Part shown: positions 1 to 43,138 of the stretch, one piece after another
Position numbering within the stretch: position 1 is the stretch's first letter
Layout of the letters: each line of letters begins with the position of its first letter
DNA from: Sandaracinus sp.
Lineage (GTDB): Bacteria > Myxococcota_A > Polyangia > Polyangiales > Houyiibacteriaceae
Assembly (NCBI GenBank): GCA_002699025.1
Contig: PABA01000068.1
Coordinates: 1 to 43,138, forward strand
Length of the DNA: 43,138 bases
Direction: 5' to 3'
Translations under genes and position numbers: made by a program
Notes under the pieces: generated by a model
The model's database searches: none
Seen by the model: only the letters and a program-made list of their open reading frames with translations
Told to the model about the DNA's origin: nothing

Positions 1-1
1 C

Positions 2-139
2 CTCCCCGGCCGCCAGAACAGCTTCCGCAGCGTCGTCCGCCGCGTCAGCATCAAGCTCGACCCCGGGATGTCCATGCGCGGCTGCGTCACGCCGCCCGTA
101 CACCACTTCACGCCCCGTGCCGGACACGCGCCCGAGTGA
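2..139 (+). CDS. C-terminal end of an unidentified protein (5'-truncated by window edge)
   Basis: From base 2 an open frame reads about 45 residues to a TGA at 137-139. The visible tail is Arg-rich at first and ends with a His/Pro-rich stretch (VHHFTPRAGHAPE). The start lies outside the window. I do not recognise the family. The next gene starts only at 364, so this is the likely end of the preceding transcription unit. The alternative is that this is chance open frame in GC-rich DNA, since only 46 codons are visible. Confidence 0.4.
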   Translation, partial: LPGRQNSFRSVVRRVSIKLDPGMSMRGCVTPPVHHFTPRAGHAPE

Positions 140-183
140 TTCCGCGCACTTGTGGCGACGAATCGGCGGAGTGGCGGCGGAGA

Positions 184-201
184 GGGTGGCGGCCGCCACC
201 C
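184..201. repeat. 18-bp perfect palindrome
   Basis: GGGTGGCGGCCGCCACCC is fully self-complementary. It sits 45 bp after the stop of the truncated first gene and 162 bp before the next start. It could be the stem of a terminator (no T-run follows) or a dimeric regulator site. Confidence 0.4.
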
Positions 202-363
202 GGCCGAGCGGAGGCGGGACACGGCGACTCTCCCCGGTAGGGACCCGCGCCTCTAGGCGCCTGCCGCGCCTCTCTCGTGTTCCCCGCCGAGAGGACGAAT
301 CGCGAGCGCAACTGCCGGAGCGGGGTGCCGAAGAGCGCGCCGCTTTTCTGACAGGAGACCCCG

Positions 364-1023
364 ATGCACCGCCTCCCTCTCGCCCGCTCCCTCGCCCTCG
401 CCCTCGCCCTCGCCGCCCTCGCCCCGGGCCTCGCCTCCGCCGACCTCCCCGCCGGGAAGCTCGCGCTCCCGGAGGGGACCGAGCCCTCCAGCCGCGGTCT
501 CTTCGGCTTCGACCTCGGCGCCGGCGTCGACTACCTCCCGAGCACCGAGGTCGCCGACGACTGGTTCGGCAACGACGACTACGACTCGGACGAGGCGACG
601 GTCGTGGGCGTCGGCGCCGACCTCTCCTTCTTCGTGGGCGTCGTGCTCGGCGAGATCCGCGAGCGCAACGGCAACCTCGACACCTTCCTCCTCGGCTACC
701 AGCCCTCCCTCAGCCTCAACTGGCGCGTCGACGGCGACCGGCCGGACCTCACCCAGCGCCACCACCTGGTCCTCGGCCTCTCCCTCAACCGCCGCGCCAC
801 GGTCCTCCTCGGCGGGGGCTTCGTCGCCTACCACGACCTGCACGGCCGAGCGGCCGCGGGCGGCGGCGTCACCGTCGAGGCCCGCTTCAACCTGGGCCGC
901 CGCGGCGCCTACTTCTCCATGCCCGGGCTCATCGACATCTTCCCCGGCGCCGCCGACTACGGCGAGACCACCGTCGTGACCATGCGCGTCGCCCTCCGCT
1001 TCGGCTGGTGGGGCCTGTACTGA
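364..1023 (+). CDS. Exported protein, probable outer-membrane beta-barrel, unknown function
   Basis: A 219-residue protein starts with a clear Sec signal peptide: MHRLPLAR, an Ala/Leu core, and likely cleavage after LASA near residue 26. The mature part alternates short hydrophobic and polar strands (for example VVGVGADLSFFVGVVLG and HHLVLGLSLN). It ends in an aromatic-rich strand, FGWWGLY, as many outer-membrane barrels do. An AGGAG site at 353-357 lies 6 nt before the ATG, which fixes the start. I do not recognise a named family. Barrel fold is inferred from strand pattern and terminus; a periplasmic beta-sandwich remains possible. Confidence 0.75.
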   Translation: MHRLPLARSLALALALAALAPGLASADLPAGKLALPEGTEPSSRGLFGFDLGAGVDYLPSTEVADDWFGNDDYDSDEATVVGVGADLSFFVGVVLGEIRERNGNLDTFLLGYQPSLSLNWRVDGDRPDLTQRHHLVLGLSLNRRATVLLGGGFVAYHDLHGRAAAGGGVTVEARFNLGRRGAYFSMPGLIDIFPGAADYGETTVVTMRVALRFGWWGLY

Positions 1024-1064
1024 GCGCGGCCCTCCGTCTCCGCGCGGCCCTCCGTCTCTGCGCG
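1024..1064. repeat. Short 18-bp direct repeats between convergent genes
   Basis: The motif GCGCGGCCCTCCGTCTC occurs twice head to tail, followed by a partial third copy (GCGCGGCCCC). It fills the gap between the convergent stops at 1023 and 1073. Confidence 0.6.
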
Positions 1065-1072
1065 GCCCCCGC

Positions 1073-1630
1073 TCACCCTTCGAGGGCCGCGCGGAGCTCC
1101 TTCTCCTCGACGACCCGGGTGTTCGCCACGAGCTGCTTCACGAACGCCTCCTCGTCGAGGCCCTCCTCCTCGCACCACCGCCCGACGGCGCTCGCGCGCA
1201 TGTAGCCGGGCCCCTTGCGCACGAAGCTCCCGGTGTCGATCTCGCGCTCGACGGCGACCCGCACGCTCCCCTTCGGGATCTTCTCCCCGGTCACGATGCA
1301 GGTCGCCCGCCCGGTCGGCGCGTGGTCCGCATAGGGGTAGCCGCCCGGCTTGGACGCCTCCTTCTCCAGCGCCTCGGCCAGGATGCCCTCGAGCTTCTCC
1401 CGCTCCGGCACCTCGCCCTCGTAGGCCTCGAGCGCCTTCTTCACCTTCTTCGGGAAGCGCTTCGCCGCCGCCTCGAGCTTGTGCCAGCGGTAGCCGATGC
1501 TCCCGCTCGAGCTGAAGGTGTTCACGAACGCCTCGCCGAAGCGCAGCTCGCCCTTCGGGATCTTGTCGCCGGTGGTCTTGCAGCGGGCCCGGCCGGACTT
1601 GGCCGGCTCGATGATGTCCTCGAGCTCCAT
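1073..1630 (-). CDS. Protein with two degenerate PARP-type zinc-finger-like modules
   Basis: This 185-residue protein carries two copies of a motif like the PARP-type zinc finger: AKSGRARCKTTGDKIPKGEL near residues 10-29 and a second copy starting TGRATCIVTGEKIPKG near 107-121. In the family the zinc is held by CxxC plus HxxC. Here the first module keeps C17 and H50 but has T20 and E53 in place of the other two cysteines. The second keeps C111 and a later C153. The fold signature (SGRA-C, IPKG) is therefore present while zinc binding looks lost. A GGGGAGG Shine-Dalgarno lies 7 nt before the ATG at 1630. DNA nick sensing is the family role, but no PARP catalytic domain is attached, so function is open. 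Confidence 0.7.
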   Translation of the reverse strand: MELEDIIEPAKSGRARCKTTGDKIPKGELRFGEAFVNTFSSSGSIGYRWHKLEAAAKRFPKKVKKALEAYEGEVPEREKLEGILAEALEKEASKPGGYPYADHAPTGRATCIVTGEKIPKGSVRVAVEREIDTGSFVRKGPGYMRASAVGRWCEEEGLDEEAFVKQLVANTRVVEEKELRAALEG

Positions 1631-1772
1631 GGTCGAACCTCCCCGGGGTCGTACGGCGTCCCCCGCTCGGATCTCCCACGAGCCCGCCCCCGCGGACAAT
1701 GGGGCGCCCCCCGACCGCGGCGATTCGTCGCACCCCCGTTGCTCGGCGGGCGCAGGGCCTCATCTTCGACGG

Positions 1773-2264
1773 GTGCGTCTCCTGCTCCCGTTCGCGCTCC
1801 TCACCCTCGTCGCCGCTTCGCCCCGCGTGGCCGCGCAGCCGACGAGCGACGGGGCGGCCGCCATCTCGGAGACGGACGCGGCGCGCCGCGCGGTCTCGCT
1901 CTCGCGGCGGACCATGAGCCCCTTCTGCCCGGGGCGGACCCTCGACGACTGCCCCAGCTCGGGCGCGAGCCGCTGGCGCCAGGACATCCGGCGCTGGGTG
2001 GACGAGGGCGCGAGCGACGCCACCATCTACGCGCGCCTCGAGGAGCGCGCGCCCGAGGGGTTCGATCTGGAGGGGCGCCCGACGAAGACGCACGAGTGGC
2101 TCTTCGCCGGCGCGGCCTTCGCGCTCGCCTCGCTCGTGCTCGTGCTGGCGGCGCGCAAGCTGGTGCGGCGGCGCGAGGAGGAGGGCCCCGAGCCCGGGCC
2201 GCCGGGCGAGGCGGACGACGCCCTCGACGAGCGCCTCGACGAAGAGCTCGCGCGGCTCGGCTGA
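1773..2264 (+). CDS. CcmH-like cytochrome c biogenesis family protein
   Basis: Read from a GTG start, the 163-residue product has a signal peptide (VRLLLPFALLTLVAASPRVA). It is followed by a CcmH-like segment: SPFCPGRTLDDCPSSGA at residues 49-65, then RWRQDIRRWVDEGASDATI. A single membrane helix lies near 109-128 with Arg-rich residues after it. CcmH reduces apocytochrome c cysteines on the outer face of the membrane. Classical CcmH uses CxxC, whereas here the two cysteines are seven residues apart (C52, C60). The tail is acidic. The start is chosen because it gives a well-formed signal peptide; there is no strong ribosome site. The rest of the ccm cluster is not in this window. Confidence 0.6.
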   Translation: MRLLLPFALLTLVAASPRVAAQPTSDGAAAISETDAARRAVSLSRRTMSPFCPGRTLDDCPSSGASRWRQDIRRWVDEGASDATIYARLEERAPEGFDLEGRPTKTHEWLFAGAAFALASLVLVLAARKLVRRREEEGPEPGPPGEADDALDERLDEELARLG

Positions 2265-2282
2265 TCGGAGCCTTCGCTCGTC

Positions 2283-2511
2283 GTCGCGCCGCGCGGCTCG
2301 ACACGGTGGCTCGATGGGCGCGCACGGTCGTTCGGCGACGCTCGTCGTCGCGCCGCGCGGCGCGAACACGGTGGCTCGATGGGCGCGCACGGCTGCTCGC
2401 CTTTGCGCTGCGCGGCTCGAACACGGTGGCCGAATGGGCGCGCCCGGCCGCTCGTCTTTGCGCTGCTCGGCCCGAAGACGGTGGCTCGAATGGCGCGGCG
2501 TGGAGGACGCC
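2283..2511. repeat. Four imperfect tandem repeats of about 55 bp
   Basis: Copies begin near 2283, 2347, 2402 and 2457. The first interval is 64 bp and the others 55 bp. Each has a GCGCGGCTCGAACACGGTGG-like core followed by CTCGATGGGCGCGC. Open frames run through the array on several frames but their translations are Arg/Ala-rich and shift with the repeats, so I read the whole 2265-2613 gap as non-coding. Confidence 0.65.
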
Positions 2512-2613
2512 CCTCGGCGACGCTCGTGAGCGGCTGCGCCGCGGGGCTCCAACGACGCGGCGCGGACGGCGCCTCGCCGGTGTTCGTGGTCGGCGACGGG
2601 CGCTCGGGGAGCG

Positions 2614-4836
2614 CTACTCGCCTCCGCCGGCGCCGCCTTCCGCGGCGTCGCTCGCGTCGCTCTCTTCGCCGGCGGCACCTTCCCGATCCTCGTCGCCCTC
2701 CTCGAGGGGCGCCGGCGCCCAGGCGTCGACGTCGGCCCAGCAGACGCCCGCGACCGGGTGGCGGGCGTAGCGGCGGCGCGGGATGCGCTCGAAGACGAGG
2801 CGCGTGCGGCCCTCGACCGGGCGGGCGCTCGGGTAGCGGTCTCGGAGCGCGTTCACCGTGAGCGCCGTGACCTCGCCCGTGCGCGGGTCGACGCGGACGA
2901 TCTCGCCGTCGCCCTGCGCGAGGTCGCCCTCGGCCGAGGCCGCCGCGTCGGCGTAGACGGCGCCGTCGGGGCCGAGCGTCGGGTAGAAGACGCAGGGGGT
3001 GGTGCGCACGAAGCGCTGCGCGCCGGTGGCGGGCTCCCAGCGCACCAGGCCGCAGCCCTGCGCGCGGCTGGACGAGGCGAGGAGGAGCGCGCGGCCGTCC
3101 TCGGTGGCGCCGATCACCGCGCTGACCGGGCGCTCGCGTCCGCCGATGCGCGCGACGATCTCCGCGCCCCGCGGGCCGAGGCGCGCGAGGGCCACGTGGG
3201 TCATGGGCGGGAGGGCGGCGTCGGCGGCGCGCTCGCCCCCGAGCAGCTCGTCGACCCACTCGCCCTCCCCGGCGTCGGCCGTGCCCTCGGCGTCCGCCGT
3301 GCCCTCCGCGTCGGCTGCGTCCTCCGCGTCGGCTGCGTCCACCGCGTCGGCGGTGCCCTCCGCGTCGGCTGCGCTCTCGGTGTCGGCGGTGCCCTCCGCG
3401 TCGGCTGCGCTCTCGGTGTCGGCCGTGCCCTCGGCGTCATCCGGATCGGCCGCGCCTTCCGCTTCGCCCGCGCCCTCTTCGGCGGGGGCCTCGGCGATGC
3501 CCGGCACGACCACGGCGAGGAGCACCTCCGGCTCCGGCTCGGACGCCGTCTCCGCGTCCCCCTCGGCAGCACCCGCCGCGTCCTCGCGCGGCGGCGGCCG
3601 GAGGCGCCCCCAGCGCCCGTTCGAGCCGAAGCGCACCGGCTCGTAGCCCGGCCCCCCGTCCGCCGGCGCCACGAAGGTCTGCGCCTCCCCCCGGCGGAAG
3701 GGCCGATAGGCGTAGCTGACCCACGCCCCGTCCGGGCTCACGTGCGGGAAGAGCAGCCGCTCCGGCGCCTCGACCGCGCGGAGGATGCGCCGCTCGCCGG
3801 TCTCCACGTCCTGCCAGACGAGCACCGCGACCCGATCGGCGAGCTCGACGTAGGCGAGCGCGCGCCCGTCCTCCGAGAGCGTCGCGTAGGAGTAGAGGTT
3901 GTCGGTCGCCACCAGCGTCTGCCGCGGGCTCCCGTCGAGGGGCACGCGCACGAGCCGCTCGGGGGTCTCCGCGCGGCGCACGTCCGCGGCGTTGCCGATG
4001 GGGAAGACGGGCGCGCCGGTCTCTTCGCGCACCACGGCCCACTGGCCGTCCGGCGCCACGCCGACCAGGTACTCCTCGCCACAGCCGCGCGTCAGGCAGG
4101 TCGCCCCGAGCGGACCCTCCGCCGCGAGGGCCTCCGCCGACGCCTCGCAGGCCGCCTCGAACTCGGCCTTCCCCCGGGCCCGCGCCTCGAGCCCCCGCAC
4201 GGCCTCACCCACGTCCTCGTAGCGCTCGTACTCGTGCGCCGAGGGGGCGCCCTCCCTCCAGGCCTCGACGGGCCCGCTCCCGAGGATCTCCGCGGCCAGC
4301 GCGTCGGCCAGCGCGTCGACCCCCCGCCGCCCGGCCTGCATGCGCGCCCGGTCCTCGCTCGTCGTCTCCACGGCGAAGACGAGGTCGTGCGGCTCGCGCG
4401 TGTCCTCGCCCCGCGTGAGCGTCCGCCCGCGCACCCGCGCCACCAGCGCCACGCTCCCCTCGCCGAGGATGCCCGGCCGCTGCGCCAGCGGCTCGACGGT
4501 GATCAGCAACGCGTGGGCCGCGCCGAGCTCCGTCGCGAGCGAGGTCAGCTCGTCCAGGCTTCGCACGGAGGCGAGCCGCGCGTCCGCGCTCTCGTCCTCC
4601 TCCCCGGGCAGGACCTCGAGCCCGTGCCCCTCGAGGTGGAAGCGGAGCCGGCGCCCGAGGTTGTCGACGCAGGCCTCGGAGCAGCCGCTCACGCCGACGA
4701 GCACGGCCGTCGGCCGGGTGGCCTCGCGAAAGAAGAGCGCCCACGCGCCGGTGGCGATGCCGGCGACCACCAGCACGACGAAGGCGAGGAGGGGCCCCCG
4801 CGAGGTGCGGAGGCGGACGTCGTCCACGGAGTCCAT
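2614..4836 (-). CDS. Membrane-anchored PD40/TolB-like beta-propeller protein
   Basis: This 740-residue protein has one N-terminal membrane helix (about residues 15-36, LLAFVVLVVAGIATGAWALF) and no cleavage site. An extracytoplasmic region near 43-200 follows, with paired cysteines in GCSEACVDN. Repeated WD40-like PD40 blades come next: GVAPDGQWAVV, LSEDGRALAYV, VSPDGAWVSYAY and LGPDGAVYAD. An acidic Ala/Asp/Glu-rich linker interrupts the propeller at about residues 460-520. TolB-type propellers bind proteins or peptides; no enzymatic residues are evident. The gene is divergent from yebC and has a -10-like TATGCT just upstream. The exact partner is unknown. Confidence 0.75.
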   Translation of the reverse strand: MDSVDDVRLRTSRGPLLAFVVLVVAGIATGAWALFFREATRPTAVLVGVSGCSEACVDNLGRRLRFHLEGHGLEVLPGEEDESADARLASVRSLDELTSLATELGAAHALLITVEPLAQRPGILGEGSVALVARVRGRTLTRGEDTREPHDLVFAVETTSEDRARMQAGRRGVDALADALAAEILGSGPVEAWREGAPSAHEYERYEDVGEAVRGLEARARGKAEFEAACEASAEALAAEGPLGATCLTRGCGEEYLVGVAPDGQWAVVREETGAPVFPIGNAADVRRAETPERLVRVPLDGSPRQTLVATDNLYSYATLSEDGRALAYVELADRVAVLVWQDVETGERRILRAVEAPERLLFPHVSPDGAWVSYAYRPFRRGEAQTFVAPADGGPGYEPVRFGSNGRWGRLRPPPREDAAGAAEGDAETASEPEPEVLLAVVVPGIAEAPAEEGAGEAEGAADPDDAEGTADTESAADAEGTADTESAADAEGTADAVDAADAEDAADAEGTADAEGTADAGEGEWVDELLGGERAADAALPPMTHVALARLGPRGAEIVARIGGRERPVSAVIGATEDGRALLLASSSRAQGCGLVRWEPATGAQRFVRTTPCVFYPTLGPDGAVYADAAASAEGDLAQGDGEIVRVDPRTGEVTALTVNALRDRYPSARPVEGRTRLVFERIPRRRYARHPVAGVCWADVDAWAPAPLEEGDEDREGAAGEESDASDAAEGGAGGGE
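3280..3430. repeat. In-frame low-complexity repeat encoding an acidic linker
   Basis: Short units of 9-30 bp (GCCCTCCGCGTCGGC and variants) are repeated inside the propeller gene. On the minus strand they encode AEGTADTESAADAEG-like Ala/Asp/Glu repeats. Frame is kept throughout, which fits expansion by slippage under coding selection. Confidence 0.7.
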
Positions 4837-4848
4837 CGAGGCCGGCGC

Positions 4849-4854
4849 AGCATA
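4849..4854 (-). promoter_or_regulatory. Candidate -10 element TATGCT for the propeller gene
   Basis: TATGCT on the minus strand lies 12 nt before the ATG at 4836. A start site 6-8 nt downstream would leave a leader of only about 5 nt. No Shine-Dalgarno is visible. Confidence 0.45.
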
Positions 4855-4864
4855 GCGCGGCGGC

Positions 4865-4894
4865 TTGACGTCGTCGTCCGGGCTTGCCTAAGTG
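4865..4894 (+). promoter_or_regulatory. Candidate promoter for yebC-ruvC
   Basis: TTGACG at 4865-4870 is followed 18 bp later by TAAGTG at 4889-4894. Transcription would start near 4901, giving a leader of about 80 nt before the yebC ATG. It overlaps the intergenic region shared with the divergent propeller gene. Only the -35 half is strong. Confidence 0.35.
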
Positions 4895-4982
4895 GGAGGT
4901 CGCTGCCCCCCACCGGCGGGGGTCGGGCGCCCGGGCCGCCGTCGTCGTGACGGAGGGCGCGAGGCGTGACGCCAGGAGGACC

Positions 4983-5729
4983 ATGAGCGGCCACAACAAA
5001 TGGTCGACGATCAAGCGTCGCAAGGGCGCGCAGGACGCCAAGCGCGGCAAGATCTTCACGCGCATCATCAAGGAGATCACCATCGCCGCGCGCATGGGCG
5101 GTGGGGATCCGGACGGAAACCCGCGCCTTCGCCGCGCCATCGACGCCGCCAAGGCGGCGAACATGCCGAACGACAACGTCGATCGGGCGATCAAGAAGGG
5201 CACGGGCGAGCTCGAGGGCGTCACCTACGAGGAGCTGGTCTACGAGGGCGTCGGCCCCTTCGGGCTGCTCTTCGTGATGGAGGTGATGACCGACAACCGG
5301 AACCGCACCGCCGCCGAGGTCCGCAAGCTCTTCGACAAGGCGGACGGGCAGCTCGGGCAGTCGGGCTCGGCGACCTGGGCCTTCGAGCAGAAGGGCGTGA
5401 TCCGGCTCGCGAAGGACGCGGCGACCGAGGAGAAGCTCTTCGAGGTCGCCGTCGGCGCGGGCGCGGAGGATCTCGAGGGCGACGACGAGCAGTGGACGAT
5501 CACCACGCCGCGCAACGAGCTCGACGCGGTCGCGACGGCCATCGAAGAGGCCGGCGTGAAGGTCGACGAGGCGAACCTCGAGTGGCTGCCGAACACGCCG
5601 CGCGAGGTCGACGGCGAGGAGGCGCGGAAGCTCTACGCGCTCTACGAGGCGCTCGACGATCACGACGACGTGCAGAGCGTCTTCGTCGACTTCGAGCTCT
5701 CGGACGCGGCGGCGGCGGAGCTCGAGTGA
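4983..5729 (+). CDS. yebC: YebC/PmpR family protein
   Basis: The 248-residue product begins MSGHNKWSTIKRRKGAQDAK, the hallmark N-terminus of the YebC/PmpR family, and has the usual length. Family members have been described as transcriptional regulators and, more recently for some bacterial members, as factors easing ribosome stalling. The sequence alone does not tell which applies. An AGGAGGA Shine-Dalgarno lies 2 nt before the ATG; an upstream in-frame start is rejected because it adds 33 non-conserved residues. It is followed after 34 bp by ruvC, a very common bacterial gene order. Confidence 0.95.
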   Translation: MSGHNKWSTIKRRKGAQDAKRGKIFTRIIKEITIAARMGGGDPDGNPRLRRAIDAAKAANMPNDNVDRAIKKGTGELEGVTYEELVYEGVGPFGLLFVMEVMTDNRNRTAAEVRKLFDKADGQLGQSGSATWAFEQKGVIRLAKDAATEEKLFEVAVGAGAEDLEGDDEQWTITTPRNELDAVATAIEEAGVKVDEANLEWLPNTPREVDGEEARKLYALYEALDDHDDVQSVFVDFELSDAAAAELE

Positions 5730-5763
5730 GCGCGGGCGGGACGGCCGGGACGGCGGGCGAGCG

Positions 5764-6285
5764 ATGAGCCGTCGGGCTCGCCCGGCGGCCGGCCCGCGCG
5801 TCCTCGGCATCGATCCGGGCACGCGCCGGACCGGCTGGGGCGTGATCGAGCCCTGGGGGCCGCGGGCGCGCGTGGTCGCCAGCGGGGTGATCGCGGCCGG
5901 CGACAAGCGCCCCCTCGAGAAGCGGCTGCGGACGATCCACGAGGGGCTCGCGGCGGTGATCGCGGAGCACGGCCCGCGGGCGGTCGCCGTGGAGGAGATC
6001 TTCCATCACAAGTTCGCGAACGCGGCCATGAAGCTCGGGCACGCCCGCGGCGTGGCGCTCCTGGCGGCGGCGTCGGCGGACCTCGAGGTCTTCGCCTACG
6101 CGCCTTCGCTCGTGAAGCGCACGGTCGCGGGGCGCGGGCGCGCGGACAAGGCGCAGGTCGCCCGGCTGGTGACGGCGATCCTCCAGCTCGACGAGACGCC
6201 GCCGGAGGACGCGAGCGACGCGCTGGCCATCGCGCTGACGCACGTGCAGGCGTCGCGGGCCGTCGGCATGCGCGCGCGCCGCTGA
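5764..6285 (+). CDS. ruvC: Crossover junction endodeoxyribonuclease RuvC
   Basis: This 173-residue protein is the Holliday junction resolvase, which cuts four-way junctions during recombinational repair. The RNase H-fold catalytic acidic residues are in place: D17 in GIDPG, E77 in VEEIF, and D149 and D152 in EDASDALAIALTH. The motif HKFANAAMKLGHARG is also typical. It lies 34 bp after yebC and probably shares its transcript. RuvA and RuvB, often next, are not here; the downstream 0.5 kb is apparently non-coding. Confidence 0.96.
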   Translation: MSRRARPAAGPRVLGIDPGTRRTGWGVIEPWGPRARVVASGVIAAGDKRPLEKRLRTIHEGLAAVIAEHGPRAVAVEEIFHHKFANAAMKLGHARGVALLAAASADLEVFAYAPSLVKRTVAGRGRADKAQVARLVTAILQLDETPPEDASDALAIALTHVQASRAVGMRARR

Positions 6286-6808
6286 GCGACCTTCGAGCTC
6301 TCCGCCGCGCCGCCGGCCGTCCCGAATCTGCGTGGGAACGTTCCGGCCGGAGCGCGCGCACGACGGGCCGGCGCGCGGTCGGGAGAGCGGGGCGGAGGGA
6401 GAGCGCGCCGCGTCCCGGCGCGAGCACCCCATCCGAGGATCCCGCGGCGGAGGGGCCTCGGGCGCGCCGCGGCTCGGGCGCGGGGTGGCCGAGAGCGGGG
6501 CGGACCCTCTCGCCAGCCCGCGCGCGAGCCGCGTCGCCGTTCCGCGGTGCGCGGACGGACGACCTGGATCCGCCGCGCTCCCCGCTCCGCCCGGCGCCCG
6601 AGCGCCCCGTCGCGCGGCGGAGCTCCTCGAAGGGTCTGCGGGCGACGCCCCCATTCGGGGGCCCATGGGCGAGCTCGCGCACTGGCGCGCCGCGAATCGC
6701 CCCGGAGCTCGCGCGCGATCCGTGACGGGCGTTCACGCCCATGCCCGAAGGGCTCACCCCAACCTTTGGTAGCCGTTTCGTGCCGTGTTTTCAGGGCGAT
6801 TCCTTCGC
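6286..6808. other. Apparent non-coding spacer after ruvC
   Basis: About 520 bp without a convincing gene on either strand. Open frames exist, but their translations are Arg/Gly/Pro-rich with no recognisable start context. An imperfect hairpin lies near 6313-6350 (CCGGCCG ... CGGCCGG around the palindrome GGAACGTTCC at 6335-6344) and could terminate the yebC-ruvC transcript. A local AT-richer patch near 6770-6800 leads into the next promoter. Confidence 0.45.
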
Positions 6809-6814
6809 TACGCT
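6809..6814 (+). promoter_or_regulatory. -10 element TACGCT giving a leaderless start of the kynurenine-like operon
   Basis: TACGCT ends 7 nt before the GTG at 6822, so a standard start point would fall on the first base of the start codon. No Shine-Dalgarno is present. T-rich sequence (TGTTTTC) near 6786 may provide the -35 region. Confidence 0.5.
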
Positions 6815-6821
6815 CTTCGTC

Positions 6822-7211
6822 GTGGACACGCCCCCTCACGTGCTCATCGTCGACGACGACGACGAGCACGCGCTCATGACGGCGCGCCTCCTCCGGCACG
6901 AGGGCTTCACCGTCACGACCTGGCGGGGGGCCTTCGGCGCCTCCATCGAGGCGCGCACGATCCAGCCCGACGTGGTCCTCCTCGACGTGGAGATGCCGGC
7001 CCTCTCCGGCGACCGGCTGGCGCCGCTGCTCCGCGAGAGCACCAGCGGCCAAGCGACTCTGATCGTGCTCCACTCGAGCCGCGACGAGGCGGACCTGCGC
7101 GCCATCGCCACCGAGACCGGCGCCGACGGCTACATCCCCAAGGGCACGGCCGGGCCCGCCATGGCCGCGAAGCTGCGCGGCTGGCTCGAGGCGCGGGGGC
7201 AGGGGGCGTGA
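6822..7211 (+). CDS. Single-domain response regulator (CheY-like receiver)
   Basis: This 129-residue protein is a receiver domain with no output domain. The acidic pocket is at residues 11-13 (IVDDDDE), the phospho-acceptor is D55 in LLDVEMP, the switch Ser is at 85/86 (VLHSSRDE), and the conserved Lys is K107 in YIPKG. Start: a GTG at 6822 preceded by a -10 hexamer. An ATG 27 codons upstream is less likely because it would precede the promoter. The stop overlaps the next start by 4 nt, so it is translationally coupled to an oxygenase gene. That is unusual and suggests that phosphorylation controls the pathway or that the protein interacts with its enzymes. No histidine kinase is adjacent. 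Confidence 0.85.
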   Translation: MDTPPHVLIVDDDDEHALMTARLLRHEGFTVTTWRGAFGASIEARTIQPDVVLLDVEMPALSGDRLAPLLRESTSGQATLIVLHSSRDEADLRAIATETGADGYIPKGTAGPAMAAKLRGWLEARGQGA

Positions 7212-8005
7212 AGTCCGGTCGCCGGCCGCGGCCCTCGCTCGCACGGGCCCTCGCCGAGAGCCTGGCCGAGCCGATCCCCAACAAGACGCTCAAGCGCGCG
7301 ATCGGCGACGGCGACTCGGACTACGAGCGCTACCTGCGCACGGCCGAGCTCCTCGCCTTGCAGACCCCGAAGGATCAGCTCGTCCACCGCGACGAGCACC
7401 TCTTCCAGATCGTGCACCAGAGCCAGGAGCTCTGGCTCTCGCTCGTCGCCCACGAGGCCGTGGGGGTGGTCGAGGCGATCGAGGAGGGGGAGCTCGTCGC
7501 GGCCCTCGACCGCGCGGCCCGCATGGCCCGCGTCTTCGACGTCCTCGAGCGCGACATCCGCGTCCTCGACACGCTCTCGCCGGCGGCGTTCATGGTCATC
7601 CGCAAGAGCCTCGGCCAGGGGAGCGGCCTCGAGTCGCCCGGCTACAACGCGCTCCAGCTCGCGGCGCCGGTCGTCGCCCAGGCCCTCGAGGAGGCGCTCG
7701 GGCCGCTCGTGGAGGTCTACCGGAAGGACGCGCCGACGGTGGCCTACCGGCTCTGCGAGCAGCTCGTCGACGTGGACGCCGGCTACCAGCGCTGGCTCAT
7801 GGCGCACTTCCTCCTGGTGCGGCGGACCCTCGGCGTGCACCGCACGGTCTCGGCCCTCGACGGCTTCCCGACGACGGCGCTCCCCAAGCGCATGGTGCGG
7901 GCGCTCTTCCCGGAGCTCTGGGACGTCCGCGTGAAGCTCACGCAGGGCTGGTCGGCCGAGGGAGGCTTCGAGCCGGGAGCCGATCGGTCCGCGGAGTCGT
8001 CGTGA
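7208..8005 (+). CDS. Tryptophan 2,3-dioxygenase family hemoprotein with altered substrate motifs
   Basis: This 265-residue protein aligns with tryptophan 2,3-dioxygenase, which opens the indole ring of tryptophan to N-formylkynurenine. The N-terminal signature DEHLFQIVHQSQELW carries active-site H70. WLMAHFLLVRRTLG supplies the probable heme ligand H200. The C-terminal FPELWDVR also matches. Two substrate-contact motifs differ, however: the usual SGFQS..YR appears as SGLESPGYN, losing the carboxylate-binding Arg, and the GTGGS loop is replaced by HRTVSALDG. So the fold and heme site are seen, but L-tryptophan as substrate is uncertain. GTG start at 7208 overlaps the response-regulator stop (GTGA). 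Confidence 0.85.
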   Translation: MKSGRRPRPSLARALAESLAEPIPNKTLKRAIGDGDSDYERYLRTAELLALQTPKDQLVHRDEHLFQIVHQSQELWLSLVAHEAVGVVEAIEEGELVAALDRAARMARVFDVLERDIRVLDTLSPAAFMVIRKSLGQGSGLESPGYNALQLAAPVVAQALEEALGPLVEVYRKDAPTVAYRLCEQLVDVDAGYQRWLMAHFLLVRRTLGVHRTVSALDGFPTTALPKRMVRALFPELWDVRVKLTQGWSAEGGFEPGADRSAESS

Positions 8006-9141
8006 GCGGCTTCCGGCGGGAGGCCTTCCCGATGCTCGCGGGCTGCACCTATCTGAACAGCTGCTCGACGGGCGCCTTCCCGGTCGGCATGCGGGCGGCG
8101 CTGGACGCGCACTGGGCGACGCTCTCCGAGTGGCGCGACGAGGTCTGGGCGAGCTGGTGGCCGGCCTGGCTCGCGTTCGCGGACGAGCTCGCCGCCTTCC
8201 TCGGGGCGCCGTCGGGGAGCGTGGTCACGGGGCCGAACGCGAGCGCGCTGGTGGCGCGGCTCTCGACCGCCGTCGACTTCGCGCCGGGCAAGGACGAGGT
8301 CGTGCTCACGGAGCTGGCCTTCCCCTCGGCGCCCTTCCTCTGGCGGGCGCACGGGCGGCGCGGCGCGAAGCTCGTCCGCGTGCCGGCGGAGCGAGGGGCG
8401 GTCGAGCCGGCGCGCCTCCTCGAGGCGATCGGGCCGCGCACGCGCCTCGTCCAGGTGTCGCATGGCGCGTTCCGGAGCGGCGCCGTCCTCCCCCTCGAGG
8501 CGCTCGTGACGCGCTGCCGCGAGGTCGACGCGCTCCTCGTCGTCGACGCCTACCAGACCCTCGGCACCATGCCGATGGACGTGACGGAGCTCGGCGTGGA
8601 CGTGGTCCTCGGCGGCGCGCACAAGTGGCTCTGCGGCGCCCTCGACCTCGGCTTCATGTACGTCCGGCCCGAGGTCGCCGAGGCCCTCGAGCCGACGGCG
8701 ACGGGCTGGGTCGCCGGCGACGAGCCGCTCCGCTTCGAGGAGAGCGCGGGCTTCGCGGCGGGCGCCCGGCGCTTCGCCGCGGGCACGCCGGCGGTCCTCC
8801 CCTGCCTGAGCTCCAAGCCGGGCCTCGCCATCGTCCGCGAGGTCGGCGTCGCGCGCATCCGCGCCCAATCCCTGCGCCAGACCGGGCGCCTGCGCGCGGC
8901 GGCGGAGGCGCTCGGCGCGGAGGTCTTCACGCCGGCCGCGCCCGAGGCGCGCGGGGGCGTCGTGAGCTTCTCCTTCGGCGAGGCGGAGGACGCGGCGATC
9001 TTCGACGCGCTCCGCGCCCGCGGCTTCGTCTTCAGCGTGCGCCGCGGGCTCCGCGTCGCGCCCCACTTCTACAACACGGACGACGAGATCGAGGCCTTCA
9101 CGGACGCCCTCGAGGAGGTCGTCCGGGAGCAACGCGCATGA
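8002..9141 (+). CDS. Kynureninase-like PLP-dependent enzyme (aminotransferase class V fold)
   Basis: The 379-residue product is a fold-type I PLP enzyme. The cofactor lysine is K208 in GGAHKWLCGALDLG and the pyridine-nitrogen Asp is D182 in VVDAYQTLG. The C-terminal half (ESAGFAAGARRFAAGTP, then EVGVARIRAQS) resembles kynureninase more than cysteine desulfurase. Kynureninase cleaves kynurenine to anthranilate and alanine. The start is a GTG overlapping the dioxygenase stop by 4 nt. No formamidase or kynurenine monooxygenase is nearby, so the substrate could come from elsewhere or be atypical. Other class V activities cannot be excluded from sequence alone. Confidence 0.75.
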   Translation: MSGFRREAFPMLAGCTYLNSCSTGAFPVGMRAALDAHWATLSEWRDEVWASWWPAWLAFADELAAFLGAPSGSVVTGPNASALVARLSTAVDFAPGKDEVVLTELAFPSAPFLWRAHGRRGAKLVRVPAERGAVEPARLLEAIGPRTRLVQVSHGAFRSGAVLPLEALVTRCREVDALLVVDAYQTLGTMPMDVTELGVDVVLGGAHKWLCGALDLGFMYVRPEVAEALEPTATGWVAGDEPLRFEESAGFAAGARRFAAGTPAVLPCLSSKPGLAIVREVGVARIRAQSLRQTGRLRAAAEALGAEVFTPAAPEARGGVVSFSFGEAEDAAIFDALRARGFVFSVRRGLRVAPHFYNTDDEIEAFTDALEEVVREQRA

Positions 9142-10157
9142 GCCAGGGTCCCCACGGCGCCCGCGCCCTCTTCTCGCTCCTCTTCCACGGCGACAAGGCC
9201 ATCGAGCTCGTCGAGGCGGCCTGGGCGACGGGCGTGCTGGCGGAGCTCGACGCCGGGCCGGTGAGCGTGGGCGAAGTCGCCGAGCGCGCCGGGCTGGTGC
9301 CGGGGCGGCTCTTCAAGCTGCTCGAGGGGCTCGAGGCGCTCGGCGTCGTGGAGCGGGTGCACGAGGCGGCGCGCTTCGAGGAGAGCCGCTACGTGAGCCG
9401 GGAGCCGCTCGCGGAGGCCGCCGCGCAGACGGTCGGGCCGGAGTCGATCGAGCGCGATCGGCTGAAGCAGCCCTGGCAGCACCTGCGCGGGCGCCTGGCC
9501 GAGGTGCTCCGCGGCGCCGAGGGGATCCCGCCGGACGAGTTCGCCTGGCCGCCGCAGACCGACGAGCAGGTGCGCGAGTTCGAGTCCGCGATGGCCACGG
9601 GCGTGCCCCCGCTGGCCGAGAGCCTCCTCGCCCAGCCGGCGCTCTTCGAGGGCGTCGGGCGGCTCCTCGACGTCGGCGGCGGGGATGGCACGCTCGCGGC
9701 GCGGCTCGCCGAGGCGCACCCCGCGCTGGAGGTCGACGTCTACAACCTCCCGGCGGCGCGGGAGCTGATCGAGGGGCGCGTCGCGGCGAGCCCGGCGGCG
9801 GGGCGCCTCGGCGTGGTCTGCGGGGACTTCCTCGAGGAGCCGCTGCCGGAGGGCTACGACGCGATCTCCTTCGTGCGGGTGCTGCACGACTGGCCCAACG
9901 ACGTGACCTGGTCGCTCCTCGAGAAGGCGCGGCGGGCGCTCGCGCCGGGGGGGCGCCTCTGGATCGTCGAGGAGCTGCGCACGCCCGATCGGCTCGCCGT
10001 GCAGCTCTTCTGGACGTACTTCCTCGTCGGCGTCGACGGCTGCTTCTCGCGGCTGCGGGCGGCGGAGGACTACCTCGGCTGGCTCGCGGAGCTCGGCTTC
10101 GACGAGGCGCGGGTGCTGCGCGGCGGGCCCTTCGAGGTGGTCGCCGCGCGCCGCTGA
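9138..10157 (+). CDS. SAM-dependent O-methyltransferase (hydroxyindole/acetylserotonin OMT family)
   Basis: This 339-residue methyltransferase has an N-terminal winged-helix dimerisation region (residues 10-95) and a class I SAM domain. Motif I is LLDVGGGDG at 176-184. GDFLEEPLPEGYDAISFVRVLHDW follows, with H250 in the HDW position used as base by this family, and then LAPGGRLWIVEE. Relatives methylate phenolic or hydroxy-aromatic small molecules in secondary metabolism. It overlaps the kynureninase-like gene by 4 nt (ATGA) and ends the operon. A hydroxyanthranilate- or quinoline-type acceptor is a reasonable guess but is inferred only from context. Confidence 0.85.
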   Translation: MSQGPHGARALFSLLFHGDKAIELVEAAWATGVLAELDAGPVSVGEVAERAGLVPGRLFKLLEGLEALGVVERVHEAARFEESRYVSREPLAEAAAQTVGPESIERDRLKQPWQHLRGRLAEVLRGAEGIPPDEFAWPPQTDEQVREFESAMATGVPPLAESLLAQPALFEGVGRLLDVGGGDGTLAARLAEAHPALEVDVYNLPAARELIEGRVAASPAAGRLGVVCGDFLEEPLPEGYDAISFVRVLHDWPNDVTWSLLEKARRALAPGGRLWIVEELRTPDRLAVQLFWTYFLVGVDGCFSRLRAAEDYLGWLAELGFDEARVLRGGPFEVVAARR

Positions 10158-10266
10158 ACTCGGCGCGCTCGGAGGCGTCGGCTGGCGGCGCGCTCCTCGT
10201 CTTCGCTCGCGGGAAAGGGAGAGCGCGGCGCGCGCAGCGAGGAAAGCGGGGGAGGGCGCAGCGGGC

Positions 10267-10722
10267 TCAGGCCAGCCAGCCGCGGAGGCGGCGCCAGGCG
10301 GCCGCGGCGAGGGGCACGGACTCGGCGAGGGACTCGAGGAGATCCCAGTAGTCCCGGTGGTCGACGATGAGCCCGTCGCGGAGGCGCAGGTGGGAGACGC
10401 CCTCGATGGCGACCGAGGCCGGCGCGCGCCCGGGCCGGAAGCGCATGGTCCAGCGGAGGAAGATCGTGTCGCCGCCGCGCGCGCCGTCCTCGACCTCGAC
10501 GCGGAGCCCACGCGCGAGGCGCACGAAGCCGATCATCGCCTTCCGGAAGGCGGGGAGGCCGTGGGTCTCCTGGAGCGGATCGCGGAAGCGCACGTCCGGG
10601 TGGTAGAGGCGGAGGAGCTCCTCGAGGGCGGCGCGCGGGTCGCCCTGGTCGAAGGCCTCGAAGGCTTCGCGGACGCGGCCGAGCGTGACGGGCGGCGGGC
10701 TCTCGGGGGCGGTCGTCGGCAT
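10267..10722 (-). CDS. NTF2/SnoaL-like protein
   Basis: The 151-residue product shows the NTF2-like cone-fold pattern: an N-terminal helix with FEAFDQGDPRAALEELLRLYHPDVRFRDP, a central DTIFLRWTMRF strand, and C-terminal GVSHLRLRDGLIVDHRDYWD. Members include isomerases, cyclases and non-catalytic ligand-binding proteins. The ATG at 10722 leaves the conserved core intact; upstream extension reads through repetitive DNA and is rejected. The gene converges on the methyltransferase operon with 109 bp between stops, so it is probably transcribed independently. Confidence 0.8.
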   Translation of the reverse strand: MPTTAPESPPPVTLGRVREAFEAFDQGDPRAALEELLRLYHPDVRFRDPLQETHGLPAFRKAMIGFVRLARGLRVEVEDGARGGDTIFLRWTMRFRPGRAPASVAIEGVSHLRLRDGLIVDHRDYWDLLESLAESVPLAAAAWRRLRGWLA

Positions 10723-11006
10723 GGGCGCACGATGGCGCATCGCTCGATGCGCGTCACCCGGTCCCGCCGCGAAGCGGCATCCGAGGGCGCGGCTCGCCCC
10801 CGAGGTCGCGTCGCCCCCGACGACCTGCGCGCCATGCCGCCGTGAAGCGGAGCCGTGCAGCCGCGCCCCGACGCGGAGCCGGGCCGCCGTGCAGCGGAGC
10901 CGTGAAGCGGAGCCGCGAAGCCGTGACCGGACGCGGGGCCGTGCTGCCCCCTCGTTCTTCGCCGAGCCGACTCGGATGGATTTGACCTCGGCCGGGTCGG
11001 GTGGGC
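10723..11006. other. Divergent intergenic region with short GC-rich repeats
   Basis: Between 10840 and 10950 the unit GCGGAGCCGTGAAGCGGAGC and variants recur irregularly. A TTGACC (10982-10987) then CACGCT (11007-11012) precede the ATG at 11018 by 5 nt and could be its promoter, with a 19-bp spacer. No gene is visible here. Confidence 0.4.
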
Positions 11007-11017
11007 ACGCTCGCCCC

Positions 11018-11788
11018 ATGCCCGTCGCGGGCGGCGTCCTCAGTGTGCTGGGCCTCTTCTTCGGTTTCATGGCCGGACGGGTGGTGGCCGGGGCCGGCCG
11101 TCGTCGTCGCCGCGCGGAGCTCTTCGCCACGCTCACCCTCTCCCCCCTCGGCGAGCGCGAGGGGGAGTGCGTCGCCATGACGGGGCGCGCGATCCCCGTG
11201 GGCGACGAGCCGCTCCGGGATCCGATCCGCGACGAGGTCTGCCTCTGGTACGACGTCCGGGTCTCGGAGCAGGTGAGCCGGGACGGCGAGGTCCGCTGGC
11301 GCCGCGCCGCGCCCTTGGATCGGGAGGGCCATCCCGCGCTCCTCGTCGACGGCGGGCGGGCGGTCCGGGTCGAGCTCGGGCGACACGAGCTGACCGGCGA
11401 GCTCGCCGAGGAGAGCTGGGTGGGTCGGAGCGAGGAGCTCCCCGAGCGCGTGCGGCGCTACCTCGACGGCCGGGGCGTTCGCCACGAGCGCCTCGGGCCC
11501 GATCCGCGCCTCTCGATCGCGCTCCGGCGCGCGCTCCCGGAGCAGCGGCTCACGGTGGTCGGTCGCGCGCGCCGCTTCGCGGCCGGGGCGGGCTTCCGCG
11601 AGGGGCCGGCGCCCACGCTGCGCTTCGACGCGGAGGGGATCGAGGCCATCGCCGCGGCTCCGCTCGAGGCCATCCAGAGCCAGGCCCGGGGTCAGCACGT
11701 CGGCGGGAACGTCCAGGCGCTGATCCTCGGCGTGCTCTCGCTCCTCCTGCTCGCGTCCGGCGCCGCGCTCCTCGTCGCGTCCGCCTGA
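11018..11788 (+). CDS. GIDE-domain membrane protein without RING finger
   Basis: This 256-residue protein has an N-terminal membrane helix (GGVLSVLGLFFGFMAGRVVA) and a C-terminal one (ALILGVLSLLLLASGAALLVA). Between them, the segment DPIRDEVCLWYDVRVSEQV resembles the GIDE/BAM domain known from the mitochondrial E3 ligase MUL1, where P-x-C-W-Y is typical. EQRLTVVGRAR near the end is also characteristic. The RING domain of the eukaryotic protein is absent, as in other bacterial members. Role unknown; a membrane-associated binding module is likely. It has its own promoter region and converges on the kinase-TPR gene. Confidence 0.65.
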   Translation: MPVAGGVLSVLGLFFGFMAGRVVAGAGRRRRRAELFATLTLSPLGEREGECVAMTGRAIPVGDEPLRDPIRDEVCLWYDVRVSEQVSRDGEVRWRRAAPLDREGHPALLVDGGRAVRVELGRHELTGELAEESWVGRSEELPERVRRYLDGRGVRHERLGPDPRLSIALRRALPEQRLTVVGRARRFAAGAGFREGPAPTLRFDAEGIEAIAAAPLEAIQSQARGQHVGGNVQALILGVLSLLLLASGAALLVASA

Positions 11789-11927
11789 AGGTCGGCCCGG
11801 GAGCGGGGCCGCGAGCGCTTCGGCGAGCCCTCGCGGGAGAACGAACCGCTCCGCGAGCGCCCACCGCGACGACGCCCGCGCCGGACCCGCGACCCTCGCC
11901 CGGCCCGAGCCGCTCAGCTCGAGCCGC

Positions 11928-14246
11928 TCAGCTCGACCAGGTCGCCGTCCGCGCCACGTCGAGGTCGATCACGCTCCGCGCCCGCACCCGCACCTGCCGG
12001 ATGGCGTCGCGGAAGAGCGGGTGCTCGCGGAGCTCCGCGAAGGTGGGGCAGCGGAGGAGCCAATCGAGGTCGGCCAGCCCGCCCTCGACGAGCTTCTCCA
12101 GGTGCGCGAGGGCGCGCTCCGGCGCGTCCCGGTGGGTGTGGAGCTCGACGAGGATCTGCCGGACGAAGGCCGCGAAGCGCGCGTTGTCCACCGTCTCGAG
12201 GAAGGCCTCCACCTGGGCGTCGACGGCCGCGGGCGCGTGCTCGCCCAGGGCGTAGTCGGCGAGCACCACGAGGTGTGCCAGCCCCGGCCCCAGCTGCCCC
12301 AGATCGGCCCGCGCCGCCTCGGCCCAGCGCGGCTCCCCGCTCCAGGCCGTCGCCCGCACCCGCGCCACCTGCAACGGCGAGCCCTCGGAGAGCTGCCGTA
12401 CGCCCTCGAGCTGCGCCGCGAAGCCCTCCGCGTCGCCGCGCCAGAAGTGGATGCGGGCGAGGTGCAGCTGGGCCATGCCCGCGATCGTCGGGTCGAGGGA
12501 CATGGCCGCGCGGAGCCGCGACTCGGCCTGCGCGACCTGGCCCGCCTCGAGCTGGAGCTGCCCGAGGTAGAGGTGCGCGAGGGCCAGCGTCGGGGCGAGC
12601 TCGACGGCGTGGGCGAGGGCCCGCGCGGCCTCTGGCAGGTCGATGCGCTGCAGCGCGAGGATGCCGCGCGCGAGGTGCGTGTCCGGATGCTCGGGGGCCC
12701 GCTCGAGGGCGCGCGCGACGGAGCGCTCGGCGGCCGGGCCGGCCTCGCCGTGGCTCTGGCGGAGGACGGAGGTGAACCAGCTCCGGGCGGAGGCCGCGGC
12801 GTGCAGCGCGTAGGCCGGCGTGAAGCCGGGAGCCAGGGCGATGCAGGTCTCGAGCTCGCCCAGCGGGCCGGCGACCTCGTCGTAGCCGTCGACGAGGAAG
12901 CTCCGCCGCGCCCGGAAATAGAGCTCGATGGCCTCCCGCGGCGCCTCGGCGTGGCGCACCGTCCCCAGCTCGAGCCGCAGCGCCTCGGCGATGCGCTGGC
13001 TCATCTCCTCCTGCAGCGCGAAGACGTCCTCCACGACGCCCTCGAAGCGCTCGGTCCAGCGCTGGGTCCCGTCCGCCGCCACCAGGCGCACGGTGATGCG
13101 CACGCGCGGGCCCCGCCGCTGCACCGTGCCGTGGACCACGTGCGCCACGTCGAGCGCCGCCGCCGTCTCCCGCGGCTCCGCCTGCGGTCCGCGCCCGATC
13201 GTCGCCGCGAAGGCCACCATGCGAAGCCCGCGCACGCGCCCGAGGACGTCGACGAGCTCCTCCGCGAGCGCCTCGCCGAGGTAGTCGGAGTCCGCGTCGC
13301 CGCGGTAGCCGAAGGGGAGGACCGCGAGGCTCTGCTCGTCGAGCTTCGGCGGCGGCGGGAGCTCGCAGCCTCCGCCCCGGAGCGCGTCCTGGAGCGCGGC
13401 CACGTCCTCGAAGCGATCGGCCGGCGCCCGGGCCATGCAGCGCAAGACGGCCCCGGCCGTGCCGTCGGAGACGGGCGCGAGAGAGCGCGGGTCCGGCGGC
13501 TCGTTCGAGAGGCGCGCGAGCGCGATGGCGACCGGGGAGTCGCCCTGGAAGGGGCTCCGCCCGGTGAGCATCTCGAAGAGCATCACGCCGAAGGCGTAGA
13601 GGTCGGCCCGGTGGTCGACGGGCTCGCCGCGGACCTGCTCGGGCGCCATGTAGAGCGGCGTGCCGACGAGCTGCGCCTGGTGCGTGAGCGTCGGCCCGTG
13701 CAGGGCGCGCGCGATGCCGAAGTCGCTCAGGACGACGCGCCCGTCCTCGGTCACCATCACGTTCGCGGGCTTCAGATCTCGATGCACGACCTCGGCGTCG
13801 TGGGCCGCCCCGAGCCCCTCGAGGATCGCCTCGGCGATGGGCAGCGCCTCCTCCTCGGGCAGCCGCCCCCGCGCCTCGAGGACCGCCTCGAGCGTCTGCC
13901 CCTCGAGCAGCTCCATGGTCAAGAAGGGGCGCCCCTCGTGGACGCCGACGTCGAAGGTGCGCGCGACGTGCCGGTGGGTGACCCGGCGGGAGAGCTTCAC
14001 CTCGGCGAGGAAGCGTTCGACGGCATGCTCGCCCGAGGCGTGGCGGAGCCGCTTGAGGGCGACGGGCTCGTCGAGGTCGCGGTCGTGCACGCGGTACACC
14101 TCGCCCATGGCGCCCTGGCCGAGGAGCTCGAGGACCTCGTAGCGCTCGGCGAGCACGGCGCCCGGGGGCAGGATGGGACCGCGCGCCTCGAGCTCGTCCA
14201 GCGCGTCGGCCGAGAGGGTCGCGTCGAAGGCGTCGTCCGCCGGCAC
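11928..14246 (-). CDS. Ser/Thr protein kinase with TolB-like and TPR regions
   Basis: This 772-residue cytoplasmic protein begins with a complete Hanks-type kinase domain (about residues 36-300): GQGAMGEV loop, K65 in VALK, D157 in HRDLKPAN, D175 in DFG, and GTPLYMAPE. A TolB-N/FlgO-like segment follows (SLAVLPFGYRGDADSDYLGEALAEEL, about 330-460). Tetratricopeptide-type helices then run to the C-terminus. This architecture is common in myxobacteria, where the TPR part serves as a protein-binding or sensing module. GTG start at 14246 is supported by a -10 element 6 nt upstream. No membrane helix is present. Substrates are unknown. Confidence 0.92.
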   Translation of the reverse strand: MPADDAFDATLSADALDELEARGPILPPGAVLAERYEVLELLGQGAMGEVYRVHDRDLDEPVALKRLRHASGEHAVERFLAEVKLSRRVTHRHVARTFDVGVHEGRPFLTMELLEGQTLEAVLEARGRLPEEEALPIAEAILEGLGAAHDAEVVHRDLKPANVMVTEDGRVVLSDFGIARALHGPTLTHQAQLVGTPLYMAPEQVRGEPVDHRADLYAFGVMLFEMLTGRSPFQGDSPVAIALARLSNEPPDPRSLAPVSDGTAGAVLRCMARAPADRFEDVAALQDALRGGGCELPPPPKLDEQSLAVLPFGYRGDADSDYLGEALAEELVDVLGRVRGLRMVAFAATIGRGPQAEPRETAAALDVAHVVHGTVQRRGPRVRITVRLVAADGTQRWTERFEGVVEDVFALQEEMSQRIAEALRLELGTVRHAEAPREAIELYFRARRSFLVDGYDEVAGPLGELETCIALAPGFTPAYALHAAASARSWFTSVLRQSHGEAGPAAERSVARALERAPEHPDTHLARGILALQRIDLPEAARALAHAVELAPTLALAHLYLGQLQLEAGQVAQAESRLRAAMSLDPTIAGMAQLHLARIHFWRGDAEGFAAQLEGVRQLSEGSPLQVARVRATAWSGEPRWAEAARADLGQLGPGLAHLVVLADYALGEHAPAAVDAQVEAFLETVDNARFAAFVRQILVELHTHRDAPERALAHLEKLVEGGLADLDWLLRCPTFAELREHPLFRDAIRQVRVRARSVIDLDVARTATWSS

Positions 14247-14252
14247 GGGCCC

Positions 14253-14258
14253 AGCGTA
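14253..14258 (-). promoter_or_regulatory. -10 element TACGCT for the kinase-TPR gene
   Basis: On the minus strand, TACGCT ends 6 nt before the GTG start at 14246, which predicts a leaderless mRNA. The hexamer is identical to that before the response-regulator gene. Confidence 0.5.
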
Positions 14259-14472
14259 TCACCCTCGTGGGGCACCGCCGTCCGCGCGCGTCGGTCGCCG
14301 ATGTCGGTCGCGCGCGTCTCCAGTCCCGTCGGCGCGCCGCCGGCCAGCGCTCCACGCTCGCGGAGTGAACGCGGGCGTCGAGGAGGCGGAGCCGGGCGCG
14401 GAGGGGGCGTCGTCGGGGAAGGCCGGACGGCCCCGGCTGGTGGGGCCGGCGCCGGGGTCGCAAGCTGACGGC

Positions 14473-14925
14473 ATGGACCCCTTCGCGCCGATTCAACCCG
14501 CCTCGCCCGCGCCCGGCTCGGGGGCGCCGAGCGTGCCCTGCACGCGCTGCGGGGCGCCGGTGGACCCCGCGCGCGCGACCTACGGGGAGGGCGGGGGCCT
14601 GGTCTGTCCGCGCTGCGCCGCGGGCGAGACGATCGCCGCGGGCGAGGCGCGGGCGGGGGGCCAGATCCTGAGCGCGTGCGTCGGCAGCGTCGTCTTCGCC
14701 CTCTTCAGCCTCCTCTGCTTCAACCCGCTGCTCCTCTTCAGCCTGCTCGCGGTCGTCTCGGGGGCCTTCGGGCTGACGAGCCTGCTGCGCCAGCCGGAGT
14801 ACAAACGGAGCCTGGGCGAGTCGAAGTACGGCCTCGGCGTGGTGCTCGCCGTCCTCGGCATCCTCGGCGGCCTGGGTACGGCGGCGTTGCACCTGCTCGC
14901 TTTCGGGCTCCGCAGCGCCTTCTGA
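14473..14925 (+). CDS. Zinc-ribbon DUF4190-like membrane protein
   Basis: This 150-residue protein has a short Pro/Ala-rich head, then a two-knuckle zinc ribbon (CTRCGAP ... CPRCAAG). Two or three membrane helices follow (LSACVGSVVFALFSLLC, PLLLFSLLAVVSGAFG and GLGVVLAVLGILGGLGTAAL). The ribbon-plus-helices layout resembles small DUF4190-type membrane proteins of unknown function. CAAGCT at 14461-14466 lies 6 nt before the ATG and may be a weak -10 box. It is divergent from the kinase-TPR gene. Confidence 0.7.
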   Translation: MDPFAPIQPASPAPGSGAPSVPCTRCGAPVDPARATYGEGGGLVCPRCAAGETIAAGEARAGGQILSACVGSVVFALFSLLCFNPLLLFSLLAVVSGAFGLTSLLRQPEYKRSLGESKYGLGVVLAVLGILGGLGTAALHLLAFGLRSAF

Positions 14926-15344
14926 CGCGCCTGCCCGCTCGTCCGCGCGCCGCCCCCTCGTCTGCACGTCCCCAGCCCGGCACCCCGCCGCCCTCGTGCC
15001 CAACGCTCCGGGCCCGCGACCCCCGCTCGCCGACCCGCGCTCCGCCGCGTCGATCTGAGCGACCCGAGCGCGAGCCGGTTCCCCCGGTAGCGCCCACCAG
15101 CGCGCGGCCCCGGTAGCGCCCCCCACCCACGTGTCCCCCCGCGCGCCCCGACCGACGGGGGCGCTGGCGCTCGCCGTCGTCCGTGGGGGATCGCCCACGC
15201 CCCAGAAAGGGGGATCGATTCGGCGGCGCTCCTGTAACCTGGGGGAATCTCCCGCGACGTACTCCCCGCGACGATGGCACGAGACGTGAACGACTCGCAC
15301 CCGAGGGCGCACCTGGCCGTGCCCTCGGAGGAGCGGCCCTGATC
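14926..15344. other. Intergenic region with candidate promoter of the pseudokinase gene
   Basis: About 420 bp with no convincing gene. It holds two direct copies of CCCCGGTAGCGCCC near 15082 and 15108. TAACCT at 15235-15240 looks like a -10 box and is directly followed by GGGGGAATCTCCC (15241-15253), a nearly symmetric site placed at the expected transcription start. A GGAGGAG sequence precedes the ATG at 15345. Confidence 0.4.
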
Positions 15345-16328
15345 ATGTTCGAGGAGGAGATGTGCCGACGCTGTGGGGGGCACCACGACCCGGCGCTCCC
15401 CTGCCACACGTGGGCGCGGCGCCGTCGCACGGAGCCGCCCCTCGTGGCCGTCTCGGGCTCGCTCGGCGCCGGGACCCTGGTCGCGGGGCGCTACCGGCTC
15501 CACGCCCCGCGCCACCGGCTCGAGGGCATCACGCGCTACTCGGCCCACGACCTGGAGCGCGGCCGCGCGGTCTGGGTGGACCTGCTCGACCCGGGCGCCC
15601 GCCACGACGCCCGGCGCCGTTTCCTCCGCGGGGCGGCCATCGGCGCCGCGCTGCCCGCGCATCCGAACGTCGTCCCGCTCGTGGATCGCGGGGAGGTCGA
15701 GCTGGACGACGGCCCGCAGGCCTACGCCGTGCTCGCCCATCAGGACGGCGAGTCGCTCGCCGAGCGCATCGCCTGGCGCGACGAGGCGTCGATCGAGGAG
15801 GCCTGCACGCTCCTGCGCGGCGTGCTCGAGGGGCTCGCTCACGCCCACCGGCACGGCGTGCTGCACCGGGAGCTCACGGCGGCGCGGGTCTGGCTCGTGC
15901 CGCGCCCGGGTGGGGGCGAGACCGTGCGCCTGGCGGGCTTCGGGCTGGCCTGCGGCTTCGACGCCGTGAGCGTCCCGGGCATCCAGGCGACGCGCCCCAC
16001 GGGCATGAGCCCGGAGGAGGCCATGGGGGAGCCGACGGATGTCCGCTCGGACCTCTACTGCGCCGCCTCCCTGGCCTGGTTGGCGCTGGTCGGGCAGCCG
16101 CCCTTCGTCGAGCGGAGCTTCTCCCGCTACTTGCGGCGCCTCGTCCAGGACCCGCCGCCGCGGCTGCGCTTCCACCGGCCGGACGCTCCCTCGGCGCTCG
16201 AGGGCGTGCTGCGCGCGGCGATGGCGAAGGACCCGGCGGACCGGCCGGCGAGCGCGGAGGCGTTCCTCGAGCTGCTCGAGGCCTGCTGCCCCAGCCGATC
16301 GACGTTGCCGCCGCCGCTTCGTGGGTGA
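15345..16328 (+). CDS. Protein kinase-like pseudokinase with N-terminal Cys/His cluster
   Basis: The 327-residue product follows the Hanks kinase fold, but the catalytic residues are replaced. The HRDxKxxN loop reads HRELTAAR (residues 174-181). DFG reads GFG in LAGFGLA. The beta-3 strand AVWVDLL lacks the ATP-binding Lys. The Gly-rich loop is also not evident. The late-lobe pattern DVRSDLYCAASLAWLALVGQPPF and DPADRPASAEAF is kept, so the scaffold is probably intact. Residues 7-21 (CRRCGGHHDPALPCH) may bind a metal. It probably serves as a binding or regulatory partner, perhaps of the nearby active kinases. The start is set by GGAGGAG upstream. Confidence 0.8.
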   Translation: MFEEEMCRRCGGHHDPALPCHTWARRRRTEPPLVAVSGSLGAGTLVAGRYRLHAPRHRLEGITRYSAHDLERGRAVWVDLLDPGARHDARRRFLRGAAIGAALPAHPNVVPLVDRGEVELDDGPQAYAVLAHQDGESLAERIAWRDEASIEEACTLLRGVLEGLAHAHRHGVLHRELTAARVWLVPRPGGGETVRLAGFGLACGFDAVSVPGIQATRPTGMSPEEAMGEPTDVRSDLYCAASLAWLALVGQPPFVERSFSRYLRRLVQDPPPRLRFHRPDAPSALEGVLRAAMAKDPADRPASAEAFLELLEACCPSRSTLPPPLRG

Positions 16329-16413
16329 ACGCGCCTTCACGCTCGGCGCGTGCCGGCCCCCGACGGATCTTCACGATCGCGCGCCCACGGCTTGTCCCTT
16401 CTCCGAGATCGTT

Positions 16414-16424
16414 GGGGAATCCCC
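16414..16424. promoter_or_regulatory. Palindrome GGGGAATCCCC upstream of a secreted-protein gene
   Basis: An 11-bp palindrome around a central A lies 17 bp before TAAAGA (16441-16446), a possible -10 box, and 50 bp before the ATG at 16474. A similar GGGGGAATCTCCC precedes the neighbouring pseudokinase gene, so one regulator may bind both. Confidence 0.35.
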
Positions 16425-16473
16425 GATGGCATCGATCGTGTAAAGATCCCTCCGCGACGGAGAGGAGCACGGG

Positions 16474-17262
16474 ATGCGTGAAGCGACGAAGAGGACGAGC
16501 GGCTGGGTCGGGGTGATGGCGTTGGCGCTGGCGCCGATGCTCGGCGGTGCGGACGGCTGCGGGGCGGCCTTCAGCGAGAGCCCGGCGCCGAACATGGCCG
16601 GCGACTGGGACGTGAGCTACGACGATCGGCTCGACGTGGAGATCGCCATCGGCGGCGCGACCTACACGGAGGAGCTGGGCGCGGGGGGCGGCGTCGTGGA
16701 GCTGACGCACGAGGGGCAGCCGCTGATGTTCGACCTGCGCTGCGAGCGGCCGGAGGTGGTCTGCCCGAGCGAGGTCTGGCCGAGCGAGGTCGGCTTCCGG
16801 CAGGACGACGAGCGCTACCCGCACCGGGTGTGGCTGCAGATCCCGCACCAGGAGTGCATGGGCGCGCTGCGGGACCCGGCGCCGAGCGAGTGCGGCGCGG
16901 GCACGCAGAACCCCGAGTGCGAGCAGGTCTGCGACGGCGCGATCGAGACGAGCTACCGGGAGGCCTTCGGGGTCATCGACGAGCCGGGGGAGAGCTGGCG
17001 CGTCGGCCTCGGCGCGGGCTTCGCGACGAACGGCATCAACTGCGTGCTGCTCGGGGCGTCGGTCGCGGAGGGGGACCTGACGACGACGGGCACGGCCGAG
17101 GACGGCGACTGGGAGGCGACGGCGACGCGCGGCGACGTGGTCACGACCTACGGGGGTGGCTGCCTCTGGGCCGGCGACCCGGACATGGACGGCGAGCTCG
17201 AGGCGCTGGTGCTCGGCGCGACCGTGCGCTTCGCGACGGGCTTCGCCGGCGACAAGCGCTGA
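16474..17262 (+). CDS. Secreted protein of unknown function, possible lipoprotein
   Basis: The 262-residue product has an N-terminal export signal (MREATKRTSGWVGVMALALAPMLGG) with a cysteine at ADGC that could be lipidated, although the lipobox is imperfect. The rest contains several cysteines (CERPEVVC, HQEC, CEQVC) likely to form disulfides. It has a beta-rich pattern ending in ATVRFATGF. No family is recognised. A GAGAGGAGCACGGG ribosome site supports the ATG. A 23-bp tandem array starts 40 bp after the stop. Confidence 0.7.
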   Translation: MREATKRTSGWVGVMALALAPMLGGADGCGAAFSESPAPNMAGDWDVSYDDRLDVEIAIGGATYTEELGAGGGVVELTHEGQPLMFDLRCERPEVVCPSEVWPSEVGFRQDDERYPHRVWLQIPHQECMGALRDPAPSECGAGTQNPECEQVCDGAIETSYREAFGVIDEPGESWRVGLGAGFATNGINCVLLGASVAEGDLTTTGTAEDGDWEATATRGDVVTTYGGGCLWAGDPDMDGELEALVLGATVRFATGFAGDKR

Positions 17263-17302
17263 AGCACGGCGCTCACGAACGGTGCGGGCCGGCGGCTCTG
17301 GC

Positions 17303-17547
17303 GAGTCCTGCGGACGCCTGCTCGGGAGTCCTGCGGACGCCTGCTCGGGAGTCCTGCGGACGCCTGCCCGGGCGTCCTGCGGACGCCTGCCCGGGAGTCC
17401 TGCGGACGCCTAGCCGGGGGTCCTGCGGACGCCTAGCCGGGAGTCCTGCGGACGCCTAGCCGGGGGTCCTGCGGACGGCTACCCGGGAGTCCTGCGGACG
17501 CCTAGCCGGGAGTCCTGCGGACGCCTACCCGGGAGTCCGCAGGGCTC
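17303..17547. repeat. Tandem array of ten 23-bp units, core GAGTCCTGCGGACGC
   Basis: Units start at 17303, 17326, 17349 and then every 23 bp up to 17510, with a partial copy from 17533. The constant part is GAGTCCTGCGGACGC; the last eight bases vary (CTGCTCGG, CTAGCCGG, CTACCCGG). Each unit contains the interrupted palindrome GTCC-TGC-GGAC. There are no unique spacers, so it is not CRISPR. The same core forms the array at 30004-30237. Confidence 0.9.
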
Positions 17548-17664
17548 GCCGGAGGGCCGGCCAGCCCGCGTTCGGAGCATGCGCTCGCATCCGCGTTCCT
17601 CGTTCGCGCCAGTCGCGCGCGGCGGCGCGGGCCGGGCACGCTCGGCCATTCGGGTCGGGGCGGG

Positions 17665-17670
17665 TAGAGT
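17665..17670 (+). promoter_or_regulatory. -10-like TAGAGT before the PRMT-like gene
   Basis: TAGAGT ends 13 nt before the ATG at 17684; a start point 6-8 nt downstream would leave a leader of about 5-7 nt. No Shine-Dalgarno is visible. Confidence 0.4.
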
Positions 17671-17683
17671 GGCGCGGACCGGC

Positions 17684-18568
17684 ATGGAGCTCGAGGATTT
17701 CGCCGACCCCTGGGAGCAGGTGCGCCTGCTCCAGGACCGCGCCCGGAACGACGCGCTGCTCGCGCTGCTCGAGCGGCGCGCGGCGGGGGCGCGCGTGCTC
17801 GAGGTCGGCACGGCCCACGGGCTCTTCGCCTGCCTGGCGGCGAAGCTCGGCGCGGAGCGGGTGGTGGCGGTCGAGGCGAGCCCGCTCGCGGCCACGGCGC
17901 GCGCGCTGGTGGAGGCGAACGGGCTCGCGGGGCGGGTCGAGGTGGTCGAGGCCGATCTCCTCGAGGTGGACGCGCTGCCGGGGCTCGCGCGCGGCGAGGT
18001 CGACCTGGCCTTCGGGGAGCTGCTCAACGCGGACCCCTTCGTCGAGGGCGTGGTCGAGGCGATGGAGGCGGCGGCGGGCTGGCTCGCGCCGGGCGGGCAC
18101 CTCGCGCCGGGGCGGCTCCGCGTCTCCGTGGCGCTGGTCGCGGACGGGAGCCCGGCGGAGGTCGCGGGGGCCCGGGCGGAGGTGGCGCGGCTCGGCGCGC
18201 GGGGCGGGCTGGTGCTCGATCCCCTCGAGGCGCTGCTGACGCCGCGCGCGCCCTACCGCTCGCTGGCGCCGGAGGTCACGCCCCTGGCCATGGCGCCGGC
18301 TTTCACGCTCCGGCTCGGGGCCGGCGAGGCGCCCCCGGAGGAGACCCGCGTGCGGGTCGAGGCGCCGCGCGCGCTCGAGGCGGGGGGCGCGGCGGTGCTC
18401 TTCGAGGCGGAGCTGGACGCGGGCCTCGCCTGGCGGAGCGGCGGCCACTTCGGCGTGCTCGTCTGCGGCTTCGCGGCCCCGCTCCGGCTCGCGGCGGGCG
18501 AGGCCGTCGAGCTGCGCGTGCGGGTGGACCCGGCGGACGACGGGATCGCGGTCGAGCCGGCGCGCTGA
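17684..18568 (+). CDS. PRMT-like SAM-dependent methyltransferase
   Basis: The 294-residue product has a Rossmann methyltransferase domain with motif I VLEVGTAHGLFACLAAK (residues 38-54), acidic residue E64 in VVAVEASPLA, and VVEADLLEV. VDLAFGELLN follows, in the place where protein arginine methyltransferases carry their substrate-binding double-E loop. A C-terminal beta-barrel-like half follows, as in PRMTs (PLAMAPAFTLRLG, HFGVLVCGFAAPL). The second loop glutamate is not evident, so arginine as the acceptor is uncertain. The gene stands alone with its own promoter. Confidence 0.7.
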   Translation: MELEDFADPWEQVRLLQDRARNDALLALLERRAAGARVLEVGTAHGLFACLAAKLGAERVVAVEASPLAATARALVEANGLAGRVEVVEADLLEVDALPGLARGEVDLAFGELLNADPFVEGVVEAMEAAAGWLAPGGHLAPGRLRVSVALVADGSPAEVAGARAEVARLGARGGLVLDPLEALLTPRAPYRSLAPEVTPLAMAPAFTLRLGAGEAPPEETRVRVEAPRALEAGGAAVLFEAELDAGLAWRSGGHFGVLVCGFAAPLRLAAGEAVELRVRVDPADDGIAVEPAR

Positions 18569-18650
18569 GAGAGCGGCGCTCCGCGTCGCCGGGGTGCGCG
18601 TCGTGCTGCGCGCGTCGTGCGGCTGCCGTACGTCGTCCAGCGGCCGCGCG

Positions 18651-18793
18651 GAGAGCGCTCGCGAGGGCGTCCGAGAGCGAGCGATGTGTGCGGAGATGGA
18701 GCGCGCCGAGAGCGCTCCCCGAGGGCGTCCGAGAGCGAGCGATGTGTGCGGAGATGGAGCGCGCCGAGAGCGCTCCGCGAGGGCGTCCGAGCG
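18651..18793. repeat. 57-bp tandem repeat, two and a half copies
   Basis: Copies start at 18651, 18708 and 18765 (partial). The first two differ at only a couple of bases around CGCTCGCGAGG versus CGCTCCCCGAGG. The unit includes GCGATGTGTGCGGAGATGGA. It lies in the convergent gap 18569-18834, where I see no gene. Confidence 0.85.
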
Positions 18794-18834
18794 CACCGCG
18801 AGCGAGCGTGGCGAAGGGGAGACGCGCGCGCCGA

Positions 18835-19714
18835 TCAGATGGGCGCCGTGGGTGCGTTCGTCGTGACGCCGGCGCCGAAGAAGACGTCGGCGCCCGTGTC
18901 CATCTCGACGACGCTCGCCTCCCCGGTCGCGACGTCGATCTCGAGGAGCCAGCCGAAGCTGTTGAAGCCGTAGAGGCGGTTGCGCCAGTAGCCGAGCCCG
19001 AAGAGGCGCACGGTCCCCGTCGAGCCGACGGGCGTGATCTCGCCGGTCGCCGGATCGAGGCGCACCAGCCAGTCTTCGTCGAGGTCGTCGCGGAACACCG
19101 TGGCGAAGGTCCCCGCGCCGAGCACGGAGACCAGGTCGCCGCTCGAGCCGTAGCCGTCCGCGAAGGTGCCGACCCGCGTGGCGGCGCCGCTGGCCACGTC
19201 GATGCGGTAGTAGTCGCCATCGGCCGTGGCGGCGACGAGCACCTCGGCGGCCGGGTCGAGCGCGCCGGCGGGCACGAAGGTGAGCGCGTTGAAGCGGACC
19301 TCCGTGGGCACGCCGAGGGCGCCGATCTCCGTGACCTCCGCCGTGGCCGCGTCGACCCGGTAGAGCGTCGTGAAGCTGCACGTGAAGAGGTTGCCGAAGC
19401 CGTCCACGGCCAGGTCGGTCATGTCCTCGGCGTCGCTCCCGTCCGGCCCCCGGAAGCGGCCGATCTCCGTGACGCCGTTCGTGCGCGGGTCGAAGGCGAA
19501 GAGCTCGCGCGGCGAGTGCGCCCAGACGATCACGTCGTCGAGCCCGTCGCCCGCGTCGGGCCGCGCCGGCGAGCCCCCATCTTCGCCGGGGAGCGCGGCG
19601 TCGACGTCCGCTCCGGCGTCCTCGGCTCCCCCCCCCATCGGCGCGGAGCGGTCGGCGCTCGTCGCCTCCGCAGGCGAGCCCGAGCAGGACGAGAGCGAGG
19701 AGGGGAGCGCGCAT
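18835..19714 (-). pseudogene. Beta-propeller lipoprotein interrupted by a +1 shift at a G9 tract
   Basis: Two frames join into one plausible gene. From 19714 the reading is MRAPLLALVLLGLACGGDE, an excellent lipoprotein signal with lipobox LGLAC. It continues to LRADGGG, where a run of nine Gs (minus strand, 19636-19628) shifts the frame. The other frame (ATG at 19638) carries the body: acidic linker, then propeller-like repeats such as LFAFDPRTNGVTEIG, LYRVDAATAEVTEIG, YYRIDVASGAATRVG, LVRLDPATGEITPVG and LLEIDVATGEASVVE. Dropping one G gives a continuous 292-residue lipoprotein. Either a sequencing or assembly error, a true mutation, or a phase-variable switch would explain it. Ligand unknown. 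Confidence 0.7.
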
Positions 19715-19900
19715 CCTGGGGCGGACCATCGGGGGACGGCACAGCACGGGACGCCACATCATGGGGCGGCACTCTGCGGCCAGCCCGCGGTCCCCGCGCT
19801 TTCACGTGTTTCGTCGCGAACGCGGCTCTCGTCGCGAGCCGGGCTCACGGCGCAGCGCACTCGGAGGGGGGCGCCGGGCTGCGGTCCGCGCGGCGGCTGG

Positions 19901-19906
19901 TAGGCT
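19901..19906 (+). promoter_or_regulatory. -10 element TAGGCT before the DUF4261-like gene
   Basis: TAGGCT ends 9 nt before the ATG at 19916 with no ribosome site between, which fits a leaderless or nearly leaderless mRNA. Confidence 0.5.
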
Positions 19907-19915
19907 CCCGCGGCC

Positions 19916-20875
19916 ATGCCCCGCGGACTCTTCGCCCAGTGCGCCACGGTCCTCTTCGAGGCGCCTCCCACCCTGGCGCAGCTCGAGCAGGCCCTCGCCG
20001 CCATCGACGCTCGCCCCTTCCGCCGCGAGGCGGCGAGCGAGCAGGCGAGCTGGGTCGGCCACAACGACGAGCTCGCCCTCGCCTACGCGCCGGAGGGGCG
20101 CCCCCGCGGGCAGATCCTCGTCGACGTCCTCCGCGCTCCCTACCCGGACTCCATGGGCGACCCGGAGGAGGACGCGGAGCTCTTCGGCGCCTGGACCCTC
20201 GCCGCCTTCGGACCGGCGGCCTTCCCGGGGAACCTCGCGCGCGCCGTCCAGCATGCCGTCCACTGGCCCGAGGGCGCCCGCGACGCCGCCGAGCGCCACG
20301 GCGCCTTCGTGCGCTTCCGCCTCAGCTACGCCCTCGGCAAGGGGCCGGACGCGCCCGTCTACCCGGAGGGCGCCGACCCGATCCACGAGCTGGTGCTCCT
20401 CGCCCTGCTCGGGCAGGCGACGCTCGACCTCCCCGGCGCGCTCGCCTTCTTCCAGCCGGGGGCCGAGCTGCTCCTCTCGCAGCGGGACGTGCGCGAGCGC
20501 CTCGGCCGCGCCCGCAAGCAGGAGCTCCCACCCGTCGACGTCTTCGCACACGCGCGCTTCGTCCACGTGAGCGACGCGCCCGGCTGGTCGCTCATGGACA
20601 CGGTCGGCCTCGACGCGCTCTTCCTGCCCGACCAGGAGGCCTGCTTCCGGCCCGAGGCCATCTCGCCGGACGCCGTGCACGGCTTCCTCCTCGATCTCGC
20701 CTGCTACCTCGTGCAGGAGGGGGAGGTGGTGAAGCCGGGCGACACGGTGGAGGGCCCCGGCGGCGTCTGGCGCTGCCACGCGGCGCCCGAGAACGCGCTC
20801 CGGCCGGCGCCGCGGCGCACGCTCCGCTGGTTCCCCGAGGGCGAGGACGTGCCGGCGGTCTTCCGCGTGGAGTGA
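19916..20875 (+). CDS. DUF4261-like protein of unknown function
   Basis: A 319-residue soluble protein without signal peptide or membrane helix. It opens MPRGLFAQCATVLFEAPPTLAQLEQAL and has a central PGNLARAVQHAVHWPEGARDAA. The second half has FFQPGAELLLSQRDVRERL, WSLMDTVGLDAL and a closing GDTVEGPGGVWRC. The overall layout resembles DUF4261-type proteins, which have no assigned function; I hold that assignment loosely. The promoter hexamer directly before the ATG supports the start. It is not in an operon. Confidence 0.7.
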   Translation: MPRGLFAQCATVLFEAPPTLAQLEQALAAIDARPFRREAASEQASWVGHNDELALAYAPEGRPRGQILVDVLRAPYPDSMGDPEEDAELFGAWTLAAFGPAAFPGNLARAVQHAVHWPEGARDAAERHGAFVRFRLSYALGKGPDAPVYPEGADPIHELVLLALLGQATLDLPGALAFFQPGAELLLSQRDVRERLGRARKQELPPVDVFAHARFVHVSDAPGWSLMDTVGLDALFLPDQEACFRPEAISPDAVHGFLLDLACYLVQEGEVVKPGDTVEGPGGVWRCHAAPENALRPAPRRTLRWFPEGEDVPAVFRVE

Positions 20876-21028
20876 GGGCGGAGCGAGGCGGAGGCGCGCC
20901 CCGTCGCGGCCCGCGAGCTGGGCGGCGGCGCGAGCGATCGACGGAGCGGGGATCGAGGCGGCGCGGGGAGCGACGAAACGGCGCGGGGCTTCCACCGACC
21001 CAGACCGTGTCCCCGGGCGCCATTCTGC

Positions 21029-21034
21029 TACGCT
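21029..21034 (+). promoter_or_regulatory. -10 element TACGCT before the lipoprotein-mlaE pair
   Basis: TACGCT is preceded by CATTCTGC and ends 28 nt before the ATG at 21063, leaving a leader of about 20 nt without a clear Shine-Dalgarno. A downstream start is unlikely because the lipoprotein signal begins at this ATG. Confidence 0.45.
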
Positions 21035-21062
21035 CGCCCCGGCGCCGACGCCGCTCGACCCG

Positions 21063-21572
21063 ATGACCTCGCTCGCCTGCCGTCGCTCGTTCCTGGCCGC
21101 CCTGGCCGTCGCGTCCTTCGCCTGCGGCGGCGGCACCTACGAGGCCGGCGTGTACCGCGACGGCGAGGCCCGCTACGCGCTCGCCTCGCCCGGCGAGGGC
21201 TGGCGCGCGGTGGAGGTCGACTCGCAGAACGATCTCGCCTGGCGGAGCGAGGGGGCGGGAGCCGTGATCCAGGCGAACGCCTCCTGCGACCCGAACCTCG
21301 ACATCCCCCTCGAAGCGCTCACGAACCACCTGCTCATCGGCTTCACGGAGCGCGAGCTCGCGAGCCAGGAGCGGAGGCCCATGGCGGGGCGGGAGGCGCT
21401 CCGGACGCACCTGCGCGCGAAGCTCGACGGCGTGCCCCGGGAGCTGGTCCTGGTCGTGCTCAAGAAGGACGGCTGCGTCTACGACTTCGCGCTCGTGGCG
21501 CCGCCGGGGGCGCGCTTCGCCGCCGCGAGCGAGGCCTACGAGCGCCTCCTCGCCAGCTTCGAGACGCGATGA
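21063..21572 (+). CDS. Lipoprotein of unknown function, coupled to an MlaE-type permease
   Basis: A 169-residue protein with a lipoprotein signal (RRSFLAALAVASFAC, Cys near residue 21 followed by GGG). The mature part is a compact alpha/beta domain (YALASPGEGWRAVEVDSQNDLAW, then ALRTHLRAKLDGVPRELVLVVLKKDGCVYDFAL). It resembles small periplasmic domains of the kind that assess whether a lipid or sugar ligand is bound, but I cannot name a family. Its TGA overlaps the permease ATG by 4 nt, so a joint role in envelope lipid traffic is inferred. Confidence 0.7.
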   Translation: MTSLACRRSFLAALAVASFACGGGTYEAGVYRDGEARYALASPGEGWRAVEVDSQNDLAWRSEGAGAVIQANASCDPNLDIPLEALTNHLLIGFTERELASQERRPMAGREALRTHLRAKLDGVPRELVLVVLKKDGCVYDFALVAPPGARFAAASEAYERLLASFETR

Positions 21573-22336
21573 GCGGCGGGCTCCTGGGACGGGCCCAGCG
21601 CGCCCTCGAGGAGACGGGCTCGGTCGCGGTGCTCGGCCTGCGCTTCGTGCGCACGCTCTTCACGACCCGCTTCGACTGGCGGAGCTTCGTCTACCAGGTC
21701 GAGCAGCTCGGCGTGAGGTCGCTCGCCATCGCCAGCGCGACCGCCGTCTTCGTCGGCATGGTCATGGCGATCCAGTTCGGCTTCTTCATGGAGAAGTACG
21801 GCGCCAAGGAGGCGCTCGGGAAGGTGATCTCGATCAGCGAGGCGCGCGAGCTGGCGCCGGCGCTGACCTCGCTCGTGGTCGGGAGCCGGATCGCCGCGGG
21901 CATGGCGGCGGAGCTCGGCTCCATGAGCGTGACCGAGCAGATCGACGCGATCCGCGCGCTCGGGGCCGATCCGATCCGGAAGCTGGTCGTGCCGCGGGTG
22001 GTGGCGTCGATCGTCATCATGCCGCTCATCGCGGCCATCGCGCTCCTGCTCGGGCTCGCGGCGGCGATGTTCATCGCGAACGTGAGCTACGGGATCCCCG
22101 TGCCGCAGTTCATCAGCGCGGCGCTCGACGGCGTGACCATGCAGGACTACCTGAGCGGCTTGAGCAAGACGCCGGTCTTCGGGTTCCTGATCGCGATCCT
22201 CGGCTGCTACTTCGGCATGGGGACGCGCGGCGGCACGGAGGGCGTGGGGCGCTCGACGACGCGCTCGGTGGTGGTGGTGTCGATCACCATCCTGGTCGCG
22301 GACGCGCTGCTCACACAGATCTTCGTCGCGCTCTGA
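21569..22336 (+). CDS. mlaE: MlaE-family ABC transporter permease
   Basis: The 255-residue product is a typical MlaE/YrbE permease of MCE-type lipid transport systems, which move phospholipids between the inner and outer membranes. Diagnostic segments: GMVMAIQFGFFMEKYGAKEALGKVISISEARELAPALTSLVVGSRIAAGMAAELGSM (split here only for reading), then VTEQIDAIRALG, and GCYFGMGTRGGTEGVGRSTTRSVVVV near the end. About five membrane helices. The ATPase (MlaF) and MCE protein (MlaD) that normally follow are not adjacent; an unrelated lipoprotein precedes it instead. Confidence 0.92.
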   Translation: MSGGLLGRAQRALEETGSVAVLGLRFVRTLFTTRFDWRSFVYQVEQLGVRSLAIASATAVFVGMVMAIQFGFFMEKYGAKEALGKVISISEARELAPALTSLVVGSRIAAGMAAELGSMSVTEQIDAIRALGADPIRKLVVPRVVASIVIMPLIAAIALLLGLAAAMFIANVSYGIPVPQFISAALDGVTMQDYLSGLSKTPVFGFLIAILGCYFGMGTRGGTEGVGRSTTRSVVVVSITILVADALLTQIFVAL

Positions 22337-22553
22337 GGGGCGGGCGCCCGAGCCGCGCACTCTACGCGCCGTCCGCAGCGCGAATTCCTACACCGGATCT
22401 GCAAACGAGCACCGGTTCCCCGTGTTCTTGCTTTGTTGATTGATTTCAGTGTGTTGCGAGCATGAGTGCCCGCGAGTAGGAGCGCCGCGGTCGCTCTCGT
22501 AGGGTCCCTCCCGCGCGCCTCGTTCGGGGCGCCTTCTCGAAGGAGGGAGAGAG
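22337..22553. promoter_or_regulatory. AT-richer upstream region and Shine-Dalgarno of the secreted-protein pair
   Basis: The stretch 22420-22460 (TTGCTTTGTTGATTGATTTC) is markedly richer in A and T than its surroundings and probably holds the promoter, though I cannot pick unique -35/-10 hexamers. AAGGAGGGAGAG just before the ATG at 22554 is a strong ribosome site. CTTCTCGAAG just before it is a small palindrome. Confidence 0.4.
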
Positions 22554-23804
22554 ATGAGAGCGAGAACCGTCACGGCGCTCGGCGCCATCCTCGCGGGCCT
22601 GCTCTGGCCGGCCGTCGGGGCCGCCCAGTGCTCGTGGATCGACAACCTGAACTGCGCCGCGATGGGCGGCGTGCCCGACGCGCGCGGCGGCGAGTGCTGG
22701 TGCGACGTGTACGAGTACGTCCCCCGGCGCGTCGCGAACGCGCGCGACGGCGACGTCGGCATCGTGCCCATCGACGGCAACGGGAGCGAGGTCGTCGCCA
22801 CCGTCACGCGCGAGATCGGCCAGTACCACCGGCACGCGGTGATGTTCTGGGACGACGGCCGTCGGACGCGCCACGACACCATGTACATCGGCGACGCCGA
22901 GGACGGCAGCGAGGCCGACGCGGGCGGCGACTACGTCACGCTGCTCCAGCCGCTCTTCGGGCGGGTGCGCTTCGACGGCGACGAGCTGCAGAACGGCCTG
23001 CCGGGCGCGATCAGCCAGACCATCGACGACACGCTCGCGCGCGGGCGCCTCTCGACGACCGGGCTGGTCCTCAAGCCGGCCCAGCGCCTCGTTCCGAGCA
23101 CCTCGCCCTGGTCGCCCATGCGCATCGAGGAGCCGAACCGCCCGGCCTTCGAGGCGGCCGTCGCCGCGGCTCGGACGCGCTCGGCCTACTACAAGCTCGG
23201 CGACTACACGGACATGGACTCCATGAGCCGCCCCTGGAGCTCGACGCGCTCGGGCGACCTCCGCGGATCGCACTGCTCCGGCTACGTGACGGACCACTTC
23301 CGCGACGAGGGCCTGCCCATCGACGACGTCTTCTATCCGGAGTCGCTGCGGGAGGACGTCGCCGAGGTGCTCTACGAGGAGGTGCGCGACATGTGCCGCA
23401 ACGAGACCGGCTTCTGGTCGGACCTCGGCGCGGCCGTGACGCTCCACTGGAGCGTGTGCCGCAACATCGGCAACCAGGTCGTGAACTGCTTCGCCGACCT
23501 GAGCTGCTGGGACACGAGCAACACCTGGCGGAGCAGCATCGGCACGGGCTCGGCGGTCTCGCCGGACAACCTGCTCCCGGAGAGCTTCCGCTACACGGGC
23601 ACGACCGACTACGACTGGGACGGCATCACGCTGACGCAGGGATCGGGCAGCTTCTACCCGATCCTCGGCACGACGGTCTCGCACCCGGGCCTCTCGGGGA
23701 CCGAGCCCGGGACGAGCGCGACGAGCCAGTCGCCCTTCCAGCGGGTCGCCGCCATGTCCATGACCGGCGGCTACTACACCTTCAGCCACAGCGTGAGGCT
23801 CTGA
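22554..23804 (+). CDS. Secreted protein, possible permuted NlpC/P60 papain-like hydrolase
   Basis: The 416-residue product has a signal peptide (residues 1-24, ending VGAA). A possible permuted NlpC/P60 (YiiX-like) layout can be seen. A GD motif lies near residue 67 (DGDVGIVP). A His sits before a hydrophobic strand (H94 in YHRHAVMFWDDG), and a Cys starts a helix much later (C241 in GSHCSGYVTDHF). In that fold Cys and His form the catalytic pair that cuts peptide or ester bonds. Many other cysteines suggest disulfides. The assignment is tentative because overall similarity is weak. A strong Shine-Dalgarno fixes the start; the next gene begins right after the stop. Confidence 0.65.
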   Translation: MRARTVTALGAILAGLLWPAVGAAQCSWIDNLNCAAMGGVPDARGGECWCDVYEYVPRRVANARDGDVGIVPIDGNGSEVVATVTREIGQYHRHAVMFWDDGRRTRHDTMYIGDAEDGSEADAGGDYVTLLQPLFGRVRFDGDELQNGLPGAISQTIDDTLARGRLSTTGLVLKPAQRLVPSTSPWSPMRIEEPNRPAFEAAVAAARTRSAYYKLGDYTDMDSMSRPWSSTRSGDLRGSHCSGYVTDHFRDEGLPIDDVFYPESLREDVAEVLYEEVRDMCRNETGFWSDLGAAVTLHWSVCRNIGNQVVNCFADLSCWDTSNTWRSSIGTGSAVSPDNLLPESFRYTGTTDYDWDGITLTQGSGSFYPILGTTVSHPGLSGTEPGTSATSQSPFQRVAAMSMTGGYYTFSHSVRL

Positions 23805-23805
23805 G

Positions 23806-25062
23806 GTGCGCGCCCGACGACGGATGACGTGGGCGCTCGCGCTCCTCGCCCCCGGGGCGCTGTGGCTCTTCGCAGGCTCCGACGCGAGCGGGGAGGCCGG
23901 CGCCGGCGCGCCGTCGTCGGGCGCCGCGCGCCTCCACGCGGAGGGGGCTCTCGAGGGAGGACGCGTCGCGGCCGCAGGGGCGGCGCGCTCCGGCGAGGAG
24001 GACCGCCGCGCCGGGCCGACGCCCGAGGTGCGGCAGGTGGTCGAGGCGCCGCTGATCCGCGCCGTGCGCTTCGAGCCGGCCGAGCCCTGCCCGGGCGAGC
24101 CGGTGCGGGTGTACACGGAGCTCCGCGCGGACGCCGGCGACGCGAAGGTCTTCGTCGACGGTCAGCCGGGGAGCCCGCAGGTCGTCGTGGCGGAGGCGCC
24201 CGGGAGGCAGCGCGTCCGCGTGCTCGCCCGGGGCTGGTCCGACGTGTACGAGCGCCGGGACGCGACCTTGCCCGTGCGCGCCTGCACCGACGCGCCGCCG
24301 CGGCTCCGCGCGCGGGTGGAGGCGACCCTGCTCGGGGAACGACGCTATGCCTTCCGCCTCACGCCGGCGCCGGAGGGCGAGGTGCGCTGGGACTTCGGCG
24401 ACGGAGAGAGCGGAGAGAGCGCGGCGGGCCAGGGCGTGACCCATCGCTACCTCGCGCGCCCCGAACGCTCGCACTCGACCTACCTCGTGCGGGCGAGCTA
24501 CGCCGGCCCGAGCGGCCCCGAGGAGAGCTTCGTCTCCGTGAGCCACGCGGAGGCGACCGGCATCGCGGCGCGGACGGCCTACCCGGTGGTGGAGAGCGAG
24601 GGGGAGCGCTTCGTGGGCTGGGACGCGGAGGCGGGGCTGAGGACGCACCGCTTCGTGACGAACGCGATGGACGAGGACGTCGAGTTCGAGGTCGCCTCCG
24701 TGCGCGCCTTCCCCTGCGATGGGAGCGCCGCCGAGGAGGTGCAGCTCGCGGCGCGGGAGGTGCTCGACCTGACGCAGATCCGCGCCGGGGAGAGCGTCGA
24801 CGTGGGCGTGCGCGTGCCGGCGACGCCCTTCGAGAAGCCCATCTGCCAGATGCACGTGGAGCTCGCGGGGCCGGCGGGGGCGCGGCTGGCGACGAGCGGC
24901 TTCGCGCTCGACACGGGCGTGCCGGACGAGCGCATGCCCGTGGAGGATCGGGCGACCCTCGAGGCGCTCCGCGCGCTGGCCGCGGAGCACGGCGGCGGGC
25001 CCATCCCGGCCGAGGAGGTCGCCGCGTACCGGGCGACGCTCGCGGAGGGCTCGGGCTCCTGA
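23806..25062 (+). CDS. Exported PKD-domain protein
   Basis: The 418-residue product has an N-terminal hydrophobic signal (MTWALALLAPGALWLFAGS), read from a GTG one base after the preceding stop; an ATG six codons later is an alternative. A PKD-type Ig fold is visible in the middle: VRWDFGDGESGE ... GVTHRYLARP, where WDFGDG and the later HxY are hallmark residues. Flanking beta-rich domains contain paired cysteines. PKD domains mediate protein or polysaccharide contacts. Immediate adjacency to the putative papain-like hydrolase suggests that the two secreted proteins act together. Confidence 0.75.
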   Translation: MRARRRMTWALALLAPGALWLFAGSDASGEAGAGAPSSGAARLHAEGALEGGRVAAAGAARSGEEDRRAGPTPEVRQVVEAPLIRAVRFEPAEPCPGEPVRVYTELRADAGDAKVFVDGQPGSPQVVVAEAPGRQRVRVLARGWSDVYERRDATLPVRACTDAPPRLRARVEATLLGERRYAFRLTPAPEGEVRWDFGDGESGESAAGQGVTHRYLARPERSHSTYLVRASYAGPSGPEESFVSVSHAEATGIAARTAYPVVESEGERFVGWDAEAGLRTHRFVTNAMDEDVEFEVASVRAFPCDGSAAEEVQLAAREVLDLTQIRAGESVDVGVRVPATPFEKPICQMHVELAGPAGARLATSGFALDTGVPDERMPVEDRATLEALRALAAEHGGGPIPAEEVAAYRATLAEGSGS

Positions 25063-25109
25063 GGGGGAGAGGATGCGCGCCGGCCGCCCTGCTCGGGGGC
25101 CGGCGCGCG

Positions 25110-25772
25110 TCAGCGCGTGCGCGAGCGGGGGGCGGAGGCGGTCTCGTCGAGCCCGAGGTAGCGGACCACGAGCCGGTGGAGGTGCGCGCGGAGCGAGCCG
25201 TCCTCGATCCACTCGGGGTGCCGATCGATGCCCGCCTCCACGACGGCCTCGACGGCCGTCACGAGCATGAAGGCGGTCACCTGGGCGTCGCCGATGGGGG
25301 CGAGCCGCTCGGCGTGGGCCTCCAGGGCTTCGCGGACCAGGCGCACGACCTGACCGTCGACCTCGGCGCTCACCTCGCGGATCCAGCCGCGGGGGATGCG
25401 CCGGAGGAGGAGGACGCGGGTCTGGACCTCGCCGAGGAGGGTCGTGGCGAGCAGATCGACGAGCCCGTCGACCATGGCGAGCAGGTCGTCTCCGGCGGCC
25501 CGGACGCGCTCGCGGGCGAGCTCGAGGGTCTCGCGTTCGAGGCGGCGGGCGATCTCCGCGATGACGGCCTCGCGGTCCGGGAAGTACTGGTAGAAGGAGC
25601 CGATGCTCACGCCCGCGTCCTCGGCGATGCGGTTGGTGGTGAGCGCGTCGAAGCCCTCGGCCTCGAGGATGCGGCGGGCGGCCTCGAGGATGGCGTCGAC
25701 GATGGCGCGGCTCTGGGGGCGGCGGGGGCGCTTGCGGAGCTGCCCGTCGGGGAGGGAGCGGCGGCGCGACAT
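25110..25772 (-). CDS. TetR-family transcriptional regulator
   Basis: This 220-residue regulator has the N-terminal TetR helix-turn-helix: AIVDAILEAARRILEAEGFD, then TTNRIAEDAGVSIGSFYQYFPDREAVIAEI, with GSFYQYF being the recognition-helix signature. The C-terminal domain (ligand binding and dimerisation) is all-helical and has no diagnostic residues. It lies divergent from the ABC transporter operon starting at 26030, with 257 bp between, so it is a natural candidate to control it. A GGTCCGTCGGACC palindrome lies in that gap. Confidence 0.9.
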   Translation of the reverse strand: MSRRRSLPDGQLRKRPRRPQSRAIVDAILEAARRILEAEGFDALTTNRIAEDAGVSIGSFYQYFPDREAVIAEIARRLERETLELARERVRAAGDDLLAMVDGLVDLLATTLLGEVQTRVLLLRRIPRGWIREVSAEVDGQVVRLVREALEAHAERLAPIGDAQVTAFMLVTAVEAVVEAGIDRHPEWIEDGSLRAHLHRLVVRYLGLDETASAPRSRTR

Positions 25773-25974
25773 CGATGGGGCGGTAGCACGCGGGGGGAGG
25801 GCGGCAATGGCGGTTCGGGAGTGCTGCGGATGGGGGAGGGGGCGCCGGGATGCGCGACCGGGGGGATGCGCCTCGTGCTCCTGCGAGCCGCGTCGAGGCG
25901 TCGTGGCGGGTGAGGCGTCGTGATGGGTGGCCGCGACGAAGGACCGGCGGCGCCCGTGTTCGGAGCAGCGACGA

Positions 25975-25987
25975 GGTCCGTCGGACC
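25975..25987. promoter_or_regulatory. Palindrome GGTCCGTCGGACC, candidate TetR operator
   Basis: A 13-bp palindrome around a central T ends 27 bp before the TAGGCT -10 box of the ABC operon, just upstream of the -35 position. Its location between a TetR gene and a divergent operon suggests an operator. Confidence 0.4.
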
Positions 25988-26014
25988 CCGGCTCGAAATT
26001 CCGGGCAGCGGTAC

Positions 26015-26020
26015 TAGGCT
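26015..26020 (+). promoter_or_regulatory. -10 element TAGGCT before the ABC operon
   Basis: TAGGCT ends 9 nt before a TTG start codon at 26030, with no ribosome site, so the first gene would be nearly leaderless. Confidence 0.45.
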
Positions 26021-26029
26021 CCGGCTGCC

Positions 26030-26359
26030 TTGGCTTCCGGCTCCCCGCGCTATCGACCTCGCGCCCGGCTGCGTCGGCTCGCGGCGGCGGCGCTCGGGCT
26101 CGTCCTGCTCAGCGGGCTGAGCGTCGGCCACGCGCTCTGGCGGCGCGCGGAGGACGCGCGGACGCTGCCGGCGCGGCGGGCGCTCGTGCGCGGGCTCGGC
26201 TTCGCGGACCTGGCGCTGAGCTCGAGCGCGCGCTGGCTCCGGCACCCGAGCCAAGTGGAGCCGACCGCGCCCTTCGCCGACCTCCCCGCGAGCTGGGATC
26301 CCGATCCGGCCGGCGCGCTGATCGGGCCGCCCGAGCCGCCCGAGGGGGACGCCCCATGA
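26030..26359 (+). CDS. Small membrane protein leading the ABC operon
   Basis: A 109-residue product read from TTG. It has a basic head (RYRPRARLRR), a single membrane helix (LAAAALGLVLLSGLSVGHALW, about residues 17-37), and an external part rich in Ala, Arg and Pro. No family is recognised. Its stop overlaps the permease ATG by 4 nt, so it is translationally coupled and may be an accessory subunit. The TTG start rests on position after the -10 hexamer; no ATG or GTG gives a better signal helix. Confidence 0.6.
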   Translation: MASGSPRYRPRARLRRLAAAALGLVLLSGLSVGHALWRRAEDARTLPARRALVRGLGFADLALSSSARWLRHPSQVEPTAPFADLPASWDPDPAGALIGPPEPPEGDAP

Positions 26360-27552
26360 GCGAGCCCGTCGGAGGCTGGCGGCGCCAGCGCGCGCTCCTC
26401 GACTACGCCCTCGGCAGCCTGCGGCGGCGCGGGCGGCGGAACGGCGCCATGGTCGTCGCGCTCATGGTCGTGGTCGGCGTCTACGCCAGCGTGCTCTTCC
26501 TCTCGGAGTCGCTCCGCCACGAGTGGGAGCAGACGCTCGAGGCCACGCCCGATCTGGTCGTGCAGCGCATGGTCGCCGGTCGACCCACGACCATCGAGGC
26601 GGGGGCGCTCGAGGCGGTGGTCCCGACCGACGCGCCGGGGGTGCGCCGCGCCTGGGCGCGCACCTGGGGCTACCTCTTCGTGGAGGCCATCGGCGCGAAC
26701 CTGACGGTGATCGGCGCGGGGCCGGGCGAGAGGGCCTTCGCCCGCAGCCTCGTGGGGGAGCCGCTCCCGGCGGAGGAGGGCGAGGTGCCTTTTTGCCTCG
26801 TCGGCGACGCCCTCGCGGAGCGCCTCGCCGTCCGCCCCGGGGACCGGCTCGCCATCCCCGACGCGCGGCAGGAGACGCGGGTGCTCGAGGTGGCGGGCGT
26901 CTTCGACGCGGCGAGCGCGCTCCACGTCGCCGACGTGATGGTCGTGCGCGAGGCGACGGCGCGGGAGCTCCTCGCCCTGCCGGCGGGGCAGGCGACGGAC
27001 CTCGCCGTGGAGCTCGCGCGCCCGGAGGAGGCGCCGGTCGTGGCGGCCGGCATCCGCGAGCGCATGCCGGACGCGCGCGTGATCGATCGGCGCGCGCTGG
27101 TGCGCACCTACGAGCTGACCTTCGATGGGCGGAGCGGGCTCCTCGGCGCGCTCCTCGTGCCCTGCCTCGCGGCGCTCTTCCTGCTCGCCTGGGATCGGCT
27201 GACCGGGCTCGGCGACGCGGAGCGGCGGGAGATCGGCGTGCTCAAGGCCATCGGTTGGGAGACGCGGGACGTGATCGCGGCGCGGCTCTGGGAGAGCGCG
27301 CTCGTGGCGATCGCGGGGGCCTGGCTCGGCGTGCTGCTCGCCTATGGGTACGTCTTCGGGCTCGGCGCGCCCGGGCTCGCGGGGGCGCTCTTCGGGTGGA
27401 GCGCGCTGCATCCGGAGCTCGCGCTCACGCCGGTGATCGACGCGACGCAGGCGTGGACACTGGTCGGCCTGGTGGTGCTGCCCTTCGTGGGCGTGGCGGT
27501 CGTGCCGGCGTGGCGCGCGGCGACGCTCGATCCGGACGAGGCCATGCGATGA
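26356..27552 (+). CDS. FtsX/LolC-like ABC transporter permease
   Basis: The 398-residue protein has the MacB/FtsX topology. Helix 1 lies near residues 30-52 (AMVVALMVVVGVYASVLFL) and is followed by a large extracytoplasmic domain of about 200 residues. Three more helices lie near 258-276, 316-336 and 370-390. The cytoplasmic coupling segment ERREIGVLKAIGWETRDVI before helix 3 is a family hallmark. Such permeases work as mechanotransmission machines on lipoproteins, peptides or envelope enzymes rather than as classical importers. The 4-nt overlaps with both neighbours define a three-gene operon. Genes for a NosL lipoprotein and a CPFC membrane protein converge on it. Confidence 0.88.
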   Translation: MSEPVGGWRRQRALLDYALGSLRRRGRRNGAMVVALMVVVGVYASVLFLSESLRHEWEQTLEATPDLVVQRMVAGRPTTIEAGALEAVVPTDAPGVRRAWARTWGYLFVEAIGANLTVIGAGPGERAFARSLVGEPLPAEEGEVPFCLVGDALAERLAVRPGDRLAIPDARQETRVLEVAGVFDAASALHVADVMVVREATARELLALPAGQATDLAVELARPEEAPVVAAGIRERMPDARVIDRRALVRTYELTFDGRSGLLGALLVPCLAALFLLAWDRLTGLGDAERREIGVLKAIGWETRDVIAARLWESALVAIAGAWLGVLLAYGYVFGLGAPGLAGALFGWSALHPELALTPVIDATQAWTLVGLVVLPFVGVAVVPAWRAATLDPDEAMR

Positions 27553-28286
27553 GCGAGGCGGCGGACGAGGCGGCCGGCGCCGAGGAGGCCGCGGCCGGGG
27601 AGATGGCCGCCGAGGAGCCGGTGGTCGTCGCCGAGGAGGTCGTGAAGCGCTACTTCGACGGCGGGCGGCGGGTGCTCGCGATCGACGGCGTCAGCCTCGA
27701 GGTCGCGGCGGGCGAGCTGGTCGTGCTGATGGGGCCGAGCGGCTCCGGGAAGACGACGCTGCTCGGGCTCCTCGGCGGGCTGATCACCCCGACCAAGGGC
27801 GACGTGAAGGTGGCCGGGCGGAGCGTCGTGCACATGCGCGATCACCACCGGACGGCCTGGCGGCGGCGGCACGTGGGCGTGGTGTTCCAGGAGCTGATGC
27901 TCGTGCCGGGGATGTCGCTCCTCGAGAACGTGCTCCTGCCGCTGGCGCCGCTCGGGGGCGCGGGGAAGGACGAGGTGGCGCGGGCCGAGGCGCTGCTGGC
28001 TCGCTTCGGGCTCGGGGACGAGCGCGACGCGCGCGTGCGGCGGCTGAGCGGGGGGGAGCGGCAGCGGGGGGCGCTCGCGCGGGCGCTGGTGCTCGAGCCG
28101 AACGTGCTGCTCCTGGACGAGCCGACGGCGCACGTGGACGCGGAGAACGCGGAGGCGATGCTCGAGCTGATCGCCGAGGAGACGGCGCGGGGGCGGGCGG
28201 TGATCGCGTCGACGCACGACCCGCGGCTCGCGGAGGACGCGCGGGTGAGCCGGGTGGTGCGGGTGGAGGCGGGGAAGCTCGCCTGA
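27549..28286 (+). CDS. LolD/MacB-type ABC transporter ATPase
   Basis: This 245-residue ATPase pairs with the preceding permease. Walker A is GPSGSGKTT (residues 62-70), the Q-loop is Q114 in VVFQELMLVPGMSLLENV, the signature is LSGGERQR (166-173), Walker B is LLLDEPTAHVD, and the switch His is in ASTHDPRL. The pattern is that of LolD/MacB/FtsE. An extra Ala/Glu-rich N-terminal extension of about 22 residues precedes the domain. ATG at 27549 overlaps the permease stop by 4 nt. Confidence 0.95.
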   Translation: MSEAADEAAGAEEAAAGEMAAEEPVVVAEEVVKRYFDGGRRVLAIDGVSLEVAAGELVVLMGPSGSGKTTLLGLLGGLITPTKGDVKVAGRSVVHMRDHHRTAWRRRHVGVVFQELMLVPGMSLLENVLLPLAPLGGAGKDEVARAEALLARFGLGDERDARVRRLSGGERQRGALARALVLEPNVLLLDEPTAHVDAENAEAMLELIAEETARGRAVIASTHDPRLAEDARVSRVVRVEAGKLA

Positions 28287-28391
28287 GCTCGCGGGACTCG
28301 CTGCGCTCGCTCGAGCGGTCCGCCGTCCGCGATCCGCGGTCCGTGCGGGCGGTCGGCTTCGCGTTTCGGGACGCGTGCGCGGAGGCGGGTC

Positions 28392-28826
28392 TCAGCGGGG
28401 GTCGAGGGAGGCCAGGAGGGCGGCGTCGATGGCGCCCGGCTCGACGACGCGGCCGCCGTGGTCCGCGGCGAAGCGCTCGGCGCTCTCCCGGCCTTCGACC
28501 GGGACGAGGTCGTCGCCCATGGGGCTGAGGACGTCGGAGCCCGCGACGTAGAGCACCTCGAAGGCGGGGCGGCGCTCGCCCGAGTAGTACTCCATGACCC
28601 AGCCCTCGGTGGCGGCGCGGTCGTGCTCGGCGGCCCAGCGGAAGAGGCACTTGGGCGCGTCGAAGCGCTCGTCGCCGAGGCCCGCGGTCCACTCCGGCGC
28701 CATGTCGACGCGCATGCCGCACTGGGCGCAGCGGGCGGCCTCCTCGGTGGCCGCGCCGCCGTCCTCCTCCCCACCGCAGGCGAAGGCGAGGGCGAGGGTG
28801 AAGGCGAGGGCGAGGCGGGACGGCAT
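28392..28826 (-). CDS. NosL-family lipoprotein
   Basis: This 144-residue lipoprotein has a signal ending in the lipobox AFAC (Cys17) and then an acidic linker. The NosL motif RCAQCGMRVDMAPEW follows at residues 32-46, with C33, C36 and M38 as candidate metal ligands. FDAPKCLFRWAAEH and FGSDVLSPMG-type segments (here VAGSDVLSPMG) also match. NosL binds Cu(I) and delivers it to nitrous oxide reductase. No nosZ or other nos gene is in the window, so a different copper client or sensor role is possible. It follows the CPFC membrane protein by 53 bp on the same strand and converges on the ABC operon. Confidence 0.85.
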   Translation of the reverse strand: MPSRLALAFTLALAFACGGEEDGGAATEEAARCAQCGMRVDMAPEWTAGLGDERFDAPKCLFRWAAEHDRAATEGWVMEYYSGERRPAFEVLYVAGSDVLSPMGDDLVPVEGRESAERFAADHGGRVVEPGAIDAALLASLDPR

Positions 28827-28879
28827 GACGGGGATATGGCGCCAGCGGGGAGTCCGGGCGACGCGGCAAATCGTCGCGT

Positions 28880-29917
28880 TCAGCGCATCAGCGGCGCGCC
28901 GCCGGAGACGATCCAGTAGCGGACGACCGGGGCCATGGCGATCAGGGCGGCGGCGGTCCAGGCCCAGGCGCCCCAGCGGCCGAGGCGCGCGGCGAGGGCG
29001 GCCACCGCGGCGTCGTCGCCCGCGGCCTTCCGGAGGGCGGCGACGACGCCCGCGCCGGCGCCGAGGGCGGTGGCTGCGAAGAGGGCCGTGAAGAGCGGCC
29101 AGCCGACGCCGCCGACGTCCGCGTGGAGGAGGCAGAAGGGGCAGAGGTGGTGGGGCAGCTCGTAGGCGTGCGGCGCCACGTAGAGCAGGACGGCTGGCGC
29201 CATGGCCCCGGCGGCGGCGACCGAGAGGCCGGCGGCCGCGTAGGCGGAGGCGCGGGGGACGCGCCCGCGGCGGGCGCTCCGGCGGGTGGCCCAGAGCGCG
29301 GCGGCGGCCGTGAGGGCGAGGACGAGGGCGAGGCCGAAGACGGCGGCGCCGTGGCCTCCTTCGGCGCCCCAGCGACCGGCGGCGCCGCCGTCGAGGCTCA
29401 CGCTGCAGCAGCTCGCGACGACCTCGAAGTCGAGCTGGGCGAGGAAGGCCGCGCTCACGCCGAAGTCGAGCCAGACGAGGGGCGCGACGGCGAAGAGGGC
29501 GAGGAACTTGCGGCGCGTGAGGACGGGCGTCGCCAGGCGGAGGTCGAGGCGGTGGAGGACCAACCAGAGGGCGCAGGCGAGGGAGGCCGCGGCGCCGGTG
29601 GCGAGGGGCCAGAAGCCGACGCCCGTGGAATCGAAGACGCCCCAGGCGCACATCGCGCCGCGGATGGATTGAGCGCTCCGGTCGGCGGCGAGGACCGTGA
29701 GCGTGAGGCCCGTGAGGGCGAGGATCAGGCCGAGCTGGACGAGGGTGGCCGCGAGCTCCGCGCGCCGCTCGAGGGCGAGCTGCCCCTCGCTGGTCGCGCC
29801 GATGCGCCAGTGGCGAAGCACGCGGAAGGCGACGCTCACGGCGACGGCGCAGAGCACGACCGCGACCAGGCCGGTCGCGAGGCGCGCGAGGATCCAGGGG
29901 CGCGAGAAGGCGTCCAC
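28880..29917 (-). CDS. Multi-pass membrane protein with CPFC motif, linked to NosL
   Basis: A 345-residue integral membrane protein with about eight helices, read from a GTG at 29917; extension upstream would run into the tandem repeat array and is rejected. Notable features are ASCCSVSLD in the middle and HAYELPHHLCPFCLLHADVG in the third quarter, a His/Cys cluster at a membrane face suited to metal or thiol chemistry. Helices include ILALTGLTLTVLAA and FLALFAVAPLVWLDFGVSAA. I do not recognise a named family. It lies directly upstream of nosL and is probably cotranscribed, so a role in copper movement or heme/thiol redox is inferred. CAGGCT 6 nt before the GTG may be its -10 box. Confidence 0.7.
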   Translation of the reverse strand: MDAFSRPWILARLATGLVAVVLCAVAVSVAFRVLRHWRIGATSEGQLALERRAELAATLVQLGLILALTGLTLTVLAADRSAQSIRGAMCAWGVFDSTGVGFWPLATGAAASLACALWLVLHRLDLRLATPVLTRRKFLALFAVAPLVWLDFGVSAAFLAQLDFEVVASCCSVSLDGGAAGRWGAEGGHGAAVFGLALVLALTAAAALWATRRSARRGRVPRASAYAAAGLSVAAAGAMAPAVLLYVAPHAYELPHHLCPFCLLHADVGGVGWPLFTALFAATALGAGAGVVAALRKAAGDDAAVAALAARLGRWGAWAWTAAALIAMAPVVRYWIVSGGAPLMR

Positions 29918-30003
29918 CCCCGAAGCCTGGGGCGCCCCGCCCGCCCGCGCCAGAGCCGGCCCCCGCCGCTGCTCCGCGACCAGCCCCGCGGGCGCCGTCC
30001 CGC

Positions 30004-30237
30004 GAGTCCTGGCGGACGCCGCTGGGGAGTCCTGCGGACGCGCTCCAGGGGAGTCCTGCGGACGCGCTCGGGGGAGTCCTGCGGACGCGCTCGGGGGAGT
30101 CCTGCGGACGCGCTCGGGACGCGCTCGGAGGAGTCCTGCGGACGCGCCCGAGGGAGTCCTGCGGACGCGCTCGGGGGAGTCCTGCGGACGCCCGCTGGGG
30201 AGTCCTGCGGACGCCTGCTGGGGAGTCCTGCGGACCA
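30004..30237. repeat. Second tandem array of 23-bp units, same core as 17303-17547
   Basis: Ten copies of GAGTCCTGCGGACGC begin at 30004, 30027, 30051, 30074, 30097, 30131, 30154, 30177, 30200 and 30223. Period is 23-24 bp apart from one 34-bp interval. The variable part is GCTCGGGG or CTGCTGGG. Orientation is the same as in the first array. It fills the space between the membrane-protein gene and the operator cluster of the TetR gene. Confidence 0.9.
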
Positions 30238-30328
30238 CCTCTGGGATGCCAAGTGTTGGATTGTACGGCGACTTGGGTCGACGGGAGGGGCGGGGGAGGC
30301 GCGGCCGGTGGGGTCGCCGGAAGAAGAG

Positions 30329-30385
30329 TGACCCCGGGTCATTTGACAAATGACCTTGGGTCACTAAATAAATGACTCGAGGTCA
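30329..30385. promoter_or_regulatory. Three palindromic operators at 22-bp spacing
   Basis: TGACCCCGGGTCA (30329-30341), TGACCTTGGGTCA (30351-30363) and TGACTCGAGGTCA (30373-30385) share TGACY(N3)RGGTCA-type half-sites, and their centres are exactly 22 bp apart, about two DNA turns. The middle one lies between -35 and -10 of the promoter and the third covers the start point, so bound regulator would block transcription. The TetR protein encoded immediately downstream is the obvious ligand (autorepression). Confidence 0.85.
30343..30370 (+). promoter_or_regulatory. Near-consensus sigma-70-type promoter of the TetR-SDR operon
   Basis: TTGACA (30343-30348), a 16-bp spacer, then TAAATA (30365-30370). 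Predicted start near 30377 leaves a leader of about 15 nt before the ATG at 30393. It is the most AT-rich and consensus-like promoter in the window. Confidence 0.75.
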
Positions 30386-30392
30386 GAAAACG

Positions 30393-31058
30393 ATGCGCAA
30401 GCTCTCCAACCGACTCGCCCCCCGCCGCCGCGCTCGCTCCGACGAGGCCCGCGCGGCCCGCCGCGACGACATCCTCGACGCCGCGGCCCACCTCTTCGCC
30501 GAGGGCCGCGTCCGCGACCTCCGCATGGTCGACGTCGCCCGCGCCGCCGGCCTCGCGAAGGGCACGCTCTACCTCTACTTCCCCACCAAGGAGGCCCTCT
30601 TCCTCGGCCTCCTCGACCGCGACCTCGGCCTCTGGGCGGACGCCCTCGCCGCCGACCTCGCGGCCCTCGGCCCCGCCACCCCCGACGCCGTCGCCGAGGC
30701 CATCGCCACCAGCCTCGTCGAGCGCCCCCGCCTCACGCGCCTCCTCGGCCTCCTCCACTCGGTCCTCGAGCAGAACCTCGCCCCGGAGACGGCCCTCGAC
30801 TTCAAGCGCGCCCTCCTCGAGGGCACCGCCGCCCTCGGCGCCATGGTCGAGCAGTGCCTCTCCCTCCCGCCGGGGGAAGGCGGCCGCGTCCTCCTCCGCG
30901 CCCACGCCCTCGTCGTGGGCCTCCGCCAGATGGCCGATCCGCCCCCGCTGATCGCCGACGTCCTCGCCCGCCCCGAGATGGCCCCCCTGCGCGTCGACTT
31001 CGCGGACGAGCTCCGCCTCTCCCTCGCCGCCCTTCTCCGCGGCCTCTCCCCCCGCTGA
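30393..31058 (+). CDS. TetR-family transcriptional regulator (probable autorepressor)
   Basis: This 221-residue regulator carries a TetR helix-turn-helix: RRDDILDAAAHLFAEGRV, then MVDVARAAGLAKGTLYLYFPTKEALF, with GTLYLYF as the signature. The C-terminal helices (RLTRLLGLLHSVLEQNL, then LLRAHALVVGLRQMAD) form the effector domain. I place the start at the ATG at 30393 because an in-frame ATG at 30372 lies before the predicted transcription start and inside the third operator. The preceding three palindromes suggest autorepression. A short-chain dehydrogenase follows after 46 bp and probably belongs to the same regulon. Confidence 0.93.
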   Translation: MRKLSNRLAPRRRARSDEARAARRDDILDAAAHLFAEGRVRDLRMVDVARAAGLAKGTLYLYFPTKEALFLGLLDRDLGLWADALAADLAALGPATPDAVAEAIATSLVERPRLTRLLGLLHSVLEQNLAPETALDFKRALLEGTAALGAMVEQCLSLPPGEGGRVLLRAHALVVGLRQMADPPPLIADVLARPEMAPLRVDFADELRLSLAALLRGLSPR

Positions 31059-31104
31059 TCCCCCACCCGATCACTACCCGATGCCCACCCGACCAGGAGC
31101 CCCC

Positions 31105-31908
31105 ATGCCCCCCCGCGACCTCCAGAACAAGACCGCCCTCGTCACCGGCGCCTCCTCCGGCCTCGGCGTCGACTTCGCCCACATCCTCGCCGAGCGCGGC
31201 GCCGACCTCGTCCTCGTCGCCCGCCGCCGCGAGCGCCTCGAGGAGCTCGCCAAGGCCCTCCGCGCCCAGCACGGCGTCACGGTCGACGTCGTCCCCATGG
31301 ACCTCGCCGAGCCCGACGCCGGCCAGGCCCTCTACGACGAGCTGCAGGCCCGCGGCCGCGACGTCCACGTCCTCGTCAACAACGCCGGCTACGGCACCTA
31401 CGGCGACTTCGTCGACATCCCCTGGGAGCGCGAGCGGAACATGCTCCAGCTCGACATCCTCACGGTCGTCCACCTCACCAAGCTCTTCGTCCGCGACATG
31501 GTCGCCCGCGACGAAGGCTGGGTCCTCCAGATCGCCTCCATCGGCGCCTACCAGCCCTCGCCCACCTACGCGACCTACGCCGCCGCCAAGAGCTTCGTGC
31601 TCCACTTCGGCGAGGCCCTCTCCTACGAGCTCCGGAACACGGGCGTGAAGGTCAGCGTCCTCTCGCCCGGCGTCACCAAGACCGAGTTCCTCGACGTCGC
31701 CGGCCAGAAGCAGACCTGCTACCAGCGCCTGGCCATGATGGAGTCGCGCCCGGTCGCCGAGGAGGGCGTGAAGATGATGCTCCGCGGTCGCCCGAGCCGC
31801 GTCAGCGGGCTCCTCAACCGCGTCAGCATCTGGCTGCTCCGCTTCACGCCCCGCCGCATGATGGCGGCCCTCGCGCACTGGCTCATGCGCGAGCCCGAGG
31901 CCGGCTGA
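31105..31908 (+). CDS. Short-chain dehydrogenase/reductase (classical SDR)
   Basis: The 267-residue enzyme shows the SDR marks: cofactor loop TGASSGLG (14-21), NNAG (92-95), the catalytic Ser in LQIASIGAY, and YAAAK with Y158 and K162. R40-R41-R42 after beta-2 (VARRRERL) suggests NADP(H) preference. The C-terminal FTPRRMMAALAHW is longer and hydrophobic, as in SDRs acting on acyl or lipid substrates. An AGGAG site 5 nt before the ATG at 31105 selects that start over one eight codons upstream. It sits behind the TetR regulator and is likely repressed by it until a ligand appears. Confidence 0.92.
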   Translation: MPPRDLQNKTALVTGASSGLGVDFAHILAERGADLVLVARRRERLEELAKALRAQHGVTVDVVPMDLAEPDAGQALYDELQARGRDVHVLVNNAGYGTYGDFVDIPWERERNMLQLDILTVVHLTKLFVRDMVARDEGWVLQIASIGAYQPSPTYATYAAAKSFVLHFGEALSYELRNTGVKVSVLSPGVTKTEFLDVAGQKQTCYQRLAMMESRPVAEEGVKMMLRGRPSRVSGLLNRVSIWLLRFTPRRMMAALAHWLMREPEAG

Positions 31909-31943
31909 AGGCAACGGGCGGGAGGGAGGCGGCGCCGCGCGAC

Positions 31944-31949
31944 TATCCT
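31944..31949 (+). promoter_or_regulatory. -10 element TATCCT before a small lipoprotein gene
   Basis: TATCCT ends 6 nt before the ATG at 31956, so transcription should begin at or next to the start codon. Confidence 0.5.
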
Positions 31950-31955
31950 GACGCG

Positions 31956-32486
31956 ATGCGGCGTCGCCTCGCTCCCCCGTTCGCCCCCGCGCTCCTCCTC
32001 CTTCTCCTTCTCGCGGGCTGCGCCTCCCACCGCGGCGGTCGCCTCGCCCGGAAGCTCGACGCCCTCGGCGAGGCGCTCGGGCTCGGCGCCGCCCTCTGCG
32101 GGGGCGGCCTCGCCCTGCTGCTCCTCGGCGGTGGTGTCGCCACCCTCGTGTGGAACCGGCGCCGCCCGAGCGCCCGCTCGCGCCGCTGGGGGCTCGTGCT
32201 CGGCGCCGCAAACCTCCTGCTCGCGCTCCTGGCCGGGGCCTCCTTCGCGTCCGACCCTCCGCGCGAACGCTCCGTCGAGCGGGTCGCGTCGGGCGAGGTC
32301 GAGGAGGTCGGCGACGCCACCGGCGGGCCGGTCCACGAGGTCCCCGTGCTCCAGCGACAGGAGGTCGCGGGGCCCGTGAAGCTGGGCGCCTTCGCGGGCC
32401 TCCTCGCCTTCACCGTCGCCTGGGGGGCGCTCGGCGTCGGCGGCGTGTACGCGGCGCGCGCCTCCCGCGATCGCGCCGCGCCCTGA
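31956..32486 (+). CDS. Small membrane lipoprotein of unknown function
   Basis: A 176-residue protein with a lipoprotein signal (PALLLLLLLAGC, Cys near residue 22) and three further hydrophobic helices: ALCGGGLALLLLGGGVATLVW, GLVLGAANLLLALLAGASF, and FAGLLAFTVAWGALGVGGVYAA. The linker before the last helix is acidic. Hydrophobic helices after a lipidation site are unusual; the N-terminal segment may instead be an uncleaved helix. No family recognised. It has its own promoter hexamer directly before the start. Confidence 0.65.
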   Translation: MRRRLAPPFAPALLLLLLLAGCASHRGGRLARKLDALGEALGLGAALCGGGLALLLLGGGVATLVWNRRRPSARSRRWGLVLGAANLLLALLAGASFASDPPRERSVERVASGEVEEVGDATGGPVHEVPVLQRQEVAGPVKLGAFAGLLAFTVAWGALGVGGVYAARASRDRAAP

Positions 32487-32638
32487 GCGCGCCCCTCCGG
32501 CGTCCCGCCTCGTGGCCGGACCTCGCCCATCCCGCCCATCCGGGGATCGGCTCGCCGTCCGGGAGAGGCACACACTCCGTCATCGACCGTGTCCACGTTC
32601 GCCTCCGAGGCGCGGGCGGGCCGAGCGAGGCCCTCCGC

Positions 32639-33271
32639 TCAGGAGTCGCTCGGCGCGTCGTCCGCGACCGGCACGAGCTCGCCGCTCTCGAGGAAGCGCC
32701 GCCGGTGCCGCCGGATGCGCCTCCGCTGCGCCTCGTCGAAGAAGGGCGGCCCGGGCGCGCCCTCGTAGCTCATGATGTTGCCGGGCGTCGACGAGTGGGG
32801 GTTCCCGAAGAAGTGCCCGAGCTCGTGCGCGAGCACGTACTCGCCGGCGATGCGGCTGAGGATCACGTAGTGCCGGTAGGTGCCGCTCCGCCGCGAGCGC
32901 CAGTGCACGCCGCGGATGAAGTCGCCCTCGACGTCGACGTTCGCGAGCGCCTGCACCACGAAGGCGTGGATGCGCTCGTCCTCCACGAGCGGCGCCAGGA
33001 GGTGCCGGTCGAGCCGGCTGAGGAGCGTGGTGTGCGCCTCCGGGAGCGGCTCGACGCCGTCCTCCACGAAGGCCACCCCGGCCGGCGCGAAGAGCTCGTT
33101 CGCGCGCCGGACCTGCCGGTCGAGCCAGCCCCGCGGCCGCACCGGCGCGCCCTCGTGTCGCGCCACCAGGAACCGGAGGCGGAAGGTCGTCGGGGCGTCG
33201 TCCTCGGCCAGGCCGACCGGCGTGAACGGCGCGGCGGCGAGGAGAAGGCAGAGCAGGGCGGCGGCGCGCAT
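32639..33271 (-). CDS. Secreted metzincin-type zinc metalloprotease
   Basis: The 210-residue product has a signal peptide (AAALLCLLLAAAPFTPVG) and a short protease domain. The zinc site is HELGHFFGNPH at residues 149-159, which matches HExxHxxGxxH with H149, H153 and H159 as ligands and E150 as base. The Met-turn follows as NIMSY (M167). The domain is small and has no obvious propeptide cysteine switch. It should cleave proteins outside the cytoplasm. The start is supported by TAGCCT 10 nt upstream. The neighbouring VWA lipoprotein on the same strand might be substrate or partner, but a promoter separates them. Confidence 0.88.
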   Translation of the reverse strand: MRAAALLCLLLAAAPFTPVGLAEDDAPTTFRLRFLVARHEGAPVRPRGWLDRQVRRANELFAPAGVAFVEDGVEPLPEAHTTLLSRLDRHLLAPLVEDERIHAFVVQALANVDVEGDFIRGVHWRSRRSGTYRHYVILSRIAGEYVLAHELGHFFGNPHSSTPGNIMSYEGAPGPPFFDEAQRRRIRRHRRRFLESGELVPVADDAPSDS

Positions 33272-33281
33272 GCGGCCAGGC

Positions 33282-33287
33282 AGGCTA
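33282..33287 (-). promoter_or_regulatory. -10 element TAGCCT before the metzincin gene
   Basis: On the minus strand TAGCCT ends 10 nt before the ATG at 33271; no Shine-Dalgarno lies between. It is inside the 84-bp gap after the VWA gene and implies separate transcription of the protease. Confidence 0.5.
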
Positions 33288-33355
33288 GCAGGTCGACACG
33301 CCGTCGCCCGTTCACGAGGGGCGCTCGTGGCGCCCCCGCCCTCGGGCGCCGACCC

Positions 33356-35041
33356 TCAACGGCAGAGGGTCTGCACCGCCCGCACGACGTCCTCGCCCAG
33401 GCTCCGCCCGTCCGTGCCGATGTCGAAGACGATCGGCGATCCGTCTGCCGCCGTCGCCCCCGTGTCCCGCGCGATGGCCTCCAGATCGTCCCGCGCCGCC
33501 GCGCCGCTCATCAGCCCGAGCACCTTCGCGTTCCGCGCGTTCAGCGCCGCCACGGCCTCCGCGTAGGTGTGGGGCCGCGGCGTGATGCCCGAGTAGGCGT
33601 AGGCGCCGCCCGGTCCGTTGTGGAAGTCCGCGTCCGTGAAGAGGAGGATGATCGGCGTCGCGCCCGGCCGGAAGCAGGGGTACCCGCCGCCCCCCGCGCA
33701 ACCGCTCCGCGGGACCCACGCGCCGATGCCCTCGCCGGTCGCCACCTGGTAGAGCGCCTCGACCTGGCTCTCGGGCCCGTCCGCTCCGCCGCTCGCGCGG
33801 AAGCCGTCCACGGCCCGCTGCGTCGCCGCCACGTCCGCCGTGATGTTCTGCAGGTGCTGGAAGGGGATGTCGCCGCCCCCGCCGTAGCTGCCCACGGGGA
33901 AGTCGTCGAAGCGCGCGACGGCGAAGCGCACGTCCGCGATCTCCCGATCGAGCCCGGGGATGATCGTGTCCCGGAGCCGCGCCTGGATCTGCGCGATCTC
34001 CCCGCTCATCGACCCCGTCGTGTCCATCAGGAAGACGACGTCCGCCACCGTGCAGTCGACCACTGGCGGCACGCAGCCCTCGTCCACGGCGCCGTCGCAG
34101 TCCTCGTCGAGGTCGTTGCGGCAGATCTCCGGCGTCGCGGTCACGGCGCCCATGCACGCGCCGTAGTCGCTCCCGCCCCCCGGCAGCTCCATGCAGGCGG
34201 CCGTGCCCGAGCGGCAGAGGCCGACCCCGGGCGTCCCCGCGCCGGGCATGCCGCTCGGCGTCTCGTAGCAGCTCCGCGCGTCGCCGGGCGCGCAGAGGCA
34301 GCCCTCGTCCACGGTGCCGTCGCAGTCGTCGTCGAGCCCGTTGCAGAGCTCCGCCGCCGGGAGCGTGGAGCCCTCGCAGGCGCCCCAGCCGCCGGGCACG
34401 CAGACCTGCATGCCGGGCGCGCAGATGCCGACGCCCTCGGTGCCGGGCGGGCCCGTGTAGCAGCCGCGGGTCTCGCCGACCGTGCACTCGCAGCCCTCGT
34501 CGGCGGTGCCGTCGCAGTCGTCGTCGAGGCCGTTGCAGATCTCCTCGCTCGGGCCGACCCAGCCCTCGCAGCGCCCCCAGCTGCCGAACTCGCCCGCCGC
34601 GTCGCAGGTCTGCGAGCCGAGCGCGCAGACGCCGACCCCGGCCGCCTCGCTCGGACCGGCGAAGCAGCCCTGCGTGGCGCCGATCTCGCAGCCGCACTGC
34701 TCGTCGGCCTCGCCGTCGCCGTCGTCGTCGCGCCCGTTGCCGCAGAGCTCCACGTCGCCGGGCGGCGTGGCCGGCCCCGCGTCCTCCCCCGGCGCCGGCC
34801 CGGGGCCCCCGTCGTCGTCGACCGTCCCCGGCATGCCGCCGTCGCCGAGGGGCGTGCCCCGGCGCACGCAGACGCCATCGATGCAGCTCTGGCCGATGGC
34901 GCAGTCCGCGGTCGTCGCGCAGAAGGGCTCGTCGCCCGGGTCGCTGCCGGGGCCGCCTTCGCCGCTCGGGCTGCAGCCGAGGGCGAGCCCGAGGAAGAGG
35001 AGCGCGAGGCGGAGGCGGGTCGTCGAAGGGGACGCGTGCAT
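33356..35041 (-). CDS. Lipoprotein with MopE-type Asp-rich repeats and a VWA domain
   Basis: A 561-residue lipoprotein. The signal ends in the lipobox LALGC. A Gly/Pro/Asp-rich linker follows. Four Cys/Asp-rich repeats come next, three of them of the form CNGLDDDCDGTADEGC or close to it; these match the MopE/calcium-binding repeats frequent in myxobacteria. The C-terminal half is a von Willebrand A domain with MIDAS motif DTTGSMS near residue 335 and the later FTDADFH. It would bind a divalent metal and then a protein ligand at the cell surface. Start: ATG at 35041, though an ATG 15 nt earlier (35056) is also possible. Confidence 0.85.
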   Translation of the reverse strand: MHASPSTTRLRLALLFLGLALGCSPSGEGGPGSDPGDEPFCATTADCAIGQSCIDGVCVRRGTPLGDGGMPGTVDDDGGPGPAPGEDAGPATPPGDVELCGNGRDDDGDGEADEQCGCEIGATQGCFAGPSEAAGVGVCALGSQTCDAAGEFGSWGRCEGWVGPSEEICNGLDDDCDGTADEGCECTVGETRGCYTGPPGTEGVGICAPGMQVCVPGGWGACEGSTLPAAELCNGLDDDCDGTVDEGCLCAPGDARSCYETPSGMPGAGTPGVGLCRSGTAACMELPGGGSDYGACMGAVTATPEICRNDLDEDCDGAVDEGCVPPVVDCTVADVVFLMDTTGSMSGEIAQIQARLRDTIIPGLDREIADVRFAVARFDDFPVGSYGGGGDIPFQHLQNITADVAATQRAVDGFRASGGADGPESQVEALYQVATGEGIGAWVPRSGCAGGGGYPCFRPGATPIILLFTDADFHNGPGGAYAYSGITPRPHTYAEAVAALNARNAKVLGLMSGAAARDDLEAIARDTGATAADGSPIVFDIGTDGRSLGEDVVRAVQTLCR

Positions 35042-35186
35042 GTCGGTCCGCGGCATTGCCAACGACGTGCCACGCCGACGAAGACGGGCGATCGCGGCGC
35101 GAGCTCGGGCGCGCCGGAGACTTTCGACCCCGTCTTCTCGCTCCGGGTCCGCCGCTGCACGCGCGGAGGGGTCAGTCGGCCCCAGT

Positions 35187-35198
35187 GAGGTCGACCTC
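35187..35198. promoter_or_regulatory. 12-bp palindrome GAGGTCGACCTC
   Basis: A perfect palindrome in the 292-bp divergent gap between the VWA lipoprotein and the small secreted protein. Nothing else identifiable was seen in this gap apart from the ribosome site of the next gene. Confidence 0.25.
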
Positions 35199-35333
35199 GC
35201 CTTTCTCTGTCAGCTCCCGCCGCCTCCTCTCCAAGGCCAGGGGCGAGCGTCTTCACGACCCCATTTCACCACCCCGCCGGGGCGCCCACGGGACGCGCCC
35301 CAGCCGGACGCTCAGCAAGGAGAGGACACCATC

Positions 35334-35924
35334 ATGACCCACCCCCGCCTGCTTCTCGCCCTGGGCCTCGCGCTCGCGGGCGCCTTCGCCCCCGGCGCCG
35401 CCGAGGCCCAGTTCGACCTCGCCGCGCCGACCTTCCACGAGGTCCACCTGCTCGCCCAGGATGGCCGCCACGACGGCACCGAGAGCACCGTCTGGGTGCG
35501 CATCTACTCGCAGGACCAGGGCGCCTGGTCGAGCTGGAAGCCCATCGCGGGCGGCGTCCCCGCCGGCGCGGTCACCTCCCTGACCTTCGAGACGGCGCCG
35601 AGCTTCACCCACGTCAGCCGCGTGCAGGTCTGGGAGGGCGCCAGCGACGGCCTCCGGGTCTCCGTCCGCGTGCGCAGCTCGAACGCCGTGACCCAGCGTG
35701 GCGTCGAGAGCCGCGTCTGGATCAAGAACGGCAGCGCCACCTTCGACCTCGCCGAGGTGCTCGCCTACGAGTGCGACGGACCGCCCACGGTCTGCTCCTG
35801 TGACATCGACTCGGGCGACTGCTTCGCGCTCTGGCTCAGCGGGCTCTGCGACCAGGACAGCTGGGAGTGCTACGACTACAGCTCGGACGCGGGCGGCGGG
35901 CAGTTCTGCACCTGCCTCCCCTGA
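35334..35924 (+). CDS. Small secreted beta-rich protein with Cys-rich tail
   Basis: A 196-residue protein with a signal peptide (RLLLALGLALAGAFAPGAAEA). The body reads as a beta-sandwich: VHLLAQDGRHDGTESTVWVR, SWKPIAGGVPAGAVTSLTFE, and RVQVWEGASDGLRVSVRVRSSNAV. The tail of about 45 residues holds eight cysteines (VCSCDIDSGDC, LCDQDSWEC, FCTCLP), probably disulfide-bonded. AAGGAGAG upstream fixes the ATG. No family recognised; a surface or matrix protein is likely. Confidence 0.75.
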   Translation: MTHPRLLLALGLALAGAFAPGAAEAQFDLAAPTFHEVHLLAQDGRHDGTESTVWVRIYSQDQGAWSSWKPIAGGVPAGAVTSLTFETAPSFTHVSRVQVWEGASDGLRVSVRVRSSNAVTQRGVESRVWIKNGSATFDLAEVLAYECDGPPTVCSCDIDSGDCFALWLSGLCDQDSWECYDYSSDAGGGQFCTCLP

Positions 35925-36018
35925 GTCTTCGCGTCGTTCGGCGCCGCGCGATCCTCCGGGTCGGGCGGCGCCGACGCGTCCGGGCCGGAGGCGACCAAGG
36001 GCGCGAAGCCGAGCGCGA

Positions 36019-36170
36019 GCCCGGACGGCGGACGGCCTGGAGCGAGCGACAGCGAGCGCCGAGCGCGCAGCCGGCTCCGCCCCTCTCCGCGCACGCGGCA
36101 TGGACCGTGACGTCGAGCGCCAGCCCGGACGGCGGATGGCGGACGGCCTGGAGCGAGCGACAGCGAGCGC
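36019..36170. repeat. Direct repeat in a convergent intergenic space
   Basis: CCCGGACGGCGGACGGCCTG and the adjoining GAGCGAGCGACAGCGAGCGC occur near 36020-36059 and again near 36123-36170, the second time with an 8-bp insertion. The rest of the 35925-36171 gap shows no gene. Confidence 0.7.
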
Positions 36171-36171
36171 G

Positions 36172-37797
36172 TCAGCCGCGGTCTCCGAGCGCCACCGTCA
36201 TCGCCCGGCTCGGGCTCGTCCCCGCCGTCTTCGCCTTCAGCGTCGCGATCGCGTGCGCGTTCCGCTCCCACCAGTCCCGCGCCTCCGCCTCGCCCCAGCT
36301 CGGCAGCGCCGCCGCCTCGAGCGCCGCCTCGAGCTCCGCCTCCAGCTCCGCCGCGCTCGCGAAGCGCTTCGCCGGGTCCTTCTCCAGGCAGCGCAGCACG
36401 ATCGCGTCGAGCGCCTCCGGTACCTCCCCGGGCGCGTGCGCCGAGGGCGGCTCGGGCGCCGTGTGCAGGTGGTGCCCGCAGATCTCCACGACGTTCTTCC
36501 CGTCGAAGACGTGCCGCCCGACCAGCAGGAACCACCCCACCGCGCCGAGCGCGTAGAGGTCGGTCCGCGCGTCCACCCGATCGGGCGCCGTCACGCTCTC
36601 CGGCGCCATGTAGAGCGGCGTCCCGGCGAGCACGTTCGCCGTGCTCAGCCCCGGCGAGCCGGCGAGCTCCTTCACCAGCCCGAAGTCCACGACCTTCGCC
36701 ACGTCGTGCGCGCCCCCGCGCCGGCAGAGGAGCACGTTCGCCGGCTTGATGTCCCGGTGGATCAGCCCGAAGTCGTGCGCCTCCCCGAGCGCCCCGGCGA
36801 CCTGCCGGAGCACGCGCGCGCCCCGCGCCGGCGGGAGGGGCCCGCCGAGCTCCACCAGGTCGTCGAGGGCGAGCCCGTCGAGGAGCTCCATCGCGTAGTA
36901 GAAGACGCCCTCCGGCGTCCGCCCGAAGTCGTAGACGGCGACCGTGTTGGGGTGGGTCAGCCGCGCCGTCTGGCGCACCTCCCGCTCGAAGCGCGCGATG
37001 GCCTTCTCGCCGGCCTTCTCCGGCGGCAGGAGCTTCACCGCCGTGGGCCGCCGCAGCATGGCGTGCCGCGCCCGATAGACCTGCCCCATGCCGCCCTCGC
37101 CGATGCGCTCCTCGAGCTCGTACTGGCCGAGGCGCACCTGCTCGCGGACGGTCTCCTGGAGGCCGTAGATCACCCGCGAGACGATCGCGCAGGCGGCGGT
37201 GAAGGCGCCCGCCCAGGCCAGCGTGAAGAGGTAGATCGCCGAGGAGAGCTCGAAGCGGCCGGCGTAGGGGTGATCGATGGGGAGCTGCTCGCTCCGGTAG
37301 AGCGCGACCAGCGCGACGGCGTTCGGCGCGAAGGCGAGCAGGCTGACGGCGGCCGTGCGCGCGCCCGAGCTCGGCACGATGGCGGCGCGCAGGATCAGCG
37401 TGAGGGCCGTCGCGAAGTAAACCGCCCCGTCGCCGAGGTCGCGCCCCGGCTTGTCCAGGATCAGGCGCGCGTAGAAGGCGCAGATGAGCACGGTGCCGAG
37501 GCTCTCGACGGCCCAGAGCAGGCGGATGGGCCGCCTGCCCGCGCGGGTGAGCCGCCAGCCGGCGAAGAGGAGCGCGACCAGGCCGAGGTGCGGGAGGCTC
37601 CGGACGAAGCCGTCCAGGCCGATGCCCGACGCCAGGGCCGTGCCGGCGCCGATCAGATAGAAGGCGCCGAGGAAGAAGAAGAGCAGCTGCAGGTAGAGCG
37701 CGACGCGGCGCTGCAGGAAGACGCGGGAGTCGCGCACCGCGCTCGGGTCGACCCAGCCGAGGAGCCGTCGCCAGAAGCCGGTGAGCGCGGAGAGCAC
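36172..37797 (-). CDS. Ser/Thr protein kinase with N-terminal six-helix membrane domain
   Basis: The 541-residue protein has a membrane domain first: helices near 32-56, 70-83, 93-112, 125-140, 148-167 and 186-210. A C-terminal Hanks-type kinase domain follows (about 226-500). It contains GEGGMGQV, K255 in AVK, D349 in HRDIKPAN, D371 in DFG and GTPLYMAPES, so it should be active. This order, membrane sensor first and kinase last, is the reverse of PknB-like kinases and common in myxobacteria. The six-helix part may sense the membrane or a small ligand. GTG start at 37797, with CATACT 7 nt upstream as a weak -10. It is divergent from phosphofructokinase. Confidence 0.92.
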   Translation of the reverse strand: MLSALTGFWRRLLGWVDPSAVRDSRVFLQRRVALYLQLLFFFLGAFYLIGAGTALASGIGLDGFVRSLPHLGLVALLFAGWRLTRAGRRPIRLLWAVESLGTVLICAFYARLILDKPGRDLGDGAVYFATALTLILRAAIVPSSGARTAAVSLLAFAPNAVALVALYRSEQLPIDHPYAGRFELSSAIYLFTLAWAGAFTAACAIVSRVIYGLQETVREQVRLGQYELEERIGEGGMGQVYRARHAMLRRPTAVKLLPPEKAGEKAIARFEREVRQTARLTHPNTVAVYDFGRTPEGVFYYAMELLDGLALDDLVELGGPLPPARGARVLRQVAGALGEAHDFGLIHRDIKPANVLLCRRGGAHDVAKVVDFGLVKELAGSPGLSTANVLAGTPLYMAPESVTAPDRVDARTDLYALGAVGWFLLVGRHVFDGKNVVEICGHHLHTAPEPPSAHAPGEVPEALDAIVLRCLEKDPAKRFASAAELEAELEAALEAAALPSWGEAEARDWWERNAHAIATLKAKTAGTSPSRAMTVALGDRG

Positions 37798-37804
37798 GGC
37801 GGCG

Positions 37805-37810
37805 AGTATG
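37805..37810 (-). promoter_or_regulatory. Weak -10-like CATACT before the six-helix kinase gene
   Basis: CATACT on the minus strand ends 7 nt before the GTG at 37797. It fits the spacing of the other hexamers but lacks the first T. Confidence 0.3.
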
Positions 37811-38056
37811 GACCGCGCGCCCGCGCTTCGCCTCCCTCCGGGCGACCCCGTCCGCGGCCGCGGCTCTTTACACCTTCACAGCTCCGGTGGTCTGCCGGGC
37901 CCGCGCGAGCATCGAGCCGGGGCGCCGGGCCGAACGCACGGTGGCTCGGCGGAACGAACGGGCGCTCCCCGGGCCGCGCGCCTTTACAGGTTGACGGCGA
38001 TCGAACGTGTCTCGAAAAAGAGTGACGTTTCGCCTGATCCGAGCCCCTGCGCCGTG

Positions 38057-38062
38057 TAGATT
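38057..38062 (+). promoter_or_regulatory. -10 element TAGATT before phosphofructokinase
   Basis: TAGATT ends 9 nt before the ATG at 38072 with no ribosome site. Further upstream TTTACAGGTTGACGG (37983-37997) might serve another start. Confidence 0.5.
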
Positions 38063-38071
38063 CGGGGCGTC

Positions 38072-39367
<1,296 letters not shown>

Positions 39368-39385
39368 CGCGCGCCGCTCCGACGC

Positions 39386-41719
39386 TCAGAGCTTCACGAT
39401 CAGCGCGCGGAGGTCCTGGCCTTCCGTGCCGACCGGGCCGCTCGCGGCCCAGCGCGGCGTGCCCTCGTGCTCGAAGGAGAAGACCTCGCCGGGCGCATCG
39501 CCCGCCACGTCGAAGGCGCGCGCGAGGAGCGGGCGGTCGAGCGCCTCGACGTGCGGGAGGCGGGGCGCGGCGTCGGTACGGGGGCCCGTCGCCGGATCGA
39601 GGAAGGCGCGGATGCCGTCCAGCGTCGCGAAGCGGGGGTCGCGCGGGAGCGCGACGAGGGAGCCGTCGCGCGTCGTGACCAGCGCGGCCACCTCCGGGTC
39701 GTTCAGCTCGGCGGTCTGGCGGCTCAGGTCCGTGAGCGTGAAGTCCACGCCGAGCACCCAGCGTCGCCCGTGCGCGCGCCAGGGGAGCACGGCCGTGATG
39801 CCGGCGTCGCGGGAGACGAAGAAGAGGTAGGGCCGCGTCCAGCGGAGCGCGCCGTCCTCGCCCGCCGCGCCCAGCCGGTACCAGGGGCGGGAGGCCACGT
39901 CGTAGCCGTCCCAGGGGCGACCTCGGCTCTCGGGCGCGCCGGGCTCGAGCCAGCTCGCGCGGGGGCTCCCGCCCTCCTCGCTCCAGAAGAGCTGGAAGGC
40001 GCGGTCGCCGTGGGCGGAGCCGTGCACGAGCCGGTTGTAGAAGCGGTAGGGCGGATCGAGCGCGCGGGCGTCGCGGTCGTCGAAGGCGAGGTACTCGAAG
40101 TCGTCGCTGGCCACCATGAGCGAGCAGATGGTCTCGCTCTGCTCGACGAGCGGCCGGAAGAAGGCGTTGAGGTGGCCGATGGCGGCGCGGAGCGCGGGCT
40201 CCGGACGATCGAGGGCGCTCGCGGCGAGGAGCGCGTGGGCGTGGGGCATCCACACGGCGCGCTGGGCGAAGAGCAGGCGCACGGCGTCTCCGTCGCGCTC
40301 GAAACGATCGGCGAGGAGGCCGCGGACGGCGACGAGCTGGGTGCGCACGCGCTCGCGGAGCGTGTGCTCGAGGGCGGCGGTGCGGCGCTGGAGGAGCCAG
40401 ATGGTGGGTACGGCGCCGAGGGCGAGGGCGCCGAGGCCCCCGAAGAGGGCGCGCCGCTTGAGGCGGCGGCGGCGCACGGCGGCCAGGGAGGCGCGGAGGA
40501 ACTCGGTCTGGGGGCCGGTGAGGGACTCCGGGTGGGCGTCGAGGAGCTCCACGCCCTCGCTCAGGAGCTCGCCCGAGGGCAGCAGGTACTCGCCACGGCG
40601 CCCGTTCTGGAGCCAGCGGTCCGTCAGGAAGCGGAGCTGGCCTCGGAGCCCGAGCCCGCGCGCGAGCTCGGTGAGGAGCGCGTCCATGGACGGGAAGCGC
40701 TCCTGGGGATCGGTCGCGAGCGCTCGGCCGAGGGCCTCCCGGATCGGCGTGGGGACCTCCGAGCCCTCGGGCCAGGGGCGCATGTTGCAGGCGAGGATGT
40801 TGGCGATGGCCTCGACGGCGTTGCGCCCGGGGAAGGGGCGGCGCCCCGTGAGCGCCTCATGGAGCGCGACGGCGAAGGCGAACTGATCGGCGGCGCCGTC
40901 GATGGGTTTCGCCAGGAGCTGCTCGGGCGCCATGTAGGCGGGCGTGCCGACGAGCTCGCCGTCGCGCGTGAGCGGCGTGTCGAAGCCGTCCTCGCTGGTC
41001 TCCCCGGTCTTCCCGGTCTCTGGGCTCGTCGCCGCGCCGCCCCTGCTGCGCTCCGCGACCTCCGTCGCCTCCTCGAGCGTGTCCTCGGGGATGACGCGCC
41101 GGGCGATGCCCAGGTCGAGGAGCTTCGCCGTGCCGTCCTCTTTGACGAGCACGTTGTCCGGCTTGAAGTCGCGGTGCACGAGGCCGGCGTCGTGGACGGC
41201 CTGGAGCGCGCGGCCCGCCTGACCGAAGACGGTGAGGATCGCCTCGAGGGGCGGGTCCTCCTCGAGCCAAGCTCCGAGCGTGCGCCCGGTGACGTACTCC
41301 ATGGCGAGGAAGACGCTCTTCGCCCAGGCGCCGACCTCGTAGATGGTCACGAGGTGTGGATGGGAGAGCATGGCCATCGCCTGCGCCTCGCGGAGCATGC
41401 GTTGCTGCGCGTCGGTGGCGTGGGTCGCGGCGCGGTCGTGGCGGAGGACCTTCAGGGCGACCTGGCGCTGGAGCTGCGGGTCGCGGGCGACGAAGACCAC
41501 GCCCATGCCGCCGCGACCGAGCTCGCGCTCGACGACGAAGTGGCCGACGCGGTCGCCGGGCGCGGGGAGGGGGACCTCGTCTTCGTCTCCTCCGCGGGTC
41601 GGGCGGGCGACGTGCGTCTCGGCGAAGGGATCGGCCGAGTGGGGTGGCTCCGCGGGCGGCGCGTCCTCCGCTTCGTCTGCGGGCTGAGCCTCGGGGTCCG
41701 CCTCTGCCACGGTCGCCAT
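39386..41719 (-). CDS. Ser/Thr protein kinase with extracytoplasmic Cache-like sensor
   Basis: The 777-residue protein has a disordered acidic head (1-55) and a kinase domain (about 60-355). It contains GRGGMGVV, K90 in VALK, D184 in HRDFKPDN, and DLG at 202-204 instead of DFG with the metal-binding Asp kept. The activation segment carries an insertion of roughly 45 residues, rich in Ser, Thr and Glu (ATSPETGKTGETSEDG), before GTPAYMAPE. One membrane helix lies near 424-443. The outer part resembles a dCache ligand-binding domain (DVASRPWYRLG, WTRPYLFFVSRDAGITAVLPW). This looks like a one-component receptor kinase. It is downstream of the cytochrome gene by 48 bp on the same strand. Confidence 0.9.
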   Translation of the reverse strand: MATVAEADPEAQPADEAEDAPPAEPPHSADPFAETHVARPTRGGDEDEVPLPAPGDRVGHFVVERELGRGGMGVVFVARDPQLQRQVALKVLRHDRAATHATDAQQRMLREAQAMAMLSHPHLVTIYEVGAWAKSVFLAMEYVTGRTLGAWLEEDPPLEAILTVFGQAGRALQAVHDAGLVHRDFKPDNVLVKEDGTAKLLDLGIARRVIPEDTLEEATEVAERSRGGAATSPETGKTGETSEDGFDTPLTRDGELVGTPAYMAPEQLLAKPIDGAADQFAFAVALHEALTGRRPFPGRNAVEAIANILACNMRPWPEGSEVPTPIREALGRALATDPQERFPSMDALLTELARGLGLRGQLRFLTDRWLQNGRRGEYLLPSGELLSEGVELLDAHPESLTGPQTEFLRASLAAVRRRRLKRRALFGGLGALALGAVPTIWLLQRRTAALEHTLRERVRTQLVAVRGLLADRFERDGDAVRLLFAQRAVWMPHAHALLAASALDRPEPALRAAIGHLNAFFRPLVEQSETICSLMVASDDFEYLAFDDRDARALDPPYRFYNRLVHGSAHGDRAFQLFWSEEGGSPRASWLEPGAPESRGRPWDGYDVASRPWYRLGAAGEDGALRWTRPYLFFVSRDAGITAVLPWRAHGRRWVLGVDFTLTDLSRQTAELNDPEVAALVTTRDGSLVALPRDPRFATLDGIRAFLDPATGPRTDAAPRLPHVEALDRPLLARAFDVAGDAPGEVFSFEHEGTPRWAASGPVGTEGQDLRALIVKL

Positions 41720-41767
41720 GATGGGTCCAAGCGCGGGCGGGAGACCAGCCCCCGATCGTCTCCGCGC

Positions 41768-42325
41768 TCAGAGCGTGCGGAGGTAGGCGACGAGGGCGTC
41801 GACCTGGGCGTCGCTGAGCACGCCCTCGTAGCTCGGCATGGTGGGGGCGTAGCCCTCGACGACCTCCGCGTGCGGGCGGAGGATGGCGCGCTGGAGGTAG
41901 GCGGTGTCCGCGATGACGGGCTCGCCCTCGAGGAGCGGGCGGGGGCGGTCCGCGAGGCCGCCGAGCCCCGGGCCGACCATGCGGCCCTCGTCGACGCGGT
42001 GACAGGTGAGGCAGCCGTGATCCCGGAAGAGCCGGGCGCCCCATTCGGCCGGCTCGAGCCCAGCGGGGGGCGCGTCCGGGAGGCCGTTCGTCGTCGACGG
42101 CGCAGCCCCGTCCTCGCCGCCGCAGGCGAGCAGCGCGACGGCGAGGGCCGCGCCGCGCAGCGCCGCGCGAGCGCGGGTTCCCGGGCGTCTCGTCGCTGGC
42201 GGGTTCGTCCCTGGGCGCGTCGTCACTGGGCGCGTCGTCACTGGGCGCGTCGTCACTGGGGGGGTCGTCACTTCGCGCGTCGTCGCTGGGCGCGTCGTCG
42301 CTGGGTGCGTCGTCACCGGCCTCAT
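41768..42325 (-). CDS. Monoheme c-type cytochrome lipoprotein
   Basis: The 185-residue frame contains a lipoprotein signal (LRGAALAVALLAC, Cys68), a Gly/Pro linker and a cytochrome c domain. The heme site is CLTCH (C105, C108, H109) and the likely sixth ligand is M163 in PTMPSYEG. Residues 1-50 are TTRPV repeats ahead of the signal peptide, which is odd. The ATG at 42325 overlaps the ChaC-like stop by 4 nt, but any of several in-frame GTG codons in the repeats could be the real start and give a normal signal peptide. It should carry one electron at the outer membrane face or periplasm. Confidence 0.85.
   Translation of the reverse strand: MRPVTTHPATTRPATTREVTTPPVTTRPVTTRPVTTRPGTNPPATRRPGTRARAALRGAALAVALLACGGEDGAAPSTTNGLPDAPPAGLEPAEWGARLFRDHGCLTCHRVDEGRMVGPGLGGLADRPRPLLEGEPVIADTAYLQRAILRPHAEVVEGYAPTMPSYEGVLSDAQVDALVAYLRTL
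42190..42317. repeat. 15-bp in-frame tandem array at the cytochrome 5' end
   Basis: CGCGTCGTCACTGGG and near copies recur about eight times. On the minus strand each adds five codons, TTRPV, and the Val codon is GTG. The period of 15 preserves frame. Confidence 0.85.
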
Positions 42326-42855
42326 CGCGGGACCTCGTTGGGACGCTCGAGGGCGGCCGCGATGGCTTCGACGTGCGGGTCGGGCGCGCCCATCTCGCGG
42401 AGCGCCCGGGCCAGCTCGAGCACGTACTCGACGTTGGGTCCGCTCGGCCCGACCGAGCGCCGCACCTGCGCGGCGATCGCGTCGACGGGGGCCTCGCCGA
42501 GGAAGCTCGGGTTCTCCGGCGTGGCGAGGTAGACGAGGGCCTCGAGCTCGCCGCCGTCCTTCAGGCGCACCCGTTCGAGGTGCCGGTCGTAGCCGCCCTT
42601 CTCGCGGTGATCGAGGCGGGCGAGCACGGCCTCGCGCTCCTCCGGGGCGACCTCGTAGGCCATGCCCCAGCAGATGGCGTCCGCGTCCGGCACCAGCGTC
42701 ACCACCCGTCCGGGCGCGCCGGGGACGCCGCGGTGGTCCGTGGAGCCCTGCCAGAAGCGGCGCGCCCAGCCCCGCACGTAGCCGGGGGTGCGTCGGCGAT
42801 GCGGGAAGGCCGGGCGCCAGACCAGCGAGCCGTAGCCGAAGACCCAGGTGCTCAC
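42322..42855 (-). CDS. ChaC-like glutathione-specific gamma-glutamylcyclotransferase
   Basis: The 177-residue protein begins VSTWVFGYGSLVWRP, with the substrate-loop motif YGSL at 8-11. The catalytic Glu is E85 in LDHREKGGYDRH, the standard ChaC arrangement. GTPASE-like motifs are absent. ChaC enzymes split glutathione into 5-oxoproline and Cys-Gly. The GTG at 42855 is chosen because upstream codons form His/Gly-rich repeats without conservation and a -10 hexamer lies 6 nt before. It is the first gene of a probable operon with the cytochrome (4-nt overlap) and the Cache kinase, which may link redox state to signalling. Confidence 0.9.
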   Translation of the reverse strand: MSTWVFGYGSLVWRPAFPHRRRTPGYVRGWARRFWQGSTDHRGVPGAPGRVVTLVPDADAICWGMAYEVAPEEREAVLARLDHREKGGYDRHLERVRLKDGGELEALVYLATPENPSFLGEAPVDAIAAQVRRSVGPSGPNVEYVLELARALREMGAPDPHVEAIAAALERPNEVPR

Positions 42856-42861
42856 GGGCTC

Positions 42862-42867
42862 TGCATA
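42862..42867 (-). promoter_or_regulatory. -10-like TATGCA before the ChaC-like gene
   Basis: TATGCA on the minus strand ends 6 nt before the GTG at 42855, predicting a leaderless transcript. The last base departs from the TAnnnT pattern. Confidence 0.4.
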
Positions 42868-43138
42868 GCGTGGCAGGGCTCCGCCCGAAAGACCCTGCCA
42901 AAGACCCGCGCCCGAGACCCATGCCCGAGACCCATGCCCGTGCGGCGACCCGTGCCCGTGCGACGATCCGTGCCCGTGCCCCTGCCCCTGCCCGCCGGTC
43001 ACCGAGGTCGTCGGCTCTGCCGAGTGGTCTGCGCTTCGGGCCCAGCATGTTCGGCACGGGGGGAGGGGACGGGCCCCGCGGGACCCCGCTCCGGCTCGCG
43101 CCCCGCTGTCGCGGGACGCTCCGCCTGCGCTCCGAAGC
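42868..43138. other. Non-coding right end with short repeats
   Basis: GCCCGAGACCCAT is repeated twice near 42909-42934 and degenerate GTGCCCGTGC units follow up to 43000. I see no gene. An ATG at 43047 opens a frame to the window end (about 30 codons) but has no supporting context. Confidence 0.4.

Follow-up and report, generated by a model that had tools for sequence, protein, structure and literature searches.

The comparative analysis suggested that the four-gene operon at 6822-10157 on the + strand of the window (the whole analysed stretch of DNA, 43,138 nucleotides) supplies the effector half of a module, conserved in relatives, that joins a NosP-type phosphorelay to a short pathway for oxidation of tryptophan and synthesis of a methylated small molecule, a reading to which we give slightly better than even odds (about 55%). 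According to the proposed scheme, a FIST-domain NosP-type sensor would signal through a sensor-less hybrid histidine kinase to a stand-alone receiver; a MarE-like haem-dependent aromatic oxygenase (HDAO) would oxidise tryptophan or a derivative of it, a kynureninase-like PLP enzyme would cleave or rearrange the side chain of the oxidised product, and a methyltransferase would methylate what results. The substrate is presumably tryptophan-like, the phosphorelay may control the enzymes via transcription or through binding of the receiver, and the product would be a secreted or signalling metabolite. This reading is based on the protein domains, the linkage of the genes in several arrangements, the overlaps between genes, and the replacement of the oxygenase in other families by a DMATS/haem-oxygenase-like fusion. 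A literature search of partial coverage returned no paper describing such a module.

The features of the operon are listed in Table 1. Each gene shares 4 nt with the next (GTGA, GTGA, ATGA), as the earlier note had described; coordinates and frames agreed with this, and the overlaps are kept in relatives. Among the relatives compared, a 4-nt overlap of the PLP enzyme and methyltransferase genes was possible at all loci (6/6), while that of the oxygenase and PLP enzyme genes measured 4 nt at three of four loci and 1 nt at the remaining one. All operon genes exceeded the Pfam cut-offs, and the family matches of the predicted proteins are far above chance. No monooxygenase, formamidase, or NRPS genes were present in the operon. 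The single leaderless promoter proposed previously could not be confirmed: there was no sigma-70-like site across 6280-10300 and no sigma-54-like site above background upstream of 6822, and the suggested start at 6809 corresponded to a weak TACGCT box. The reading frame of the first gene is open upstream as far as ATG 6741.

Table 1. Features of the operon and its upstream region in the window.
Feature	Position	Strand	Basis
Upstream region, candidate promoter only	6741..6821	+	promoter search: nothing sigma-70-like or sigma-54-like above background
Stand-alone response-regulator receiver (REC), 129 aa, GTG start	6822..7211	+	PF00072 60.9 bits
Receiver phospho-acceptor Asp55	6984-6986	+	the same residue in all ten stand-alone module receivers
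TDO-family HDAO, 265 aa, short MarE-like architecture	7208..8005	+	PF03301 102.4 bits
Oxygenase His70 (His55 of XcTDO/MarE)	7415..7417	+	invariant in 17 relatives; XcTDO alignment
Oxygenase Arg132 (Arg117 of XcTDO, Arg118 of MarE)	7601..7603	+	invariant; alignment
Oxygenase His200 (predicted proximal haem ligand; His240 of XcTDO, His201 of MarE)	7805..7807	+	invariant in A1; alignment
Active-site loop TVSALDGFPT, in place of TDO GTGGSSG (MarE: SLGGR)	7844..7873	+	sequence comparison
Class-V PLP enzyme, kynureninase-like, 379 aa	8002..9141	+	Aminotran_5 (PF00266) 127.4 bits; KYNU_C 33.4 bits (cut-off 27)
PLP Lys208, preceded by His207 instead of Tyr	8623-8625	+	sequence comparison
SAM methyltransferase, Methyltransf_2 (O-methyltransferase-like), 339 aa	9138..10157	+	PF00891 85.4 bits

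The genes that would complete the relay were found by comparison of genomes; the earlier reading saw half of the system and overlooked the partner genes, which lie on another contig. In four genomes of the same family (G011, G016, G008, and G015), the enzyme set TDO-PLP-MT (oxygenase, PLP enzyme, methyltransferase) adjoins the signalling set FIST-HK-RR(-CYT), comprising the genes for the FIST protein, the histidine kinase, the receiver and, in part, a cytochrome. Three arrangements were observed: co-directional with RR first, convergent, and with the enzymes first. The two contigs of G016 overlap within the TDO gene, where they are identical over 99 bases. Recurrence of the enzyme order in four relatives supported the previous idea that the gene set is one unit rather than chance neighbours, and the FIST protein, hybrid kinase, and receiver beside the enzyme trio strengthened the suspected two-component link. 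In the genome of the window itself (G000), CYT-FIST-HK-RR is located on contig 168, with a single FIST copy (61%), and the enzymes lie in the window with a diverged second receiver; this broken linkage counts against the module reading. The first-gene receiver, previously regarded as unusual, is explained as a duplicate of the receiver encoded last in the NosP-like signalling operon. It is 45–49% identical to the receivers beside FIST/HK and about 30% identical to those inside the kinase; on the receiver tree it forms a long branch of unsettled placement. Alignment of the ten stand-alone receivers of the module revealed that Asp11-13, Asp55, Ser85/86, and Lys107 are invariant. The module receivers are 115–133 aa long and consist of REC only, with no c-di-GMP output domain.

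The kinase is hybrid, with HisKA, HATPase, and three REC domains and without a sensor domain, as are the kinases of the NosP/VpsS and NosP/NosK systems in lacking the latter (PMC6769237; PMC12570481). The FIST protein (FIST 98.9, FIST_C 49.6 bits) had no relative among solved structures; its domains suggest a NosP-type cytosolic sensor, with haem/NO as a candidate ligand. The CYT protein is probably a multihaem cytochrome. Sigma-54-like sites precede its gene, beside a sigma-54 activator, at loci L054, L045, L051, and L083 and are absent before it at L046, L086, and L127. Thus, the relatives and contig 168 resemble NosP/NahK(VpsS, NosK)/RR systems in combining a FIST-domain protein, a sensor-less histidine kinase, and a response regulator. 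However, the outputs of those systems are c-di-GMP enzymes or a LuxU relay, whereas here they are replaced by a lone receiver, metabolic enzymes, and the probable multihaem cytochrome. A c-di-GMP output domain is common but not universal on regulators of NosP systems, and the VpsS relay lacks it (PMC6769237). NO synthase as a local source of NO was rejected, since none was found across the 58 genomes compared; any NO would thus have to be supplied by different enzymes or externally, a point against the module reading.

In other families, the same signalling genes accompany a different enzyme. Genomes G035 and G054, both of one other family, carry CYT-FIST-HK-RR-X-PLP-MT, and G102, from a third family, has CYT-FIST-HK-RR-X-PLP with no MT. 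The protein X is a Trp_DMAT and Haem_oxygenas_2 fusion, whose nearest solved proteins are DMATS aromatic prenyltransferases (E 1e-39). Judging by these domains, the oxygenase slot is filled there by a different tryptophan-type enzyme, which lends support to the earlier idea of a tryptophan-derived substrate. The methyltransferases of G035 and G054 are only 28% identical to that of the window and have no HDW motif, which speaks against the module reading.

It is very unlikely that the signalling genes and enzymes are neighbours without a functional link, by inheritance of a slowly shuffling stretch. The TDO-type cases all fall in one family, so their adjacency may stem from one event, and the break in G000 also fits this explanation. 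However, order and orientation changed at least twice without separation, the copied receiver in G000 is still joined to the enzymes by a 4-nt overlap, and in two other families a comparable yet distinct group of enzymes occupies this position. Within the family, the FIST clade and the MT/TDO clade occur in the same 5/34 genomes, which favours the module reading, although common descent confounds this co-occurrence.

The oxygenase is not an ordinary tryptophan 2,3-dioxygenase (TDO, KynA), and its predicted fold is nearest to the 2-oxindole-forming monooxygenase MarE. It shares with KynA the PF03301 family, the haem His, the indole-contacting His, and the carboxylate Arg, but scored 127.6 bits with the TDO equivalog TIGR03036 (cut-off 390.7), is about 45 residues shorter than TDO, and lacks both the alphaE-H segment and the GTGGS loop, whose Thr contacts the amino group. 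Comparison of its AlphaFold model (pLDDT 83.8, pTM 0.80) gave Z 23.8 over 216 residues for MarE and Z 19.9 over 209 residues for bacterial TDO (XcTDO), with Z 17 for human TDO and Z 13 for IDO. The HDAO four-helix-bundle core with its lid helix is present in the model. In the known enzymes, His55 of XcTDO/MarE contacts the indole N and Arg118 of MarE binds the substrate carboxylate (PMC11904535); equivalents of both, and of His201, were found in the window protein, for which His200 is the predicted histidyl haem ligand. The similarity to MarE, known from maremycin, has limits: identity is about 25%, the loop differs, and the window has no maremycin context. In TDO/MarE, the choice between mono- and dioxygenation is directed by this loop (PMC12312684), and non-GTGGS loops of other kinds also occur across the oxygenase clade. 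The data point to a sizeable uncharacterised HDAO subfamily that is short, without the GTGGS loop, with a GxGSGxxSPG lid, and distributed over several phyla. Its members often adjoin a kynureninase-like gene; such pairs also occur in Novosphingobium, Nonomuraea, Micromonospora, and G364, and on a Micromonospora plasmid a NOS gene adjoins the pair. A canonical TDO is encoded elsewhere in the genome, on contig C5. A scan of genome contigs with the TDO protein returned only two distant Acidobacteria loci.

For the PLP enzyme, kynureninase (KynU) is the nearest relative of known structure by profile and model, although the kynureninase family score was missed (TIGR01814, 69.7 bits; cut-off 246.4). 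The family profile matched kynureninase 1qz9 best (229 bits), followed by a SufS-type protein (163 bits), and the model (pTM 0.90) gave Z 43.6 for 1qz9, 42.3 for C-DES, and about 42 for cysteine desulfurases. A cysteine-desulfurase identity was thus a second choice: the profile favours kynureninase by 66 bits, and the fold margin is small (1.3 Z over C-DES). KYNU_C is above its cut-off, but the Tyr226-Lys227 pair of P. fluorescens kynureninase is replaced by His207-Lys208, and DxAH by DxYQ. Tyr226 of kynureninase matters for catalysis.

The two steps from tryptophan to anthranilate proposed in the earlier note agree with family kinship but are weakened as ordinary reactions, given the scores, the lost GTGGS loop and Tyr, and the canonical TDO elsewhere. 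Ordinary kynurenine-type catabolism, from N-formylkynurenine through (formyl)anthranilate to methyl or N-methyl anthranilate with an incidental receiver, is accordingly an unlikely explanation. It agrees with the resemblance of both enzymes to the TDO and kynureninase families and with the enzyme pairs in the genera named above and G364; against it are the wide misses of the NCBIfam cut-offs, the conserved receivers, and the DMATS/haem-oxygenase-like fusion in place of the oxygenase in two other families.

The methyltransferase contains the SAM motif DVGGG at residue 178 and the catalytic-His motif HDW at residue 250. Its profile matches in the PDB were DSYB/MTHB (129 bits), RedM (126), SibL (122), and hydroxyindole OMT (114). 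Sibiromycin-type sets of TDO, kynureninase, and methyltransferase make 3-hydroxy-4-methylanthranilate. The window operon contains the same three enzyme classes, and SibL ranks with the closest methyltransferases of known structure, but the genes named above as missing distinguish it from those sets. A SibL-type assignment was rejected, as SibL scored no better than DSYB/MTHB or RedM.

The role of the product was also considered. We hold it as a tentative possibility that the module is a chemical-signalling circuit, in which the NosP-like phosphorelay is coupled to an exchangeable pathway (MarE-like HDAO in one lineage, prenyltransferase/haem-oxygenase-like fusion in others) for a methylated tryptophan-derived signal, and the receiver would act directly on the enzymes or on their expression. 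Somewhat more doubtful is an autoinducer-type loop like LqsA/LqsS or CqsA/CqsS, in which the three enzymes would make a tryptophan-derived ligand of the FIST protein, and the kinase and receiver would respond. LqsA is a PLP-dependent autoinducer synthase (PMC11237717). Such loops typically place synthase genes beside receptor-kinase genes, the sensory FIST domain adjoins a sensor-less kinase here, and the biosynthetic part changes while the receptor part remains constant. However, the FIST protein is 58–68% identical between TDO-type and X-type genomes, though their products should differ. In addition, three genomes (G044, G384, and G376) contain the FIST clade with no enzymes adjacent, which indicates that the sensor can work without them and counts against both this loop and the module reading.

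NosP sensors have been tied to c-di-GMP or quorum-sensing relays (PMC6769237; PMC12570481). If the module reading is true, the outputs of NosP would come to include metabolite production, through the association of a NosP-like relay with a small biosynthetic pathway. The reaction of the HDAO subfamily is easy to test, and the exchange of a TDO-like enzyme for a DMATS/haem-oxygenase-like fusion in one gene position suggests that the route to tryptophan-derived small molecules is modular.

The four-gene operon with 4-nt overlaps described in the earlier note was borne out: all four genes lie on the plus strand, and the Pfam matches of their proteins exceeded the cut-offs. The genes upstream are, from a reading of their sequences, presumably those of YebC and RuvC. 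No large biosynthetic cluster was found in the surroundings of the operon and no recognisable promoter type was found for it. A 151-aa protein encoded convergently to it resembles the SnoaL/NTF2 fold, judged by sequence only. Elsewhere in the window, two tandem arrays share a unit of roughly 23 nt with the core GGAGTCCTGCGGACGC, a GTCC-TGC-GGAC inverted repeat; an exact 16-mer of the unit occurred 173 times in the genome, clustered on many contigs (reversed control, 0).

Coordinates of features in the window and at loci (L) in other genomes or plasmids
Feature	Sequence	Position	Strand	Remark
Receiver	window	6822-7211	+	first gene of operon
TDO-family oxygenase	window	7208-8005	+	second gene
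Class-V PLP enzyme	window	8002-9141	+	third gene
Methyltransferase	window	9138-10157	+	fourth gene
151-aa protein	window	10267-10722	-	
740-aa ORF	window	2614-4836	-	
18/36-nt repeat	window	3272-3438		within 740-aa ORF; encodes Ala/Asp/Glu/Thr-rich low-complexity stretch
Tandem array	window	17303-17538		
Tandem array	window	30004-30235		
Trp-dimethylallyltransferase/Haem_oxygenas_2 fusion	L083	5459-7228		downstream of FIST-HK-RR
Same fusion	L086	4769-6550		downstream of FIST-HK-RR
Same fusion	L127	7748-9577		downstream of FIST-HK-RR; identified by 38% similarity only
NO synthase to 423-aa protein	L036	3325-10166		Micromonospora zamorensis plasmid; one direction
Two TDO-like genes	L037	6992-8979		Streptomyces plasmid
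Two TDO-like genes	L038	6986-8988		Streptomyces plasmid
FIST-gene neighbours	L054	9013-12658		
FIST-gene neighbours	L045	14417-17838		

The window oxygenase is a member of the HDAO superfamily and not a bona fide TDO. Its His70 aligns with the His that contacts indole, Arg132 with the Arg that binds the carboxylate, and His200 with the haem-ligating residue, all with described functional roles (PMC11904535). The GTGGS loop is replaced by TVSALDGFPT (further non-GTGGS loops occur across the clade), and the alphaE-H segment is absent, as in the 2-oxindole-forming MarE; the lid has the sequence GxGSGxxSPG. Structure prediction gave a model (pTM 0.80) that best matched MarE (Z 23.8, rmsd 2.3, 216 residues), followed by bacterial TDO (Z 19.9), human TDO (17), and IDO (13). 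Because loop swaps in MarE and TDO alter mono- versus dioxygenation (PMC12312684), N-formylkynurenine should not be assumed as the product. A canonical TDO is encoded on another contig (C5) of the same genome.

The kynureninase-like assignment was upheld in part. Kynureninase (1qz9) was preferred by both the family profile (229 bits vs. 163 for cysteine desulfurases) and the predicted fold (pTM 0.90; Z 43.6 vs. 42.3 for cystine lyase); however, the NCBIfam kynureninase score was 69.7 against a cut-off of 246.4, and His replaces Tyr before the PLP lysine. The enzyme may use another beta-substituted amino acid as its cleavage substrate. The methyltransferase (METHYLTRANSFERASE) is a generic Methyltransf_2 protein that carries the SAM and HDW motifs.

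When 58 related genomes were searched, close homologues of the window oxygenase (about 50–57% identity) appeared only in four genomes from the same family: G011, G008, G015, and G016. The TDO-PLP-MT order, with overlapping genes, was retained in all four; the G016 oxygenase copy is in pieces, the trio being divided over two contigs whose ends are identical over 99 bases within this gene. In each genome the trio adjoins four further genes: FIST, coding for a FIST-domain protein; HK, for a hybrid histidine kinase with HisKA, HATPase, and three receivers but without a sensor domain; RR, for a stand-alone receiver; and CYT, for a protein that resembles lipoproteins and weakly matches multihaem cytochromes c. 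The order is CYT-FIST-HK-RR-TDO-PLP-MT on one strand in G011 and G016; the two halves are convergent in G008, and the enzymes precede CYT-FIST-HK-RR in G015. The genome that contains the window has only one FIST copy, located together with the cytochrome, kinase, and receiver on contig 168 and not accompanied by the enzymes. The FIST and TDO/MT clades occupy the same 5 of the family's 34 genomes; random placement would give this exact match with a chance of 4e-6, a figure too strong given common descent. Frequent FIST-gene neighbours were a sigma-54 activator with a degenerate N-terminus and the probable multihaem cytochrome, and at several loci sigma-54-like sites (TGGCACG-N4-xGCT) stand upstream of the cytochrome gene.

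A stand-alone receiver as first gene, previously considered unusual, is not an oddity. The window receiver is most similar to the stand-alone receivers of the signalling half (45–49%) and keeps all residues invariant among them; so the first gene is the tail, copied or moved, of a phosphorelay operon.

G035 and G054, both from one other family, carry the same CYT-FIST-HK-RR genes. Downstream of these lie, in this order, genes for a protein that fuses a Trp-dimethylallyltransferase (DMATS) domain to a haem-oxygenase-like iron enzyme domain, a PLP enzyme 39–40% identical to that of the window, and a Methyltransf_2 protein. G102, which represents a third family, has the fusion and the PLP enzyme after the signalling genes; no methyltransferase was found. 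Such enzymes were not found near the FIST-kinase genes of G044, G384, and G376. Overall, the FIST clade occurred in 10 genomes of a 379-genome phylum sample, 7 of them with an enzyme set. Among solved structures, the closest relatives of the DMATS domain are DMATS-type aromatic prenyltransferases, one of them 6-dimethylallyltryptophan synthase, and this relationship supports a putative tryptophan-type substrate.

Pairs of a short TDO-like protein and a kynureninase-like partner are present outside these relatives as well, in Nonomuraea (TDO-PLP-second TDO-like-FAD monooxygenase), Micromonospora (NOS, globin, TDO-PLP-second TDO-like), Novosphingobium, and genome G364. On a Micromonospora zamorensis plasmid, genes for NO synthase, a globin-domain protein, a short TDO-like protein, a class-V PLP enzyme, and a 423-aa protein whose C-terminal part is TDO-like form another link of NO chemistry to TDO-like/PLP pairs. 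In Streptomyces, NRPS gene clusters hold two successive TDO-like genes, the second encoding 414 aa with an unassigned N-terminal part.

The earlier note was largely right in its observation and partly in its interpretation, and the actual finding is larger. NosP systems sense NO through haem (PMC12570481, PMC6769237). The FIST protein most likely detects a small ligand and controls the kinase devoid of its own sensor, which most likely phosphorylates the stand-alone receiver. The receiver has no DNA-binding domain and therefore may act by binding to the enzymes or to a further relay protein; a tryptophan-like substrate would then be oxidised, cleaved, and methylated by the enzymes. The domains, their linkage, the overlapping genes, and the exchange of the oxygenase were observed. 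The larger finding is a NosP-like phosphorelay linked at the gene level to a mini-pathway that is exchangeable and probably oxidises tryptophan.
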